64,000 nucleotides of DNA from Azospira restricta. Lineage in GTDB: Bacteria > Pseudomonadota > Gammaproteobacteria > Burkholderiales > Rhodocyclaceae. Positions 1 to 64,000 of the stretch are shown piece by piece. Location of the stretch: NCBI RefSeq assembly GCF_016858125.1, contig NZ_CP064781.1, forward strand, positions 2,737,501 through 2,801,500, in the 5' to 3' direction. Made by a program: the position numbers and the translations under genes. The number at the start of each line of letters is the position of its first letter. Position 1 is the first letter of the stretch. The notes beneath the pieces were generated by a model, which did not search any database, was not told the DNA's origin, and worked only from the letters and a program-made list of their open reading frames with translations.

Positions 1-674
1 GCGTAGCCGGTCGCCACCTGCTCGGTGGTGTTGGCGTTGATGATCTTGTAGCGCATGCCGATGATCCAGACGCCGGTCGACTCGCCGGTCTGCACCGAGC
101 TGGCGACGACGTTGCCGGCAGCGCCGCCGCGGCCGCCGGCACCGATCGAGATCAGCGAGCCGACGGCGCGGCCGTCGAAGCCCTGCTGCGCCTGCGCGAC
201 CTGCTCGGCCTTCAGGATGTCGAACTTCATCACCCACTTGGTGGTCTTGAACTTGCCCTTCTGCAGCACCTTGCGCGCCGCCTTCGGGTCGCCCATCGTA
301 TAGGCGAGCTGGAACTCGTTGAGCAGCGGTCCCATGTCGGAGCGCTCGAGCACCTTGAAGTTGGCCTTGCCGAGCTCGAGTTCGGCGTAGTCGGCGATGT
401 TGTTCGGGCCGAACTTCTGCGTGAAGGTGGCGTTGTTGCTCTTCACCTCGCCCGGAATGACCACGATCTGCGGTCCCTTCTTCGCCGCGTTGGCGTATTC
501 GATCGGCTTGTACATGGCCTTGTCGGCCATCTGGTTGGCGGTTTCCGAGGTGCCGCTGCCGGCGGTCGGCGACGGGTTGCCCGGGTCGGTACCGGTGGTC
601 ACGCAGGCGGACAGCAGCGCGGCGGCCAGCAGCGCGGCAGCGGACGGCAGGGCGGTTTTGGGCGGGAACGGCAT
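1..674 (-). CDS. CsgG-like outer-membrane lipoprotein (C-terminus cut by window edge)
   Basis: Reads leftwards and runs off the window after about 224 residues. The start ATG follows a good GGAGGA ribosome site. The N-terminus is a lipoprotein signal with lipobox LLSAC (acylated Cys24), then a Gly/Ser/Thr-rich linker. The middle part, with FKVLERSDMGPLLNEF followed by a Gly/Ala-rich stretch, resembles the CsgG/HfaB/LpoB-type fold of periplasm-facing assembly lipoproteins. No curli genes are visible, so a curli role should not be assumed. The CDS and lipoprotein calls are firm; the family assignment is moderate. Confidence 0.75.
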   Translation of the reverse strand, partial: MPFPPKTALPSAAALLAAALLSACVTTGTDPGNPSPTAGSGTSETANQMADKAMYKPIEYANAAKKGPQIVVIPGEVKSNNATFTQKFGPNNIADYAELELGKANFKVLERSDMGPLLNEFQLAYTMGDPKAARKVLQKGKFKTTKWVMKFDILKAEQVAQAQQGFDGRAVGSLISIGAGGRGGAAGNVVASSVQTGESTGVWIIGMRYKIINANTTEQVATGY

Positions 675-742
675 CGTGGGGTCTCCTCCAGGATTCCCGG
701 CGGGCGGGAATGTCGTTGTGATAGCGACCCGCAGTTTAGCAG

Positions 743-1576
743 CTAGAAAACGCGGTTATCCAGCCGGACTTCCTGCATCACCGTGGTCGAGATCTCCTCG
801 ATCGACTTGGTCGAGGAATCGAGCCAGCGGATGCCTTCGCGCTTCATCATCTTCTCCGCCTCGCGCACCTCGTTGCGGCAGTTCTCCAGCGACGCGTAGC
901 GGCTGTTCGGCCGCCGCTCCTCGCGAATCTGCGCCAGCCGCTCGGGCTGGATGGTCAGCCCGAACAGCTTGCCGCGGTGCTTCTCCAGCGAGCCGGGCAG
1001 GCGGCCGCGGTCGAAGTCCTCGGGGATCAGCGGGAAGTTGGCGGCCTTCAGCCCGAACTGCATGGCCAGGTAGAGCGAGGTCGGCGTCTTGCCACAGCGC
1101 GAGACGCCGACCAGGATCACGTCGGCGGTCTCCAGGTCGCGGTCGGTGACGCCGTCGTCGTGCGCCAGCGTGTAGTTGATCGCCTCGATCCGGTTCTTGT
1201 AGTCGGAGGTGTCGATCGAGCCGTGCGAGCGGCCGACGGTGTGCGTCGACTGCACGCCCAACTCGGCCTCCATCGGTGCGACGAAGGTCTCGATGAAGGA
1301 GAGGCACAGCGCGTCGGCCGCGTGCACCATCTGCGCCAGCTCCGGGTTGACCAGCGTCGTGAATACGATCGGCCGCGCGCCGTCGCTGCGGCCGGCGTCC
1401 TCGATGCGCCGGATGACGGCGTGCGCCTTCTCCGGCGTATCGACGAAGGGAATCCGCGCCTGTTTGAAGCGCACGCCTTCGAACTGCGTCAGCAGGCTGT
1501 GGCCGAGCGTCTCGGCGGTGATGCCGGTACCGTCGGAGACGTAGAAGACGGAGCGGGCGGCGGCTTGCGGTTCCAT
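743..1576 (-). CDS. ppsR: PEP synthase regulatory protein, kinase/pyrophosphorylase (DUF299)
   Basis: 277 residues, the usual family length. The family switches PEP synthase off by ADP-dependent phosphorylation and on again by phosphate-dependent dephosphorylation, following cellular energy state. The diagnostic P-loop-like [11 protein letters not shown] lies at residues 157-167, and the N-terminal [13 protein letters not shown] is typical. The start is the ATG after the ppc stop, since ppc lies immediately upstream on the same strand (32 bp apart). Its usual target ppsA is about 14 kb away at 15.7 kb instead of adjacent, so here the regulator is physically coupled to ppc. Confidence 0.95.
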
Positions 1577-1608
1577 GGTGTCCTGGATGTCGGTCGAAAG
1601 CCGCGATT

Positions 1609-4374
<2,766 letters not shown>

Positions 4375-4765
4375 GGTGCTGTCCTCGTCGGTTTCGTCGG
4401 CCACCCCACAAGACGAAGGAGGCGAAAGTTCCTTGCGGAGCTTCCGCCTCCCGGTGGGTGTGGCCCGTTGTTGTGTTCAGCGTCGATTCTGACCTTGCGG
4501 CCCCCGATTGCGCAAGCATTTTGGGTGCCGCCGGCGATCGGCTTGCGTACAACTACTGAATGCCGCCGCTGCCACTACGTATTGGCGCTCATCGGTGAGC
4601 TGGTTACGCTACGGTAAATTTTTTTCCGTATCCATAAGCACCGGGTCGGAGTGACGGGGAGCGAGGCCCCGGCACCGCTGTCCGGGCCGCGGAATACGAA
4701 ACAACAAAGAGTGGCGGGCGACGGAACCTTCGCGCTGGCCACCGATTCCCTCGGAGAACGGCAGC
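4375..4765. other. Intergenic region between divergent ppc and the chemoreceptor gene
   Basis: About 390 bases with no convincing gene. It should hold promoters for both flanking genes, but no clear -35/-10 pair stands out. A short inverted repeat TACGG/CCGTA around an AT-rich centre lies at about 4613-4633. Confidence 0.5.
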
Positions 4766-6406
4766 ATGGGCACCTTATTGGCGCGGATCAGCATCGGCCA
4801 GAAACTCCTCATCGCACCGAGCGCCACCATCGTCCTCATGTTCGGGCTCGCCGTCGCCGCGGTGCTCGGGCTGCGCGCCGAGATGGCCAACCTCGACCAT
4901 CTCTACGACGAGACGCTGCCGCGTACGCGCACCTCGGTCGAGGCGCTCAACGGCCTGCTGCACGCCCAGTCCTCGCTCTACCGGATCCTCTCCGAGGCCT
5001 CGGCGGGATTTGCCGCCGACAAGGTCGAACAGCATGCGCAGGAAATGGTCGCCGGCCTGCATCGCCACGTGACCGCGCTGCAGGCGCTGCTCGCCTCGCC
5101 GTCGCTGGCGGCGCAGGAGCGGCAGGCGATCGAGGCGCTGATCCTGCAGATCGATGCCTACAAGAAGATCGTCGCCGACACCGTCGAGATCGCCGCCGTC
5201 CAGGTGTCGATGGCCACCACCTACATGTCGAAGGCCGAGCAGGAGTTCGACAAGGCGCTGCAGCTCGCGAAGGCCTTCGAGAAGCAGCAGCTGGCGCATA
5301 TCGCGCTCAGCCGCGACGAGGCGAAGAGCGTCGGCAACACCGTCGAGCGCATCATCTGGGCCTGCTGCGCCGGCTCGATCTTCGTCGCGCTGGCACTGAC
5401 GCTGCTCGTCCGCGCCGGCATCGTCAGTTCGCTGCGCGAGATCCGTGCGGTGTTCGCCGAACTGCGCGCCGGCCGCCTGTCGGTGCGCGCGCCGGCGGTC
5501 GGCCGGGACGAGATCGGCGAGAGCGCGGTCGCGCTCAACGACTTCCTGCAGCACCTGCACGCCAGCATCGGCGACATCGGCGCCGCCGCCGAGAAGCTGC
5601 GCGAATCGGCGCAGGAGCTGACCGGCACCTCGCGGCTCGCCGCCGACTCCTCGTCGCAGCAATCGCAGTCGGCCGGCGAGGTGGCGGCGGCGGTGCAGCA
5701 GTCGGTGGCCTCGATCGAGTCGATCAACGATCATGCGGCGGCGCTGATGGCCCGCGCCGAGGAATGCATGTCCTTCGTCCGCGAGGAGGTGCGCGTGCTC
5801 GGCGTAATCACCGCGGAACTCGACGGGGCCAAGGCCTCGTTCGAATCGACCAACCAGGCGGTCACCGACTTCGTCGCCGCCGCCGCGTCGATCAAGGAAT
5901 TCACCCGCGTCGTCAAGGACCTCGCCGAGCAGACCAACCTGCTCGCGCTCAACGCCGCGATCGAGGCCGCCCGTGCCGGCGAGCAGGGACGCGGCTTCGC
6001 CGTCGTCGCCGACGAGGTGAGGAAGCTCGCCGAGCGCTCGGCCGCCGCCGCCAACGACATCGACCGCGTCACCGTCTCGCTCTCCGACCGTTCGGCGCGG
6101 GTCGAGACCACGCTGCGCAAGGGCGAGGTGGCGATCGACGGCTGCGTCGCGCGCATGGGCGAACTGGCGCGGCTGTTCGGCGACACCGAGGTCTCGGTGA
6201 ACCGCACCGGCGACGGCATCCGCGAGATCTCGGCGAGCGTCGAGGAGCAGACGGCGTCGAGCAACGTCGTCGCCGGCGCCGTCGAGCGGATCGCCGAGAT
6301 CTCGGAGCAGGGCCGCGTGATGAGCCAGCGGACGATGGATGTCGCGGCGATGCTGAGCGAGCTCTCGCACGGCGTGAAGACCAGCCTGTCGCGTTTTAGT
6401 GTGTAG
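4766..6406 (+). CDS. methyl-accepting chemotaxis protein
   Basis: 546 residues. Inner-membrane chemoreceptor: TM1 at about 14-36, a mostly helical periplasmic domain of about 160 residues (four-helix-bundle type, matching 4HB_MCP/TarH spacing), TM2 at about 200-222, HAMP to about 270, then the cytoplasmic signalling domain. The invariant hairpin containing [19 protein letters not shown] begins near residue 388. The start ATG has GGAG upstream. It lies 25 bp before the exported Cache protein, with which it may be co-transcribed. No pentapeptide CheR-docking tail is present. Confidence 0.95.
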
Positions 6407-6431
6407 TCCAACCAACCCCAAGGAGAACCAG

Positions 6432-6890
6432 ATGCTGAAAAGAATCGCAGCCGCCGCTTGTCTCGCCGTCGCCTTCATCGGCGCCGTCCAGGCGCAGGAG
6501 CGCGGTACCGAGAACGAAGCCAAGACGATGGTCGAGCAGGCGCTGCAGGCGGTGAAAGCGATGGGGGCCGAGCAGGCCTTCCAGGAGTTCAGCACCCCCG
6601 GCGGCAAGTGGCATGCCAAGGACCTCTACCTGTTCTGCTACAAGCTCGACGGCACCAACACCTGCCACGGCGCGAACAAGGCGCTGATCGGCAAGAACCT
6701 GATCGACCTGCAGACCGCCGACGGCCAGCCGCTGATCAAGAACATGGCCGGCATCGCGAGCGGCAAGGGCAGCGGCTGGATCGAGTACCGCTGGCCGCAT
6801 CCGCAGACCAAGAAGCTCGAGGACAAGAAGGCCTGGGTCGCGAGGATTCCCGGCTACGACGGCTTCCTCGGCGTCGGCGTCTATAAGTAG
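6432..6890 (+). CDS. free-standing periplasmic single-Cache (sCache_2-like) protein
   Basis: 152 residues with an AGGAG site before the ATG. Signal peptide of about 22 residues ending VQA. The mature protein is essentially one Cache sensor domain: KWHAKDLYLFCYKLDG, TCHGANKALIGKNLIDL, GWIEYRWPHPQTKK and the C-terminal GFLGVGVYK all match the sCache_2 pattern. No membrane anchor or output domain is present. Being 25 bp after a chemoreceptor and before a TRAP-type binding protein, it may bind a small carboxylate or amine and present it to a receptor; that is inference. Confidence 0.88.
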   Translation: MLKRIAAAACLAVAFIGAVQAQERGTENEAKTMVEQALQAVKAMGAEQAFQEFSTPGGKWHAKDLYLFCYKLDGTNTCHGANKALIGKNLIDLQTADGQPLIKNMAGIASGKGSGWIEYRWPHPQTKKLEDKKAWVARIPGYDGFLGVGVYK

Positions 6891-6896
6891 GCAAAC

Positions 6897-6929
6897 CCCG
6901 GCCGGGCGCGATCGTAGCGCCCGGCCGGG
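6897..6929 (+). terminator. GC-rich hairpin after the Cache gene
   Basis: Perfect 13-bp inverted repeat CCCGGCCGGGCGC / GCGCCCGGCCGGG with a 7-base loop, starting 6 bases after the stop codon. There is no U tract, so it is either a weak or Rho-assisted terminator or an mRNA 3'-end stabiliser. Confidence 0.6.
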
Positions 6930-6946
6930 AATCGGGACGATTCGAA

Positions 6947-7228
6947 TTGGCCGATAACCTGCGGGCGCAGCTGTCGCTGCTCGCCAGCGCCGAGCCGGCC
7001 GACTATGTCAGCCGGCGCCGCGACCTGGTCGCGGGCTTCATTGCCGCGGTGCCGTCGGCCGAGAGCCGCGACAAACTGCAGCGGCTGCAGCAGTCAGTCG
7101 ATCAGCTGCGTGCGCTCGACGCCTGCAGCGCCCGTTCGCTCCCGGAAATCCTCGACCTGATCCGCCAGTCGCTGCAGGACATCGTCGTCCTCAGCGAGCG
7201 CCTGAAGGCGGAAATGGCCGGCGAATAG
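6947..7228 (+). CDS. small hypothetical helical protein
   Basis: 93 residues from a TTG start, with no strong ribosome site; the next in-frame ATG is far inside. Mostly alpha-helical by composition (repeated LQRLQQSVDQLRAL, ILDLIRQSLQDIVVLSERLK), without cysteines, signal peptide or membrane segment. No family is recognised. It lies between the Cache hairpin and the TRAP-type binding protein, 25 bp upstream of the latter, so it could be the first gene of that transcript. Confidence 0.5.
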   Translation: MADNLRAQLSLLASAEPADYVSRRRDLVAGFIAAVPSAESRDKLQRLQQSVDQLRALDACSARSLPEILDLIRQSLQDIVVLSERLKAEMAGE

Positions 7229-7253
7229 GTCGGCCGCGCAGCTGAAGCAGTCG

Positions 7254-8417
7254 ATGAACAAGGAAACAGATGGAGCCCACGCGGTGACCCGAGGCGCCGA
7301 CAGCATGCCGTCCGCTTTGCCGCCCGATGTCGGGCGGCGGCGTTTTGTCCTGGCCCTTGCGGCCGGTACGCTCGCCGCGCCGGCGGTGGTACGCGCCGGC
7401 GAGGTGCAGACCTTCCGCCTGCAGACCGCGTGGCCGGCGGCCAACCTCTACAACGAGTTCGCCGGCGACTTCGCGCGCAAGGTCGGCGAGATGAGCGGCG
7501 GCCGCCTGCGCATCGACGTGCTGCCGGCCGGCAGCGTCGTTCCGCCCTTCAGCCTGCTCGAGGCGGTGCACAAGGGGATCGTCGACGCGGCGCACAGCGT
7601 TCCCGGCTACTGGTACGGCAAGAACCCGGCCTACGCGCTGTTCGGCAACGGCCCCTCGTTCGGCATGGACGGCAACCTGCTGCTGGCCTGGATCGAACAC
7701 GGCGGCGGCCGCCAGCTCTACGAGGAGCTGCAGCGGACGATGAAGTTCGAGGTGCACGGCATCCTCTACGGGTCGATGCCGACCCAGCCGCTCGGCTGGT
7801 TCAGGAAGGAGCCGAAATCCGACGCCGATTTCCGCCGCCTGCGCTACCGCACCTCCGGGCTGGCGGTGGACATGTACAAGGAGATGGGCGCCGAAGTCCT
7901 GTCGCTGCCGGCCGCCGACATCCGCCAGGCGCTGCAGAGCGGCATCCTCGACGCCGCCGAGTTCGTCGGCGGCACGCCCGACCGCCAGCTGGGGCTGCCC
8001 GAGGTGCTCAAGCTGTGCATGCTGCAGAGTTACCACCAGCCGGCGGAATGCTTCGAACTGCTCCTCAACCGCCGCAAGTTCGAGGCGCTGCCGCCCGAGC
8101 TGAAAGCGATCATCGACAACGCCGCCAGGGCGGCCAGCGCCGAGATGGCCTGGAAAATCGCCCACACCTACTCGCGCGACCACCAGGCGATGCGCGAGGC
8201 GCAGCAGGTGCGCTTCGCGCGCACGCCGCAGTCGATCCTCGAGGCGCAGCTGCGCGCCTGGGACCGCGTGATCCGCAACAAGTCGCAGGACAACCCGCTG
8301 TTTGCGAAGATCATCGACTCGCAGCGCGCGTGGGCGGCGCGCGTCGTCGGCTGGGAGAACGAGGTGGTCGTGCGCAGCGATCTCGCCTATCGCCACTATT
8401 TCGGGAGGACGGCATGA
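7254..8417 (+). CDS. TRAP-type (DctP family) solute-binding protein
   Basis: 387 residues. A long N-region is followed by GRRRFVLALAAG and AAPAVVRA, a twin-arginine-like signal with cleavage near residue 49. The mature part has the DctP-fold landmarks FRLQTAWPA, FARKVGEMSGGRLRIDVLPAG, the conserved Arg region FRRLRYRTSG and LQSGILDAAEF. The family binds organic anions for DctQM permeases, but none is encoded nearby. Instead it is coupled to a small membrane protein and a symporter-kinase fusion, suggesting a sensing rather than a transport role (inference). Confidence 0.92.
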   Translation: MNKETDGAHAVTRGADSMPSALPPDVGRRRFVLALAAGTLAAPAVVRAGEVQTFRLQTAWPAANLYNEFAGDFARKVGEMSGGRLRIDVLPAGSVVPPFSLLEAVHKGIVDAAHSVPGYWYGKNPAYALFGNGPSFGMDGNLLLAWIEHGGGRQLYEELQRTMKFEVHGILYGSMPTQPLGWFRKEPKSDADFRRLRYRTSGLAVDMYKEMGAEVLSLPAADIRQALQSGILDAAEFVGGTPDRQLGLPEVLKLCMLQSYHQPAECFELLLNRRKFEALPPELKAIIDNAARAASAEMAWKIAHTYSRDHQAMREAQQVRFARTPQSILEAQLRAWDRVIRNKSQDNPLFAKIIDSQRAWAARVVGWENEVVVRSDLAYRHYFGRTA

Positions 8418-8443
8418 AGTCGGGCGTCCGGGCGACGGCGTGA
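8414..8443 (+). other. 9-codon minicistron linking two genes by overlapping stop/start codons
   Basis: ATG overlaps the TGA of the binding-protein gene (ATGA), reads nine codons (MKSGVRATA) and ends in TGA, which overlaps the ATG of the next gene (TGATG). GGAGGAC lies just upstream of the first ATG. The arrangement looks built for translational coupling of the binding protein to the small membrane protein; the peptide itself need not be functional. Confidence 0.45.
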
Positions 8444-8652
8444 TGCGCCGCCGCGCCGCCATGCTGACCCAGCGCCTGCTGGCGCACTTCGTGGTCGCGA
8501 TCGTCTTCTACGGCCACTGGCTGACCGGCTATCTCAACGTCGACACGCACCTGCACGGCATCCCGGTCTTCTACGTCGCGCTGTTCCTCTACTGGCTGGG
8601 GTACATCGCGCTGATCTGGCTGATCAACCGCTGCAACCTGCCGCCGTCCTGA
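8443..8652 (+). CDS. small two-helix membrane protein
   Basis: 69 residues with two hydrophobic helices (about 9-28 and 38-60), joined by a short polar turn containing DTHLHG, and a C-terminal RCNLPPS. Start by coupling (TGATG); an internal ATG at 8461 is an alternative. It sits 27 bp before a protein with a sodium:solute-symporter domain. Small two-TM partners such as DUF4212 or YhdT-type proteins accompany some symporters of that superfamily; a similar role is plausible, but no homology can be claimed from the sequence alone. Confidence 0.72.
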   Translation: MRRRAAMLTQRLLAHFVVAIVFYGHWLTGYLNVDTHLHGIPVFYVALFLYWLGYIALIWLINRCNLPPS

Positions 8653-8679
8653 ACGGCGGAACGGAGGCGCTAGGCGAAA

Positions 8680-11600
8680 ATGGATTTTCCCCACCTGATC
8701 CCCGTCGCCGCCGGCGGCTACCTGCTGTTCATCTTCGCCGTCGCCGGCCTGGCCGAAGCCAGCGCGCGGCGGGGGCGCAGCCTGATCGCCAACCCCGTCG
8801 CCTACGCGCTGTCGCTGGCCGTCGTCTATGCCTCGGCGCTGCTCTTCTACGGCGGCGTCGGCGGCGCGGTGAAGAGCGGCGCCGCGGTGATCCCGCTCTA
8901 CCTGGGGCCGGCGCTGATCGCCGCCGCCTGGTGGTTCCTGCAGCGCAAGGTGGTCCACATCGCGCAGAAGTACCGCATCACGTCGATCGGCGACTTCCTC
9001 ACCGTGCGCTACGGCGGCGGCATCGGCTTCGCGGCGCTGGTCAGCCTGGTCGCGCTGATCGGCACCATCCCGCTGTTCGCGCTGCAGCTGAAGGCGGTCG
9101 CCTCGAGCATCGCCGTGCTGCAGCAGTACCCGCTGGTGGTGATGCCGGCCTTCGCTTCCAGCCGGCCGATCCTCTCCGACCCGACCTTCTACACCACGGT
9201 CGTGCTGGCGGTGTTCACCATCGTCTTCGGCATCCGCCACCTCGACGCCAGCGAGCGCCACGAGGGCGTCGTCGCGGTGGTCGCGCTGCAGTCGGCGATC
9301 GTCCTCGTCGCCGCGCTGGCGGCCGGCATCTTCGTCACCTTCTTCATGTACGACGGCTTCCGCGACCTCTTCGACCGCGCCGAGCAACCCAGCCTGATTT
9401 CGCTCGCCGCCGGCGAGATCCCGCGCTGGAACACGCTGATGCTGCTCAGCATCGGCGCGCTGCTACTGGCGCCGCGGCAGTTCCAGATCGCCGCCGTCGA
9501 GAACGTCGACGAGCGCCACCTGCGTGCGTCGTCCACGCTGTTTCCGCTCTACCTGCTGCTGCTGGCGATCTTCGTGCTGCCGGTCACCTTCGCCGGGCTG
9601 GCCAAGCTGCCCGGCGGCGCCATCGACCCGGACATGTTCCTGCTCGCGCTGCCGGTCACCGAAGGGGCGACGACGGTGGCGCTGCTGGTCTTCCTCGGCG
9701 GCCTGTCGGCGGCGACGGCGATGATCGTGGTCGAGGCCATCGCCCTGTCGACGATGTGCTGCAACGGCGTCGCCATGCCGCTGCTGCTCAGGTCGCGGCG
9801 GCTCGCCGGCGCCGGCCACGAAACCTTCACCGCGCTGCTGCTGGCGATCCGCCGCGGCGTCGCGCTGCTGCTGCTCGTTCTCGGCTACCTCTACTATCGC
9901 TACGCCGGCGAGGTGACCTCGATGCTCGCCACCGGCTCGATCTCGCTGGTGGCGATCGCCCAGCTCGGGCCGGCCTTCGTCGGCGCGCTGTTCTGGCCAC
10001 AGGGCTCGCGCAAGGGGGTGCTGGCCGGGATGCTGGCCGGCTTCGCGGTCTGGTGCTATACGCTGTTGCTGCCGTCGCTCGGCCATTCCGGCTGGGATGC
10101 CGCCGCCGCCATGGTCGCCACCGGCCCCTTCGGCATCGACTGGCTGCGCCCGACGCAGCTGTTCGGCGCCGGCAACCTCGACCTGGTCAGCCATGGCGCC
10201 TACACCAGCCTGATCGCCAACCTCGTCGTCTACGTCACGGTGTCGCTGCTGTCGCGGCAGAGCGTCGAGGAGGAAATCCAGGCGGCGCGCTTCTGCGACC
10301 CCTTCGGCGGCGAATCGGCGGTGCGCGCCGAGCGGCTGCTGCGCGGCAAGATTTCGCGCGAGCGGCTGGAGACGATGCTGGCGCGCTTCCTCGGTCCGGC
10401 GCAGGCGCGCGACGCGCTCGCCGCCTACGGCCGCGCGCGCGGCTGGCGCTCGGCGCTGGAAATCCGCCTCGACGCGGACGTCGTCAGCCATTGCGAAAGC
10501 CTGCTCGCCGGGCGGATCGGCAACCTCGCCGCGCGGCTGACGGTCGATGCGGCGATCAGCCGCACCGAACTCGACATGCGCGAGATGCTCGACATCCTCG
10601 ACGAGGTTTCCGACACCATCTCCTACTCGAACGAGTTGGCGCGCAAGCAGAAGGAACTCGAGGAGAAGTCGGCGCAGCTGATGGCCAGCGAGCAGCGCTT
10701 CCGCGATCTCGCCGAATCGGCGTCGGACTGGTTCTGGGAAACCGACGAGGCCTTGCGCCTGGTCTATGTCTCGGAACGCTTCTACGCCGCCAGCGGCCTG
10801 CGCCCGAACGACGTGCTCGGCAAACGGCGCTGGGAGATCGAACGCCGGGACAGCGCGGACCAGACGCTCGCCGAGCGCTGGCAGCGCCATATCGAGCAGC
10901 TGCAGGCGCACCAGCCGTTCCGCAACTTCGTCTACGAGCTGGCGACGCCCGGCGGCAGCATCTCGGTCAGCGTCTCCGGCACCCCCTTCTTCGACGAGGA
11001 AGGGTGCTTCCGCGGCTATCGCGGCACCGGCACCGACGTCTCGCCGCTGATCAACGCGCAGGTGCTGCTGGCGCGCTCGGAGAAGTCCTCGGCGCTCGGT
11101 TATCTGGTCGCCGGCGTCGCCCACGAGCTGAACACCCCGATCGGCAACGGCCTGATCGCCGCCAGCACGCTGATCGACGAGACGCGCAGCTTCGAGGCGA
11201 GCATCGCCGGCGGGCTGCGCCGCTCGGCACTGGAGAAGCACGTGGCGACCGCGCGCAACGCCGGCGAAATCCTGATGCGCTGCCTGAATCGGGTGGCCGA
11301 ACTGATCCGCAGCTTCAAGCGCGTCGCCGAATATGGCGAGACGCTGGAACGCCGGGAGTTCCGCCTGCTGCCGGTGGTCGAGCGCGTGGTCGCGATGCTG
11401 GCGCCGTCGAGCCACCGGGCCTCGGTCACGGTCTCGGTCGACGTCCCCGCCGACCTGATGCTGGCGAGCTATCCGACGCTGATCGAGGACATCCTCGCCA
11501 AGCTGATCCGCAACGCGCTGCTGCACGCCTTCGACGGGCGCGAGGCCGGCCGGGTCTGGGTGGTTGGCCGCGAGCGGGAGGGGGGGCTGGTCAGCCTGCT

Positions 11601-11838
11601 CGTCGCCGACGACGGGATCGGCATTCCCAGCGCGCACCTCGGCCGCATCTTCGATCCCTTTTTCACCACCAAGCTCGGCAGCGGCGAATCGGGGCTGGGG
11701 CTGTGCATCGTCAGCAACGTCGTCGAGAACGTGCTCGGCGGCCGCATCGAGGTGCGCAGCGACCCCGCACGCGGCAGCGAGTTCGAGGCGCGTTTCCCGC
11801 GTATCTCGCCGCCGACGGCGGACGCCGGAGAAGGCTAG
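8680..11838 (+). CDS. sodium:solute symporter - PAS - histidine kinase fusion (CbrA/CrbS-like)
   Basis: 1052 residues. Residues about 1-520 form a polytopic SLC5/SSS symporter-like domain. About 540-660 is a helical linker resembling a STAC module (LLAGRIGNLAARL, REMLDILDEVSD). About 670-790 is a PAS domain (DWFWETDEALRLVYVS). The dimerisation helix carries VAHELNTP with phospho-acceptor His815, and the ATPase domain ends the protein (DDGIGIP, GESGLGLCIVSN). The architecture matches sensor kinases such as CbrA and CrbS, in which transport and signalling are fused. No response-regulator gene lies beside it. Upstream are a periplasmic binding protein and a small membrane protein, probably co-transcribed. 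Confidence 0.93.
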   Translation: MDFPHLIPVAAGGYLLFIFAVAGLAEASARRGRSLIANPVAYALSLAVVYASALLFYGGVGGAVKSGAAVIPLYLGPALIAAAWWFLQRKVVHIAQKYRITSIGDFLTVRYGGGIGFAALVSLVALIGTIPLFALQLKAVASSIAVLQQYPLVVMPAFASSRPILSDPTFYTTVVLAVFTIVFGIRHLDASERHEGVVAVVALQSAIVLVAALAAGIFVTFFMYDGFRDLFDRAEQPSLISLAAGEIPRWNTLMLLSIGALLLAPRQFQIAAVENVDERHLRASSTLFPLYLLLLAIFVLPVTFAGLAKLPGGAIDPDMFLLALPVTEGATTVALLVFLGGLSAATAMIVVEAIALSTMCCNGVAMPLLLRSRRLAGAGHETFTALLLAIRRGVALLLLVLGYLYYRYAGEVTSMLATGSISLVAIAQLGPAFVGALFWPQGSRKGVLAGMLAGFAVWCYTLLLPSLGHSGWDAAAAMVATGPFGIDWLRPTQLFGAGNLDLVSHGAYTSLIANLVVYVTVSLLSRQSVEEEIQAARFCDPFGGESAVRAERLLRGKISRERLETMLARFLGPAQARDALAAYGRARGWRSALEIRLDADVVSHCESLLAGRIGNLAARLTVDAAISRTELDMREMLDILDEVSDTISYSNELARKQKELEEKSAQLMASEQRFRDLAESASDWFWETDEALRLVYVSERFYAASGLRPNDVLGKRRWEIERRDSADQTLAERWQRHIEQLQAHQPFRNFVYELATPGGSISVSVSGTPFFDEEGCFRGYRGTGTDVSPLINAQVLLARSEKSSALGYLVAGVAHELNTPIGNGLIAASTLIDETRSFEASIAGGLRRSALEKHVATARNAGEILMRCLNRVAELIRSFKRVAEYGETLERREFRLLPVVERVVAMLAPSSHRASVTVSVDVPADLMLASYPTLIEDILAKLIRNALLHAFDGREAGRVWVVGREREGGLVSLLVADDGIGIPSAHLGRIFDPFFTTKLGSGESGLGLCIVSNVVENVLGGRIEVRSDPARGSEFEARFPRISPPTADAGEG

Positions 11839-11866
11839 GGCGGCGGCCGCCGCCCCGCCGGCAGAC

Positions 11867-13318
11867 CTACCTGCGCCGCTCCGCCAACAGATCGCGCAGG
11901 CTCTTCGCCGCCGGTTTCAGCGGCGTGCGCGAGTCGGTCCAGCCGGCCTGCTTCGCCGGCGTCAGGAAGCGGAAGCGCGTCGCCGTCCAGGCGAACAGCC
12001 GGTACAGCGCCGGGCGGCTGTAGAGGAAGGCGAAGCCCTTGTAGGCCAGCGAGGCAAAGGCGGTCTTGCCGGCGCCCTGGCCGACCAGCGGCGCATGGCC
12101 GGGTTTGGCGTCGTGCGTCGCTTCCTCGCGCAGGCGGATCAGCAGGTCGGGGATCGGGATCTTCACCGGGCAGACCTCGCCGCAGGCGCCACACAGCGTC
12201 GACGCGCCGGGCAGCACGTGCGTCGCCGCCAGCCCCATCATGTGCGGCGAAATGATCTCGCCGATCGGGCCGGGGTAGGTCGTGCCGTAGGCGTGGCCGC
12301 CGATGCGGGTGTAGACCGGGCAGTGGTTCATGCACGCGCCGCAGCGGATGCACTGCAGCGTCTGCCGCATCTGCTCGTCGGCGAAGGCCTGCGTGCGGCC
12401 GTTGTCGACCAGCACCAAGTGCATCTCCTGCGGGCCGTCCTTCTCGCCCGCGCGGCGCGGGCCGGTGATCACGTTGAAGTAGGTGGTGATCGCCTGGCCG
12501 GTGGCCGAGCGGGTGAGTAGGCCGTACAGCGGCACGACGTGCTCCAGCTTCTCGACCACCTTCTCGATGCCGGTGATCGCGATATGCACGTTCGGTACCG
12601 TGGTGCACATGCGGCCGTTGCCTTCGTTCTCGACCAGGCACAGCGTGCCGGTCTCGGCGACGGCGAAGTTCACGCCGGAGAGGCCGACCTCGGCTTCCAT
12701 GAATTTCTTCCGCAGCACGTCACGGCCGATCTGGATCAGCGCGTCGACGTCCTCGGTATAGCTGACGCCGGGCACCTTCTCGGCGAACAGCTCGGCGATC
12801 TGCTGCTTGGTCTTGTGGATCGCCGGCATGATGATGTGCGACGGCTTCTCGCCGGCGAGCTGGACGATGTACTCGCCCATGTCCGACTCCAGCGCGTCGA
12901 TGCCGGCGTCGTGCATCGCGTGGTTCAACTCGACTTCCTCGCTGACCATCGACTTGCCCTTGACCATCAGCTTCGTGTCGTGGCGGCGGCAGATGTCGAG
13001 GATGATCGCGTTCGCCTCGTCCGGCGTTTCCGCCCAGTGCACCTTGACGCCGTTCTTCACGAGATTGGCTTCCAGCTGCTCGAGCAGCTGCGGCAGCCGG
13101 GAGAGGCTGTAGCGGCGGATGTGCTCGGCCAGGCTGCGCTGGCGTTCGAGCAGCTCCGGGTCGGGGAACTGCGCGGCACGCTTCGCCATCAGGAAGTCCA
13201 TCGCGCCGCGGAAGCTCTTCCTGAGGAACGGGTTGGCGACGACCTCGGCGGCGCGGCGCTTGAACTCCGCGCCGGGAACGAACTGCAGGGTGTGCGTGTT
13301 TTGCGTGGTGTGCGACAT
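11867..13318 (-). CDS. lutB: L-lactate utilisation iron-sulfur protein LutB (LldF)
   Basis: 483 residues. An LUD domain (MVKGKSMVSEEVELNHAM, AETGTLCLVENEGNGRM) precedes two 4Fe-4S motifs, CIRCGACMNHCP and CGACGEVCP. It is the electron-carrying core of the LutABC lactate oxidation complex, which converts L-lactate to pyruvate. Its start overlaps the lutC stop by one base. It is the last gene of a lutA-lutC-lutB operon; the order differs from the Bacillus lutABC order. Confidence 0.95.
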   Translation of the reverse strand: MSHTTQNTHTLQFVPGAEFKRRAAEVVANPFLRKSFRGAMDFLMAKRAAQFPDPELLERQRSLAEHIRRYSLSRLPQLLEQLEANLVKNGVKVHWAETPDEANAIILDICRRHDTKLMVKGKSMVSEEVELNHAMHDAGIDALESDMGEYIVQLAGEKPSHIIMPAIHKTKQQIAELFAEKVPGVSYTEDVDALIQIGRDVLRKKFMEAEVGLSGVNFAVAETGTLCLVENEGNGRMCTTVPNVHIAITGIEKVVEKLEHVVPLYGLLTRSATGQAITTYFNVITGPRRAGEKDGPQEMHLVLVDNGRTQAFADEQMRQTLQCIRCGACMNHCPVYTRIGGHAYGTTYPGPIGEIISPHMMGLAATHVLPGASTLCGACGEVCPVKIPIPDLLIRLREEATHDAKPGHAPLVGQGAGKTAFASLAYKGFAFLYSRPALYRLFAWTATRFRFLTPAKQAGWTDSRTPLKPAAKSLRDLLAERRR

Positions 13319-13992
13319 TACAGGGCCTCCCCGGTGAGCAGCAGCACGACCAGTTCCTTCGGCCCGTGCGCGCCGTAGGCCAGCGTCTGCTGGATGTCGG
13401 CGGTCTTCGACGGGCCGGTGACGAGCAGCGCGTTGGTCGGCAGTCCGTCCGTCCACTTCTGCTGCACGATCGCGTCGTAGAGCGTCGGCACGACGCTGTC
13501 TTCGTCGACCAGCGCGATGTGGATCGGCGGCACCAGCGACATCGTGCGCGGTTCACTGGCGTCCGGCCAGACGATCATCGTGCCGGTCTCGGCGATCGCG
13601 CCGCGGGTGCCGGTGATCGCCGCGTCTACGTTCTCGAACAGCGCCTGCTTCCACTCGTCGATCGGGCGGTCGTAGGGCTTCAGGCCCTGAATTCCGGCGG
13701 CTTCCAGCGCCCGGCCGTGCGTCGTCGCCGGCGCGTAGAGCAGGTTGCGGATGCCTTTCGCGGCGACGACTTCCTTGAGCTTGTCGACCCACTGGCCGCG
13801 CGGCACGCGGTGCACCTCGGCGTGCCAGGCGGTGATCTTCTCGGCGAATTCCTGCGCCAGCTGCTCCTTCGGCGTGCGCGGCAGGCTGGCGTAGTGTTCG
13901 GCGATCGCGGCGTCCGGGTTCAGCGGCGCCGGGGCGGTGGTGTGCGTCGCGCCGGCGCGCAGCTTGGCGAGGATGTTGTCGCGGGCGCTCAT
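13318..13992 (-). CDS. lutC: lactate utilisation protein LutC (LUD domain)
   Basis: 224 residues, a single LUD (DUF162) domain: ITGTRGAIAETGTMIVWPD, PPIHIALVDEDSVVPTLYDAI and a TGPSKTADIQQTLAYGAHGP end typical of LutC/YkgG. Part of the L-lactate dehydrogenase complex. Its ATG overlaps the lutA TGA (ATGA) and its stop overlaps the lutB start, so the three genes are translationally coupled. Confidence 0.94.
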   Translation of the reverse strand: MSARDNILAKLRAGATHTTAPAPLNPDAAIAEHYASLPRTPKEQLAQEFAEKITAWHAEVHRVPRGQWVDKLKEVVAAKGIRNLLYAPATTHGRALEAAGIQGLKPYDRPIDEWKQALFENVDAAITGTRGAIAETGTMIVWPDASEPRTMSLVPPIHIALVDEDSVVPTLYDAIVQQKWTDGLPTNALLVTGPSKTADIQQTLAYGAHGPKELVVLLLTGEAL

Positions 13993-14759
13993 CGCTTTTC
14001 TCCCTGCGTCTGCTGCCAGAGGAAGCTGGCCAGGTGCTGGCCGCGGAAGCTGTCGCGGCGCTTTTCGAGTGTCTTGTCGATGTTCATCAGGCAGCCGCCG
14101 TCGGCGGAAACGAACTTCTCGGCGCCGGTCTCCTTCAGCGCGTCGGCCTTGTCGCCGGCCATCGCCGCCGAGATCGCCGGCTGGCGCACGGCGAAGGTGC
14201 CGCCGAAGCCGCAGCATTCCGACTCGTGCGACTGCTGCAGCACCTCGACCCCGGCCAGTTGGCCGAGCAGCTCGCGCGCGTGCAGGTGGGTGCCCATCTC
14301 GCGGCGCGCCGAGCACGAGGTATGCAGCGTCAGCTTCGCCGGCTTGCCGCTGCCCTGCCAGTTCACCTTCAGCACCTTCACGAGGAACTCGGTCAGCTCG
14401 AAGACGCGCTCGGACAGCGCTTCGGCCTTCGCCTTCAGCGTCGCATCCTCGGCGAACAGCTTCGGGTAGTGGTGGCGCATCATGCCGGCGCAGGAGCCGG
14501 ACGGCACGATCACCGGCCAGTCGTTTGGAAAGAGGCCCAGCTGAACCTTCGCCACCGCGCGCGCCTCGTCGGCGTAGCCGCTGGTGTAGGCCGGCTGGCC
14601 GCAGCAGGTCTGGTCCTCGGGGAAGTGCACGCGGATGCCTTCGCGTTCGAGCAGCTGGATCGCATCCATGCCGGCCTCGGGGCAGAACAGGTCGACGAGG
14701 CAGGTGGCGAAGAAATAGACGTCGCCCGGACGTCGTACCTGGGAATAGTCTCGTTCCAT
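13989..14759 (-). CDS. lutA: lactate utilisation protein LutA (CCG-domain, LldE)
   Basis: 256 residues with the two cysteine-rich CCG domains of the GlcF/HdrB type: CCGQPAYTSGY in the first half and ECCGFGGTFAV in the second, plus DVYFFATCLVD near the start. Electron-transfer subunit of the lactate-oxidising LutABC complex. The ATG at 14759 was chosen because GGAG stands 6 bases upstream; an in-frame start 12 codons earlier lacks a site. First gene of the operon, directly downstream of the operator-bearing promoter region. Confidence 0.95.
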   Translation of the reverse strand: MERDYSQVRRPGDVYFFATCLVDLFCPEAGMDAIQLLEREGIRVHFPEDQTCCGQPAYTSGYADEARAVAKVQLGLFPNDWPVIVPSGSCAGMMRHHYPKLFAEDATLKAKAEALSERVFELTEFLVKVLKVNWQGSGKPAKLTLHTSCSARREMGTHLHARELLGQLAGVEVLQQSHESECCGFGGTFAVRQPAISAAMAGDKADALKETGAEKFVSADGGCLMNIDKTLEKRRDSFRGQHLASFLWQQTQGEKR

Positions 14760-14788
14760 CACTTCTCCGTTGTTTGTTGTTGGGTAAG

Positions 14789-14799
14789 TGGTCAAACCA
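14789..14799. promoter_or_regulatory. TGGT-N3-ACCA operator in the lutA leader
   Basis: Sequence TGGTCAAACCA, the core palindrome of FadR/GntR-subfamily regulators such as PdhR and LldR. It lies between the predicted -10 of the lut promoter and the lutA start, where a bound repressor would block transcription. Confidence 0.75.
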
Positions 14800-14816
14800 A
14801 TTAATAAGCAGAGCGA

Positions 14817-14845
14817 AATTTACGCTATAACAGCCACTTGGTCAA
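14817..14845 (-). promoter_or_regulatory. sigma-70-type promoter of lutACB
   Basis: On the minus strand, -35 TTGACC (14840-14845) and -10 TAAATT (14817-14822) with 17-bp spacing. An operator half-site, TTGGTCAA at 14838-14845 on the plus strand, covers the -35, so the same regulator could occlude the polymerase. Confidence 0.6.
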
Positions 14846-14868
14846 TATCTGCGGGTTCTTCGAAGCCC

Positions 14869-14897
14869 TTGCAGTTTGCCGAAACGCCGATTAGAAT
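14869..14897 (+). promoter_or_regulatory. promoter of the GntR-family regulator gene
   Basis: -35 TTGCAG (14869-14874) and -10 TAGAAT (14892-14897), spaced by 17 bp, with the second TGGT-N3-ACCA operator starting five bases after the -10. Confidence 0.5.
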
Positions 14898-14901
14898 TGC
14901 G

Positions 14902-14912
14902 TGGTCTTACCA
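14902..14912. promoter_or_regulatory. TGGT-N3-ACCA operator before the regulator gene
   Basis: TGGTCTTACCA, followed by AT, so the opposite strand reads ATTGGTAAGACCA, very close to the PdhR/LldR consensus. It covers the expected transcription start of the regulator, suggesting autoregulation together with control of the divergent lut operon. Confidence 0.75.
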
Positions 14913-14933
14913 ATCAGTGCCATTCGATCGCCC

Positions 14934-15713
14934 ATGCCGCAAAACAAGGTTCAGGTCCCGCGCATCTCCGACGCCGTTGCCGCGTCGCTGGAAAAGCGCA
15001 TCCTGGAAGGCTCGCTGAAGCCCGGCGACCGGCTGCCGCCGGAGCGCGAGCTGGCGGCCGAGCTGGGCGTGTCGCGCCCGTCGTTGCGCGAGGCGATCCA
15101 GAAGCTGGCTTCCAAGGGCATGGTACAGAGTCGGCAGGGCGGTGGCACCTATGTCACCAACCGGCTCGAATCGACCTTCTTCGACCCGTGGCAGGACATG
15201 ATGGGTTCGCACCCGAACCTGCGCGAGGACCTGCTCGAATTCCGCCGCATGCTCGAAGGCCAGGCCGCCGAGTGGGCCGCCGAGCGCGCCACCGACGCCG
15301 ACCTGCAGCGGCTGACGCAGGCCTTCGCAGCGATGAATGCCGCCTTCGACGCCGACGACCTCGAGCGCCGCGCCGCCACCGACATCGATTTCCACCAGGC
15401 GATCGGCGAAGCCACGCACAACGCGCTGATCGGCCACCTCTCGGCCGCGCTGCTGCGCCTGATGCAGGACAACATCCGTTTGAACCTCGGCGAACTGAAG
15501 AGCATCCCGGCGGCGATCTCGCTGCTCAAGAGCCAGCACGCGGCGATCCACGCCGCGATCGTCGACCGCAAGCCGGCCGCCGCGCGCGCCGCCGCCGAGA
15601 CGCACATCGACTTCGTCCGCGAATCGCTGGCGCAGTCGCTGCGCTCCGCCGCCCGCCGCGAGACGGCCGAGCGCCGGCTGAACACCGAGTTTTCCGCTTC
15701 CTCCCTCTCCTGA
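14934..15713 (+). CDS. GntR-family (FadR/LldR/PdhR type) transcriptional regulator
   Basis: 259 residues. N-terminal winged helix ([30 protein letters not shown]) and a C-terminal FCD ligand-binding domain with the metal-binding histidine pattern ([31 protein letters not shown]). It diverges from lutACB and faces TGGT-N3-ACCA operators, so the likely effector is lactate or pyruvate. Only 25 bp separate it from ppsA, so it may be co-transcribed with, or control, PEP synthase. Confidence 0.9.
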
Positions 15714-15738
15714 CCTGACCCCAACGAAAGGAATCCGC

Positions 15739-18111
<2,373 letters not shown>

Positions 18112-18142
18112 CGCCGGGGCGCCGGACGGCGCGCTGAAATGA

Positions 18143-18173
18143 ACGAAGGCCGGGGCAACCCGGCCTTCGTCGT
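18143..18173 (+). terminator. intrinsic terminator after ppsA
   Basis: Perfect 12-bp stem ACGAAGGCCGGG / CCCGGCCTTCGT closed by a GCAA tetraloop and followed by CGTTT. It lies between the convergent ppsA and bdhA genes and may act in both directions. Confidence 0.85.
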
Positions 18174-18191
18174 TTCAGCTGCCCGGGGCGC

Positions 18192-18962
<771 letters not shown>

Positions 18963-19155
18963 TGCGCCTCCTCGCGCTGCGCGCGCTTGCGAAAGACCGT
19001 CAGCATACCGAAAGTCAGGCTTGCCTGCGCCTCGGCCGCCCACTATGTTCAGGAGGCATCGACGTCGCCTTCGTCTCCAGAGCGACGCGGGAGGATGCGT
19101 CCCGCCGGCGGCAACGGCGCCGGCCGTCGTCTTTCCTGACGCCAAGGAGAAACTC

Positions 19156-19515
19156 ATGAAGAAGCAAGGAAAATTGCTCGCACCGCTGGCCGCTGTGCTG
19201 CTCGGCGCAACGCTGCCGGCCGCCGCCGCCCCGACCTCGGGCTCCGACGAGGCCTTCAACGCGATGGTTCTGGAGATGTCCGGCCAGGACACCGGTTCGG
19301 CCTGGTTCGATTACTACGTCGAGACGCTCAACCAGCACATCGCCTACAAGAGCGCCGACGAGGCGTTCGGCGCCGCCGGGCCGAGCGGGCCGCTGGCCGG
19401 CTTCGACGGCTATGTCGCGGGCTTCGTCGATCCGGATACCGGCTCGAAATGGTTCAACGCCTACGTAGACAACCTGCGCCGGGTGCTGCGCGCCAAGGAG
19501 GCGCACGAACGCTGA
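19156..19515 (+). CDS. exported protein with a duplicated DTGSxWFxxYVxxL motif
   Basis: 119 residues, AAGGAG before the ATG, Sec signal peptide ending PAAAA near residue 25. The mature protein holds two copies of DTGSxWFxxYVxxL (residues 45-58 and 94-107), each preceded by DEAF (31-34 and 68-71), so it seems built from two related units. No cysteines, no membrane anchor. No family is recognised. Its neighbours (bdhA and an exported metallopeptidase, both on the other strand) do not suggest a function. Confidence 0.75.
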
Positions 19516-19540
19516 TCGCGCCGATCGCGCCGTTTTTCGT

Positions 19541-20470
19541 CTACTCGGTTGTCGCCGGCGCCCGGCTCAAGCGCTGCGGCGCCGCCGGCGGCGCGAAGCC
19601 GAACAGCGCCATCGTCCGCCGCACCGTTTCGCGCTGCTCGTCCGGGCAGGCCGCGTACCAGTCGCCGAGGAAGTCGGCGAAATCCTTGGCGGCGCTGGCC
19701 GCGTCCGGGTTGAGGTAGGCGATCGCGCGCCAGGAAGCGGGGTTTTCGGCGAACAGCGGCAGCAGCGCGTTCGCCACCACTTCGTTCTTGTCACGCAGGT
19801 AGGGGTTGTCGCGCAGCGCCGCGGCGTGCTCGCGGTACCAGCCGGCGAGCGGTTGCGCCGGCGCCAGGCGGCGGTGCGCCTGCCCCTGCAGGAAGGCCGC
19901 GTAGCCGGCGAGGACCGGCGCATAGCCGGCCCAACGCGCGGTCGGCGGCAGTTCGCCCCAGCGCGCGGCGAGGCGTTCCAGCGTGAACAATGCGGCGGTC
20001 TCGCACAGCGCCTCCTCGAACCACTGGTTGGCGCTGGCCGGCTCGTCGCCCTCGTGCGCCTTGCGGTCGAAGTGCGAATAGATGTGGCACAGCTCGTGCG
20101 CGAACTGGTAAGCGTACTGGAACCAGTTTTCGTTGCGCGCACTCAGGTGCACGACGTATTCGCCGCCCGGGCCACGCTCGTAGAGCACGCGCGGCGCGCC
20201 GCCGCGCGGCATGACGCGGATCGCCGGCAGCGGCGCGCCCGGGGGCGCCGCGTGGCGGTGGAATTCGGCGGCGACGGCGTCGAGCAGCGCCTGCACGTCG
20301 CGCGGGTCCGCGCTGCCCCAGTTCGCCGGCGCGACCCTGATCGCCGGCCGCTCGTGCCCGGCCTTGGCCTCGCCGGCGAGCGGGTCGGTGCCGGCCAGCG
20401 CGGCCGGCACGGCGACGCACAGGCCGCCGACCGCCCACCAGCCCCACAAGGGGATAAGCCGTTTCCTCAC
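19541..20470 (-). CDS. exported HExxH metallopeptidase-like protein
   Basis: 309 residues from a GTG with a perfect AGGAGG six bases upstream; the longer reading from 20491 lacks one. Signal peptide or anchor LIPLWGWWAVGGLCVAVPAALA. Zinc-protease motif HELCH at residues 125-129, followed by WFEEALCE about 25 residues later, a plausible gluzincin-type third ligand. The protein describes itself as periplasmic, but the substrate is unknown and no assigned peptidase family is recognised. Monocistronic or the last gene of the 22.3-19.5 kb minus-strand run. Confidence 0.8.
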   Translation of the reverse strand: MRKRLIPLWGWWAVGGLCVAVPAALAGTDPLAGEAKAGHERPAIRVAPANWGSADPRDVQALLDAVAAEFHRHAAPPGAPLPAIRVMPRGGAPRVLYERGPGGEYVVHLSARNENWFQYAYQFAHELCHIYSHFDRKAHEGDEPASANQWFEEALCETAALFTLERLAARWGELPPTARWAGYAPVLAGYAAFLQGQAHRRLAPAQPLAGWYREHAAALRDNPYLRDKNEVVANALLPLFAENPASWRAIAYLNPDAASAAKDFADFLGDWYAACPDEQRETVRRTMALFGFAPPAAPQRLSRAPATTE

Positions 20471-20543
20471 TGTCGACCTCCTGCGCACCAAGCCGCGTCA
20501 CCTTCCAACGTAGACGCTGCCGAGGCCGTGTCAACGGCCGGGC

Positions 20544-21350
20544 CTAACGAGGATTCGCGACGCCGACCAGCCAGTCGGCGATTTCGCGGACCGACGCCGA
20601 CGGCGCGCCGAGGTGGGACGCATCCGGCTCGTACAGCTTCGTCCGCGGATGGCGGGGCAGGGCGTCGACCATCTGCTGCTTGACCCGCAGCAGGCCGGGG
20701 TAATCGCCGGTCGGCACGATGAACAGCACCGGCGTCGCCGGATTCAGGGCGCGCACGGCCTTCAGCTGGTCCATCGCACCCGCCGGGTCGAACCAGTCGA
20801 GGTAGATCCTCGGCGTCGTCAGCACCGGGCTGGTGCCGCGCGAGCCTTCGTAATCGAGAAACGGCACCTTTTCGTCGCCCTTGCCGTCGGCGAGCAGGCG
20901 GCGCGCGAGCTCGACCGAATCGCCCAGCTTGTCGCGGAAGACCGGGCTGTTCACGCTGCCGCCGGGAGCGATGGCGATGATGCCGTCGACGGCATGGCTG
21001 ACGCCGAAATAGAGCGCGAACAGGCCGCCCTGGCTGTGCCCGGCGACGAACACCCGCTGCGCCCCCTTGGCGCGCAGCGAGCTCAACGCGGCCTCGACTT
21101 CGGCCGCGGCCGCATCCACCGTGACGTCGTAGTTGCGCCGCCCGGACCACGGCATCTCCAGGTTCGCCACCAGGAAACCCTGTTGTTCGAGCCGCTCGGC
21201 CAGCTCGGCGACGAACTTCGTCGGCGAGCCGCCCTTGCCGTGCATGACGACGATGCCGATGCGGCTGTTGCCGCCGTCGGCGACGGCCGCCGCCGCGGCG
21301 AAGGGCGCCAGCAGCAGGGCGAGCAGGAGGCGGCGGCGGGCGGGCGCCAT
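20544..21350 (-). CDS. exported alpha/beta-hydrolase
   Basis: 268 residues with a signal peptide (LLLALLLAPFAAAAAVADG). Alpha/beta-hydrolase core: GIVVMHGKGGSP oxyanion strand, nucleophile elbow GHSQGG, late Asp in DYP and His in DASHLG. Similar in outline to DUF3530- or DLH-type esterases; the substrate cannot be read from sequence. Its start overlaps the stop of the upstream metallo-beta-lactamase-fold gene (TGATG), so the two are translationally coupled. Confidence 0.85.
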   Translation of the reverse strand: MAPARRRLLLALLLAPFAAAAAVADGGNSRIGIVVMHGKGGSPTKFVAELAERLEQQGFLVANLEMPWSGRRNYDVTVDAAAAEVEAALSSLRAKGAQRVFVAGHSQGGLFALYFGVSHAVDGIIAIAPGGSVNSPVFRDKLGDSVELARRLLADGKGDEKVPFLDYEGSRGTSPVLTTPRIYLDWFDPAGAMDQLKAVRALNPATPVLFIVPTGDYPGLLRVKQQMVDALPRHPRTKLYEPDASHLGAPSASVREIADWLVGVANPR

Positions 21351-22324
21351 CACTTCACCTGCGGCAGCGGCGAGAACTCGACCGGCACCCAGGCGTAGCG
21401 GCCGCCGCCCTCGGCGCGGACGTGGCCGAGGCCGGGGAAGGGCAGGTGCATGCCGGCGACCAGCGACTTGCTCGCGGCCACCGACTTCAGCACCGCTCGG
21501 CGGGTGGCGATGGCCTGCTTCTGGTTGACGTCGAACTCGATCGAGACGCCCGGCTTCGCGAACTGCACCGCGTGCGCATGCACCAGGTCGCCCCAGATCA
21601 GGAGCTTCTGTCCGCCGGATTCGACCGCGTAGGCGGTATGTCCCGGCGTGTGCCCGTTGGCGGCCACCGCCCGCACGCCCGGCACCAGTTCGGCGCCGTC
21701 GGCGAACGGTTGCCACTGGCCGCTGGCCTGGTACGGCGCCGCGGTCTCGCGCGCCATCCGGAAGAAGGGCTGCATGCCTTCCGGCGCCTTGTCGGCGACC
21801 GCCGGCGACAGCCAGAAGTCGTGCTCCGCCTGCGGCACCAGCACCTTCGCCTTCGCGAACACCGGCTTGCCGCCGGCGTCGTTCAGCCCGCCCATGTGGT
21901 CGCCGTGCAGGTGCGTGATGACCACCGTATCCACCTGCGCCGGCTCGTAGCCGGCCGCCTTCAGGTTCTCCAGCACGTAGCCGAGCGACGGCCCGAACAG
22001 CTTGGCCGCCCCGGCGTCGACCAGCACCAGATTGCGGCCGGTGTTGATCAGGTAGGCGTTCACCGCGGTCTGCATCTTCGGGTTGCCGACGAACATCCAC
22101 GACAGCAGGCGCTGCAGATCGGTCGGCGTCGCGTTCTTCAGCAGCTTGGTGTCGAGCTCGATGGCGCCGTCGAACAGCGCGGTGACCTCGAACTGGCCGA
22201 GCTGGTGGCGGTAGTAGCCGGGGACCTGGGTCTGGAGCTGCGGGGCTTCGGCGCGAGCGAGCGACGGGAGGGAGAGGAGGGCGGCGAGGGCTAGTGGGAG
22301 CAGGGGGCGGAGGAGGCGGGGCAT
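21350..22324 (-). CDS. exported metallo-beta-lactamase-fold hydrolase
   Basis: 324 residues. Signal peptide ending SLARA. Zinc-site motifs of the MBL fold: THLHGDHMGGL, HTPGHTAY, WGDLVHAHA and a final MHLPFPGLGHV. The layout matches the large family of periplasmic quorum-quenching-like or Zn-hydrolase MBL proteins in Betaproteobacteria; a lactonase role is possible but not shown. First gene of a two-gene unit with the alpha/beta-hydrolase. Confidence 0.88.
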   Translation of the reverse strand: MPRLLRPLLPLALAALLSLPSLARAEAPQLQTQVPGYYRHQLGQFEVTALFDGAIELDTKLLKNATPTDLQRLLSWMFVGNPKMQTAVNAYLINTGRNLVLVDAGAAKLFGPSLGYVLENLKAAGYEPAQVDTVVITHLHGDHMGGLNDAGGKPVFAKAKVLVPQAEHDFWLSPAVADKAPEGMQPFFRMARETAAPYQASGQWQPFADGAELVPGVRAVAANGHTPGHTAYAVESGGQKLLIWGDLVHAHAVQFAKPGVSIEFDVNQKQAIATRRAVLKSVAASKSLVAGMHLPFPGLGHVRAEGGGRYAWVPVEFSPLPQVK

Positions 22325-22450
22325 AGGCAGGGGGCTATGTTGTTGGGGTGGGTTCGGCCGTGTTTAGTTGAGGAATCTTGGTGCGTGACGTGGAAGCTCT
22401 GGGGTGCGAAGCCGCGCTTGCTAGCGTAGCGTCCCGCTGGAGTGCGGGGT
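22325..22450. other. intergenic boundary of the accessory patch
   Basis: About 125 bases without a gene. A small hairpin CCCGC/GCGGG lies at 22431-22448, just after the HNH gene on its own strand and without a U tract. Composition changes here from very GC-rich to clearly more AT-rich. Confidence 0.4.
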
Positions 22451-23083
22451 TTAGAGCCTGCCTTGACTAAAAATATTCTCGTTGTGGTAAGCGATATACG
22501 CGCCGCCAATTACGTGCCCCTGACTGGAGCGAAGGTCTTTTCCTTCCAAAGGAATCGTGCCGTAGTCGAGCATGACGTGATGGTTCGGGCAAAGGACCAC
22601 AATGTTTTCTGCCACATCAGGCCCGTTGTGCGGACTGCCAAGGGGCTTGATGTGATGGGCCTCCGCGTAAGTTGCTCCGTCCTTCAGCATTACTGTCTGG
22701 CCGCATAACTGACAGATGTTCTTGTGAAGGGCCTTGATCTTTCTAGCCAGTTCGGTGTCGCGCAGCACACGATAGGTTTCGATCAGAAGACGTTCCGGGG
22801 CGCTCGGTGGCTCAATATCTGAGGCAGATGGAGTGGAAATCAGATGCGAGCGAAGCCCCCAGACTCCAGAGCCAATTCCTTTCACGGAGTAGAAGATGTT
22901 GTTGCCCTTGAAGCCATCCGAGTCCGCCGAGTGATCCTGAATGGTGCGCTGAATAATCTTTTTCCAGCTATCCGGAAAAGTACCCGAGCGAACCTTCTTG
23001 ACTTCGGGATAGAGGGATTCGTAGTGGGCAATACCGCCGAGGTTGGCGAGCGCCGAAGAAATGTCATCTAGCCAAGTGCTCAT
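22451..23083 (-). CDS. HNH endonuclease with N-terminal winged-helix-like domain
   Basis: 210 residues. The N-terminal 70 residues (NLGGIAHYESLYPEV, DSWKKIIQRTIQDHSADS, FYSVKGIGSGVWGLR) resemble the small DNA-binding modules found in front of many restriction-type nucleases. The C-terminal half is an HNH domain with zinc knuckles: CQLCGQTV, EAHHIKPLG, ENIVVLCPNHHVMLD. Visibly lower GC and different codon use from its surroundings, and next to two toxin-antitoxin pairs, all consistent with recent transfer. No methyltransferase partner is present, so it may be a solitary modification-dependent or defence nuclease (inference). Confidence 0.88.
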   Translation of the reverse strand: MSTWLDDISSALANLGGIAHYESLYPEVKKVRSGTFPDSWKKIIQRTIQDHSADSDGFKGNNIFYSVKGIGSGVWGLRSHLISTPSASDIEPPSAPERLLIETYRVLRDTELARKIKALHKNICQLCGQTVMLKDGATYAEAHHIKPLGSPHNGPDVAENIVVLCPNHHVMLDYGTIPLEGKDLRSSQGHVIGGAYIAYHNENIFSQGRL

Positions 23084-23176
23084 GGTTTGCGGGCTCTAAC
23101 GATAAAAGTCAAACGGGGTCAGCATGAATATAGATTTGATGCCAAATAGTTCTACCACGAAGGCGGCATCGATGAG
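23084..23176. other. possible mobile-element scar
   Basis: AT-rich stretch of about 90 bases without a gene. It includes AAACGGGGTCAGCATGAATA, a string that resembles the termini I associate with REP-type or IS elements in related bacteria. No transposase or matching repeat was found in the window, so this is only a suggestion. Confidence 0.2.
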
Positions 23177-23518
23177 TTACACCTCCAGGAGCCGGCGCGC
23201 CAGCACCGACTGCATGTCGCGCCGGCCATCGGCGATCAGGTAGATGATGACCTCATCGCCGGCGACGCGGTGGATCACGCGGTAGAGCTTGAATGCGGTC
23301 TGGCGGTATTCCCTGATGCCGAGCGCGGCCAGCTCTTTCGGGTAGCCGCCGCGCTCGGGAAACCGCGACAGGCTATCGACGACCGCGACCAGCTCGTCGA
23401 GCACGCGGTCGGCATTGGCGACGCTGTCGAATTCGGCGAGGTAATCGTGAATGGCCTCCAGGTCCTGTTCGGCACCTGCGGTGAGCAGGACCTCATACCT
23501 GGCCGGCTTGCCGGCCAT
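23177..23518 (-). CDS. RelE/ParE-family toxin
   Basis: 113 residues, size and shape of a ParE-type toxin: YEVLLTAGAEQDLEAIHDYL, SRFPERGGYPKELAALGIREYRQ, YRVIHRVAGDEVIIYLIADGRRD. The start overlaps the antitoxin stop by one base (TGATG). ParE members poison gyrase and RelE members cleave mRNA at the ribosome; the sequence is nearer ParE (RHRxFP-like and IxYxV-like motifs), but the target is not certain. Confidence 0.88.
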   Translation of the reverse strand: MAGKPARYEVLLTAGAEQDLEAIHDYLAEFDSVANADRVLDELVAVVDSLSRFPERGGYPKELAALGIREYRQTAFKLYRVIHRVAGDEVIIYLIADGRRDMQSVLARRLLEV

Positions 23519-23793
23519 CAGCCTGCCGTCCGCTTGGCGCGCAGGCGGGCAACGACATCCGCCGCGGGCTTGAGTTTGCCGGCGGCCACCTCCTGGTTGC
23601 CGAGCGCCAGGATTTTCAGCAGGGCCAGAGTTTCCTGGGTTTCCTCGAACGAGGCCACGTCCTGCAACACGGCCTTGGCTTCTCCGTTCTGGGTGATGAC
23701 CAGCGGCTCGCGCTGCTCGGCGAGCCGGGTCAGGACTTCGGCCGCGTTGGCCTTGAGGTAGCTGATGGGTTTGACTTGAGACGAGTAGCGCAT
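23518..23793 (-). CDS. Phd/YefM-family antitoxin
   Basis: 91 residues. The N-terminal Phd/YefM DNA-binding fold is clear: ISYLKANAAEVLTRLAEQREPLVITQNGEAKAVL. The C-terminal half is a charged helix expected to wrap the toxin. Precedes and overlaps the ParE-like toxin gene; likely autoregulates through the palindromic region just upstream. Confidence 0.9.
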   Translation of the reverse strand: MRYSSQVKPISYLKANAAEVLTRLAEQREPLVITQNGEAKAVLQDVASFEETQETLALLKILALGNQEVAAGKLKPAADVVARLRAKRTAG

Positions 23794-23799
23794 GGCCGT

Positions 23800-23857
23800 G
23801 CTCCTTGCATTTGACGAGGACTGAATTTAGTCCTTTTGTGGTCTTGCAGCAAGGAGC
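23800..23857. promoter_or_regulatory. nested inverted repeats, candidate toxin-antitoxin operator
   Basis: Outer arms GCTCCTTGC (23800-23808) and GCAAGGAGC (23849-23857) enclose AGGACT-gaattt-AGTCCT (23817-23834). They start 7 bases upstream of the antitoxin ATG, where Phd-type antitoxins usually bind. The site assignment is inference from position and symmetry. Confidence 0.5.
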
Positions 23858-23920
23858 CTGAACCAACCCAATGGGGGCAGCAGCGGTAAGGAGGCGCGTT
23901 CAGTTTTCCCGCACCGCTCT

Positions 23921-24331
23921 TCAGTGCGACGCGCTCGCATCCGGCCGGATGCACTGGATGTCGAGCCGCAGCGAATCCGCAAGATCGAGCCACACCCGGT
24001 CGGCGGTGACGACGGCCATGCCGTGCAGGCGCGCCGTCGCCAGGCAGGCGCGGTCGCCCAGCGAGAGCCCGCGCGAACGGGTCTGTGCCCGCAGCCGGGC
24101 GGTTTCCGTGGCCTCCTGCGCCGCGAAGGGCAGGGGCTTCAGGTCGAGGATCGCCAGCGATGCCTGCGCGTCGTCCGGCGGCACGCCGCGGTCGATCAGC
24201 TTGCCCAGCACTTCGGCGACATTGACCGGGCTGGCGTAAGCAGAGCCGTCGAGGATGGCGGGTTCGACGGCCTGCCAGCCGGGCTCGCCGTGCAGGTAGG
24301 CGAGGATTGCCGAGGCGTCGAGGAGGGGCAT
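23921..24331 (-). CDS. vapC: VapC-type PIN-domain ribonuclease toxin
   Basis: 136 residues. PIN-domain acidic residues: LLDASAILAYL (Asp5), NVAEVLGKL (Glu), GLSLGDRACLATA (Asp) and AVVTADRVW (Asp). Members cleave specific tRNAs or rRNA. The start overlaps the antitoxin stop (TGATG), and the pair lies on the same strand as, and about 130 bp upstream of, the Phd/ParE pair. Confidence 0.92.
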   Translation of the reverse strand: MPLLDASAILAYLHGEPGWQAVEPAILDGSAYASPVNVAEVLGKLIDRGVPPDDAQASLAILDLKPLPFAAQEATETARLRAQTRSRGLSLGDRACLATARLHGMAVVTADRVWLDLADSLRLDIQCIRPDASASH

Positions 24332-24582
24332 CAGCGGCGGTCCTCCCGGTCCTGTTCGGCGCGGCGCTCGGCGACGAGTTCCGTCGCCAGTTCGACCTCG
24401 GCCGGGACATGGCGCTTGATCGTCGCCTGCGCGCGGCGGAGCTGGGCGAGGCGGGTTGTCACGACGAGTTCGCCGTCGCGGATTTCCCAGATCAGCTGGT
24501 CGCCATCCTTGATGCCGAGTTGTTCGCGCAGAGCAGCGGGGATCACCGTTCTGCCGTGAGAGAGGTTCGAAGTGGCGGCCAT
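24331..24582 (-). CDS. vapB: AbrB/VapB-family antitoxin
   Basis: 83 residues. SpoVT/AbrB swapped-hairpin N-terminus: NLSHGRTVIPAALREQLGIK, GDQLIWEIRDGELVV. The C-terminus is a long charged helix rich in Arg and Glu for toxin binding. Start ATG at 24582; an upstream in-frame ATG would add a few residues. Coupled to vapC by a one-base overlap. Confidence 0.88.
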   Translation of the reverse strand: MAATSNLSHGRTVIPAALREQLGIKDGDQLIWEIRDGELVVTTRLAQLRRAQATIKRHVPAEVELATELVAERRAEQDREDRR

Positions 24583-24717
24583 GGCAATAGTTTCTATGAA
24601 TAGCGTTGTCTGGCAATTTATATCAATAGTCGTAAAAATGCCATGACCTCGTTGAAACATCCGACCTGTGCCGGTCCGTCGCTTCCTGCCAAGCATAATG
24701 CACGGTCGGAGCGGTAA

Positions 24718-24744
24718 AATAGCCGCATTATTTATAAGGCTATT
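24718..24744. promoter_or_regulatory. inverted repeat in the vapB / radical-SAM divergent spacer
   Basis: AATAGCC (24718-24724) and GGCTATT (24738-24744) around a 13-base AT-rich centre, ending six bases before the GTG start of the next gene. The rest of the 168-base spacer is AT-rich and presumably holds the divergent promoters. Confidence 0.35.
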
Positions 24745-24750
24745 ATTTCC

Positions 24751-25659
24751 GTGCAGCTCGAAGACCACGTCACCACCCTCGGCAGCCACCTGAAATCCCG
24801 CTTCGGCGCGCGCGTGCGCAAGCTGTCGCTGCATGTCGGCTTCACCTGTCCGAACCGCGACGGCACGCTGGGGCGGGGCGGCTGCACCTTCTGCAGCGTG
24901 CGCTCGTTCAACGAGGACGACCCCGGGGCGTCGATCGGCGAGCAGCTGGTGAAGGGACGGGCGCGCACGGCGCGGGCGGAGCGCTATCTGGCCTACTTCC
25001 AGGCCTACACCAGCACCTACGCCGAGGTCGAGGAGCTGCGCCGGCTCTACGAGGAGGCGCTGGCGCAGGCGGACATCGTCGGGCTGTGCGTCGGCACGCG
25101 GCCGGACTGCGTGCCGGATGCGGTGCTGGAGATCCTCGCCGGCTACCGCGAGCGCGGCTACGAGGTGTGGCTGGAGCTGGGGCTGCAGAGCGCGCACGAG
25201 GCGACGCTGGCGCTGATCAACCGCGGCCACGGCTTTGCCGCCTATGCCGACGCGGTGACGCGGGCCTACCGCTACGGGGTGCCGGTGTGTACGCACCTGA
25301 TCCTCGGGCTGCCCGGCGAGACGCCGGCGATGATGCTCGACACGCACCGCCAGGTGCTGGGCTGCGGCGTCGCCGGGATCAAGCTGCATCCGCTGATGAT
25401 CGTCAAGGGCGCGCGCATGGCGGCGCACTACGCGCGCGGCGGGCTGCAGCCGCTGGCGCAGGAGGCCTACGTCGAGACCGCCGCCGAGCTGATCCGGCGC
25501 ACGCCGCGCGAGGTGATCTTCCACCGCGTGACGGCGACCGCGCGGCCGCCGACGCTGATCGCGCCGGACTGGTGCCGGACGCGCTGGTCCGCCGCGCAGG
25601 CGCTGTGCGCCGAACTGGCCCGCGACGGCGGGCAGGGCAGCTACCTGAAGGGCGCCTAG
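24751..25659 (+). CDS. yhcC: YhcC-family radical SAM protein
   Basis: 302 residues from a GTG. Cluster motif CPNRDGTLGRGGCTFC gives the C-x-n-C-x-x-C pattern of the TIGR01212/YhcC family, followed by SFNEDDPG, GTRPDCVPD, ELGLQSAHEATL, HLILGLPGETPAMM and IKLHPLMIVKG, all typical. Family members are widespread, but their reaction is not established. It ends overlapping the 3' end of the convergent yegD-type gene by four bases. Confidence 0.93.
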   Translation: MQLEDHVTTLGSHLKSRFGARVRKLSLHVGFTCPNRDGTLGRGGCTFCSVRSFNEDDPGASIGEQLVKGRARTARAERYLAYFQAYTSTYAEVEELRRLYEEALAQADIVGLCVGTRPDCVPDAVLEILAGYRERGYEVWLELGLQSAHEATLALINRGHGFAAYADAVTRAYRYGVPVCTHLILGLPGETPAMMLDTHRQVLGCGVAGIKLHPLMIVKGARMAAHYARGGLQPLAQEAYVETAAELIRRTPREVIFHRVTATARPPTLIAPDWCRTRWSAAQALCAELARDGGQGSYLKGA

Positions 25660-26921
25660 CCGAAGCGCCGCGCCGCCTCGACGGCCAGCCCGGCGCCGAT
25701 GCTGCCGAAGAGGTCGCCCTCGACCGCCTGCGCCTTCGGCAGCAGCGCGGCGATGCGCCGGCGCAGCGCCGGAATGCCGCTCGAACCGCCGGTGAAGAAC
25801 ACCGTGTCGATGCCCTCGGCGGCGACGCCCGCGTCGCGCAGCAGCGCGGCGACGGTGGCCTCGACCTTTTCCACCAGCGTCGTCGTCGCCAGCTCGAACT
25901 CGGCGCGGGTCAATTCGTGCTGCCAGTCCGGGGCGAAGCGGTCGAGCGACAGCGCGGCGGTGTCGCGGTCGGAGAGCGCGATCTTGGCTTCCTCGACGCG
26001 GTGCGCCAGCCAGTGGCCGGCGCGCTGCTCGATCAGCCGCAGCAGGCGGTCGAGTTGCTCCGGCGCCATCGCTTCGAGGCGCAGCTGCTGCTGTTCGGCC
26101 CAGACCTGGCGGGTGTAGGCGAAGTTGATGGTGTGCCAGGTGGCGAGGTTGAAGAAGACGCTCGCCGGCATCTCGCGCCCGTTCTTCAGCCGGCTGCGGT
26201 AGCCGAGCTGCGGCATCACGCTGGCGAGGCTCAACTGGCGGTCGAAGTCGGTGCCGCCGATGTGCACGCCGGCGTTCGCCAGCACGTCGGCGCGGCGGTC
26301 GGCGGCCTTCGCGCGCTCGGGGGAGAGGCGGACCAGCGAGAAATCGGAGGTGCCGCCGCCGATGTCGACGATCAGCACCAGCTCCTCGCGGTGGATGTCG
26401 CGCTCGTAGTGGAAGGCGGCGGCGATCGGCTCGTACTGGAAGGACACCTCGGCGAAGCCGACGGCGCGGGCGATCTCGGCCAGCGTCTGCTCGGCCTGGC
26501 GGTCGGCGGCCGCGTCGTCGTCGACGAAGAAGACCGGGCGGCCGAACACCGCCTGCTCGAACGGGCGGCCGCCCTCGGCCTCGGCGCGCGCCTTGAGCGT
26601 GCCGATGAAATGCGTGAGCAGCTCGCGGAAGACCACCGGCCGGCCCTGCACCTCGGTGCGGCCGTCGATCAGGCTGCTGCCGAGCAGGCTCTTCAAGGAG
26701 CGCATCAGCCGCCCCTCGCAGCCCTCCAGGTACTCGCTCAGGCCGGCGCGGCCGAAGCTGACCGAATCCTCCTCGGCATTGAAGAAGACCACCGACGGTA
26801 GCGTCGGCCTGCCGTCTTCCAGCGGCAGCAGCGTCGCCGCCTGCGGGCGCAGCCAGCCGACGGTGGAGTTGGAGGTGCCGAAGTCGATGCCGCAGGCGCG
26901 GGCGGGGGAGGCGTGGGTCAC
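25656..26921 (-). CDS. yegD: YegD-family Hsp70-like protein (ATPase domain only)
   Basis: 421 residues, the ATPase domain of Hsp70 without the usual peptide-binding domain. Nucleotide-binding motifs: GIDFGTSNSTVG, VDIGGGTSDFSLV, YEPIAAAFHYE and TGGSSGIPALRRRIA. The family function is not established; chaperone-like ATPase activity is expected. Lies downstream of the TRIC-like gene on the same strand, separated by a strong hairpin. Confidence 0.93.
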   Translation of the reverse strand: MTHASPARACGIDFGTSNSTVGWLRPQAATLLPLEDGRPTLPSVVFFNAEEDSVSFGRAGLSEYLEGCEGRLMRSLKSLLGSSLIDGRTEVQGRPVVFRELLTHFIGTLKARAEAEGGRPFEQAVFGRPVFFVDDDAAADRQAEQTLAEIARAVGFAEVSFQYEPIAAAFHYERDIHREELVLIVDIGGGTSDFSLVRLSPERAKAADRRADVLANAGVHIGGTDFDRQLSLASVMPQLGYRSRLKNGREMPASVFFNLATWHTINFAYTRQVWAEQQQLRLEAMAPEQLDRLLRLIEQRAGHWLAHRVEEAKIALSDRDTAALSLDRFAPDWQHELTRAEFELATTTLVEKVEATVAALLRDAGVAAEGIDTVFFTGGSSGIPALRRRIAALLPKAQAVEGDLFGSIGAGLAVEAARRFG

Positions 26922-26944
26922 GGAAAACGGAAGGAAAGCCGAAG

Positions 26945-26968
26945 CGGGCGCGCGATGCTACGCGCCCG
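26945..26968 (-). terminator. GC-rich hairpin between TRIC-like gene and yegD
   Basis: Perfect 8-bp stem CGGGCGCG / CGCGCCCG with an 8-base loop, in the spacer after the TRIC-like stop codon. No U tract. The core resembles the hairpin at 6897-6929 (GGGCGC stem with a TACGATC/TAGCATC-like loop). Confidence 0.45.
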
Positions 26969-26999
26969 GCACGGCGATGTCCAGTCGCCGCGCCCGCCT

Positions 27000-27662
27000 T
27001 CAGTCGCCGCGCCAGGTCGGCAGGCGCAGATCGAGGAGCAGCGCCAGCGCGCGCAGCGCGAAGGTGATCGCGGCAGCGCCGGCGAGGACGAGCCAGTCGG
27101 CGACGCCGAGCCGCTCGCCGGCCACCACGCACCAGCCGCCGACGAAGGCGCAGACGGCATACGGGCGGTGGTCGCGGAAGGCGCTGGGAATCTCGTTGCA
27201 GACGATGTCGCGCAGCACGCCGCCGAAGACGGCGGTGATCATGCCCATCACCACGGCAACGATCGCCGGCGTGCCGGCGTCCAGCGCGAGCTGGGTACCG
27301 CCGGCGGTGAACAGGCCGAGGCCGAGGGCGTCCGGCCACTGGATCGCGCGCTCGGTGGGCTCGAAGTGGCGGCCGCGCAGGAACAGCATCGCCAGCAGGC
27401 TGAGGCCGAGCAGGATCCACAGCCACTCGGCGTGCGCGACCCAGAACAGCGGCCGGCGGTCGAGCAGGATGTCGCGCAGCGTGCCGCCGCCGAACGCGGC
27501 GAGCGCGACGACGGTGCACACGCCGATGATGTCGAGCCTCCGGCGCGCCGCCTCGAGCAGGCCGGAGGCGGCGAAGGCGAGGATCGCGGTGGCCTCGATC
27601 AGCGTCTGCGCGGCGGAGAGCGAGAGCGCGGGAACGGCGGACAGGGCGGCGGCGGTCGGCAT
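27000..27662 (-). CDS. TRIC-like (YadS/UPF0126) cation channel family protein, copy 1
   Basis: 220 residues, about seven membrane helices, with the duplicated signature of the family: FGGGTLRDILLDRRPLFWV and FGGVLRDIVCNEIPSAF. Bacterial relatives of trimeric intracellular cation channels form potassium-permeable trimers; a glycine-transporter link has also been proposed for some. Eight bp after alr, so part of the alanine cluster transcript. A second copy is at 45975-46604. Confidence 0.92.
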   Translation of the reverse strand: MPTAAALSAVPALSLSAAQTLIEATAILAFAASGLLEAARRRLDIIGVCTVVALAAFGGGTLRDILLDRRPLFWVAHAEWLWILLGLSLLAMLFLRGRHFEPTERAIQWPDALGLGLFTAGGTQLALDAGTPAIVAVVMGMITAVFGGVLRDIVCNEIPSAFRDHRPYAVCAFVGGWCVVAGERLGVADWLVLAGAAAITFALRALALLLDLRLPTWRGD

Positions 27663-27670
27663 CGGGATGC

Positions 27671-28801
27671 CTATTGCGCCGGTGGCGCCGCGGCCGGCTC
27701 GATGTGGCGGCGCGCATAGCGCGCGCCGAGGCTGGTCAGAATTTCGTAGCCGATCGTGCCGGCGCGGGCGGCGATCGCGTCCACGTCGTTGACCGGGTCG
27801 GCCAGGTCCACCAGCGTGCCTTCGCCGAGGCGGCCTTCGGGCAGGTCGGTGACGTCCAGCGTGAGGGTGTCCATCGACACGTTGCCGACCAGCGGCAGGC
27901 GGATGCCGTCGCACAGCGCATGGCCGCGGTTGCTGAGGCTGCGCAGGTAGCCGTCGGCGTAGCCGACGGCGACGGTGGCGATGCGCGAGCGGCGGGCGGC
28001 GGTCCAGGTGTGCGCGTAGCCGACCGGCGTGCCGGCCTCGATCGTGCGCAGCTGCAGCACCTTGCCCTGCAGGCGGATCGCCGGGCGCAGCGGGTTGGCG
28101 CGGCCGGCGACCGGCGCCACGCCGTAGAGCGCCGCGCCGGGGCGGACGAGGTCGAAGTGGTAGTCGCCGCCGAGGAAGATCCCGGACGAATTGGCGAGGC
28201 TGGCGCGGGCCTTCGGCAGGCGCGCCAGCGCGGCGCGGAAGCGTTCGCGCTGGGCGCGGTTGGCCGGGTTGTCCTGCTCCTCGGCGCTGGCCAGATGGCT
28301 CATCACGAACTGCAGGGCGATGCCCTGCAGCACTGCGGGGACCGCGGCGAGCTGGTCGAGTTCGTCCGCCGCCAGCCCGAGGCGGGCCATGCCGGTGTCG
28401 ATCTGCAGCACCGCCGGCAGCGCCTGGCCCTGCATGATGCCGAGTTTCTGCCAGGCGGCCACCTGCGGCAGGCTGTTGAGCACCGGCACCAGGCCGTGCG
28501 CGGCGCAGTCCGCCTCGGCGCCGGGGTGCGCGCCGTGCAGCACGTAGATCGTCGCGTCGGCCGGCAGCGCCGGGCGCAGCGCGGCGCCTTCGTCGAGGTG
28601 GGCGACGAAGAAGTGGCGGCAGCCGGCGCGGTACAGTGCCGGCGCGACCTGCCGCGCGCCGAGGCCGTAGGCGTCGGCCTTGACCACGGCGGCGCAGGTC
28701 GCCTTGCCGACCAGCGCGCGCAGCGCGCGCCAGTTGTTGCAGATGGCGCCGAGGTCGATGGTCAGCACGGCGCCGGCGGTGGTGAGGGGGCGAGGGGTCA
28801 T
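27671..28801 (-). CDS. alr: alanine racemase
   Basis: 376 residues. PLP lysine in VVKADAYG (Lys41), ANSSGIF, RPGAALYG, catalytic Tyr region VGYADGYLR, and VGNVSMDTLTLDV. It interconverts L- and D-alanine for peptidoglycan and, given its position after dadA, ridA and the alanine symporter, probably serves as the catabolic (DadX-like) racemase. The ATG has no clear ribosome site. A hairpin at 28835-28861 separates it from agcS. Confidence 0.95.
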   Translation of the reverse strand: MTPRPLTTAGAVLTIDLGAICNNWRALRALVGKATCAAVVKADAYGLGARQVAPALYRAGCRHFFVAHLDEGAALRPALPADATIYVLHGAHPGAEADCAAHGLVPVLNSLPQVAAWQKLGIMQGQALPAVLQIDTGMARLGLAADELDQLAAVPAVLQGIALQFVMSHLASAEEQDNPANRAQRERFRAALARLPKARASLANSSGIFLGGDYHFDLVRPGAALYGVAPVAGRANPLRPAIRLQGKVLQLRTIEAGTPVGYAHTWTAARRSRIATVAVGYADGYLRSLSNRGHALCDGIRLPLVGNVSMDTLTLDVTDLPEGRLGEGTLVDLADPVNDVDAIAARAGTIGYEILTSLGARYARRHIEPAAAPPAQ

Positions 28802-28834
28802 GGTCGAGGGTACCGGAAATTGCGTTGCATCCTG

Positions 28835-28861
28835 CCCCGACCGCCGTTGCGGCGGCCGGGG
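28835..28861 (-). terminator. hairpin between agcS and alr
   Basis: Stem CCCCG-A-CCGCC / GGCGG-C-CGGGG (eleven positions, one A-C mismatch) with a five-base loop. No U tract, so probably an attenuating or stabilising hairpin that could set the ratio of alr to the upstream genes. Confidence 0.45.
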
Positions 28862-28873
28862 GTTGCACGGGGA

Positions 28874-30256
28874 TTACTTGGCTGCGTTCCGCGCCAGCTG
28901 GGCGCGCGGCGAGGCCTTCTCCGCCCAGTACTCCTGGGTCAGGCGGACGACGACCGGCGCGAGCAGCAGCAGCGAGACCAGGTTGGGCAGCGCCATGAAG
29001 GCGTTGAGCGTGTCCGCGACCAGCCAGACGAAGTCGAGCTGGGTGACGGCGCCGACCAGCACGAAGATCGTCCACAGCACGCGGTAGGGAATCTCGACCG
29101 CGGTGCCGACCAGGTACTCCCAGCACTTCTCGCCGTAGTAGGCCCAGCCGAGGATGGTGGTGAAGGCGAAGATGGCCAGTGCGATGGCGAGGAAGGCGCC
29201 GCCGAAGCCGGGGAAGGCGGCGGTGAAGCCGGCCGAGCTGAGCGCCGCGCCCTTCAGGCCGCTGCTCCAGACGCCGGTGACGATCAGCACCAGGCCGGTC
29301 ATCGTGCACACGACGATGGTGTCGATGAAGGTGCCCATCATGCCGATCAGCCCGGACTCGACCGGGTTCTTCGTCTGCCCGGCGGCCTGCGCGATGCCGG
29401 CGGTACCGAGGCCGGCCTCGTTGGAGAAGATGCCGCGGGCGACGCCGTAGCGCATCGCCATCATCACCGCCGCGCCGGCGAAGCCGCCGGTCGCCGCGAC
29501 CGGGTTGAAGGCGCTCTCGAAGATCAGCGCGAAGGCGGCCGGGATCTGGTCGGCGTAGAGGCCGAGCACGATCAGCGAGGCGACCACGTAGCCGACGCAC
29601 ATGAACGGCACCAGCTTCTCGGCCACCGCGCCGATGCGCTTGACGCCGCCGAGCAGCACGAAGCCGGTGAAGGCCGCCATGGCGACGCCGGACACCCACG
29701 GGTTGATGCCGAAGGCGGCGTCGAGCGCGCCGGCGATGCTGTTCGACTGCACCATGTTGCCGATGCCGAAGCCGGCGAGACCGCCGAACAGCGCGAAGGC
29801 CGCACCCAGCCAGCGCCAGTGGCGGCCAAGGCCGTTCTTGATCGCGTACATCGGGCCGCCGATCTGCTCGCCGCGGTCGTCGGTCTCGCGGTAATGCACG
29901 GCGAGCAGGACTTCGGCGTACTTGGTGGCCATGCCGACCAGCGCCGTCATCCACATCCAGAACAGCGCGCCGGGGCCGCCGACGGCGATCGCGGTGGCGA
30001 CGCCGGCGATGTTGCCGGTGCCGACGGTCGCCGCCAGCGCGGTCATCAGCGCGGCGTAGGGGGTGATCTCGCCGGGGGCGCCGGGCGCCGCCTTGCGGCC
30101 GCGCCAGATCATGACGAAGCCGGCGACGATCTTGGTCACCGGCATGAATTTAAGCCGCAGCTGCAGGTAGATGCCGGTGCCGAGGATGGCGACCAGCATC
30201 GGCGGCCCCCAGACGAGGTCGTTGATGGCGGTGATGACGCTGATGATTGCTTCCAT
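28874..30256 (-). CDS. alanine/glycine:cation symporter (AGCS family)
   Basis: 460 residues, about ten membrane helices. AGCS features: VWGPPMLVAILGTGIYLQLR at the N-terminus, PYAALMTALAATVGTGNIAGVATAI, GGPMYAIKNGLGRHW and GLIGMMGTFIDTIVVCTMTG. Sodium- or proton-coupled uptake of alanine or glycine, supplying DadA and Alr. AGGAGA precedes the ATG. Third gene of the dadA-ridA-agcS-alr cluster. Confidence 0.95.
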   Translation of the reverse strand: MEAIISVITAINDLVWGPPMLVAILGTGIYLQLRLKFMPVTKIVAGFVMIWRGRKAAPGAPGEITPYAALMTALAATVGTGNIAGVATAIAVGGPGALFWMWMTALVGMATKYAEVLLAVHYRETDDRGEQIGGPMYAIKNGLGRHWRWLGAAFALFGGLAGFGIGNMVQSNSIAGALDAAFGINPWVSGVAMAAFTGFVLLGGVKRIGAVAEKLVPFMCVGYVVASLIVLGLYADQIPAAFALIFESAFNPVAATGGFAGAAVMMAMRYGVARGIFSNEAGLGTAGIAQAAGQTKNPVESGLIGMMGTFIDTIVVCTMTGLVLIVTGVWSSGLKGAALSSAGFTAAFPGFGGAFLAIALAIFAFTTILGWAYYGEKCWEYLVGTAVEIPYRVLWTIFVLVGAVTQLDFVWLVADTLNAFMALPNLVSLLLLAPVVVRLTQEYWAEKASPRAQLARNAAK

Positions 30257-30306
30257 GAATGTCTCCTGGTGTTTTTGTAATGTTGCGCGGATGCGGAGCC
30301 GGGCGC

Positions 30307-30684
30307 TCAGCGCGCCAGACGGGCGACGGCGCTGATCTCGACGCGGGCGCCGGTCGGCAGCGCGGCGACCTGGACCGTGGTGCGCGCCGGCAGCTGGCTG
30401 CCGAAGCGGGTGGCGTAGACGGCGTTCATCGCCGCGAACTCGGCGAGGTCGGTCAGATAGACGGTGGTCGACACCACCGCGGACAGGCCGAGGCCGCGGC
30501 TCGCCAGGATCGCTTCGAGGTTGTCGAGCACCTGCCCGGTCTGCCGCGCGATGTCGCCGTCGACCTTCTCGCCGGCGGCGGTGAGCGGGATCTGGCCGGA
30601 GGTGAACAGCCAGCCGTCGCTGGCCACCGCCTGCGAATACGGACCGATCGCCGCCGGCGCGTCCTTGGTTGCCACGAATTCCAT
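30307..30684 (-). CDS. ridA: RidA family enamine/imine deaminase
   Basis: 125 residues. AIGPYSQAV, LFTSGQIPL, NLEAILASRGL, KTTVYLTD-like TTVYLTDLAEFAAMN and PARTTVQVAALP with the conserved catalytic Arg. Hydrolyses reactive 2-aminoacrylate or imino acids; next to D-amino-acid dehydrogenase it would clear imines released during alanine oxidation. AGGAGA ribosome site. Second gene of the alanine cluster. Confidence 0.95.
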   Translation of the reverse strand: MEFVATKDAPAAIGPYSQAVASDGWLFTSGQIPLTAAGEKVDGDIARQTGQVLDNLEAILASRGLGLSAVVSTTVYLTDLAEFAAMNAVYATRFGSQLPARTTVQVAALPTGARVEISAVARLAR

Positions 30685-30742
30685 CGTCTTGTCTCCTGTA
30701 GTGGTGATGGTGGGTGCTGCCTGGGATGCTGCGGGGCGCCGC

Positions 30743-31999
30743 CTACGCGTGGTAGCGGGCGACGCCGAGGTCCTCGATGTCGATCTCGGGCGGCCGGCCG
30801 CTGATCAGGTCGGCCATCACGCGGCCGGTGCCGGCGGCCATCGTCCAGCCGAGCGTGCCGTGGCCGGTGCTGAGGAAGAGGTTGGGGTAGCGGGTCTTGC
30901 CGACGATCGGCGTGCCGTCCGGCGTCATCGGCCGCAGGCCGGTCCAGAACTCGGCGCCGGCGACGTCGCCGCCCTTCGGGAAGAGGTCGCTGACGACGAA
31001 TTCCAGCGTCTTGCGCCGACTGGCATTGAGGTTCAGGTCGTAGCCCGAGAGCTGCGCCGTGCCGCCGACGCGGATGCGGTCGCCGAGGCGGGTGACGGCG
31101 ACCTTGTGCGTCTCGTCCATGATCGTCGATTCGGGCGCCTTGGCGGCGTCGCTGATCGGCACCGTCAGCGAGAAGCCCTTCACCGGATAGACCGGGATGT
31201 CGATGCCGAGCGGCTTCAGGAGCTGCGGCGAGTAGCTGCCGAGCGCCAGGATGTAGCGGTCGGCGGTGAGCGTGCCGGCGTCGGTGCGGACGCCGGTGAT
31301 CTGTTCGCCGTCGCCGTCGATGCCGCGGATCGTCGTGCCGAAGCGGAAGTCGACGCCGAGATCCTCGGCCAGCTTCGCCAGGTTCTGCGTGAACTTGAAG
31401 CAGTCGCCGGTCTCGTCGCCGGGCAGGCGCAGCGCGCCGACGAACTTCTCCCTGACCTCGGCCAGGGCCGGCTCGTACTCGAGGTAGCCGTCGCGGTCGA
31501 GCACCTGGAAGGGCACGCCGTACTCGCGCAGGATCTCGGTGTCCTTGCCGACGCCGTCGAGCTGCTTCTGCGTGCGGAACAGCTGCAGCGTGCCCCGCGT
31601 CCGCTCGTCGTAGGCGATGCCGGTGTCGGCGCGCAGTTCCCTCAGGCAGTCGCGGCTGTACTCGGCGAGGCGGACCATGCGGCTCTTGTTCAGCTTGTAG
31701 CGGTGCTCGGTGCAGTTGCGCAGCATCGAGAAGCCCCAGCGCCACATCGCCGGGTCGAGCATCGGCTTGATCACCAGCGGGCTGTGCTGCATCAGCATCC
31801 ACTTGATCGCCTTCACCGGCACGCCGGGGCCGGCCCACGGCGCCGAGTAGCCGGGCGAGACTTCGCCGGCGTTGGCGTAGCTGGTTTCCAGCGCCGGGCC
31901 GGGCTGCCGGTCGATGACGGTGACCTGGTGCCCGGCACGGGCGAGGTAGTAGGCCATCGTCGTGCCGATGACGCCGCTGCCGAGGATGAGGACATGCAT
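30743..31999 (-). CDS. dadA: D-amino acid dehydrogenase small subunit (FAD)
   Basis: 418 residues. N-terminal FAD-binding [20 protein letters not shown] followed by [20 protein letters not shown], typical of DadA; C-terminal [14 protein letters not shown] and [12 protein letters not shown]. Oxidises D-alanine to pyruvate and ammonia, passing electrons to quinone at the inner membrane. AAGGAA before the ATG. First gene of the cluster, expressed from a candidate sigma-54 promoter about 65 bp upstream. Confidence 0.96.
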
Positions 32000-32063
32000 G
32001 ATCTGGTTTCCTTGCTCTGGTTGCGATGGGCCGCTGTGACGGCCGGGGTCTCGACGCTCCCTT

Positions 32064-32079
32064 AGCAGGCGCCATGCCA
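32064..32079 (-). promoter_or_regulatory. candidate sigma-54 promoter of dadA cluster
   Basis: Minus strand reads TGGCATGGCGCCTGCT: GG of the -24 element and GC of the -12 element are exactly ten bases apart, and only two positions differ from the consensus TGGCAC-N5-TTGC. The expected transcript start is near 32052, about 53 bases before the dadA ATG. The divergent gene encodes an activator with a GAFTGA loop, which is the type that works with sigma-54. Confidence 0.6.
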
Positions 32080-32234
32080 AGCGGAAAAGTTGCAAATAAA
32101 CAATGGCTTGCAGATATTCGGCCGGCGCGGCGAGGGGATTGTGTAGCGAAATCGTTCCAACAACGCCCGCGCGGGGCCCCGGTATTCGTCGAAAATCTCG
32201 GCGAGACAGGCGATCGCAGTGCGTGTATCGTTAC

Positions 32235-32249
32235 CGTTACGTCGTAACG
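32235..32249. promoter_or_regulatory. perfect palindrome before the TyrR-like gene
   Basis: CGTTACG-T-CGTAACG, 7-bp arms with a one-base centre, 22 bases before the start codon, overlapping a direct repeat of CGTTAC. A candidate binding site for the activator itself or another regulator. It shares CGTAACGAAT with the element at 38087-38101. Confidence 0.45.
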
Positions 32250-32271
32250 AATTCGCAACAAGAGGCCGCCG

Positions 32272-33819
32272 ATGCGCATCAACGTCCTGTTTTCCGACCG
32301 CGTGGGGATCGCGCAGGAGATCCTGTCCGCGCTCGCGGCGCGTTCGCTGAACGTCACCGCGGTCGAGGTCGAGCCGCCGAACATCTACATCGAGGCGCCG
32401 GAGCTGACGCCCGCCGACCTGAGCGAGCTCGCCGCGCACCTGATGCGGCAGGTGCGCGGCGTGCGCTCGGTGGACGTGGTCAGCATGCTGCCCGGGGCGC
32501 GCCGCCGGCTGTACCTCGACGCGCTGCTCGCGTCGCAGCCCGACCCGGTGTTCGCGGTCGATGCCAAGGGCAGCATCCTCGTCGCCAACGGCGCGGCGAT
32601 CAGCGCCAGCGGCATGAGCGAGGGCGAGCTGCTGCAGACGACGATGCAGTCGCTGGTCGGCGAACCGGGACTGTTCGACACGCTGATCGAGGGCGGCCAC
32701 CACCTGCCGGTGCGCGAAATCGAACTCGCCGGCGAGCTGTACATGCTGGAGACGATGCCGCTGCACGAGGCCGGCGGCGACGTCGCCGGCGCGGTGCTGA
32801 CGCTGCATGCGCCGAGCCGCATCGGCGAGCGCCTGAGCGCGCTGCAGAACTACGACGCCGGCGGCTTCGAGACGATCGTCGGCAGCTCGCCGGAAATCGA
32901 GCAGGTACGGCAGCGCGCGGCGCGCATGGCGCAGGTCGACGCGCCGATCCTGATCACCGGCGAAACCGGCACCGGCAAGGAGCTGCTGGCGCACGCCTGC
33001 CACGCCGCCAGCCCGCGCAGCGCGCAGCCCTTCTTCGCGCTGAACTGCGCCGCGCTGCCGGAGAGCTTGGCCGAGAGCGAGCTCTTCGGCTACGCGCCGG
33101 GCGCCTTCACCGGCGCGCTGCGCAGCGGCAAGCCGGACCTGCTCGAACTGGCCGACCGCGGCACGGTATTCCTCGACGAGATCGGCGAGATGTCGCCCTA
33201 CCTGCAGGCCAAGCTGCTGCGCTTCCTCGCCGACGGCAGCTTCCGCCGCGTCGGCGGCGACCGCGAGCTGAAGGTCGACGTCCGCATCATCTGCGCCACC
33301 CACCGCGCGCTGGAGGAGATGGCGGCGCGCGGCGACTTCCGTCAGGACCTGCTGTTCCGCATCAACGTGCTCAACCTGCGCATGCCGGCGCTGCGCGAAC
33401 GGCCGGGCGACATCCTGCCGCTGGCGCAGCTGTTCGTCGCGCGCGCCAGCGCCCAGGCCGGGCGGCCGAAGATGCGGCTGTCGCAGGGCGCCTGCGCGGC
33501 GCTGCTGGCGAACCCGTGGATCGGCAACGTGCGCGAGCTGCAGAACGTCGTCTTCCGCGCGGTGACGATGAGCGAGCGCACCGTGATCGACGCCGGCGAC
33601 CTCGAACTGGCGCGCGCGGCCGGACCGGCCGGCGGCGAGGCGGCGGGGGAGGTGACGACGCTGGAGGGGGCCGTCGCCGACTTCGAGCGCGAGCTGCTGA
33701 CCCGGCTCTACCGCGATTTCCCGTCGACCCGGCGGCTCGCCGCCCGGCTGCAGACCTCGCACACGGCGATCGCGGCGCGGCTGCGGCGCTACGGCATCGG
33801 CGATCCGGCGCGGCGCTGA
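32272..33819 (+). CDS. TyrR/PhhR-like sigma-54-dependent transcriptional activator
   Basis: 515 residues. N-terminal ACT domain (1-70, [20 protein letters not shown]), PAS domain (about 75-190), AAA+ domain (Walker A GETGTGKE near 228, GAFTGA at 277-282, FLDEIGEM), and a C-terminal helix-turn-helix ([20 protein letters not shown]) of TyrR type. An intact GAFTGA loop means it can contact sigma-54, unlike E. coli TyrR. Divergent from dadA with a sigma-54-like promoter between, so it probably activates amino-acid catabolism, with alanine or an aromatic amino acid as effector. Confidence 0.92.
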
Positions 33820-33829
33820 AGCCAATAAA

Positions 33830-33851
33830 AACGGGAGCCGAAGCTCCCGTT
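33830..33851 (-). terminator. intrinsic terminator after actP
   Basis: Minus strand reads AACGGGAGC-TTCG-GCTCCCGTT followed by TTTA: a 9-bp stem with a UUCG tetraloop and a run of five T, a textbook Rho-independent terminator. It lies between the convergent TyrR-like gene and actP and probably ends both transcripts. Confidence 0.9.
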
Positions 33852-33946
33852 CCGTTGTGCTGCGCCGGAGCGCTGCGGCGCCCGGTTGTCCGTCAGGCTC
33901 AGTGCGTCCCCCAGGAGGACTTCTTCGCGATGCGCTTGCGCATCGC

Positions 33947-35620
33947 TCAGTGCGCCGACGCGGCGGCGGCACCGAGGCCGGTCTGGGCGCGGATGTACTG
34001 CTCCTCGAAGGCTTCCGCCTCCTGCTTGGCCTGCGCGCTCTTGTCGGTGACCGAGACCAGCCAGGTGACGAGGAAGGCAGCGCTCATCGAGAACAGCGCC
34101 GGGTGGTCGTACGGGAAGATCGCTTCCTTGTAGCCGAGGACCTTGACCCACACCGCCGGCGACAGGATCACCAGGCCGACCGCCGAAGCGAGGCCGGCGA
34201 TGCCGCCCCACAGCGCGCCGCGCGTGGTCAGGCCCTTCCAGTACATGGACAGGATCAGCACCGGGAAGTTGACCGAGGCGGCGACGCCGAAGGTCAGCGC
34301 GACGAGGAAGGCGATGTTCTGGTCCTTGAACAGGATGCCGACGGCGATGGCGACGAGGCCGATGCCGACCGAGGCGATCTTCGACATGCGCATTTCGGAG
34401 ATCGCGTCGGCCTGGCCCTTCTTGATCACGCGGGCATAGATGTCGTGCGAGATCGCCGAGGCGCCGGCCAGCGCGAGGCCGGAGACCACCGCGAGGATGG
34501 TGGCGAAGGCCACCGCCGACAGGAAGCCGAGGAAGATGTCGCCGCCGACCGCCTTGGCGAGGTGCATGACCGGCATGTTGCCGCCGCCGATGATCTTGCC
34601 GCCGACCTTGCCGCCTTCGAAGAACTGCGGGTCCTGGCCGACGATGACGACCGCCGAGATGCCGAGCACCGCCACCACGAGGAAGAAGAAGCCGATGAAG
34701 CCGGTCGCGTAGAACACCGACTTGCGCGCTTCCTTGGCGTTCGGCACGGTGAAGAAGCGCATCATGATGTGCGGCAGGCCAGCGGTGCCGAAGAGCAGGC
34801 CGAGCGACAGCGACACGGCCGACACCGGGTTGGAGAGCAGCGAGCCCGGGCCCATGATCTTGGCGCCTTCCTTGTGCACCGACACCGCCGTCGAGAACAT
34901 CGTCTCGAAGGAGAAGCCGAACTTGGCGAAGGCCAGCAGCATCAGCATGGTGCCGCCGCCGAGCAGCAGCACGGCCTTGATGATCTGCACCCAGGTGGTG
35001 GCGACCATGCCGCCGAAGGTGACGTAGACCATCATCAGGATGCCGACGACGACCACCGCGTAGTTGTACTCCAGCCCGAACAGCAGCTGGATCAGCTGGC
35101 CGGCGCCGACCATCTGCACGATCAGGTAGAAACAGACCACCGTCAGCGAGCCGAAGGCGGCGAAGGTGCGGATCTTGCCTTGGTCGAGGCGGTAGGAGGC
35201 GATGTCGGCGAAGGTGAACTTGCCGAGGTTGCGCAGGCGTTCGGCCATCAGGAAGAGGATGATCGGCCAGCCGACGAAGAAGCTGATGGTGTAGATGAAG
35301 CCGTCGAAGCCTTTCGCGTAGATCAGGCTGGAGAGGCCGAGCAGCGTCGCCGCCGACATGTAGTCGCCGGCGATCGCGAGACCGTTCTGGAAGCCGGTGA
35401 TGCCGCCGCCGGCGGTGTAGAAGTCGGCCGTCGACTTGGTCTTGTTCGCCGCCCAGTAGGTGATGCCGAGCGTGGACAGCACGAAGGCGATGAACATCGC
35501 GATCGCCGAGACGTTGACCGGCTGCTTCTCGACGCCGTCCATGGCGCCGGGTGCGGCAACCGCCGCCGCGGCGAACAGCGCCAGCGCGGCGCCGCCGAGA
35601 TATTTGGAGAAGCGGTTCAT
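33947..35620 (-). CDS. actP: cation/acetate symporter
   Basis: 557 residues, sodium:solute symporter family with about 13 membrane helices and an N-terminal signal-like segment. ActP features: [66 protein letters not shown]. Imports acetate and similar short acids. The start overlaps yjcH by four bases. Last gene of a unit with a CoA-transferase, a MaoC hydratase and yjcH, ending at a strong terminator. Confidence 0.96.
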
Positions 35621-35928
35621 CGCGTCGCCTCCTTCAGCACTTTCTGGGTCAGTTCGTCGAATTCGCCGTTGGCGCGGCGGATGTAGACGCCGGTCAGCAG
35701 CCAGGAGCCGATCACCAGCAGCGCGCCGAGCGGCCAGGCGATGGTGATGACGCTATCGCCAAGGGTCTGGTGCAGCAGCGCCGGGTTGAAGGCGACCACC
35801 ATCATGAAGCTGTAGTACGGCACGAGGACGAACAGCGAGAGCACGAGCGCGAAGCGCGTGCGGCGGGCAACGAGTTCGGCGAACTTCGGGTGCTGCCGGA
35901 TCCGTTGCTGGACGGAGGGACTGCTCAT
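35617..35928 (-). CDS. yjcH: DUF485 membrane protein (YjcH)
   Basis: 103 residues, two membrane helices (about 28-48 and 62-84). [20 protein letters not shown] and [14 protein letters not shown] match DUF485, the regular partner of ActP. Overlaps actP by four bases (ATGA-type coupling), and GAAGGAGAA precedes the ATG. Confidence 0.95.
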
Positions 35929-35946
35929 GACTTCTCCTTCGTTGGT

Positions 35947-35967
35947 GAAAGTGGAAAGTTGAAAGTT
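35947..35967. repeat. three direct repeats GAAAGTN in the yjcH leader
   Basis: GAAAGTG-GAAAGTT-GAAAGTT, three 7-base units in tandem in the 49-base spacer between maoC and yjcH. May be a leader element or chance low-complexity sequence. Confidence 0.4.
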
Positions 35968-35977
35968 CGAAGCGGAT

Positions 35978-36442
35978 TCAGATCGACTGCATTTCGGAGG
36001 GCGGCACCGCCGGCGCCGGGCGGCCGGGGGCGAGCATCGTCGCCTCGCCCTCGATCACCGTCAGCCCGCCGACGCGGCAGACGGTGTCGAGCACGACGCG
36101 GCGGCGCTCGGCGGCGACCGACTTGACGGTGACGGTGGCCGTCACCGTGTCGCCGGGGCGCACCGGGGCGCGGAAGGCCAGCGTCTGCCCGAGCTGGATC
36201 GCGCCGGGGCCGGGCAGGCGGTTGGCGAGCGTCGCCGAGATCAGGCTGGCCGACAGCATGCCGTGCGCGACGACGCCGCCGAACGGCGTCTCCGCCGCCC
36301 AGTCGCGGTCCAGGCAGGCCGGGTTCACGTCGCCGGAAATGCCGGAGAACAGGATGATGTCGGCCTCGGTGATGGTCTTCGAGAAGCTCGCGCTCATCCC
36401 CGGCGCGAGCTCGTCGGCGGCGTAGCCGTCGCGGATCTGCAT
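35978..36442 (-). CDS. MaoC-family (R)-enoyl-CoA hydratase
   Basis: 154 residues, single hot-dog domain. FSGISGDVNPACLDRDWAAETPFGGVVAHGML holds the catalytic Asp and His of R-specific enoyl-CoA hydratases (PhaJ type). It would make (R)-3-hydroxyacyl-CoA, a PHA precursor, from enoyl-CoA. Lies 29 bp after the CoA-transferase and 49 bp before yjcH on the same strand. Confidence 0.9.
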   Translation of the reverse strand: MQIRDGYAADELAPGMSASFSKTITEADIILFSGISGDVNPACLDRDWAAETPFGGVVAHGMLSASLISATLANRLPGPGAIQLGQTLAFRAPVRPGDTVTATVTVKSVAAERRRVVLDTVCRVGGLTVIEGEATMLAPGRPAPAVPPSEMQSI

Positions 36443-36471
36443 GATTGATGCCTCAGGTTCCGTGGCCGGGC

Positions 36472-37767
36472 TCAGGCCAGGTTCATTTTCTTCGCCGCCT
36501 CGCGCAGCTCGCCGCGGAAGTCCGGGTGGGCGATGCCGATCAGCGCCGCGGCGCGCTGCTTGGCGCTCTTGCCGCGCAGCTGGGCGACGCCGTACTCGGT
36601 GACGACGTAGTTGATGTCGTTCTTGCTGGTCGTCACGTGCGTGCCGGCGGAGAGCGTCGGCACGATGCGCGAGATGCTGTTCTCCTTGGCGGTCGAGGGC
36701 AGCACGATGAAGGCCTTGCCGCCGTTCGAACGGTTCGCCGCGCGCACGAAATCGGCCTGGCCGCCGGTGCCGGAGTAGGGCTTGAAGCCGAGGCTTTCCG
36801 AGCCGCACTGGCCGAGCAGGTCGATCTGCATGGTCGCGTTGATCGCGTGCAGGTTGTCGTTCTGGCCGGCGAGGTAGGGGTCGTTGGTGAAATCGACCGG
36901 GTGCATCTCGAGCGCCGGGTTGCGGTGCATGAACTGGTAGAGCTTCTTCGAGCCGAGCGCGAAGGTCGCCAGCATCTTGCCCGGGTGGTAGTTCTTCTTG
37001 CGGTTGGTGACGACGCCGGCCTCGACCAGGGTCATGATGCCGTCGCCGACCATCTCGGTATGGACGCCGAGGTCGTGTTTGTCGGTGAGCTGCATGACCA
37101 CCGCGTCGGGGATGCCGCCGTAGCCGATCTGCAGCGTCGCGCCGTTGGGGATCAGCTCGGCGACGTACTTGCCGATCGCCTCCTGCACCGGGCCGATCTT
37201 CGGCAGGCCGACTTCGAGAACCGGCTCGTCGCTCTCGACCAGCGCCGCGACCTGCGAGATGTGCACGTGGCAGTCGCCGTTGGCGAACGGCACGTTCGGG
37301 TTCACCTCGAGGACGATCGCGCGCGCCTTGCCGACCGCGGCCATCGTGTAGTCGGCGCCGAGCGACAGCGAGAAGTAGCCGTGCTCGTCCATCGGCGAGG
37401 CCATGCTGAAGACGACGTTGGCCGGGATCAGGTCGCGCTTGATCAGCGCCGGGATTTCCGAGAAGTAGTTCGGGATGAAGTCGATCCAGCCCTCCTGGCC
37501 GCCCGGGCGCGAGGCGCCGCCGTAGAAGTAGGCGGTGTGGCGGACGTGCTCGGCGGTTTCCGGGTCGAAGTAGCCGTACTTCCTGAGCGGCAGGATCTGC
37601 ACCACCTCGACGCCACGGAAGTCGCGGCGCTGCTCGGAGAGGGCGGTGAGCAGCGCCGGCGGCTCGCCGACCCCGGTCGGGACGACGATGGTGTCGCCGT
37701 TCTGCACCTGGCGCACGGCGTCGGCCGCGCTCGTTTTCTTTTGCTGGTAGAGGGATTGGATGGACAT
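36472..37767 (-). CDS. acetyl-CoA hydrolase/CoA-transferase family protein
   Basis: 431 residues, the length of 4-hydroxybutyrate/butyrate CoA-transferases rather than the longer succinyl-CoA:acetate enzymes. DTIVVPTGVGEPPALL, NGATLQIGYGGIPDAV, GLGVHTEM-like DLGVHTEMVGDGIM, GTGGQADFVRAA and VTEYGVAQLRGKS are family motifs. It would move CoA between acetate and other short acids; with actP this forms an acetate/short-acid uptake and activation unit. The exact donor and acceptor are unknown. Confidence 0.9.
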   Translation of the reverse strand: MSIQSLYQQKKTSAADAVRQVQNGDTIVVPTGVGEPPALLTALSEQRRDFRGVEVVQILPLRKYGYFDPETAEHVRHTAYFYGGASRPGGQEGWIDFIPNYFSEIPALIKRDLIPANVVFSMASPMDEHGYFSLSLGADYTMAAVGKARAIVLEVNPNVPFANGDCHVHISQVAALVESDEPVLEVGLPKIGPVQEAIGKYVAELIPNGATLQIGYGGIPDAVVMQLTDKHDLGVHTEMVGDGIMTLVEAGVVTNRKKNYHPGKMLATFALGSKKLYQFMHRNPALEMHPVDFTNDPYLAGQNDNLHAINATMQIDLLGQCGSESLGFKPYSGTGGQADFVRAANRSNGGKAFIVLPSTAKENSISRIVPTLSAGTHVTTSKNDINYVVTEYGVAQLRGKSAKQRAAALIGIAHPDFRGELREAAKKMNLA

Positions 37768-38141
37768 GTGCCGCGCTCCTTTGTTGCAAGTCTCGATGCC
37801 GGACCGGGGAGCGCGCCCGGCCCGCCGCCCGCTCTGCGCGCGTGCGGTCGCCGCCGGCAAGAAGGTCGCGCGGCGGCGAGGGCCAGGGTGTCTCCTCGGC
37901 GTCTTTCCCCGTCGGGGGAGTGCTGTTCTGCTTTTCTGGTCCTGGTCTCTCGGTCCGCGCGGGAGAGTTCCCCGTCGCGTCATCGTGCCTGTCTGCCCGC
38001 AGGCCGGCTGACGCCGCGCCGGACCGGTATCCGGTGTTATGGCTGGCAAGGATGGCAGCAGACCCTTGCACAACTATTCGCGAAACGTAACGAATCGTTA
38101 CAAGCTGTCGGAGGGGAGGCCGGCTGGCCTAAAATCGCGCC
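37768..38141. other. divergent spacer between CoA-transferase and hybrid kinase genes
   Basis: 374 bases, no credible gene. Contains a CCCCGTCGGGG palindrome (about 37908-37918) and the GTAACG-aat-CGTTAC element at 38087-38101. Both divergent promoters must lie here, but no clear -35/-10 or sigma-54 match was found. Confidence 0.5.
38087..38101. promoter_or_regulatory. inverted repeat GTAACG-AAT-CGTTAC
   Basis: Perfect 6-bp arms with a three-base centre, 40 bases before the kinase start codon. Shares CGTAACGAAT with the palindrome ahead of the TyrR-like gene. Candidate regulator site for the acetate module. Confidence 0.45.
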
Positions 38142-40193
38142 ATGATCGAACCCCGCGCGAACGACGACGAATTGCTGCAACTCGCCGCCGAGCGGCATCG
38201 CTACGAGATGCTGCAGGTCGGCCTCGACCTGCTCGACCAGGGGCTGACGGTCTTCGACGAGAACCTGAAGATGGTCGCGTGGAACGACACCTTCCTGCGC
38301 CTCCTGGGTTTCCCGCGCGAGCTGGCCTTCGTCGGCGCCGACTTCGAGAGCTTCATCCGCTACAACGCCGAGCGCGGCGAGTACGGCCCGGGCGACGTCG
38401 ATGCGCTGGTCGCCGAACGGGTGAACGCCGCGCGCCGCTTCAGCTCGCACGTGACCGAGCGCGTCCGCCCCGACGGCCGGATCCTGCTCGCCCGCGGCGA
38501 ACCGCTGCCGCACAAGGGCTTCGTCACGCTGTACACGGACATCACCGAACAGCGCTACATCGACAACCTGCTGCGCCACCAGAACACCGAGCTGGAGGAG
38601 CGCGTCGCCCGCCGCACCGCGCAGCTGGAGAACGCCAACGCGGTGCTGTCGCGGGTGAACGAGGAGAAGACGCAGATCGCCCAGGCGCTGAAGCGCAGCG
38701 AGGAACGCATCCGCCTGATCACCGACACGATCCCGGCGATGATCGGCTACTTCGACAAGGACGAGGTCTTCCGCTACGCCAACCGCGGCTACGCCGACTG
38801 GTTCGGCGTCGCCGTCGAGGCCTTCATCGGCCACACGATCTGCGCGGTGGTCGGCGAGACCGTCTACAACCGCGTCCGCGACAACGTGCGGCTGGCGCTG
38901 ACCGGCCGCCAGGTGACCTACGAGTACCTGATCGAGCGCCAGGGCCGGCCGATGACCGCGCGCAGCACGCTGGTACCGGAGATCGGCGCCGACGGCGAGG
39001 TGCTCGGCTGCTTCGTCTTCGCCTACGACGTGACCGAGCAGAAGCAGATGCAGCTGACGCTGGTGCAGGCGCAGAAGATGGACGCCATCGGCCAGCTCAC
39101 CGGCGGCCTCGCGCACGACTTCAACAACCTGCTGACGGTGGTCATCGGCAACCTCGCCGCGCTGCAGGAGCGGCACGGCGACGACGCCGGCATCCGCGAG
39201 TTCACCGAGCCGGCGCTGCAGTCGGCGCGCCGCGGCGTGCAGCTGATCCGCCGCCTGCAGACCTTCTCGCGGCAGCAGCCGCTGGAGCCGATGGCGGTGG
39301 ACATCGCCCGCCTGGTGGTCGAGCTGACGACGCTGATCGAACGCTCGCTGCCGGAATCGATCGCGATCTCGACCGAGCTCGCCGACACGCCGATGCACTG
39401 CCTGGTCGACCCCGGCCAGCTGGAAAGCGCGCTGCTCAACTTCGCGCTGAATGCGCGCGACGCGATGCCGGACGGCGGGCGGCTGCGCATCGCCGCGGCG
39501 CCGCTGCGGCTTTCCCCGGGGGCGGTGGATACCGCCGAGTTCGGCGTGCCGGCCGGCGACTACATCCGCTTCGAGGTCGCCGACGACGGCTGCGGCATGG
39601 ACGCGGCGACGCTGGCGCGCGCCTTCGAACCCTTCTTCACGACCAAGCAGCTCGGGCTGGGCAGCGGCCTCGGGCTGGCGATGACGCAGGGCTTCGCGCG
39701 CCAGTCCGGCGGCGGCATCCGCATCGCCAGCGCGCCGGGGCAGGGAACGACGGTGCAGCTGGTGCTGCCGCAATGCCAGCCGGAGCTGCCGGCCGCGTCG
39801 CCGGAGGGCGACGGCGCCGCCAGCCAGGCCGGCGACCTGGTGCTGCTGGTCGAGGACGATCCGGCGGTGCGCCGCGTCGTCCGCCAGCAGCTGGTCGGGC
39901 TCGGCTACGCGGTGATCGAGGCCGACAACGGCGCGCAGGCGCTGCAGCTCGCCGACGCGGTGCCCGACATCGCGCTGGTGCTGACCGACATGGTGATGCC
40001 CGGCGGCATCAACGGCCGCCAGCTGATCGAGCTGGTGCGCCAGCGCCGCCCCGGCATCGGCGTCGTGCTGATGAGCGGCTACGCCGAAGGCCTCGGCAAC
40101 CGCGAGGAGCGCACGCTGCGGGTGCTCGACAAGCCGTTTTCGACCCGCGAGCTGGCCGACGCGCTGCAGCGGGCGCTGAAGGAGGATGCATGA
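38142..40193 (+). CDS. soluble hybrid histidine kinase (PAS-PAS-HisKA-HATPase-receiver)
   Basis: 683 residues, no membrane segment. First PAS (about 22-135, GLDLLDQGLTVFDENLKMVAWN) is of the PAS_7 kind found in CrbS/CbrA-type kinases; then a coiled coil (about 145-180) and a second PAS (about 185-300). Phospho-acceptor His325 in GGLAHDFNNLL, ATPase motifs DDGCGMD and GLGSGLGLAM, and a C-terminal receiver with Asp616 in VLTDMVMP. It faces the acetate unit and overlaps the response-regulator gene (ATGA), so it probably senses acetate-linked metabolism from the cytoplasm. Confidence 0.94.
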   Translation: MIEPRANDDELLQLAAERHRYEMLQVGLDLLDQGLTVFDENLKMVAWNDTFLRLLGFPRELAFVGADFESFIRYNAERGEYGPGDVDALVAERVNAARRFSSHVTERVRPDGRILLARGEPLPHKGFVTLYTDITEQRYIDNLLRHQNTELEERVARRTAQLENANAVLSRVNEEKTQIAQALKRSEERIRLITDTIPAMIGYFDKDEVFRYANRGYADWFGVAVEAFIGHTICAVVGETVYNRVRDNVRLALTGRQVTYEYLIERQGRPMTARSTLVPEIGADGEVLGCFVFAYDVTEQKQMQLTLVQAQKMDAIGQLTGGLAHDFNNLLTVVIGNLAALQERHGDDAGIREFTEPALQSARRGVQLIRRLQTFSRQQPLEPMAVDIARLVVELTTLIERSLPESIAISTELADTPMHCLVDPGQLESALLNFALNARDAMPDGGRLRIAAAPLRLSPGAVDTAEFGVPAGDYIRFEVADDGCGMDAATLARAFEPFFTTKQLGLGSGLGLAMTQGFARQSGGGIRIASAPGQGTTVQLVLPQCQPELPAASPEGDGAASQAGDLVLLVEDDPAVRRVVRQQLVGLGYAVIEADNGAQALQLADAVPDIALVLTDMVMPGGINGRQLIELVRQRRPGIGVVLMSGYAEGLGNREERTLRVLDKPFSTRELADALQRALKEDA

Positions 40194-40927
40194 GGAACGC
40201 GGGCGAGACGGCGGACGGGGCGAAGCTGGTCGCGCTGGTCGAGGACGACCCGGACGTCGCCCGCATCATCGAGAAGACGCTCGCCGACTTTGCGTTCGCG
40301 ACCGTCTGGTGTCGCAGCGGCGGCGAGATGCTGCGCCGGCTGCCGAAGCTCCTGCCGGACCTGTGCATCATCGACCTCGGCCTGCCCGACATGGACGGGC
40401 TGGAGCTGATGCGCCGACTGCGCGAGACCTCGCCCTGCGGCATTCTGATCCTGACCGGCCGCGGCGATGTCAGCGACCGTGTGATGGGGCTCGAGCTCGG
40501 CGCCGACGACTACGTGCTGAAGCCCTTCGAGCCGCGCGAGCTGGTCGCCCGCGTGCGCAGCGTGCTGCGCCGGCGCGAGGCGGCGCCCGGCCCGGCGGGC
40601 GGCGGGCAGGCGAGCGTCGCCGAGTTCGCCGGCTGGCGCTTCAACCTCGGCAACAACACGCTGGTCTCGCCGGCGGGAGTCGAGGAATTGCTCAGCACAT
40701 CGGAAGCGGAACTGCTCAAGGTCTTCGTCGGCAACCCCAACCGCATCCTGCAGCGCGAGCAGCTGATGGGGCAGCGCGACCTGTCGCCGACCGACCGCAC
40801 GATCGACGTGCGCATCTCGCGGCTGCGCCGCAAGCTCGAGCCGGACCCGCAGAACCCGGTGCTGATCAAGACGGTGTACGGCGCCGGCTACCTGTTCCTG
40901 GCGACGGTGAGCTGGTCGGGCGGCTGA
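40190..40927 (+). CDS. OmpR-family response regulator
   Basis: 245 residues. Receiver domain with Asp62 in IIDLGLPDMDG and Lys in VLKPFEPREL, and a winged-helix Trans_reg_C domain (LLSTSEAELLKVFVGNPNRI, TIDVRISRLRRKLE, VYGAGYLF). Overlaps the kinase gene by four bases. The likely targets are the divergent CoA-transferase/actP unit and its own promoter. Confidence 0.95.
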   Translation: MRNAGETADGAKLVALVEDDPDVARIIEKTLADFAFATVWCRSGGEMLRRLPKLLPDLCIIDLGLPDMDGLELMRRLRETSPCGILILTGRGDVSDRVMGLELGADDYVLKPFEPRELVARVRSVLRRREAAPGPAGGGQASVAEFAGWRFNLGNNTLVSPAGVEELLSTSEAELLKVFVGNPNRILQREQLMGQRDLSPTDRTIDVRISRLRRKLEPDPQNPVLIKTVYGAGYLFLATVSWSGG

Positions 40928-41252
40928 ACCGCTACGCCTGTTGGTACTGGCCCGCGATTATCTGCAAGCGCCCGACCAAGCCACCGTTCTGATGCACGCC
41001 GGAGGGGCGATTCCCGAATTGCTGAGGGCCGACGGATGTACGAGCACAAAGGCCGCAAGGCCGGCGAGCCGCCGTTCCGCTGGCACGGCCCCTCGCACCG
41101 GCTATTACAAATAACCGATTGACTCGCCGGGAGAAGGGGGGATACTGGTTTCATTGCTGCACTCCGCAGCATTCCCCCGCCAAGAGCGGACCTCTCGACG
41201 CAACGCAAGTCCCCCGCGTCGGATCACGTGCGAAATCCCAAAAGGAAACTTC
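40928..41252. other. spacer before the phasin gene
   Basis: 325 bases without a credible gene. A possible phasin promoter lies at 41119-41146: TTGACT, 16 bp, GATACT (weak -10). AAAGGAAA is the phasin ribosome site. No terminator was recognised after the response regulator. Confidence 0.4.
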
Positions 41253-41744
41253 ATGAGCACCAAGCCTCAAAACAATCATGCCGCTCGCCCTGGCGACATG
41301 CTCGATACGTTTCTAGCCATCTCCCGAATCTACTTCGCCAGCAGCGAACGCCTTTCCGAACTGGCGCTGGAAGCGGCCCGCAGCTCGGTCGAAGACTGCG
41401 TTGCGGCTGCCCGGCTAGGTATTGCGCAGGACGGGCATTTCAACCTGCAAGGATGGCAGTCGGCCTTTGCCCAACCCGCCATCGAGCGTGCGCGCAGCTA
41501 TACCCGTAGCACCTACGAGATTCTCGTCGGTGCCCAAGCCGATGCCGCCCGGGTATTGGGCCAACGCCTGGCCATGCCGCCGATGCAATTCCCGCTGTCG
41601 GACGACTGGATGTCAGCCTTCGATCGTTTCTCTCAAGGCATTCGCGAACTCGCGGCGACCGGTGCAGCCAATGCCGCTGCAGCCGCCAACATCGCCTCGG
41701 AAGAGGCGGCCAAGGCCGACGCGCTGGCGCGGAAAGCCGCCTGA
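41253..41744 (+). CDS. phasin family protein (PHA granule-associated)
   Basis: 163 residues, all helical and Ala-rich. DMLDTFLAISRIYFASSERLSELALEAARSSVEDC and the C-terminal run ATGAANAAAAANIASEEAAK match the phasin_2 pattern. Coats polyhydroxyalkanoate granules. Together with bdhA and the MaoC hydratase it indicates PHB storage. AAAGGAAAC before the ATG; followed by a strong terminator. Codon use is slightly less GC-rich than its neighbours. Confidence 0.9.
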   Translation: MSTKPQNNHAARPGDMLDTFLAISRIYFASSERLSELALEAARSSVEDCVAAARLGIAQDGHFNLQGWQSAFAQPAIERARSYTRSTYEILVGAQADAARVLGQRLAMPPMQFPLSDDWMSAFDRFSQGIRELAATGAANAAAAANIASEEAAKADALARKAA

Positions 41745-41772
41745 AGCAACAAGGCCGCGCTTCTCTACGAAG

Positions 41773-41795
41773 CCCCGCAACAGCGGGGTTTTTTT
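41773..41795 (+). terminator. intrinsic terminator after the phasin gene
   Basis: Stem CCCCGC / GCGGGG with an AACA loop followed by seven T. Starts 28 bases after the phasin stop codon. Confidence 0.92.
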
Positions 41796-41937
41796 CGCTC
41801 CTTGGGTGGAGGGAAACGCCTGCGATCATGGCAACCGAAACAATGCCAAGTTTATTTTGGCACCGCCGGTATTCCGGCCCCCATCGGCCTATACTCGAAC
41901 GTGCCGGCACTTGCCGGCGCCTGTCAGGAGTACCGTC

Positions 41938-42063
41938 ATGGGCAAGCATCGACAAGGCAACAAGGAAGCAAAGAAACCGGCTGCACTGACTCCCAAGGAA
42001 AAGAAAGCCGCCAAGGAGGCGAGGAAGCACGCCCACGACGCGCCCCCCTTCCTTCCGCGCTAA
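41938..42063 (+). CDS. small basic lysine-rich protein
   Basis: 41 residues, about a quarter Lys, with LTPKEKKAAKEARKHAHD in the second half; CAGGAG stands eight bases before the ATG. Soluble and probably nucleic-acid- or ribosome-associated by charge. No family recognised; its stop and ribosome site are good and it sits alone between two terminator-like elements, so it is likely real. Confidence 0.6.
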   Translation: MGKHRQGNKEAKKPAALTPKEKKAAKEARKHAHDAPPFLPR

Positions 42064-42150
42064 AGTGACGGCGCGATCCACTGGCACACCCGGTCCGTCG
42101 CTCGTCCTCCGACGAGCTCGTGCGGAGGGGGCTGTTGCCGTTTCCCGGCG

Positions 42151-42573
42151 TCAGCCGCGTTGCAGGATTTCCATTGCCCTGTTGGCGTCAGCCAGCGAAT
42201 CGAGCGCGATGTAGGCGACGAACTGCGAACCGATCGCCGAAGCCGACAGGCCGCGCAGGTTGATTCCCGCCGTGGCGAGCTTCTGCGTCAGTTCGGCGCC
42301 GAGGCCGGGCTTGTCGCGGCCCATGATGCGCAGCGAATGCAGGCTCTGGGTGACGTTGAAGCCGGCTTGCGCTGCCGCGCTGACTTCCCGGTCGCCCAGC
42401 AGCGGCGTCACGAACACCACGCCCTTGCCCGGCGTATCCGGCGCCCGGCGGGCGATGATGAATTGCAGGTCGGCCCCGGCATCCCGCAGCACGGCAAGCA
42501 CTTCCGCCAGCCCGCCCGGCTTGTCGTTGATCGGCGCCGCCCAGACATCCACGCGTTCCACGAGCAGATCCAT
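42151..42573 (-). CDS. tandem ACT-domain protein
   Basis: 140 residues, two ACT domains: VDVWAAPINDKPGGLAEVLAVLRDAGADLQFI and SLHSLRIMGRDKPGLGAELTQKLATAGINLRGLSA. No catalytic domain, so probably a small ligand sensor (amino acid) that regulates a partner enzyme or regulator. Stand-alone unit; no partner is obvious from position. Confidence 0.85.
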   Translation of the reverse strand: MDLLVERVDVWAAPINDKPGGLAEVLAVLRDAGADLQFIIARRAPDTPGKGVVFVTPLLGDREVSAAAQAGFNVTQSLHSLRIMGRDKPGLGAELTQKLATAGINLRGLSASAIGSQFVAYIALDSLADANRAMEILQRG

Positions 42574-42704
42574 GATGAATACCCCCGTCTTTGGAATGGC
42601 TATTTCAATCTAGGCCACGTCTTCCGCAAAGCAAGCGGCGACCGGGGGAGAAATGGAGCGGGGGAGGCGGCCCCGCCTTCGGACGAAGGCGGGGGTGTTG
42701 CGGC

Positions 42705-43481
42705 TTACTCGTGCTTGAACGCGGCGGCGCGCTTGTCGACGAAGGCGGCCATGCCTTCCTTCTGGTCGGCGAGCGCGAAGGCGGCGTGGAACTCGCGGCG
42801 CTCGAAGAGCAGGCCCTCGTTGAGGCTGCTTTCATAGGCGCGGTTCACGCATTCCTTGATCATCATCACCACCGGCAGCGAGAACGAGGCAATGGTGGCG
42901 GCAGCCGCCAGGGTCTCGTCGACCAGCTTGTCGGCCGGCACGACGCGGGCGACCAGGCCCGAACGCTCGGCTTCCTCGGCGCCGATCATGCGCGCGGTGA
43001 GGCACATGTCCATCGCCTTCGCCTTGCCGATCGCCCGCGGCAGGCGCTGCGTACCGCCGGCGCCGGGCAGGATGCCGAGCTTGATCTCGGGCTGGCCGAA
43101 CTTGGCGGTGTCGGCGGCGAAGATCATGTCGCACATCATCGCCAGCTCGCAGCCGCCGCCGAGCGCGAAGCCGGCGACCGCGGCGATGACCGGCTTGCGG
43201 CAGGTCTTCACCTTTTCCCAGTTGCGGGTGATGTAGTCGCCCTTGTAGGCGTCCATGTAGCTGAAGTCCTTCATCATCGTGATGTCGGCGCCGGCGGCGA
43301 AGGCCTTCTCGGAGCCGGTGATGACGATGCAGCCGATGCCGTCGTCGGCCTCGAAGTCGGCCAGCGCCGCGCCGACTTCGTCCATCAGCCCGTCGCACAG
43401 CGCGTTCAGCTGCTTCGGCCGGTTCAGCGTGATCAGGCCGACGCGGTCCTTCTTTTCGGTGAGGATGTAGGTGTATTCCAT
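42705..43481 (-). CDS. enoyl-CoA hydratase
   Basis: 258 residues, crotonase fold. Oxyanion-hole residues in [11 protein letters not shown] and [15 protein letters not shown], catalytic Glu region [20 protein letters not shown]. Hydrates trans-2-enoyl-CoA to (S)-3-hydroxyacyl-CoA in beta-oxidation. Ends 15 bp after the upstream dehydrogenase on the same strand, so the two form an operon for butyrate-type acyl-CoA oxidation. Confidence 0.95.
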
Positions 43482-43496
43482 GCGATGAACCTCCGT

Positions 43497-44345
43497 TCAG
43501 TAGGCGAAGAAGCCGCGGCCGGTCTTGCGGCCGAGGTAGCCGGCCTCGACCATCTCGACGAGCAGCGGGGCGGGGCGGTATTTCGGGTCCTTGAAGCCCT
43601 CGAACAGCACCTGCATCACCGCCAGCTGCACGTCGAGGCCGATCAGGTCGGCGAGCGCCAGCGGGCCGATCGGGTGGTTGGCGCCGAGCTTCATCGCCTC
43701 GTCGATCTCGGCGGCGGTGGCGAGGCCTTCGCCGAGGGCGAAGATGGCTTCGTTGATCATCGGGCAGAGCAGGCGGTTGACGACGAAGCCCGGGCTGTTC
43801 TTCACCTGCACCGGCGTCTTGCCGACCGCGCGCGACAGCTCCTCGGCCAGCGCGTAGGTGGTGTCCGAGGTCTGCAGGCCGCGGATCAGTTCGACCAGCG
43901 CCATCATCGGCACCGGGTTGAAGAAGTGCATGCCGATCACCTTGTCGGCGCGCTTGGTCGAGGCGGCGAGCTTGGTGATCGAGATCGACGAGGTGTTCGA
44001 CGCGAGCACGGTGTCCGGGCCGGCCAGCGCGTCGAGCTGGGCGAAGATCTTCAGCTTGAGGTCGAGGTTCTCGGTGGCGGCCTCGATGATCAGGTCGCAG
44101 TCGGCCAACGTCTTCATGTCGGTGGTGGTGGCGATGCGCGCCAGCGCCGCGTCCTTGTCGGCGGCGCTCATCTTTTCCTTCTTGATCAGCCGGTCGAGGC
44201 TGCCGCTGATGGTAGCCAGGCCGCGCTGCACCTGCGCTTCGCCGATGTCGCTCATGACCACGTCGATGCCGGCGACGGCAAAGGCCTGGGCGATGCCGTT
44301 GCCCATCGTGCCGGCGCCGACGACGCCGATTTTCCGTTTCTGCAT
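43497..44345 (-). CDS. 3-hydroxybutyryl-CoA dehydrogenase
   Basis: 282 residues. NAD-binding GVVGAGTMGNGIAQ, then GMHFFNPVPMMALVELIRG and PGFVVNRLLCPMINEA with the catalytic His/Glu pair. Oxidises (S)-3-hydroxybutyryl-CoA to acetoacetyl-CoA. First gene of the pair with enoyl-CoA hydratase; GAAA-rich weak ribosome site. The palindrome at 44406-44423 lies in its promoter region. Confidence 0.95.
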   Translation of the reverse strand: MQKRKIGVVGAGTMGNGIAQAFAVAGIDVVMSDIGEAQVQRGLATISGSLDRLIKKEKMSAADKDAALARIATTTDMKTLADCDLIIEAATENLDLKLKIFAQLDALAGPDTVLASNTSSISITKLAASTKRADKVIGMHFFNPVPMMALVELIRGLQTSDTTYALAEELSRAVGKTPVQVKNSPGFVVNRLLCPMINEAIFALGEGLATAAEIDEAMKLGANHPIGPLALADLIGLDVQLAVMQVLFEGFKDPKYRPAPLLVEMVEAGYLGRKTGRGFFAY

Positions 44346-44405
44346 GTTTTCGCCTTTCTGTGTGCTGTTCGTTGATCTCGCATGGGCGGGGTTGCGCCCG
44401 CGCTT

Positions 44406-44423
44406 CCATACGCACACGTATGG
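44406..44423. promoter_or_regulatory. palindrome CCATACG-CACA-CGTATGG, candidate operator
   Basis: Perfect 7-bp arms with a four-base centre, about 60 bases upstream of the dehydrogenase start on its strand. Size and symmetry fit a TetR-type operator controlling the beta-oxidation pair; no such regulator is in the window. Confidence 0.55.
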
Positions 44424-44529
44424 TATGAGGTCCTGCGAAAAATTGCCAGCCCGTTTAAAACAGCCCGCGTGCGCGAATCTTGATCCAGTTGGATTGACAG
44501 GGCCGGGCGCTCGCGTACAGTCGCGCCCC

Positions 44530-44658
44530 ATGCTTTCCCACGCCATCACCCGTCTTCCCGGCCTGCGCCTCGCGGTCGTTCCGCGCTCGGCGCCGGGCTG
44601 GCTACGCTTCGGCGTCACGGCGCTGCCGAAGACCGCGCCGCCGCTTCCTGCCTGCTGA
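44530..44658 (+). CDS. possible 42-residue peptide upstream of radical SAM gene
   Basis: Open frame of 42 codons ending LPKTAPPLPAC, 64 bp before the radical SAM/SPASM gene on the same strand. It has no clear ribosome site, and its frame stays open far upstream, so it may be chance. Listed only because radical SAM/SPASM enzymes often modify a small peptide encoded beside them. Confidence 0.2.
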   Translation: MLSHAITRLPGLRLAVVPRSAPGWLRFGVTALPKTAPPLPAC

Positions 44659-44722
44659 TTCCCTTCGTTTTTCTGCCGTGCCGCGAGCGCGGCAGCGTCA
44701 TCTTTTCAGACAGGAACCGATC

Positions 44723-45916
44723 ATGTCCGCAACCCCCATCACCTTCGCTCCCGCCGGCCAGTCGCGCGTCGTGCCGCGCATTGACCGGATTTCCGACCCC
44801 GACCCGATCGTCGGCGACCGCGTCGAGCTGCAGTTGCTGACGACGCTCAAGTGCAACCTGAAATGCACCTATTGCTCGCTCGGCGTCGGCGAGGTCCTCG
44901 GCTCGCAGAACGAGCTCGAATACGACATCGACCAGCTCGCCGCCTTCGTCGACAAGCATCTGGCCGGCAAGGAGGTCTACGTTACCTTCTACGGCGGCGA
45001 GCCGACGCTGAACCGGAAGATGATGGAGGAGGTGATGCGCCGCTTCCCGCACTTCCGCTTCCAGCTGCAGACCAACGGCACGCTGCTCGACGACCTGCCG
45101 GACTGGATGCTGGCGCGGCTCTCCAACGTGCTGGTGTCGATCGACGGCGGCGAGGCGACCACCGACGGCTACCGCGGCAAGGGCATCTACCGCCAGGTGA
45201 TCCGCAACATCGGGCTGGTCCGCGACAAGATCGGCGGCACCGTCACTGCCCGCGTCACCTGGGGCAACCCGGCCACGAGCTTCGAGGAGCTCGACGAACT
45301 GGCGACCAGCGAGGCCTTCGACTACCTCTACTGGCAGTTCGTCGCCGACGAGATGTACGCCGGCGATTCGGTGGACAAGCGCAAGGCGGTGCTGGTCAAG
45401 CTGATCGAGCGCTTTTTCGCGGACAGCGACACGCTCTACCCAGTGGTGCCGCTGATGGGCATCGTGCGCAACAAGGTGCTGCCGAACCGGGGCCGCGAGC
45501 TGTACGCCGGCCTGACGCAGTGCCGCGTGTCGACGCACCTGATCAACGTCATGCCGAACGGCCAGATCTACCCCTGCCCGGACATGATGTACGCGCACCA
45601 CATGCAGATGGGCGAGATCCAGGGCAACTGGCTGAAGAAGAGCCCGCTGCAGCCGACCCCGGAGATGCCGTGCGAAAGCTGCGAGGCGTTCTCGTGGTGT
45701 CGTCGCAACTGCATGAAGAACCTCTACCTCGGCTACGTGAAGAACGACCTGCGCTACCGCGGCAACGTCGTCGAACCGATCTGCGAGCTGCTCAAGTTCA
45801 TCGGCCGCGAGGTCGACCGGCACGACCCGCAGGCCTGGTTCGCCAGGCTGCCGGTGCCGGCCCGCCAGCGCCTGGTCGAGGCCGAGGTGTACGACTACGT
45901 GGAAATCATGCCCTGA
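44723..45916 (+). CDS. radical SAM protein with SPASM-type C-terminus
   Basis: 397 residues, CAGGAA before the ATG. Radical SAM cluster CNLKCTYC (Cys44, 48, 51), SAM-binding YGGEPTL, TNGTLLDD and SIDGGEATTDGYRG. The C-terminal part is cysteine-rich and SPASM-like: CRVSTHLINVMPNGQIYPC, MGEIQGNW, CESCEAFSWCRRNC. Such enzymes modify peptides or act as sulfatase-type maturases, but no sulfatase, quinohemoprotein or obvious precursor is nearby. Stand-alone gene; substrate unknown. Confidence 0.9.
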   Translation: MSATPITFAPAGQSRVVPRIDRISDPDPIVGDRVELQLLTTLKCNLKCTYCSLGVGEVLGSQNELEYDIDQLAAFVDKHLAGKEVYVTFYGGEPTLNRKMMEEVMRRFPHFRFQLQTNGTLLDDLPDWMLARLSNVLVSIDGGEATTDGYRGKGIYRQVIRNIGLVRDKIGGTVTARVTWGNPATSFEELDELATSEAFDYLYWQFVADEMYAGDSVDKRKAVLVKLIERFFADSDTLYPVVPLMGIVRNKVLPNRGRELYAGLTQCRVSTHLINVMPNGQIYPCPDMMYAHHMQMGEIQGNWLKKSPLQPTPEMPCESCEAFSWCRRNCMKNLYLGYVKNDLRYRGNVVEPICELLKFIGREVDRHDPQAWFARLPVPARQRLVEAEVYDYVEIMP

Positions 45917-45974
45917 GGGAAGGCGCGGCGCCGGCCGACATCCGGCGGCGCCATGGGCGGCGCGCGGACGGAGG

Positions 45975-46604
45975 CTACGATCCGTCCCGTTTGGCCGGGA
46001 ACGACGGCAGGGTCAGGTGGAAGTGGATCGCCGCCATGCGCAGGCCGAGGATGGCGAACATGGTGATGCCGCTCGCCCACAGGTCGGGCATGCCGGCCTG
46101 CTGCAGGCCGATCAGCAGCAGCGCGCCGAGCCAGGCGGCGGTCGCGTAGAGCGCGCCGGCGCGCATCACCAGCGGCACCTCGTTGCACAGCACGTCGCGC
46201 ACGACGCCGCCGAAGACGCCGGTGATGACGCCCATCAGCGAGGCGGCCAGCCACGGCGTATGCCACTGCAGCGCCGCCTGTGTGCCGATCACCGTAAACA
46301 GCGCAAGGCCGATCGCGTCGGGGAAGAGAAACCAGCGCGGCGAGACGCGGCGGTGGCGGATCAGGAAGAAGCTGCCGATGCCGACGGCGACGGCGGTGAT
46401 CAGGTAGGTCTGGTCGACGACCCAGAAGACGTTGCGGTCGAGCAGCAGGTCGCGCACGGTGCCACCGCCGAGCGCGGTGGCGACGGCGACGAAGGTGGCG
46501 CCGAGGACGTCGACCTCCTTGCGCTCGGCCTCGAGCACGCCGGTCAGCGCGTTGACCGCCACCGCCGCCATGCCGACCCAGTAGATGAAGTCGACCATCG
46601 TCAT
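45975..46604 (-). CDS. TRIC-like (YadS/UPF0126) cation channel family protein, copy 2
   Basis: 209 residues, about seven membrane helices, with both family signatures: LGGGTVRDLLLDRNVFWVVD and FGGVVRDVLCNEVPLVM. Clearly a paralog of 27000-27662, sharing the GGxxRDxLxxxxP layout but divergent elsewhere. Ends next to the radical SAM gene and starts 20 bp after smpB, on the same strand as smpB. Confidence 0.92.
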   Translation of the reverse strand: MTMVDFIYWVGMAAVAVNALTGVLEAERKEVDVLGATFVAVATALGGGTVRDLLLDRNVFWVVDQTYLITAVAVGIGSFFLIRHRRVSPRWFLFPDAIGLALFTVIGTQAALQWHTPWLAASLMGVITGVFGGVVRDVLCNEVPLVMRAGALYATAAWLGALLLIGLQQAGMPDLWASGITMFAILGLRMAAIHFHLTLPSFPAKRDGS

Positions 46605-46623
46605 CGCGATGTCGCGCGCGGCC

Positions 46624-47073
46624 TCAGCGCGCCTTTTCCTTCATCAGCCGCCCCTGCTCGCGTTTCCAGTCCTTGTCCTGCTCGGCGGCCCGCTTATCGT
46701 GCAGCTTCTTGCCCTTGGCCAGGCCGATCTGCGCCTTCACGCGGCCGCGGGTGTAGTGCAGGTCGACCGGCACCAGCGTGTAGCCGGCGCGTTCGACCTT
46801 GCCGATCAGCTTCGAGATCTCGCGTTCGTGCAGCAGCAGCTTGCGCGTCCGCGTCGGGTCCGGGTGCACGTGCGTCGAGGCCTGCGACAGCGGCGTGATG
46901 TGCATGCCGAGCAGCCAGATCTCGCCGTCCTTGACGACGACGTAGGACTCCTTGATCTGCACGCGGCCGGCGCGGATGGCCTTCACTTCCCAGCCTTCGA
47001 GCGCGATGCCGGCCTCGTACTGCTCCTCGATGAAATAGTCGTGGAAGGCCTTCTTGTTGTTGGCGATGCTCAT
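46624..47073 (-). CDS. smpB: SsrA-binding protein (trans-translation)
   Basis: 149 residues. [39 protein letters not shown] and the basic C-terminal tail [17 protein letters not shown] are diagnostic. Partners tmRNA to rescue stalled ribosomes. Divergent from ratA, the usual betaproteobacterial and gammaproteobacterial arrangement. No tmRNA gene is in the window. Confidence 0.98.
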
Positions 47074-47143
47074 GTGCCCGCGGCGTCCGGTGTAATTGCG
47101 CTAAAATGCGCCATTCTACAGGATTCACGGGGGTTGACGGGCG

Positions 47144-47593
47144 ATGGCCCTGGTCGAGAAATCGGTGCTGATCGAGCACTCCGCGCAACAGATGTTCGAC
47201 CTCGTCGACCGCGTCGAGGACTACCCGCAGTTCCTCCCGTGGTGCAACCGCACCGAACTGAAATTCCGCGACGCGACGAAGACGGCGGCGACGCTGTTCA
47301 TCAACTACCACAGCGTCAAGTCGCACTTCACCACCGAGAACGAGAAGGACGCGCAGGCGTCGCCGCTGCTGATGAAGATCCACCTCGTCGACGGCCCGTT
47401 CCGCCGGCTGGAGGGCGTCTGGCGCTTCAAGCCGCTGGCCGAGCATGCCTGCAAGATCGAGTTCGAGCTGGCCTACGAGTTTTCCAGCCGACTGTTCGAA
47501 AAGGTCATCGGGCCGGTATTCAGCACAATCGCAAACACCTTCGTCGACGCCTTCGTCAAGCGCGCGGCGCAGGTCTATGGAGCCAAGGGATGA
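47144..47593 (+). CDS. ratA: RatA / COQ10-like START-domain protein
   Basis: 149 residues, START/polyketide-cyclase fold: VEDYPQFLPWCNRTELKFRD, LVDGPFRRLEGVWRFKPL and the end FEKVIGPVFSTIANTFVDAFVKRA. Described as a ribosome-association toxin in E. coli and as a ubiquinone-binding COQ10 relative elsewhere. Overlaps ratB by four bases. Confidence 0.94.
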   Translation: MALVEKSVLIEHSAQQMFDLVDRVEDYPQFLPWCNRTELKFRDATKTAATLFINYHSVKSHFTTENEKDAQASPLLMKIHLVDGPFRRLEGVWRFKPLAEHACKIEFELAYEFSSRLFEKVIGPVFSTIANTFVDAFVKRAAQVYGAKG

Positions 47594-47904
47594 AGATCGA
47601 GGTCGTCTACGCGCTGCCGCACAAGACGGAACTGGTGAGGCTTGAGCTGGCGGAGGGCAGCACCGTGCAGCAAGCGGTCGAGGCCTCGGGGCTGCTCGCC
47701 AAGTACCCGGAAATCGACGTCAGGAAGAACAAGTTCGGCATCTACGCCAAGCTCGCGAAGGCCGACGCCGTACTGCGCGACCGCGACCGCATCGAGATCT
47801 ACCGGCCACTGATCGCCGACCCGAAGGAGGTACGCAAGCAGCGCGCGGCCGAGGGCAAGGTGATGAAGAAGGGCGCCGGCGACGAGGCCGGCGCGGCGGA
47901 GTAG
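47590..47904 (+). CDS. ratB: RatB / RnfH-family ubiquitin-like protein
   Basis: 104 residues. Beta-grasp RnfH pattern: VEVVYALP-like IEVVYALPHKTELVRLEL, TVQQAVEASGLL, KFGIYAKLAKADAVLRDRDRIEIYRPLIADPKE. Translationally coupled to ratA (ATGA). The biochemical role is not settled; it does not act as a proven antitoxin. Confidence 0.93.
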   Translation: MKIEVVYALPHKTELVRLELAEGSTVQQAVEASGLLAKYPEIDVRKNKFGIYAKLAKADAVLRDRDRIEIYRPLIADPKEVRKQRAAEGKVMKKGAGDEAGAAE

Positions 47905-47910
47905 GCGGGG

Positions 47911-49916
<2,006 letters not shown>

Positions 49917-49934
49917 TCCACCGCGGTCCAACCG

Positions 49935-49954
49935 GGGCGGCTTCACGGCCGCCC
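49935..49954 (+). terminator. hairpin between guaB and guaA
   Basis: GGGCGGC / GCCGCCC (7 bp) with a six-base loop, followed by TTGTTCATT. Lies in the 60-base spacer; it may partially terminate or stabilise the transcript and adjust guaA relative to guaB. Confidence 0.5.
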
Positions 49955-49976
49955 TTGTTCATTCAAGGGTTTGAAA

Positions 49977-51542
<1,566 letters not shown>

Positions 51543-51593
51543 TCGGCGCCGCCTGACTCCGGCGACGGCACCAGCCCGCCGTCAAGCATCGCG

Positions 51594-51626
51594 CAGCCCC
51601 TCGCCTCGGCGGGGGGCTGTTCTTTT
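51594..51626 (+). terminator. terminator after guaA
   Basis: CAGCCCC / GGGGCTG stem enclosing a GC-rich loop, followed by TTCTTTT. Starts 52 bases after the guaA stop and lies before the convergent small DUF3079 gene. Confidence 0.75.
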
Positions 51627-51649
51627 GTGGCGGGAAAAGGGGGAGCCGC

Positions 51650-51862
51650 TCAAGAGGGGTCGGGCGTCGGGTTGGTCTTCTCTGCCTCGACGTCGATCCC
51701 CCAGTCGCCCCACTTGTACCAGTCCTCGCCGAGCAGCTCGGCGGGGTGCTGGGTACGGCCGGAACCATTGCCGCAGGCGAGCGCATCGGCAGCGCAATAT
51801 TTGTCGCAACCCCAGCAGATGCGCTCGGGATGCCTGGGGTGCAGGGGAAATTTCTTCGCCAT
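51650..51862 (-). CDS. DUF3079 protein
   Basis: 70 residues. FPLHPRHPERICWGCDKYC, ALACGNGSGRTQHPAELLGE and DWYKWGDWGID match the DUF3079 family. Four cysteines suggest a small zinc-binding protein. Ribosome site AAGGACAGGA. Function unknown; stand-alone. Confidence 0.92.
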   Translation of the reverse strand: MAKKFPLHPRHPERICWGCDKYCAADALACGNGSGRTQHPAELLGEDWYKWGDWGIDVEAEKTNPTPDPS

Positions 51863-51973
51863 TCCTGTCCTTCGTCAGGACCGATACCGGACAGCCCGGC
51901 GGCCGGTTTTGCCGGCGCCGCTCTGGTCCGTCCGGGAGCATTTGCGCCGCGGCCACCGCTCCGGGCGGTCGCG

Positions 51974-51996
51974 TGGTTGAGTAGATTACTCAACCA
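51974..51996. promoter_or_regulatory. 23-base perfect palindrome
   Basis: TGGTTGAGTA-gat-TACTCAACCA, 10-bp arms around three bases. It lies 112 bases upstream of the DUF3079 start and about 110 bases before the sulP -35. Candidate operator for a dimeric regulator, or a hairpin in the DUF3079 leader transcript. Confidence 0.6.
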
Positions 51997-52104
51997 TCAC
52001 GCGAAGGGTTTGATCGCCATCAAGAATCGCCCGTGCTCGTCTGCCGCGTCGGGCCGGCGTTCGCCAGGCTCCCGGCCCGATCTGACGTTACAATCTTATT
52101 AACA

Positions 52105-52132
52105 TTGACAGCACACAGGAAGAGAATAAAAT
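52105..52132 (+). promoter_or_regulatory. sigma-70 promoter of sulP
   Basis: -35 TTGACA (52105-52110) is a perfect match; -10 TAAAAT (52127-52132), 16-bp spacing. The expected start lies only about 14 bases before the sulP ATG, which has no Shine-Dalgarno sequence, so the leader is very short. Confidence 0.75.
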
Positions 52133-52153
52133 TCGTGGCTTACTCGCGCCGCC

Positions 52154-53845
52154 ATGAAATTCATCTTCCGCCCCAAGCTCCTCGACTGCCTGCCGGGCTA
52201 CGGCCGCGCGCAATTCGGCAAGGACCTCGCTTCGGGCATCACCGTCGGCGTGCTGGCGCTGCCGTTGGCCATGGCCTTCGCGATCGCCAGCGGCTGTTCG
52301 CCGACCGCCGGTATCTGGACGGCGATCATCGCCGGCTTCCTGACCGCCGCGCTCGGCGGTTCGCGGGTGCAGATCGGCGGCCCGACCGGCGCCTTCATCC
52401 CGATCGTCTACGGCATCGTCGCCGCACACGGCTTCGTGAACCTGCTCGGCGCGACCATGCTCGCCGGCGCCTTCCTGCTGGCGATGGGCATCGCGCGCAT
52501 GGGGCAGCTGATCCGCTTCATCCCGGTGACGGTGGTGATCGGTTTCACCAACGGCATCGCGGTGGTGATCTTCATGGCGCAGATCAAGGATTTCTTCGGC
52601 CTGAAGATCGACGCGCTGCCGGCCGAGTTCTTCGCGCGCATCAAGACGCTGGCGGCGCACGCCCACACCGTCGACCTGCCGACGCTCGGGCTGGCCGTCG
52701 CCTCGCTGCTCTTCCTGCTCTTCTACAACCGTCTCGCGCAGTGGTTCGCGCCGCTGCGCCGGGCACCCGGACCGCTGGCGGTGCTCGTCGTCGGCACGCT
52801 CGCCGCGTGGCTGTTCGAGCTGCCGGTGGAAACCATCGGCAGCCGCTTCAACGGCATCCCGCAGGAACTGCCGGCCGTCGGCCTCCCGCCGCTGTCGATC
52901 CACGACTTCGGCAAGCTGATCTCGCCGGCGATCACCATCGCGCTGCTCGGCGCGATCGAGTCGCTGCTCTCGGCGCGTGTCGCCGACGGCCAGATCGACG
53001 ATCGCCACGACCCCAACCAGGAGCTGATCGCGCAGGGGCTCTCGAACATCGCGGCGCCGCTGTTCGGCGGCTTCGCCGCCACCGGCGCCATCGCCCGCAC
53101 GACGACCAACGTCCGCACCGGCGGCCGCACGCCGATCGCCGGCATGATCCACGCCGGCGTGCTGCTGGCGATCGTGCTGGTCGCCGCGCCGCTCGCCTAT
53201 TACGTGCCGCTGGCGACGCTGTCGGCGATCGTCATGGTCGTCGCCATCAACATGGGGGAGTGGCACGAGTTCCTCGAGCTGCGCCGTTACACCAACAACT
53301 ACCGCATCATCCTGCTCGCCACCTTCTTCGTGACGGTGATCTTCGACCTCACCATTGCCGTCGAGCTGGGCATGGTGCTGGCGTGCCTGGCCTTCATCTA
53401 CCGCATGTCGGAGCTGACCCGGATCGAGCGCCTGCCGCTCGACGAAGAGGCGATGGAGCCGTGCTTCCTGTACCCGGATGGCACGATGCGCGTCGCCGCG
53501 TGGCAGCTCTACGGCTCGCTGTTCTTCGGCGCGGTGAACAAGCTCGAGGAGCTGCTCGACCCGGCGGCGGGCCACCCGGAGATCGTCGTCCTCGACATGA
53601 CGCGCCTGGTGCAGCTCGACACGACCGGCCTGGAGGGGCTGGAGAACCTGCTGCAGAAACTGAAGACGCGCAACTGCACGCTGCTCGTCTGCGGCCTCAA
53701 CGCGCAGCCGGGCTCGCTGCTGCGCCGCTCCGGCTTCCTCGGTCACCTCGACGCAGGCAACGTCTGCGCCGACCTCGACGCTGCGCTCGCCCGCGCGCGC
53801 AGCCTGCTGCCGGACTTGATGGGCGGCGGCGAAGATGACTACTGA
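52154..53845 (+). CDS. SulP-family anion transporter with STAS domain
   Basis: 563 residues. Membrane domain with the SulP signature region (GLLALPLAMAF-like VGVLALPLAMAFAIASGCSP, GGPTGAFIPIVYGI, GFAATGAIARTTTNVRTGGR) and a C-terminal STAS domain (about 440-550, VVLDMTRLVQLDTTGLEGLENLL). Transports sulfate, bicarbonate or a dicarboxylate; the substrate cannot be told from sequence. Single gene. Confidence 0.94.
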   Translation: MKFIFRPKLLDCLPGYGRAQFGKDLASGITVGVLALPLAMAFAIASGCSPTAGIWTAIIAGFLTAALGGSRVQIGGPTGAFIPIVYGIVAAHGFVNLLGATMLAGAFLLAMGIARMGQLIRFIPVTVVIGFTNGIAVVIFMAQIKDFFGLKIDALPAEFFARIKTLAAHAHTVDLPTLGLAVASLLFLLFYNRLAQWFAPLRRAPGPLAVLVVGTLAAWLFELPVETIGSRFNGIPQELPAVGLPPLSIHDFGKLISPAITIALLGAIESLLSARVADGQIDDRHDPNQELIAQGLSNIAAPLFGGFAATGAIARTTTNVRTGGRTPIAGMIHAGVLLAIVLVAAPLAYYVPLATLSAIVMVVAINMGEWHEFLELRRYTNNYRIILLATFFVTVIFDLTIAVELGMVLACLAFIYRMSELTRIERLPLDEEAMEPCFLYPDGTMRVAAWQLYGSLFFGAVNKLEELLDPAAGHPEIVVLDMTRLVQLDTTGLEGLENLLQKLKTRNCTLLVCGLNAQPGSLLRRSGFLGHLDAGNVCADLDAALARARSLLPDLMGGGEDDY

Positions 53846-54131
53846 AAATTCCGCTGGACAGCGGGGGCGCGCATCCGTAGAATGCGCCACCTTGTGCATT
53901 GCAGCAACGGATGCACAGACGCGCATCGCGAACCTGAAGCAGTAACAACGACAAAGCCTTCCTGCCCCTTGGCGCCGCAACACATGGCGCCGTCCCGGCA
54001 CAAAGCTTTCGTGCCGAAATCTCGATTCTCTCTGAGTTTTCAAGCAATTTCGTGGGTTAGCGCTGCATTTACAGCGCCCGTGACCTGTCCTCCGGACCGG
54101 CCGCGCGCGCCCATTTTTGTGAAAGAAAACG
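53846..54131 (+). other. leader region of the DEAD-box helicase gene
   Basis: 286 bases without a gene, the likely 5' leader. Contains GGCGCC repeats and a hairpin GCGCTG/CAGCGC at 54060-54077 about 55 bases before the ATG. RNA-helicase genes often have long structured leaders that govern their own synthesis, so this could be autoregulatory. Confidence 0.45.
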
Positions 54132-55817
<1,686 letters not shown>

Positions 55818-55849
55818 ACGGTTCGCTCCGGCGCTAGCGAAGCAGACGA

Positions 55850-55885
55850 ATGCCGCAGGCGGTCCGCCGTCTGCGGCATTTTTTC
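55850..55885 (+). terminator. intrinsic terminator after the helicase gene
   Basis: ATGCCGCAG / CTGCGGCAT (9 bp) around a self-complementary GC loop, followed by TTTTTC. Probably serves the convergent SDR gene as well. Confidence 0.9.
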
Positions 55886-55896
55886 GTCCGGCGCGG

Positions 55897-56604
55897 CTAC
55901 CAGGGAATCGGCTGGCGGTCGCGGAAAAAGCCGCCGCTCGGCCCGTCCGCGGGCAGCGTCGCGAGCCAGACGACGGTGTCGATCCCTTCCTCCGGCGAGC
56001 GCGGCGCATCGGGTCCGCCGAGGTCGGTGCGACACCAGCCCGGGCACACCGAGTTCACCTTGATCCCGGTTTCCGCCAGTTCGGCGGCGAGGATGCGCGT
56101 CAGCGCGTTCACCGCCGCCTTTGAGATCCGGTAGGCCGGCGCGCCGGCCGCCATCGTCGCCAGCTGCCCCATCCCCGACGCGAGGTTGACCACGCGGCCG
56201 GCGCGGCTCGCCTGCAGCAGCGGCAACAGCGCCTGGCTGACCCGCAGCATGCCGACGAGGTTGGTGTCTAGGGTCGCCTGCAGCGTTTCCGGCGACAGCT
56301 CGGCGATGCTGGCGGCGAAGCGCTCGCGGCAGATGCCGGCATTGTTGATTAGCACGTCCACCCGCCCGAAGCGCTCGCGCAGCCAGTCGGCCAGCGCCGC
56401 CACCGACTGCGCGTCGGTGACGTCGAGCGGGCGGCATTCGCCCACCTGGCCGGTTTGCGCCAGGGCTTGGCGGAGGGCGGCGAGGTCGTCCGGGCGCCGC
56501 GCGGTGGCGACGACGCAATGCCCCTCGCCGGCGAGCCGCCGCGCCGCCGCCTGCCCCAGGCCGCGGCTGGCTCCGGTGATGACCGTGATCGTTCGTTCCT
56601 CCAT
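55897..56604 (-). CDS. short-chain dehydrogenase/reductase
   Basis: 235 residues. TGASRGLGQAAARRLA, NNAGICRE and YRISKAAVNALTR give the SDR cofactor and catalytic Tyr-x-x-x-Lys. GGAGG eight bases before the ATG. Substrate unknown; convergent with the helicase gene, alone on its strand. Confidence 0.9.
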   Translation of the reverse strand: MEERTITVITGASRGLGQAAARRLAGEGHCVVATARRPDDLAALRQALAQTGQVGECRPLDVTDAQSVAALADWLRERFGRVDVLINNAGICRERFAASIAELSPETLQATLDTNLVGMLRVSQALLPLLQASRAGRVVNLASGMGQLATMAAGAPAYRISKAAVNALTRILAAELAETGIKVNSVCPGWCRTDLGGPDAPRSPEEGIDTVVWLATLPADGPSGGFFRDRQPIPW

Positions 56605-56723
56605 GTGCGCACCTCCATCCGTTCGGCGTTTCCCGTTGGACCGGAAAACCGCGGGGCTTGCAGACGCTCGCAACTTGCGCCCCGCGGCCGTACTCTACGC
56701 CAATGAAGCAGGGAGTTCCGTCG

Positions 56724-57797
56724 ATGAAGCAAGCGATGCCGTTGCCTGGTCATGTGCCTCTGATCGTTGCGACGCGCGGCGATGCCGTCGAGTCGGTCTA
56801 TTACGGCTCGCTGGCGGTCGCCGCCGCCGATGGCCGCCTGCTCGCCGCCGCCGGCGACTGCACGTTTCCGATGTTCACGCGCTCGACGCTGAAGCCGTTC
56901 CAGGCGCTGCCCTTCGTCGCCGACGGCGGGCCGGCGCATTTCGGCTTCTCGCCGGCGCAGGTGGCGCTGATGTGCGCCAGCCATTCGGGCGAGCCGCGCC
57001 ACCTCGCCGGCGTCGCCGACATGCTGGCGCGCATCGCTTGCGACGAGGCGGCGCTGCAGTGCGGCAGCCATGCGCCGCTGTTCTACGCCGCGACCGGCCG
57101 CGCACCGCCCGCCGACCTGGCGGCCAGCCCGCTGCACCACAACTGCTCCGGCAAGCACGCCGGCTTCCTCGCGTGGTGCCGGCTGCACGGGCAGCCGACC
57201 GCCACCTACCTCGATCCGGCGCATCCGCTACAGCGGGCGATCCGGCGCCGGCTGGCGCGGCTGCTCGGCCTGCGCACGAACGCGCTGCCGCTCGGCATCG
57301 ACGGTTGCGGCGCGCCCAACTACGCGCTGCCGCTCGCCTGTCTGGCGCAGGCCTACGCCCGCCTCGCATCGCCCGGTGCACCGCCGCCGCTGGCGACGCT
57401 GTTCGCGGCGATGACCGGGCACCCGGAGATGGTCGCCGGCGAGGCGCGCAACGACCTGCTGCTGATGCAGGCGGCAGCCGGCGACTGGGTGGCGAAGGGC
57501 GGCGCCGATGGCGTGCAGGCGCTCGGCGTGCGCAGCCGCGGCCTCGGCATCGCGCTGAAGATCGCCGACGGCAGCCCGCGCGCGCTGCAGACGGCGCTCG
57601 CCGCGATTCTCGACCGGCTGGGGCTGCTGCCGGCGGACGGCGCCTCGCCGCTCGCGCCATGGCGGGCCGGAGAAATCCGCAACGCGGCGGGCCGGCTCAC
57701 CGGCCGCCTGCTGCCGGTGTTCGAGCTGGTCCGGCCGGGCGCAGCGCAAGAATCGGGTGGCGCGGGCGGGGGCGATCGGCAAGAATCCGCGGCGTGA
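56724..57797 (+). CDS. L-asparaginase II (AnsA-like, PF06089 type)
   Basis: 357 residues. TRGDAVESVYYGSLAV, TFPMFTRSTLKPFQALP, CASHSGEPRH, HNCSGKHAGFLAWC and GHPEMVAGEARNDLL are characteristic of the Rhizobium-type asparaginase, unrelated to the E. coli enzymes. Hydrolyses asparagine to aspartate and ammonia. The ATG at 56724 has AGGGAG upstream; an ATG seven codons earlier lacks one. Confidence 0.9.
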   Translation: MKQAMPLPGHVPLIVATRGDAVESVYYGSLAVAAADGRLLAAAGDCTFPMFTRSTLKPFQALPFVADGGPAHFGFSPAQVALMCASHSGEPRHLAGVADMLARIACDEAALQCGSHAPLFYAATGRAPPADLAASPLHHNCSGKHAGFLAWCRLHGQPTATYLDPAHPLQRAIRRRLARLLGLRTNALPLGIDGCGAPNYALPLACLAQAYARLASPGAPPPLATLFAAMTGHPEMVAGEARNDLLLMQAAAGDWVAKGGADGVQALGVRSRGLGIALKIADGSPRALQTALAAILDRLGLLPADGASPLAPWRAGEIRNAAGRLTGRLLPVFELVRPGAAQESGGAGGGDRQESAA

Positions 57798-57822
57798 ACG
57801 ATTCCGGCGAAAGGGCGCAACG

Positions 57823-58674
57823 ATGGAACGACAGCCATCCCTCGGCAAGGCCTACGATACGGTGGCCGCCGCAATCCGCTTCGTGCGCGCGCAGGCGCGC
57901 CGGCAACCGTCGCTCGACGAGGTCGCCGCCCACGTCGGCCTGAGCGGCCCGCATCTGCAGCGCGTCTTCAGCGAATGGGCCGGCATCTCGCCGAAGCGCT
58001 TCCTGCAGTTCCTGACCAAGGAGCACGCCCGCGCATTGCTGCGCCAGTCGCGCGACGTACTCGCCACCAGCCTGGAAAGCGGCCTCTCCGGCCCCGGCCG
58101 GCTGCACGACCTGATGGTCGCCTGCGAGGCGATGACGCCGGGCGAGGTCGGTGCGCTCGGCGAGGGGCTGACGCTCGCCTTCGGCTTCGCCCCGACGCCG
58201 CTCGGCGACGTCATTTGCGGCCTGACGCCGCGCGGCGTCTGCCTCCTGCAGTTCGTCGCGACCGGCGAGACGGCGGCGGCCGAGGCCGCGCTGCGGGCGG
58301 AATGGCCGAAGGCCGCCTGTGTGCGCGACGATGCGGCGGTGGCCGGGGTCGTCCGCGCGATGTTCGATCCGCTTGCCGGCGACCGGCCGATCGCACTGCT
58401 GCTGCGCGGCACCAACTTCCAGCTCAAGGTCTGGGAAGCCTTGCTGCGCATCCCCGCCGGCTGCGCCGTCTCCTACGGCGACCTCGCCGGCCGGGTCGGC
58501 GCGCCGCGGGCGCCGCGGGCGGTCGGCACCGCCCTCGCGCACAACCGCATCGCCGTGCTCGTACCGTGTCACCGGGTGATCCGCGAGAGCGGCGAGATCG
58601 GCCAGTACCGCTGGGGCAGCGAGCGCAAGGCGGCGCTGCTCGCCTGCGAAGCGGCGGCGCGACAGGGAACCTAG
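57823..58674 (+). CDS. Ada-like methylated-DNA-cysteine methyltransferase with AraC-type HTH
   Basis: 283 residues. N-terminal AraC-type HTH (about 15-85: SLDEVAAHVGLSGPHLQRVF) and C-terminal O6-methylguanine methyltransferase with catalytic PCHRVI. The methylphosphotriester-binding N-terminal zinc domain of E. coli Ada (Cys38 region) is missing, so it may repair DNA but cannot sense phosphotriesters in the classic way. Followed closely by a convergent diguanylate cyclase gene. Confidence 0.93.
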   Translation: MERQPSLGKAYDTVAAAIRFVRAQARRQPSLDEVAAHVGLSGPHLQRVFSEWAGISPKRFLQFLTKEHARALLRQSRDVLATSLESGLSGPGRLHDLMVACEAMTPGEVGALGEGLTLAFGFAPTPLGDVICGLTPRGVCLLQFVATGETAAAEAALRAEWPKAACVRDDAAVAGVVRAMFDPLAGDRPIALLLRGTNFQLKVWEALLRIPAGCAVSYGDLAGRVGAPRAPRAVGTALAHNRIAVLVPCHRVIRESGEIGQYRWGSERKAALLACEAAARQGT

Positions 58675-58681
58675 CCGCGCC

Positions 58682-60031
58682 TCATGCCGACCGCGGCTGG
58701 TGCATGCAGTATCCGTCGCGGCCGTCGGACTTGGCGCGGTACATCGCGTTGTCGGCCAGCCCGAGCAGCACCTCGGGCTGCTCGCCGTGCTCAGGGAAGA
58801 GGCTGATGCCGATGCTGGGAGTGACGCGGATCTCCCGTCCTTCGATGCGGATCGGCTCGTGCAGCGTGGCGATGATCGCCGAAGCCACCCGCTGCGCATC
58901 GGCGCAGTCCTCGACGTCGGTCAGCACGACGACGAATTCGTCGCCGCCGAAGCGCGCCAGGAAATCGGAATCGCGCGCCACCCGGCGCAGCCGGCACGCG
59001 ACCTCGACCAGCACCTGGTCGCCGGCGGCGTGCCCTAGCGTATCGTTGATTTCCTTGAAATAGTCGAGGTCGGTAAACAGCAGCGCCACCCGCCGCCCCT
59101 TGCGCCGCGCCATGGCGATCGTCTGCGGCAGCACCGCATCGAGCGCGAAGCGGTTGCCGAGGCCGGTCAGCTGGTCGTGGTGGGCGAGGTAATGGATGCG
59201 CTCCTCGTCCGACTTGCGCTCGCTGATGTCGGAAAAGACGCCGACGTAGTGCGCCGGCTCCTGCCCCTGCGGGTCGGCGACGGCGTCGATGTGCATCCAG
59301 CACGGAATCTCGCTGCCGTCCCGCCGCCGGTTCCAGATCTCGCCGGCCCAGTGGCCGTCTCGGCTGAGCCCTTCCCACATCGCCGCAAAGAAGGCGGCGT
59401 CGTGCCGCGACGAGCGAATCAGCGAGGCCTTGCGTCCGATCGCCTCGTCGCGGGGGTAGCCGGTGATGCGCTCGAAGGCCGGATTGACGTCGACAATCCG
59501 GGTCGCCGCGTCGGTGACGAGGATCGCCTCGGACATGCTGCGATAGACCTGCTGCGCGAGGCGCAGCACGCGACGCGCCTCCTGCCGCTGCGTGATGTCG
59601 TTGACCTGCAGCCAGTAGTCGCCGTTGGCGGCGCCGGCCATCGGCCAGTGGCGCAGCATCAGCCAGCGCCGCGAACCGTCGCCGGTGGCGACGCTGGTCT
59701 CGACCGACGCGCCCGGCAGCCCGCTGCGCGCCAGCCGGGCCAGCTCGCGGGTTTCCTCGCGCCAGGCCGGCTGCCGCTCGCGACCGGCACCGAGCACCTC
59801 GGCCAGCATCGCGTTCCACTCCTTCAACTCGCCGTCGGCGCCGACCAGTGCGATGCCGGCCAGCGACGAATCGAACAGGCTACGGTAGCGACGGCCGCGC
59901 TCTTCGGCGAGCCCGTGCGCCGATTCGCTGCGGCGGCGCTCGCGCACGACCAGAACGAGCAGGACCACCGCCAGCAGCGTCGTGACTGCGGCAAGGATCA
60001 GAAGCGGCGCGAGGTCATTCGCCATCGACAT
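58682..60031 (-). CDS. membrane-linked diguanylate cyclase with two PAS domains
   Basis: 449 residues. One N-terminal membrane helix (about 7-28), first PAS (about 50-150), second PAS with PAC (about 165-275, MSEAILVTDAATRIVDVNPA), GGDEF domain with intact GGDEF at 362-366 and an RDSD inhibitory I-site just before it. Makes cyclic di-GMP. Start MSM at 60031; no strong ribosome site. Confidence 0.93.
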   Translation of the reverse strand: MSMANDLAPLLILAAVTTLLAVVLLVLVVRERRRSESAHGLAEERGRRYRSLFDSSLAGIALVGADGELKEWNAMLAEVLGAGRERQPAWREETRELARLARSGLPGASVETSVATGDGSRRWLMLRHWPMAGAANGDYWLQVNDITQRQEARRVLRLAQQVYRSMSEAILVTDAATRIVDVNPAFERITGYPRDEAIGRKASLIRSSRHDAAFFAAMWEGLSRDGHWAGEIWNRRRDGSEIPCWMHIDAVADPQGQEPAHYVGVFSDISERKSDEERIHYLAHHDQLTGLGNRFALDAVLPQTIAMARRKGRRVALLFTDLDYFKEINDTLGHAAGDQVLVEVACRLRRVARDSDFLARFGGDEFVVVLTDVEDCADAQRVASAIIATLHEPIRIEGREIRVTPSIGISLFPEHGEQPEVLLGLADNAMYRAKSDGRDGYCMHQPRSA

Positions 60032-60209
60032 CAGCCGGAGAACGCAATGGCGATCGGCGAGTCGGCGAAAGCGAGCGTCATGACGGCCCCATCTGCATGA
60101 AATGCAAGGAGAAACCGCGGCTAGCGGGCCAACTTTCACTATAGGACGCGACAAGGAGTGGCGAAAGGGCGCCGTTCGGCGCCGTCGTACCGCGGAGCAA
60201 TGACTATTA

Positions 60210-60223
60210 AGATAACGTTATCT
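60210..60223. promoter_or_regulatory. palindrome AGATAACGTTATCT (copy 1)
   Basis: 14-base perfect palindrome, 13 bases before the ATG at 60236. Its 12-base core GATAACGTTATC recurs exactly at 60479-60490, near the end of the same gene. Position suggests an operator of this gene. Confidence 0.6.
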
Positions 60224-60235
60224 AAAATAGCCGGC

Positions 60236-61486
<1,251 letters not shown>

Positions 61487-61580
61487 GAGGTGCGGTGGCG
61501 CTGTCTGGCCTGGCGCCGCGCGCCTAGCATCCACCGCCTTTGCGCGGCAACGCGCTCCACGAATCTGCTGTGAGCACGCC

Positions 61581-62327
61581 CTAGCCGAGGTCGAGGCAGA
61601 TTTCGCCGGCAGGCTCGCCGCCGGAGCCATAGCTTCGTTCGTGCAGGCGGGCACCGCCATCGTCGCGCTGCACGAGGAGGGTGGAGGCCCGCGTGCCGTA
61701 GTCCGACGAGCGGACGAAGATCGCCGACAGCCGCCGTTCCCATTCCAGGCTGACGCCGGTCGCCGGCAGGTGCCGGTCGGGGACGATCTCGTCGTCAGCG
61801 AGCAGCGCGAAGAAATCCTCCTCCGCCGGCAGGCGCGGCAGCGCCGCGGCGAAGCGCGCCTTGGCGGTGGCCAGTTTCGGCCACGGCGTATCCAGCAGGT
61901 GGTTCGAGACCCCGTAGATGCCGGGCGACAGCGGGTGCGGCGCGGCGATGCGGTTGGAGGCGTACCACAGCGCGCGGCCGTCGCTGACCAGCAGGTTGAA
62001 TCCGGAATAGGCGGCACCGTCGATCGCCGCCGCGTACTCGGCCGCCGATGCATCGCCGGTGAGGAAATCCGCGGTCAGCCGGCCGCGCGAACGCGCCCCT
62101 TGCGGCCGGCCCGGTTCACGGACGTTGGTGACCGCCGCGAAGCGCCCGCCGGCGGCGACGCCGAGCCAGGTGCCGCCGGCTTCCAGGTCGCGCCCGGCGA
62201 GCACCTGCGGTGCATCCGCCCAGCGCGCGGCGGAGGCCGTCGGCCGGGCGAAGAATTCGTCGCGGTTGGCGGCGACGACCAGCGGATAGTCGGGATGCGC
62301 GCGCCAGGCGACGAGGATCAGGCACAT
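61581..62327 (-). CDS. NRDE-family (TANGO2-like) protein
   Basis: 248 residues. Starts MCLILVAWRAHPDYPLVVAANRDEFFARP, giving the NRDE hallmark ANRDE; later LAGRDLEAGGTWLGV and VTNVREPG. Related to eukaryotic TANGO2, linked to heme handling, but a bacterial role is not established. Stand-alone, convergent with the L,D-transpeptidase gene. Confidence 0.93.
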   Translation of the reverse strand: MCLILVAWRAHPDYPLVVAANRDEFFARPTASAARWADAPQVLAGRDLEAGGTWLGVAAGGRFAAVTNVREPGRPQGARSRGRLTADFLTGDASAAEYAAAIDGAAYSGFNLLVSDGRALWYASNRIAAPHPLSPGIYGVSNHLLDTPWPKLATAKARFAAALPRLPAEEDFFALLADDEIVPDRHLPATGVSLEWERRLSAIFVRSSDYGTRASTLLVQRDDGGARLHERSYGSGGEPAGEICLDLG

Positions 62328-62415
62328 CGCCAGGCACCTCGGGAACGGAGGGGAAGGCGAAGGGCGCTCAGGCGCCCCCCGCGGGGCCGTCGTTGCGACG
62401 CGTATCGTCCATCGC

Positions 62416-63429
62416 TCAGGCGGCCACTGCGGCCGCGGCGGCGTTCGCGCCGTCGCGCGCGCGCAGGCGGATGCCGGCGTCTGCCGCCAGTTCCATGACC
62501 ACGGCCAGCGCCTCGTGGCCGCCGGCCGGCGATGCCGCCGCGCTGACCACCATGCCGCAGGACTGGTCGGGGACGGCTTCCGAATAGAGTTCGTCGCCGG
62601 CCGCCATCGCCGCGTCGCTGCGCAGCCGGTAGAGGTGGCGCTTGACCTTGCCCAGGTACTGCGTGCGGGCGACGACCTCCTGCCCGGGATAGCAGCCCTT
62701 GTGGAAGCTGACGCCGCCGATGCGCTCGAAATTGGCCATCTGCGGCACGAAGTGCTCCTTCGTCGCCTCGCTGATCAGCGGCAGCGCGGCGCGGATGTCC
62801 AGCCAGCGCCAGGCCGGCAGGCCGACCGGACGCGCTGTGCCGGCGAGCGCCGCCCAGACGGCGGCGGCGCGCTCGGCCGGAACGGCGATCAACTGGCGCG
62901 CGTCGTCGATGCGGATCACCGCGCAGCCGTCGGCGGCGGCACTCTTCATCGGCTCCGGCCGGGGCAGGCCGGCGGCCTGCAGCGCCGCCGGCGACTGCGG
63001 GCCGGACAGGCCGAGCAGCGCGAGGCCGGCATCGGCGACCGTCACCTTCGAGCGCAGCACGTACATCTGCAGGCGCTTGGCGATCGCCGCCTGCAGGTCG
63101 GCGGAGAGCGCCAGCAGGTAGTCGCCGCCGTCGCGCCAGACGACGAAGCTGGCCAGCATGCGCCCCTTGGCGCTGCACCAGGCGGCATGCTGCGCGCCGT
63201 CGGCGGCGAGGTGGTTGATGTCGCTGGTCAGCTGGTTGTGCAGGAAGGACTTGGCGTCCTCGCCGCCGACGCGGATCACGCCGAGGTGCGTCAGCGGCGC
63301 GACGACGGTCGCATCGCGGGCGGCGGCGAGCTCGCCGGCGGCGTCGCCGAAGCTGTCGACCTCGGGGTTGCGGGAATCGTTGAAACGGGCGCCGGTGGCG
63401 CCAAGGGCCTCTTTCCAGGTCGGGATCAT
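62416..63429 (-). CDS. ygfZ: folate-binding protein YgfZ
   Basis: 337 residues. KGCYPGQEV is the family signature near residue 236; AMTH/GcvT-like fold with LTSDINHL, RLQMYVLRSKV and KGRMLASF. Helps repair or assemble Fe-S clusters through folate, needed here for several Fe-S enzymes in the window (lutAB, radical SAM). Divergent from mltG, a common betaproteobacterial order. Confidence 0.94.
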   Translation of the reverse strand: MIPTWKEALGATGARFNDSRNPEVDSFGDAAGELAAARDATVVAPLTHLGVIRVGGEDAKSFLHNQLTSDINHLAADGAQHAAWCSAKGRMLASFVVWRDGGDYLLALSADLQAAIAKRLQMYVLRSKVTVADAGLALLGLSGPQSPAALQAAGLPRPEPMKSAAADGCAVIRIDDARQLIAVPAERAAAVWAALAGTARPVGLPAWRWLDIRAALPLISEATKEHFVPQMANFERIGGVSFHKGCYPGQEVVARTQYLGKVKRHLYRLRSDAAMAAGDELYSEAVPDQSCGMVVSAAASPAGGHEALAVVMELAADAGIRLRARDGANAAAAAVAA

Positions 63430-63517
63430 GTCGCCGTGTCTCGTGTGGGGTCTATGCTTCGGCTATTATAACGCCTCCGCCAAAACCGCCCGCCGCCCGC
63501 GCGCTCCGCGCCATCCG

Positions 63518-64000
63518 ATGCTCAAGCTCCTGCGCAACCTGATCCTGCTGGTGCTGCTCGCCGTTGCCCTTGCCGCCGGCACGCTCTACTGGCTGGCCCA
63601 CCGCCCGCTGCAGCTCGCCGCCTCGCCGCTCGACTTCACCGTCGCCGCCGGCAGCTCGCTGCGCAGCGCCGAACAGCAGATCGCCGCCGCCGGCGTCGCG
63701 CTGCCGCCGCGACTGCTCGAACTGCTCGGCCGGCTGCTGCGCGTCGACGCGCAGATCAAGGCCGGCAGCTACGAGATCGTCGCCGGCATCACGCCGCTCG
63801 AGCTGCTGCGCAAGCTGACCCGCGGCGACGTCACCCAGGCCGAGATCGCCTTCATCGAAGGCTGGACCTTCCGCCAGCTGCGCGACAGGCTCGACGCCCA
63901 TCCCGACCTGCGCCACGACAGCCGCGGCCTGGCCGAAGCCGAACTCCTGCGCCGGCTGGGCATCGACGCCGCGCACGCCGAAGGCTGGTTCTTCCCCGAC
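63518..64000 (+). CDS. mltG: endolytic murein transglycosylase (cut by window edge)
   Basis: First 161 residues; continues past the window. N-terminal membrane anchor (about 6-26, NLILLVLLAVALAAGTLYW), LysM-like segment DFTVAAGSSLRSAEQQI, GSYEIVAGITPLELLRKLTRG and FIEGWTFRQLRDRL. Cleaves nascent glycan strands at the inner membrane. tmk and holB usually follow but lie outside. Confidence 0.92.
   Translation, partial: MLKLLRNLILLVLLAVALAAGTLYWLAHRPLQLAASPLDFTVAAGSSLRSAEQQIAAAGVALPPRLLELLGRLLRVDAQIKAGSYEIVAGITPLELLRKLTRGDVTQAEIAFIEGWTFRQLRDRLDAHPDLRHDSRGLAEAELLRRLGIDAAHAEGWFFPD

Follow-up and report, generated by a model that had tools for sequence, protein, structure and literature searches.

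A TRAP-type binding protein gene preceding an SLC5-STAC-PAS histidine kinase in Azospira restricta: a candidate receptor, fed by a binding protein, for lactate or a similar acid

In the genome stretch of Azospira restricta analysed here (64,000 nucleotides, contig NZ_CP064781.1, positions 2,737,501 to 2,801,500; the window), a gene for a TRAP-type periplasmic binding protein (DctP) and a gene for a small two-helix membrane protein precede a histidine kinase with an N-terminal SLC5 domain. The best reading is that a transceptor of the CbrA type has been turned into a receptor that a binding protein feeds with lactate or a similar acid, acting perhaps through c-di-GMP. The DctP gene beside the SLC5-kinase is the new element, while the pairing of a small protein with an SLC5-kinase is already known. 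In our judgement the chance is just short of even that DctP, the small protein and the kinase work together as a single sensory unit, with the SLC5 domain as a DctP-fed conformational receptor.

Results

Gene content of the sensory cluster

The cluster lies on the forward strand and starts with a methyl-accepting chemotaxis protein (MCP) gene (4766..6406; HAMP and MCPsignal, with a 4HB-like match below cut-off), followed by a gene for a free-standing periplasmic sCache_2 protein (6432..6890; E 3.9e-20), for which the best NCBIfam model is the monocarboxylate sensor kinase MctS, with a score far under the MctS cut-off. Both had been recognised in the initial annotation of this DNA, as had the binding protein, the small membrane protein and the kinase, and all of these genes are real; a sixth gene was overlooked, a 93-codon ORF with a TTG start (6947..7228) encoding a DUF3135-like protein (22.0 bits against a cut-off of 22.7). 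Between the sCache gene and this ORF lies a strong GC hairpin (6898..6928; 12 bp stem, loop of 7, no T run), which is absent from the terminator-scan output and possibly represents a partial terminator or a processing site. The promoter scan found no sigma-70 promoters.

The DctP gene (Pfam DctP, E 1.1e-26) occupies 7305..8417 within an ORF that opens at 7254. Translation may start at the ATG at 7305, a few codons ahead of a Tat-like GRRRF motif, instead of at 7254, and the protein probably carries a Tat signal. No DctQM genes lie within the cluster, in agreement with the earlier observation, and the genome's DctM matches are at other sites. The two-helix protein (8443..8652) starts 25 nt after the DctP stop, and the kinase (8680..11838) starts 27 nt after the small-protein stop. 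The coupling by overlapping codons that had been described applies solely to a 9-codon frame bridging DctP and the small gene (ATGA at 8414-8417, TGATG at 8441-8445), and this frame is absent in a second species of the genus (G398), where about 49 nt separate the two genes and no ATG is present at the DctP stop.

Convergent with the kinase and 28 bp from the end of the cluster are the lactate-utilisation genes lutA, lutC and lutB (11867..14795, reverse strand), with lutB extending from 11867, lutC (LUD domain) within the ORF at 13318-14316, and lutA at 13989-14795. A PdhR/LldR-like GntR/FCD regulator (14901..15713, forward strand) is divergent from lutA. This adjacency to lut genes provides the best hint to the ligand.

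The DctP protein and its relatives

Among 60 DctP relatives collected, 51 are adjacent to DctQM genes (including L062, L064 and L163, which were assigned by hand at 744-1102 nt); the DctPs of the window and of G398 instead precede the kinase. Eight of the 60 have neither an adjacent permease nor a kinase, as judged in wider regions for L072, L080 and L142 and in flanks of about 1.5 kb or less for the others (158 nt for L157). The positions of TakP pocket residues Y100, Q156, R177, E214, W215 and E240 (PMC1839085) carry YQREFQ in the window DctP and likewise in 56 of the 60 relatives, and the metal/carboxylate pocket signature is intact in the window DctP. Its pocket arginine, equivalent to TakP R177, is residue 199 when numbering starts at 7254. 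The predicted structure is nearest to binders of 2-oxoacids and Ca-lactate (Z 36.5-43.4 for the 11 best rows, 32.2 for the next), with Z of 42.8 against 2hzl and 38.6 against 2zzv. Within 6 kb of related DctP-DctQM genes, lut genes were present in 5 of 30 wider contexts. The window DctP grouped with three lone DctPs (support 0.775), and the deeper node had a support of 0.286; because of this weak sister-group support, no claim is made on its TRAP system of origin.

The SLC5 domain has lost its coupling lysine and pocket aromatics

The kinase comprises the SLC5 domain (approximately residues 1-540), four STAC-like helices (560-625), a PAS domain (approximately 672-790) and the DHp/HATPase region (797-1041). 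The symporter-PAS-kinase fusion proposed initially was borne out by domain matches for the PAS and kinase core; the N-terminal half had no Pfam SSF match at E 0.1, and its assignment to SLC5 comes from the match of residues 8-577 to the solved chain 10ed_A (E 1.3e-59), which we take to be CbrA, and from an AlphaFold model that aligns with SLC5 transporters at Z up to 30.9; 10ed is not among the structures listed for this model. In the model the STAC-like helices span 560-571, 573-587, 599-613 and 615-625, and their residues are conserved with relatives; the region matched no STAC model, and structure alignments hardly extend past residue 551.

SLC5 domains were compared in an alignment of 64 sequences, obtained from 83 unique frames by removing near-copies inside longer ones (L021, L022, L023, L025 and L029 run only to the locus end, short of the kinase part). 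CbrA residues K196, W55, F71 and F406, named in the accessible text of PMC13022988, correspond to V, L, V and L in both the window and G398. At the coupling-lysine position, V208 in the window and also V in G398, all 62 other SLC5 domains carry K; 61 of them keep all four residues, and the remaining one (29% identical) has K and F71. Conserved pocket columns were lost more often (6 of 9) than other conserved columns (24 of 125; p=0.004), an enrichment that falls to p=0.036-0.044 when the two sites at which CbrA is itself atypical of the family are left out. S52, Y50 and Y74 (CbrA S53, Y51 and Y75) are kept. The SLC5 domain has no extra periplasmic segment for docking, the only insertions being single residues at V48 and D473, and a loop near residues 234-242 is about six residues shorter. 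As regards Na+-coupling instead of H+-coupling, there is no acidic residue at V208, and the conserved E192, one turn ahead of it, is Q.

In these alignments the coupling lysine and three pocket aromatics have been lost from the SLC5 domain in these two species and in no others, a loss that fits a docking or conformational signal better than a hand-over of substrate. This weakens the initial suggestion of a carboxylate passed by the binding protein to the symporter-like domain; a sensor gated by a binding protein is still the best reading.

The small protein is a CbrX-like companion

In the search with the small protein, an SLC5 gene adjoined it in 25 of 30 loci (the window's own included), and the other five look like chance hits. 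All 20 wider regions, of which 18 had been chosen for SLC5 adjacency, showed the SLC5 frame continuing into a kinase. CbrX is a regular small companion of the CbrA-type SLC5-kinase, according to the part of PMC13022988 available. The pair is ordinary, as in CbrX-CbrA, and the small protein by itself is nothing new. The family profile matched no CbrX chain among PDB sequences at E 10. Neither Pfam nor NCBIfam gave a match at E 0.1; an assignment as a DUF4212/DUF485 symporter subunit was rejected, and the CbrX-like companion is preferred.

The kinase half and its partner regulator

The kinase half matches HATPase_c (E 4.7e-20), HisKA falls below cut-off, and an H-box, HELNTP, can be read in the sequence; NCBIfam matches (AtoS, EspC and others) were far below cut-offs and were not used. 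It is 44-47% identical to kinases encoded beside REC-DUF3369-HD-GYP or REC-DUF3369-GGDEF-EAL proteins but only 30% identical to the genome's standard SLC5-kinase (L042), and it belongs to a different lineage from the latter. At 20 non-SLC5 loci with a similar kinase half (L194, L196-L214), six have a REC-HD-GYP neighbour and two more a DUF3369-type REC; four have another REC, and eight have none within 1.5 kb, some of them at contig ends. Since a DUF3369-type or HD-GYP receiver lies within 1.5 kb at 8 of the 20, a c-di-GMP output of the window kinase is a lead only. The genome encodes REC-DUF3369 proteins at 1541401-1542840 and 2622674-2623594. A response regulator lies directly downstream in 17 of 20 standard SLC5-kinase loci (two have none and one ends at the contig end). 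For the window kinase, the nearest of 116 genomic REC matches (E 0.001) is at 2777340 (window 39840), approximately 28 kb away, and the absence of a neighbouring regulator remarked on earlier holds.

Distribution and selection

G398 has the same order, MCP-sCache-orf93-DctP-small protein-kinase, followed by the lut and FadR genes. Compared with the window, its MCP is 91% identical (dN/dS 0.11), the sCache protein has a dN/dS of 0.075, and the 93-codon ORF is kept at 66% identity (dN/dS 0.41); a different hairpin occupies the same position between sCache and orf93. DctP, the small protein, and the SLC5 and kinase parts have dN/dS values of 0.16-0.29 and are under purifying selection.

Lack of conservation of the gene order in related genomes, one of two outcomes that the initial annotation had named as speaking against its proposal, applies in part: the order is preserved gene for gene in this second member of the genus but is not family-wide, the kinase ortholog being found in 2 of 395 family genomes and 1 of 399 order genomes searched. 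DctP was beside an SLC5-kinase in none of 80 loci (the best 80 of at least 577 relatives on GTDB contigs, among which near ones may be missing). Searches for the triad by way of DctP covered 300 genomes of the order, 150 of the family and 7 of the genus; those by way of the kinase covered 150 and 395 genomes of the family and 399 of the order, these samples being partial and overlapping. Five genus genomes had no DctP ortholog, three of them less than 90% complete. Wide conservation of the triad was not borne out across these samples. The combination of DctP and SLC5-kinase is narrow, with two species found.

Discussion

The cluster resembles CbrX-CbrA/CbrB of Pseudomonas in having a two-helix gene directly upstream and in joining SLC5, STAC-like helices, PAS and kinase within a single polypeptide. 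It differs in its SLC5 domain without coupling lysine and pocket aromatics, in the preceding DctP gene, in the lack of an adjacent response regulator, and in its kinase half, which is of another lineage than the standard SLC5-kinase of this genome. The acetate and pyruvate systems CrbS/R and RpuS/R likewise have SLC5-STAC kinases tied to small monocarboxylate use; unlike the window kinase, they have LuxR-type regulators encoded nearby, and the available part of PMC9100948 mentions no binding-protein gene adjacent to the kinase. TakP and TTHA0766 (2-oxoacids; Ca-lactate) have the fold and the carboxylate/metal pocket positions in common with the window DctP, although TakP works with TakQ and TakM, whereas the window DctP is followed by a kinase. 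In BctC-BctE and other SBP-activated kinases, a membrane kinase takes its input from a binding protein of the transporter type (PMC9602780, in part); BctC, however, belongs to the TTT family and acts on a periplasmic sensor domain, whereas the window pairs a TRAP-family protein with an SLC5 domain without an extra periplasmic domain. No TRAP binding protein tied to an SLC5 receptor was found in the accessible portions of the open-licence PMC literature, and a literature search on an orphan DctP with a sensor kinase found no publications.

In the proposed mechanism, DctP would bind its ligand in the periplasm along with a metal ion; the ligand would be a small monocarboxylate of the 2-hydroxy or 2-oxo type, with lactate the likeliest. 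Once loaded and closed, DctP would dock on the SLC5 domain from the periplasmic side, where the CbrX-like hairpin would keep it in place. The SLC5 domain, which has presumably ceased to work as an H+-coupled transporter like that of CbrA, would serve as a conformational receptor and relay the signal by way of STAC and PAS to the kinase. The kinase would then phosphorylate a receiver whose gene lies at another site, perhaps a c-di-GMP enzyme of the REC-DUF3369 type. The contact between DctP and the kinase, the ligand and the partner regulator are inferred. Several observations count against a DctP-fed receptor: the arrangement is found in two species alone, the SLC5 domain lacks an added periplasmic dock, the genome's TRAP permease has a 51%-identical DctP, 8 of 60 DctP relatives lack an adjacent permease or kinase, the pocket enrichment drops to p=0.036-0.044 without the two CbrA-deviant sites, and a DUF3369-type or HD-GYP receiver is near only 8 of 20 similar kinase halves. 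In addition, CbrA without SLC5 can still activate a target at high expression (excerpts of PMC7918813) and growth on histidine is independent of CbrX (excerpts of PMC13022988), so signals may be cytoplasmic.

Three other explanations were weighed, all of them unlikely. DctP may pass its ligand to an SLC5 domain that still transports with changed specificity and coupling, perhaps with Na+ instead of H+, through a smaller aliphatic pocket without the H+-coupling lysine, the kinase reading transport. The intact modelled fold, the retained S52, Y50 and Y74, the strong purifying selection and aromatic-to-aliphatic changes that could suit a C3 acid speak for this, but V208 is neither lysine nor acidic, E192 is Q, and the open-licence PMC literature, as far as its text was accessible, yielded no SLC5 member fed by a binding protein. 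DctP may equally be a second binding protein of the genome's TRAP permease (3424791-3428555), with kinase adjacency reflecting shared regulation only, a reading of similarly low probability. The initial annotation had named a permease co-expressed with this binding protein elsewhere in the genome as evidence against its proposal; the presence of a permease, with a 51%-identical DctP of its own, lends this reading partial weight, as do a pocket signature identical to those of permease-linked DctPs and the lack of a PF02652 lactate permease in the genome; the permease, however, directly follows its own DctP beside glycerate/glyoxylate genes, and the SLC5 pocket loss in the same lineage would be left unexplained. 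We also know of no cross-use between TRAP permease/DctP pairs this distant.

Improbable as well is a lactate regulon by neighbourhood, in which MCP, sCache, DctP, kinase and lut each act alone and PAS senses a cytoplasmic cue. The dispensability of SLC5 for CbrA signalling at high expression (PMC7918813) speaks for it. The narrow distribution, the unlike DctP-small protein spacing in the two species and the hairpin between sCache and orf93 also agree with separate action, and the change in expression of a DctP-family TRAP binding protein gene in S. fredii in the RpuS/R work (PMC9100948, in part) fits co-regulation as well as sensing. Yet the genes for DctP, the small protein and the kinase adjoin one another on the same strand and have stayed together with low dN/dS, and the SLC5 pocket loss coincides with the gain of DctP.

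Under the preferred reading of a binding-protein-fed receptor, it is conceivable, if somewhat doubtful in its full extent, that a transceptor without its own pocket and coupling residue outsourced recognition to a TRAP-type DctP, the SLC5 domain becoming a docking receptor, and that a swapped-in kinase half directs the signal to c-di-GMP instead of to transcription, so that behaviour would be tied to lactate in the periplasm. Whether CbrA is triggered by SLC5 transport or binding, a cytoplasmic cue, or both is stated as unclear in the accessible text of PMC13022988. The window kinase matters in this respect: an SLC5 domain stripped of its pocket yet still under selection, together with a gained DctP gene, would be a natural separation of transport from signalling.

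Gene organization and distribution of the cluster

Six co-directional genes at 4766–11838 encode an MCP, an sCache protein, a DUF3135-like protein of 93 aa, DctP, a two-helix protein of 69 aa, and a kinase of 1052 aa with SLC5, STAC-like, and PAS regions. The lactate-utilisation (lut) genes are convergent with the kinase gene, beginning 28 bp past its end, and a GntR/FCD regulator gene lies behind them. As the initial annotation had noted, the TRAP-type binding protein DctP has no DctQM genes within the cluster and a receiver gene is likewise missing from it, the nearest REC, of 116 matched across the genome (3.98 Mb), being ~28 kb away. These nearest receivers are the C-terminal receiver (39840–40166) of a PAS hybrid kinase (38142–40558) and a second receiver domain following it in another frame (40229–40558). 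The overlapping codons described between DctP and the small gene exist only as a 9-codon frame joining the DctP stop to the small-gene start and are absent in G398, a second species of the genus, where the two genes are ~49 nt apart.

The sCache protein (6432–6890) is secreted and stand-alone. Its gene immediately follows that of a chemoreceptor carrying a 4HB-like domain, for which the protein is possibly a binding-protein-like adaptor, and has the lowest dN/dS in the cluster (0.075 against G398). A perfect 12-bp GC hairpin without a T run directly follows it 3′ (6898–6928), and G398 carries a different hairpin at the equivalent position.

Conservation of the gene order among relatives, proposed as a check, was found in part. 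Among 395 genomes of the family, two have a kinase ortholog; among 399 of the order, one does; and DctP orthologs occur in two of the seven genomes of the genus. G398 keeps the whole cluster plus the lut genes in the same order. The arrangement is therefore lineage-specific, yet not an accident of one genome.

An ordinary pair and a lost transporter pocket

The small protein plus the kinase is an ordinary pair. Searching 300 genomes of the order with the small protein gave 30 loci, 25 of which, the window's own counted, have an adjoining SLC5 frame. Among 20 wider regions (18 chosen for SLC5 presence, two from the own genome), this frame continues into a kinase in all 20, and a receiver gene lies directly downstream in 17, with two lacking it and one cut by a contig end. 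Standard SLC5-kinases of this order (L041–L060) are usually followed by a receiver gene; at L049, L050, and L053 it is a short frame (124–129 aa), a stand-alone CheY-like protein rather than a CbrB/CrbR-type regulator. The two-helix peptide CbrX of Pseudomonas is reported to co-purify with the SLC5 domain of CbrA (PMC13022988). A profile of 18 small proteins matched no chain of CbrX in the copy of the PDB searched, which leaves a shared origin with CbrX putative.

According to the same paper, the CbrA histidine pocket is lined by W55, F406, and others, with F71 as a lid above and K196 filling the Na2 site (PMC13022988). The window SLC5 domain was aligned with CbrA and 63 other SLC5 domains. 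These sequences had been gathered for their similarity to the window, and for five of them the coverage stopped short of the kinase part. At W55, F71, K196, and F406, the window and its G398 ortholog have L, V, V, and L, respectively; all four residues are kept in 61 of the remaining 62 sequences, and the last, at 29% identity, still has K and F71. Of 134 columns conserved to at least 95% among the other 62, the window departs at 30, and pocket columns are broken more often (6/9 vs 24/125; one-sided p = 0.004, or p = 0.036–0.044 without two sites where CbrA itself departs). The distant sequence L195 breaks 43 columns, more than the window, yet keeps the lysine. Judged from these residues, the domain looks unable to work like that of CbrA. 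Its modelled fold is intact (pLDDT 82.3; SLC5 structures align at Z up to 30.9) and its dN/dS against G398 is 0.16, so it is retained for some role.

The binding protein and its probable ligands

DctP is the unusual part of the cluster. DctQM genes adjoin it in 51 of 60 distinct relatives and are absent from the flank covered in eight; the remaining one, that of G398, is the ortholog paired with the kinase. Three lone DctP genes (L080, L086, and L157) have the pocket altered to FEREFM, with no permease found in the flank covered, and are possibly further orphan binding proteins. TRAP permease genes elsewhere in the genome, if co-expressed with this binding protein, had been named as a counter-indication; a DctP-DctQM set is present, with its own DctP, 51% identical to that of the window.

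TakP is described as holding sodium-pyruvate by Y100, Q156, R177, E214, the W215 main chain, and E240 (PMC1839085, in part). The window DctP has Y, Q, R, E, F, and Q there, matched by 57, 57, 60, 60, 59, and 56 of the 60 relatives, respectively. Its predicted fold (pLDDT 88.5) comes closest to the 2-oxoacid and lactate group, with Z of 36.5–43.4 for the 11 best rows and 32.2 for the next. From residues and model, DctP seems capable of binding. In five of 30 wider contexts, LutA and LutB genes are found within 6 kb of a related DctP-DctQM set; the own genome's set adjoins genes for glycerate kinase, glyoxylate reductase, and tartronate-semialdehyde reductase. A search of that genome for a PF02652 lactate permease found none. 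The ligand class is thus probably small 2-hydroxy/2-oxo acids, among which the neighbouring genes favour, without proving, lactate.

The kinase half and a candidate output

The kinase half is of a different lineage, being only 30% identical to that of the own genome's standard SLC5-kinase. The closest core among the own-genome regions examined is a multi-PAS kinase overlapping a REC-DUF3369-GGDEF-EAL gene (L280, 6403–11803; DHp-CA 47% identical). In G398, an SLC5-PAS-PAS-kinase, whose kinase half is 44% identical to the window's, overlaps a REC-DUF3369-HD-GYP gene (L186, 5902–11582) and appears to be wired to c-di-GMP; the search for a small companion there found none, at a threshold that also missed it at other loci. 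At another 20 loci whose kinase half is similar, receivers within 1.5 kb were DUF3369-type or HD-GYP at eight, other at four, and none at eight, with domains confirmed at L194, L203, and L209. As the full set gives only these eight, the regulator link is judged weaker. Both own-genome REC-DUF3369 proteins followed up have an adjoining kinase, so partnership with the window kinase would be cross-talk. A REC-DUF3369 partner is accordingly a lead, not a result.

We tentatively propose, as a possible but somewhat doubtful reading, a transceptor without its own pocket, in which a TRAP-type binding protein would supply recognition and a swapped kinase half would feed c-di-GMP. Loaded DctP would directly contact the kinase, and the whole reading hangs on this putative contact. 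In S. fredii, the table of expression changes for RpuS/R, an SLC5-kinase system, includes the DctP-family TRAP binding protein NGR_RS09255 (PMC9100948, in part), which may hint at a wider DctP/SLC5-kinase link. No coupling between a binding protein and a kinase of the SLC5-STAC type was found in the portions of the literature searched (including PMC9100948, PMC13022988, PMC9602780, PMC7918813, PMC1839085, and PMC8648760). The individual parts are of known kinds; their combination, accompanied by a transporter pocket lost in these same two species, amounts to a new variation.
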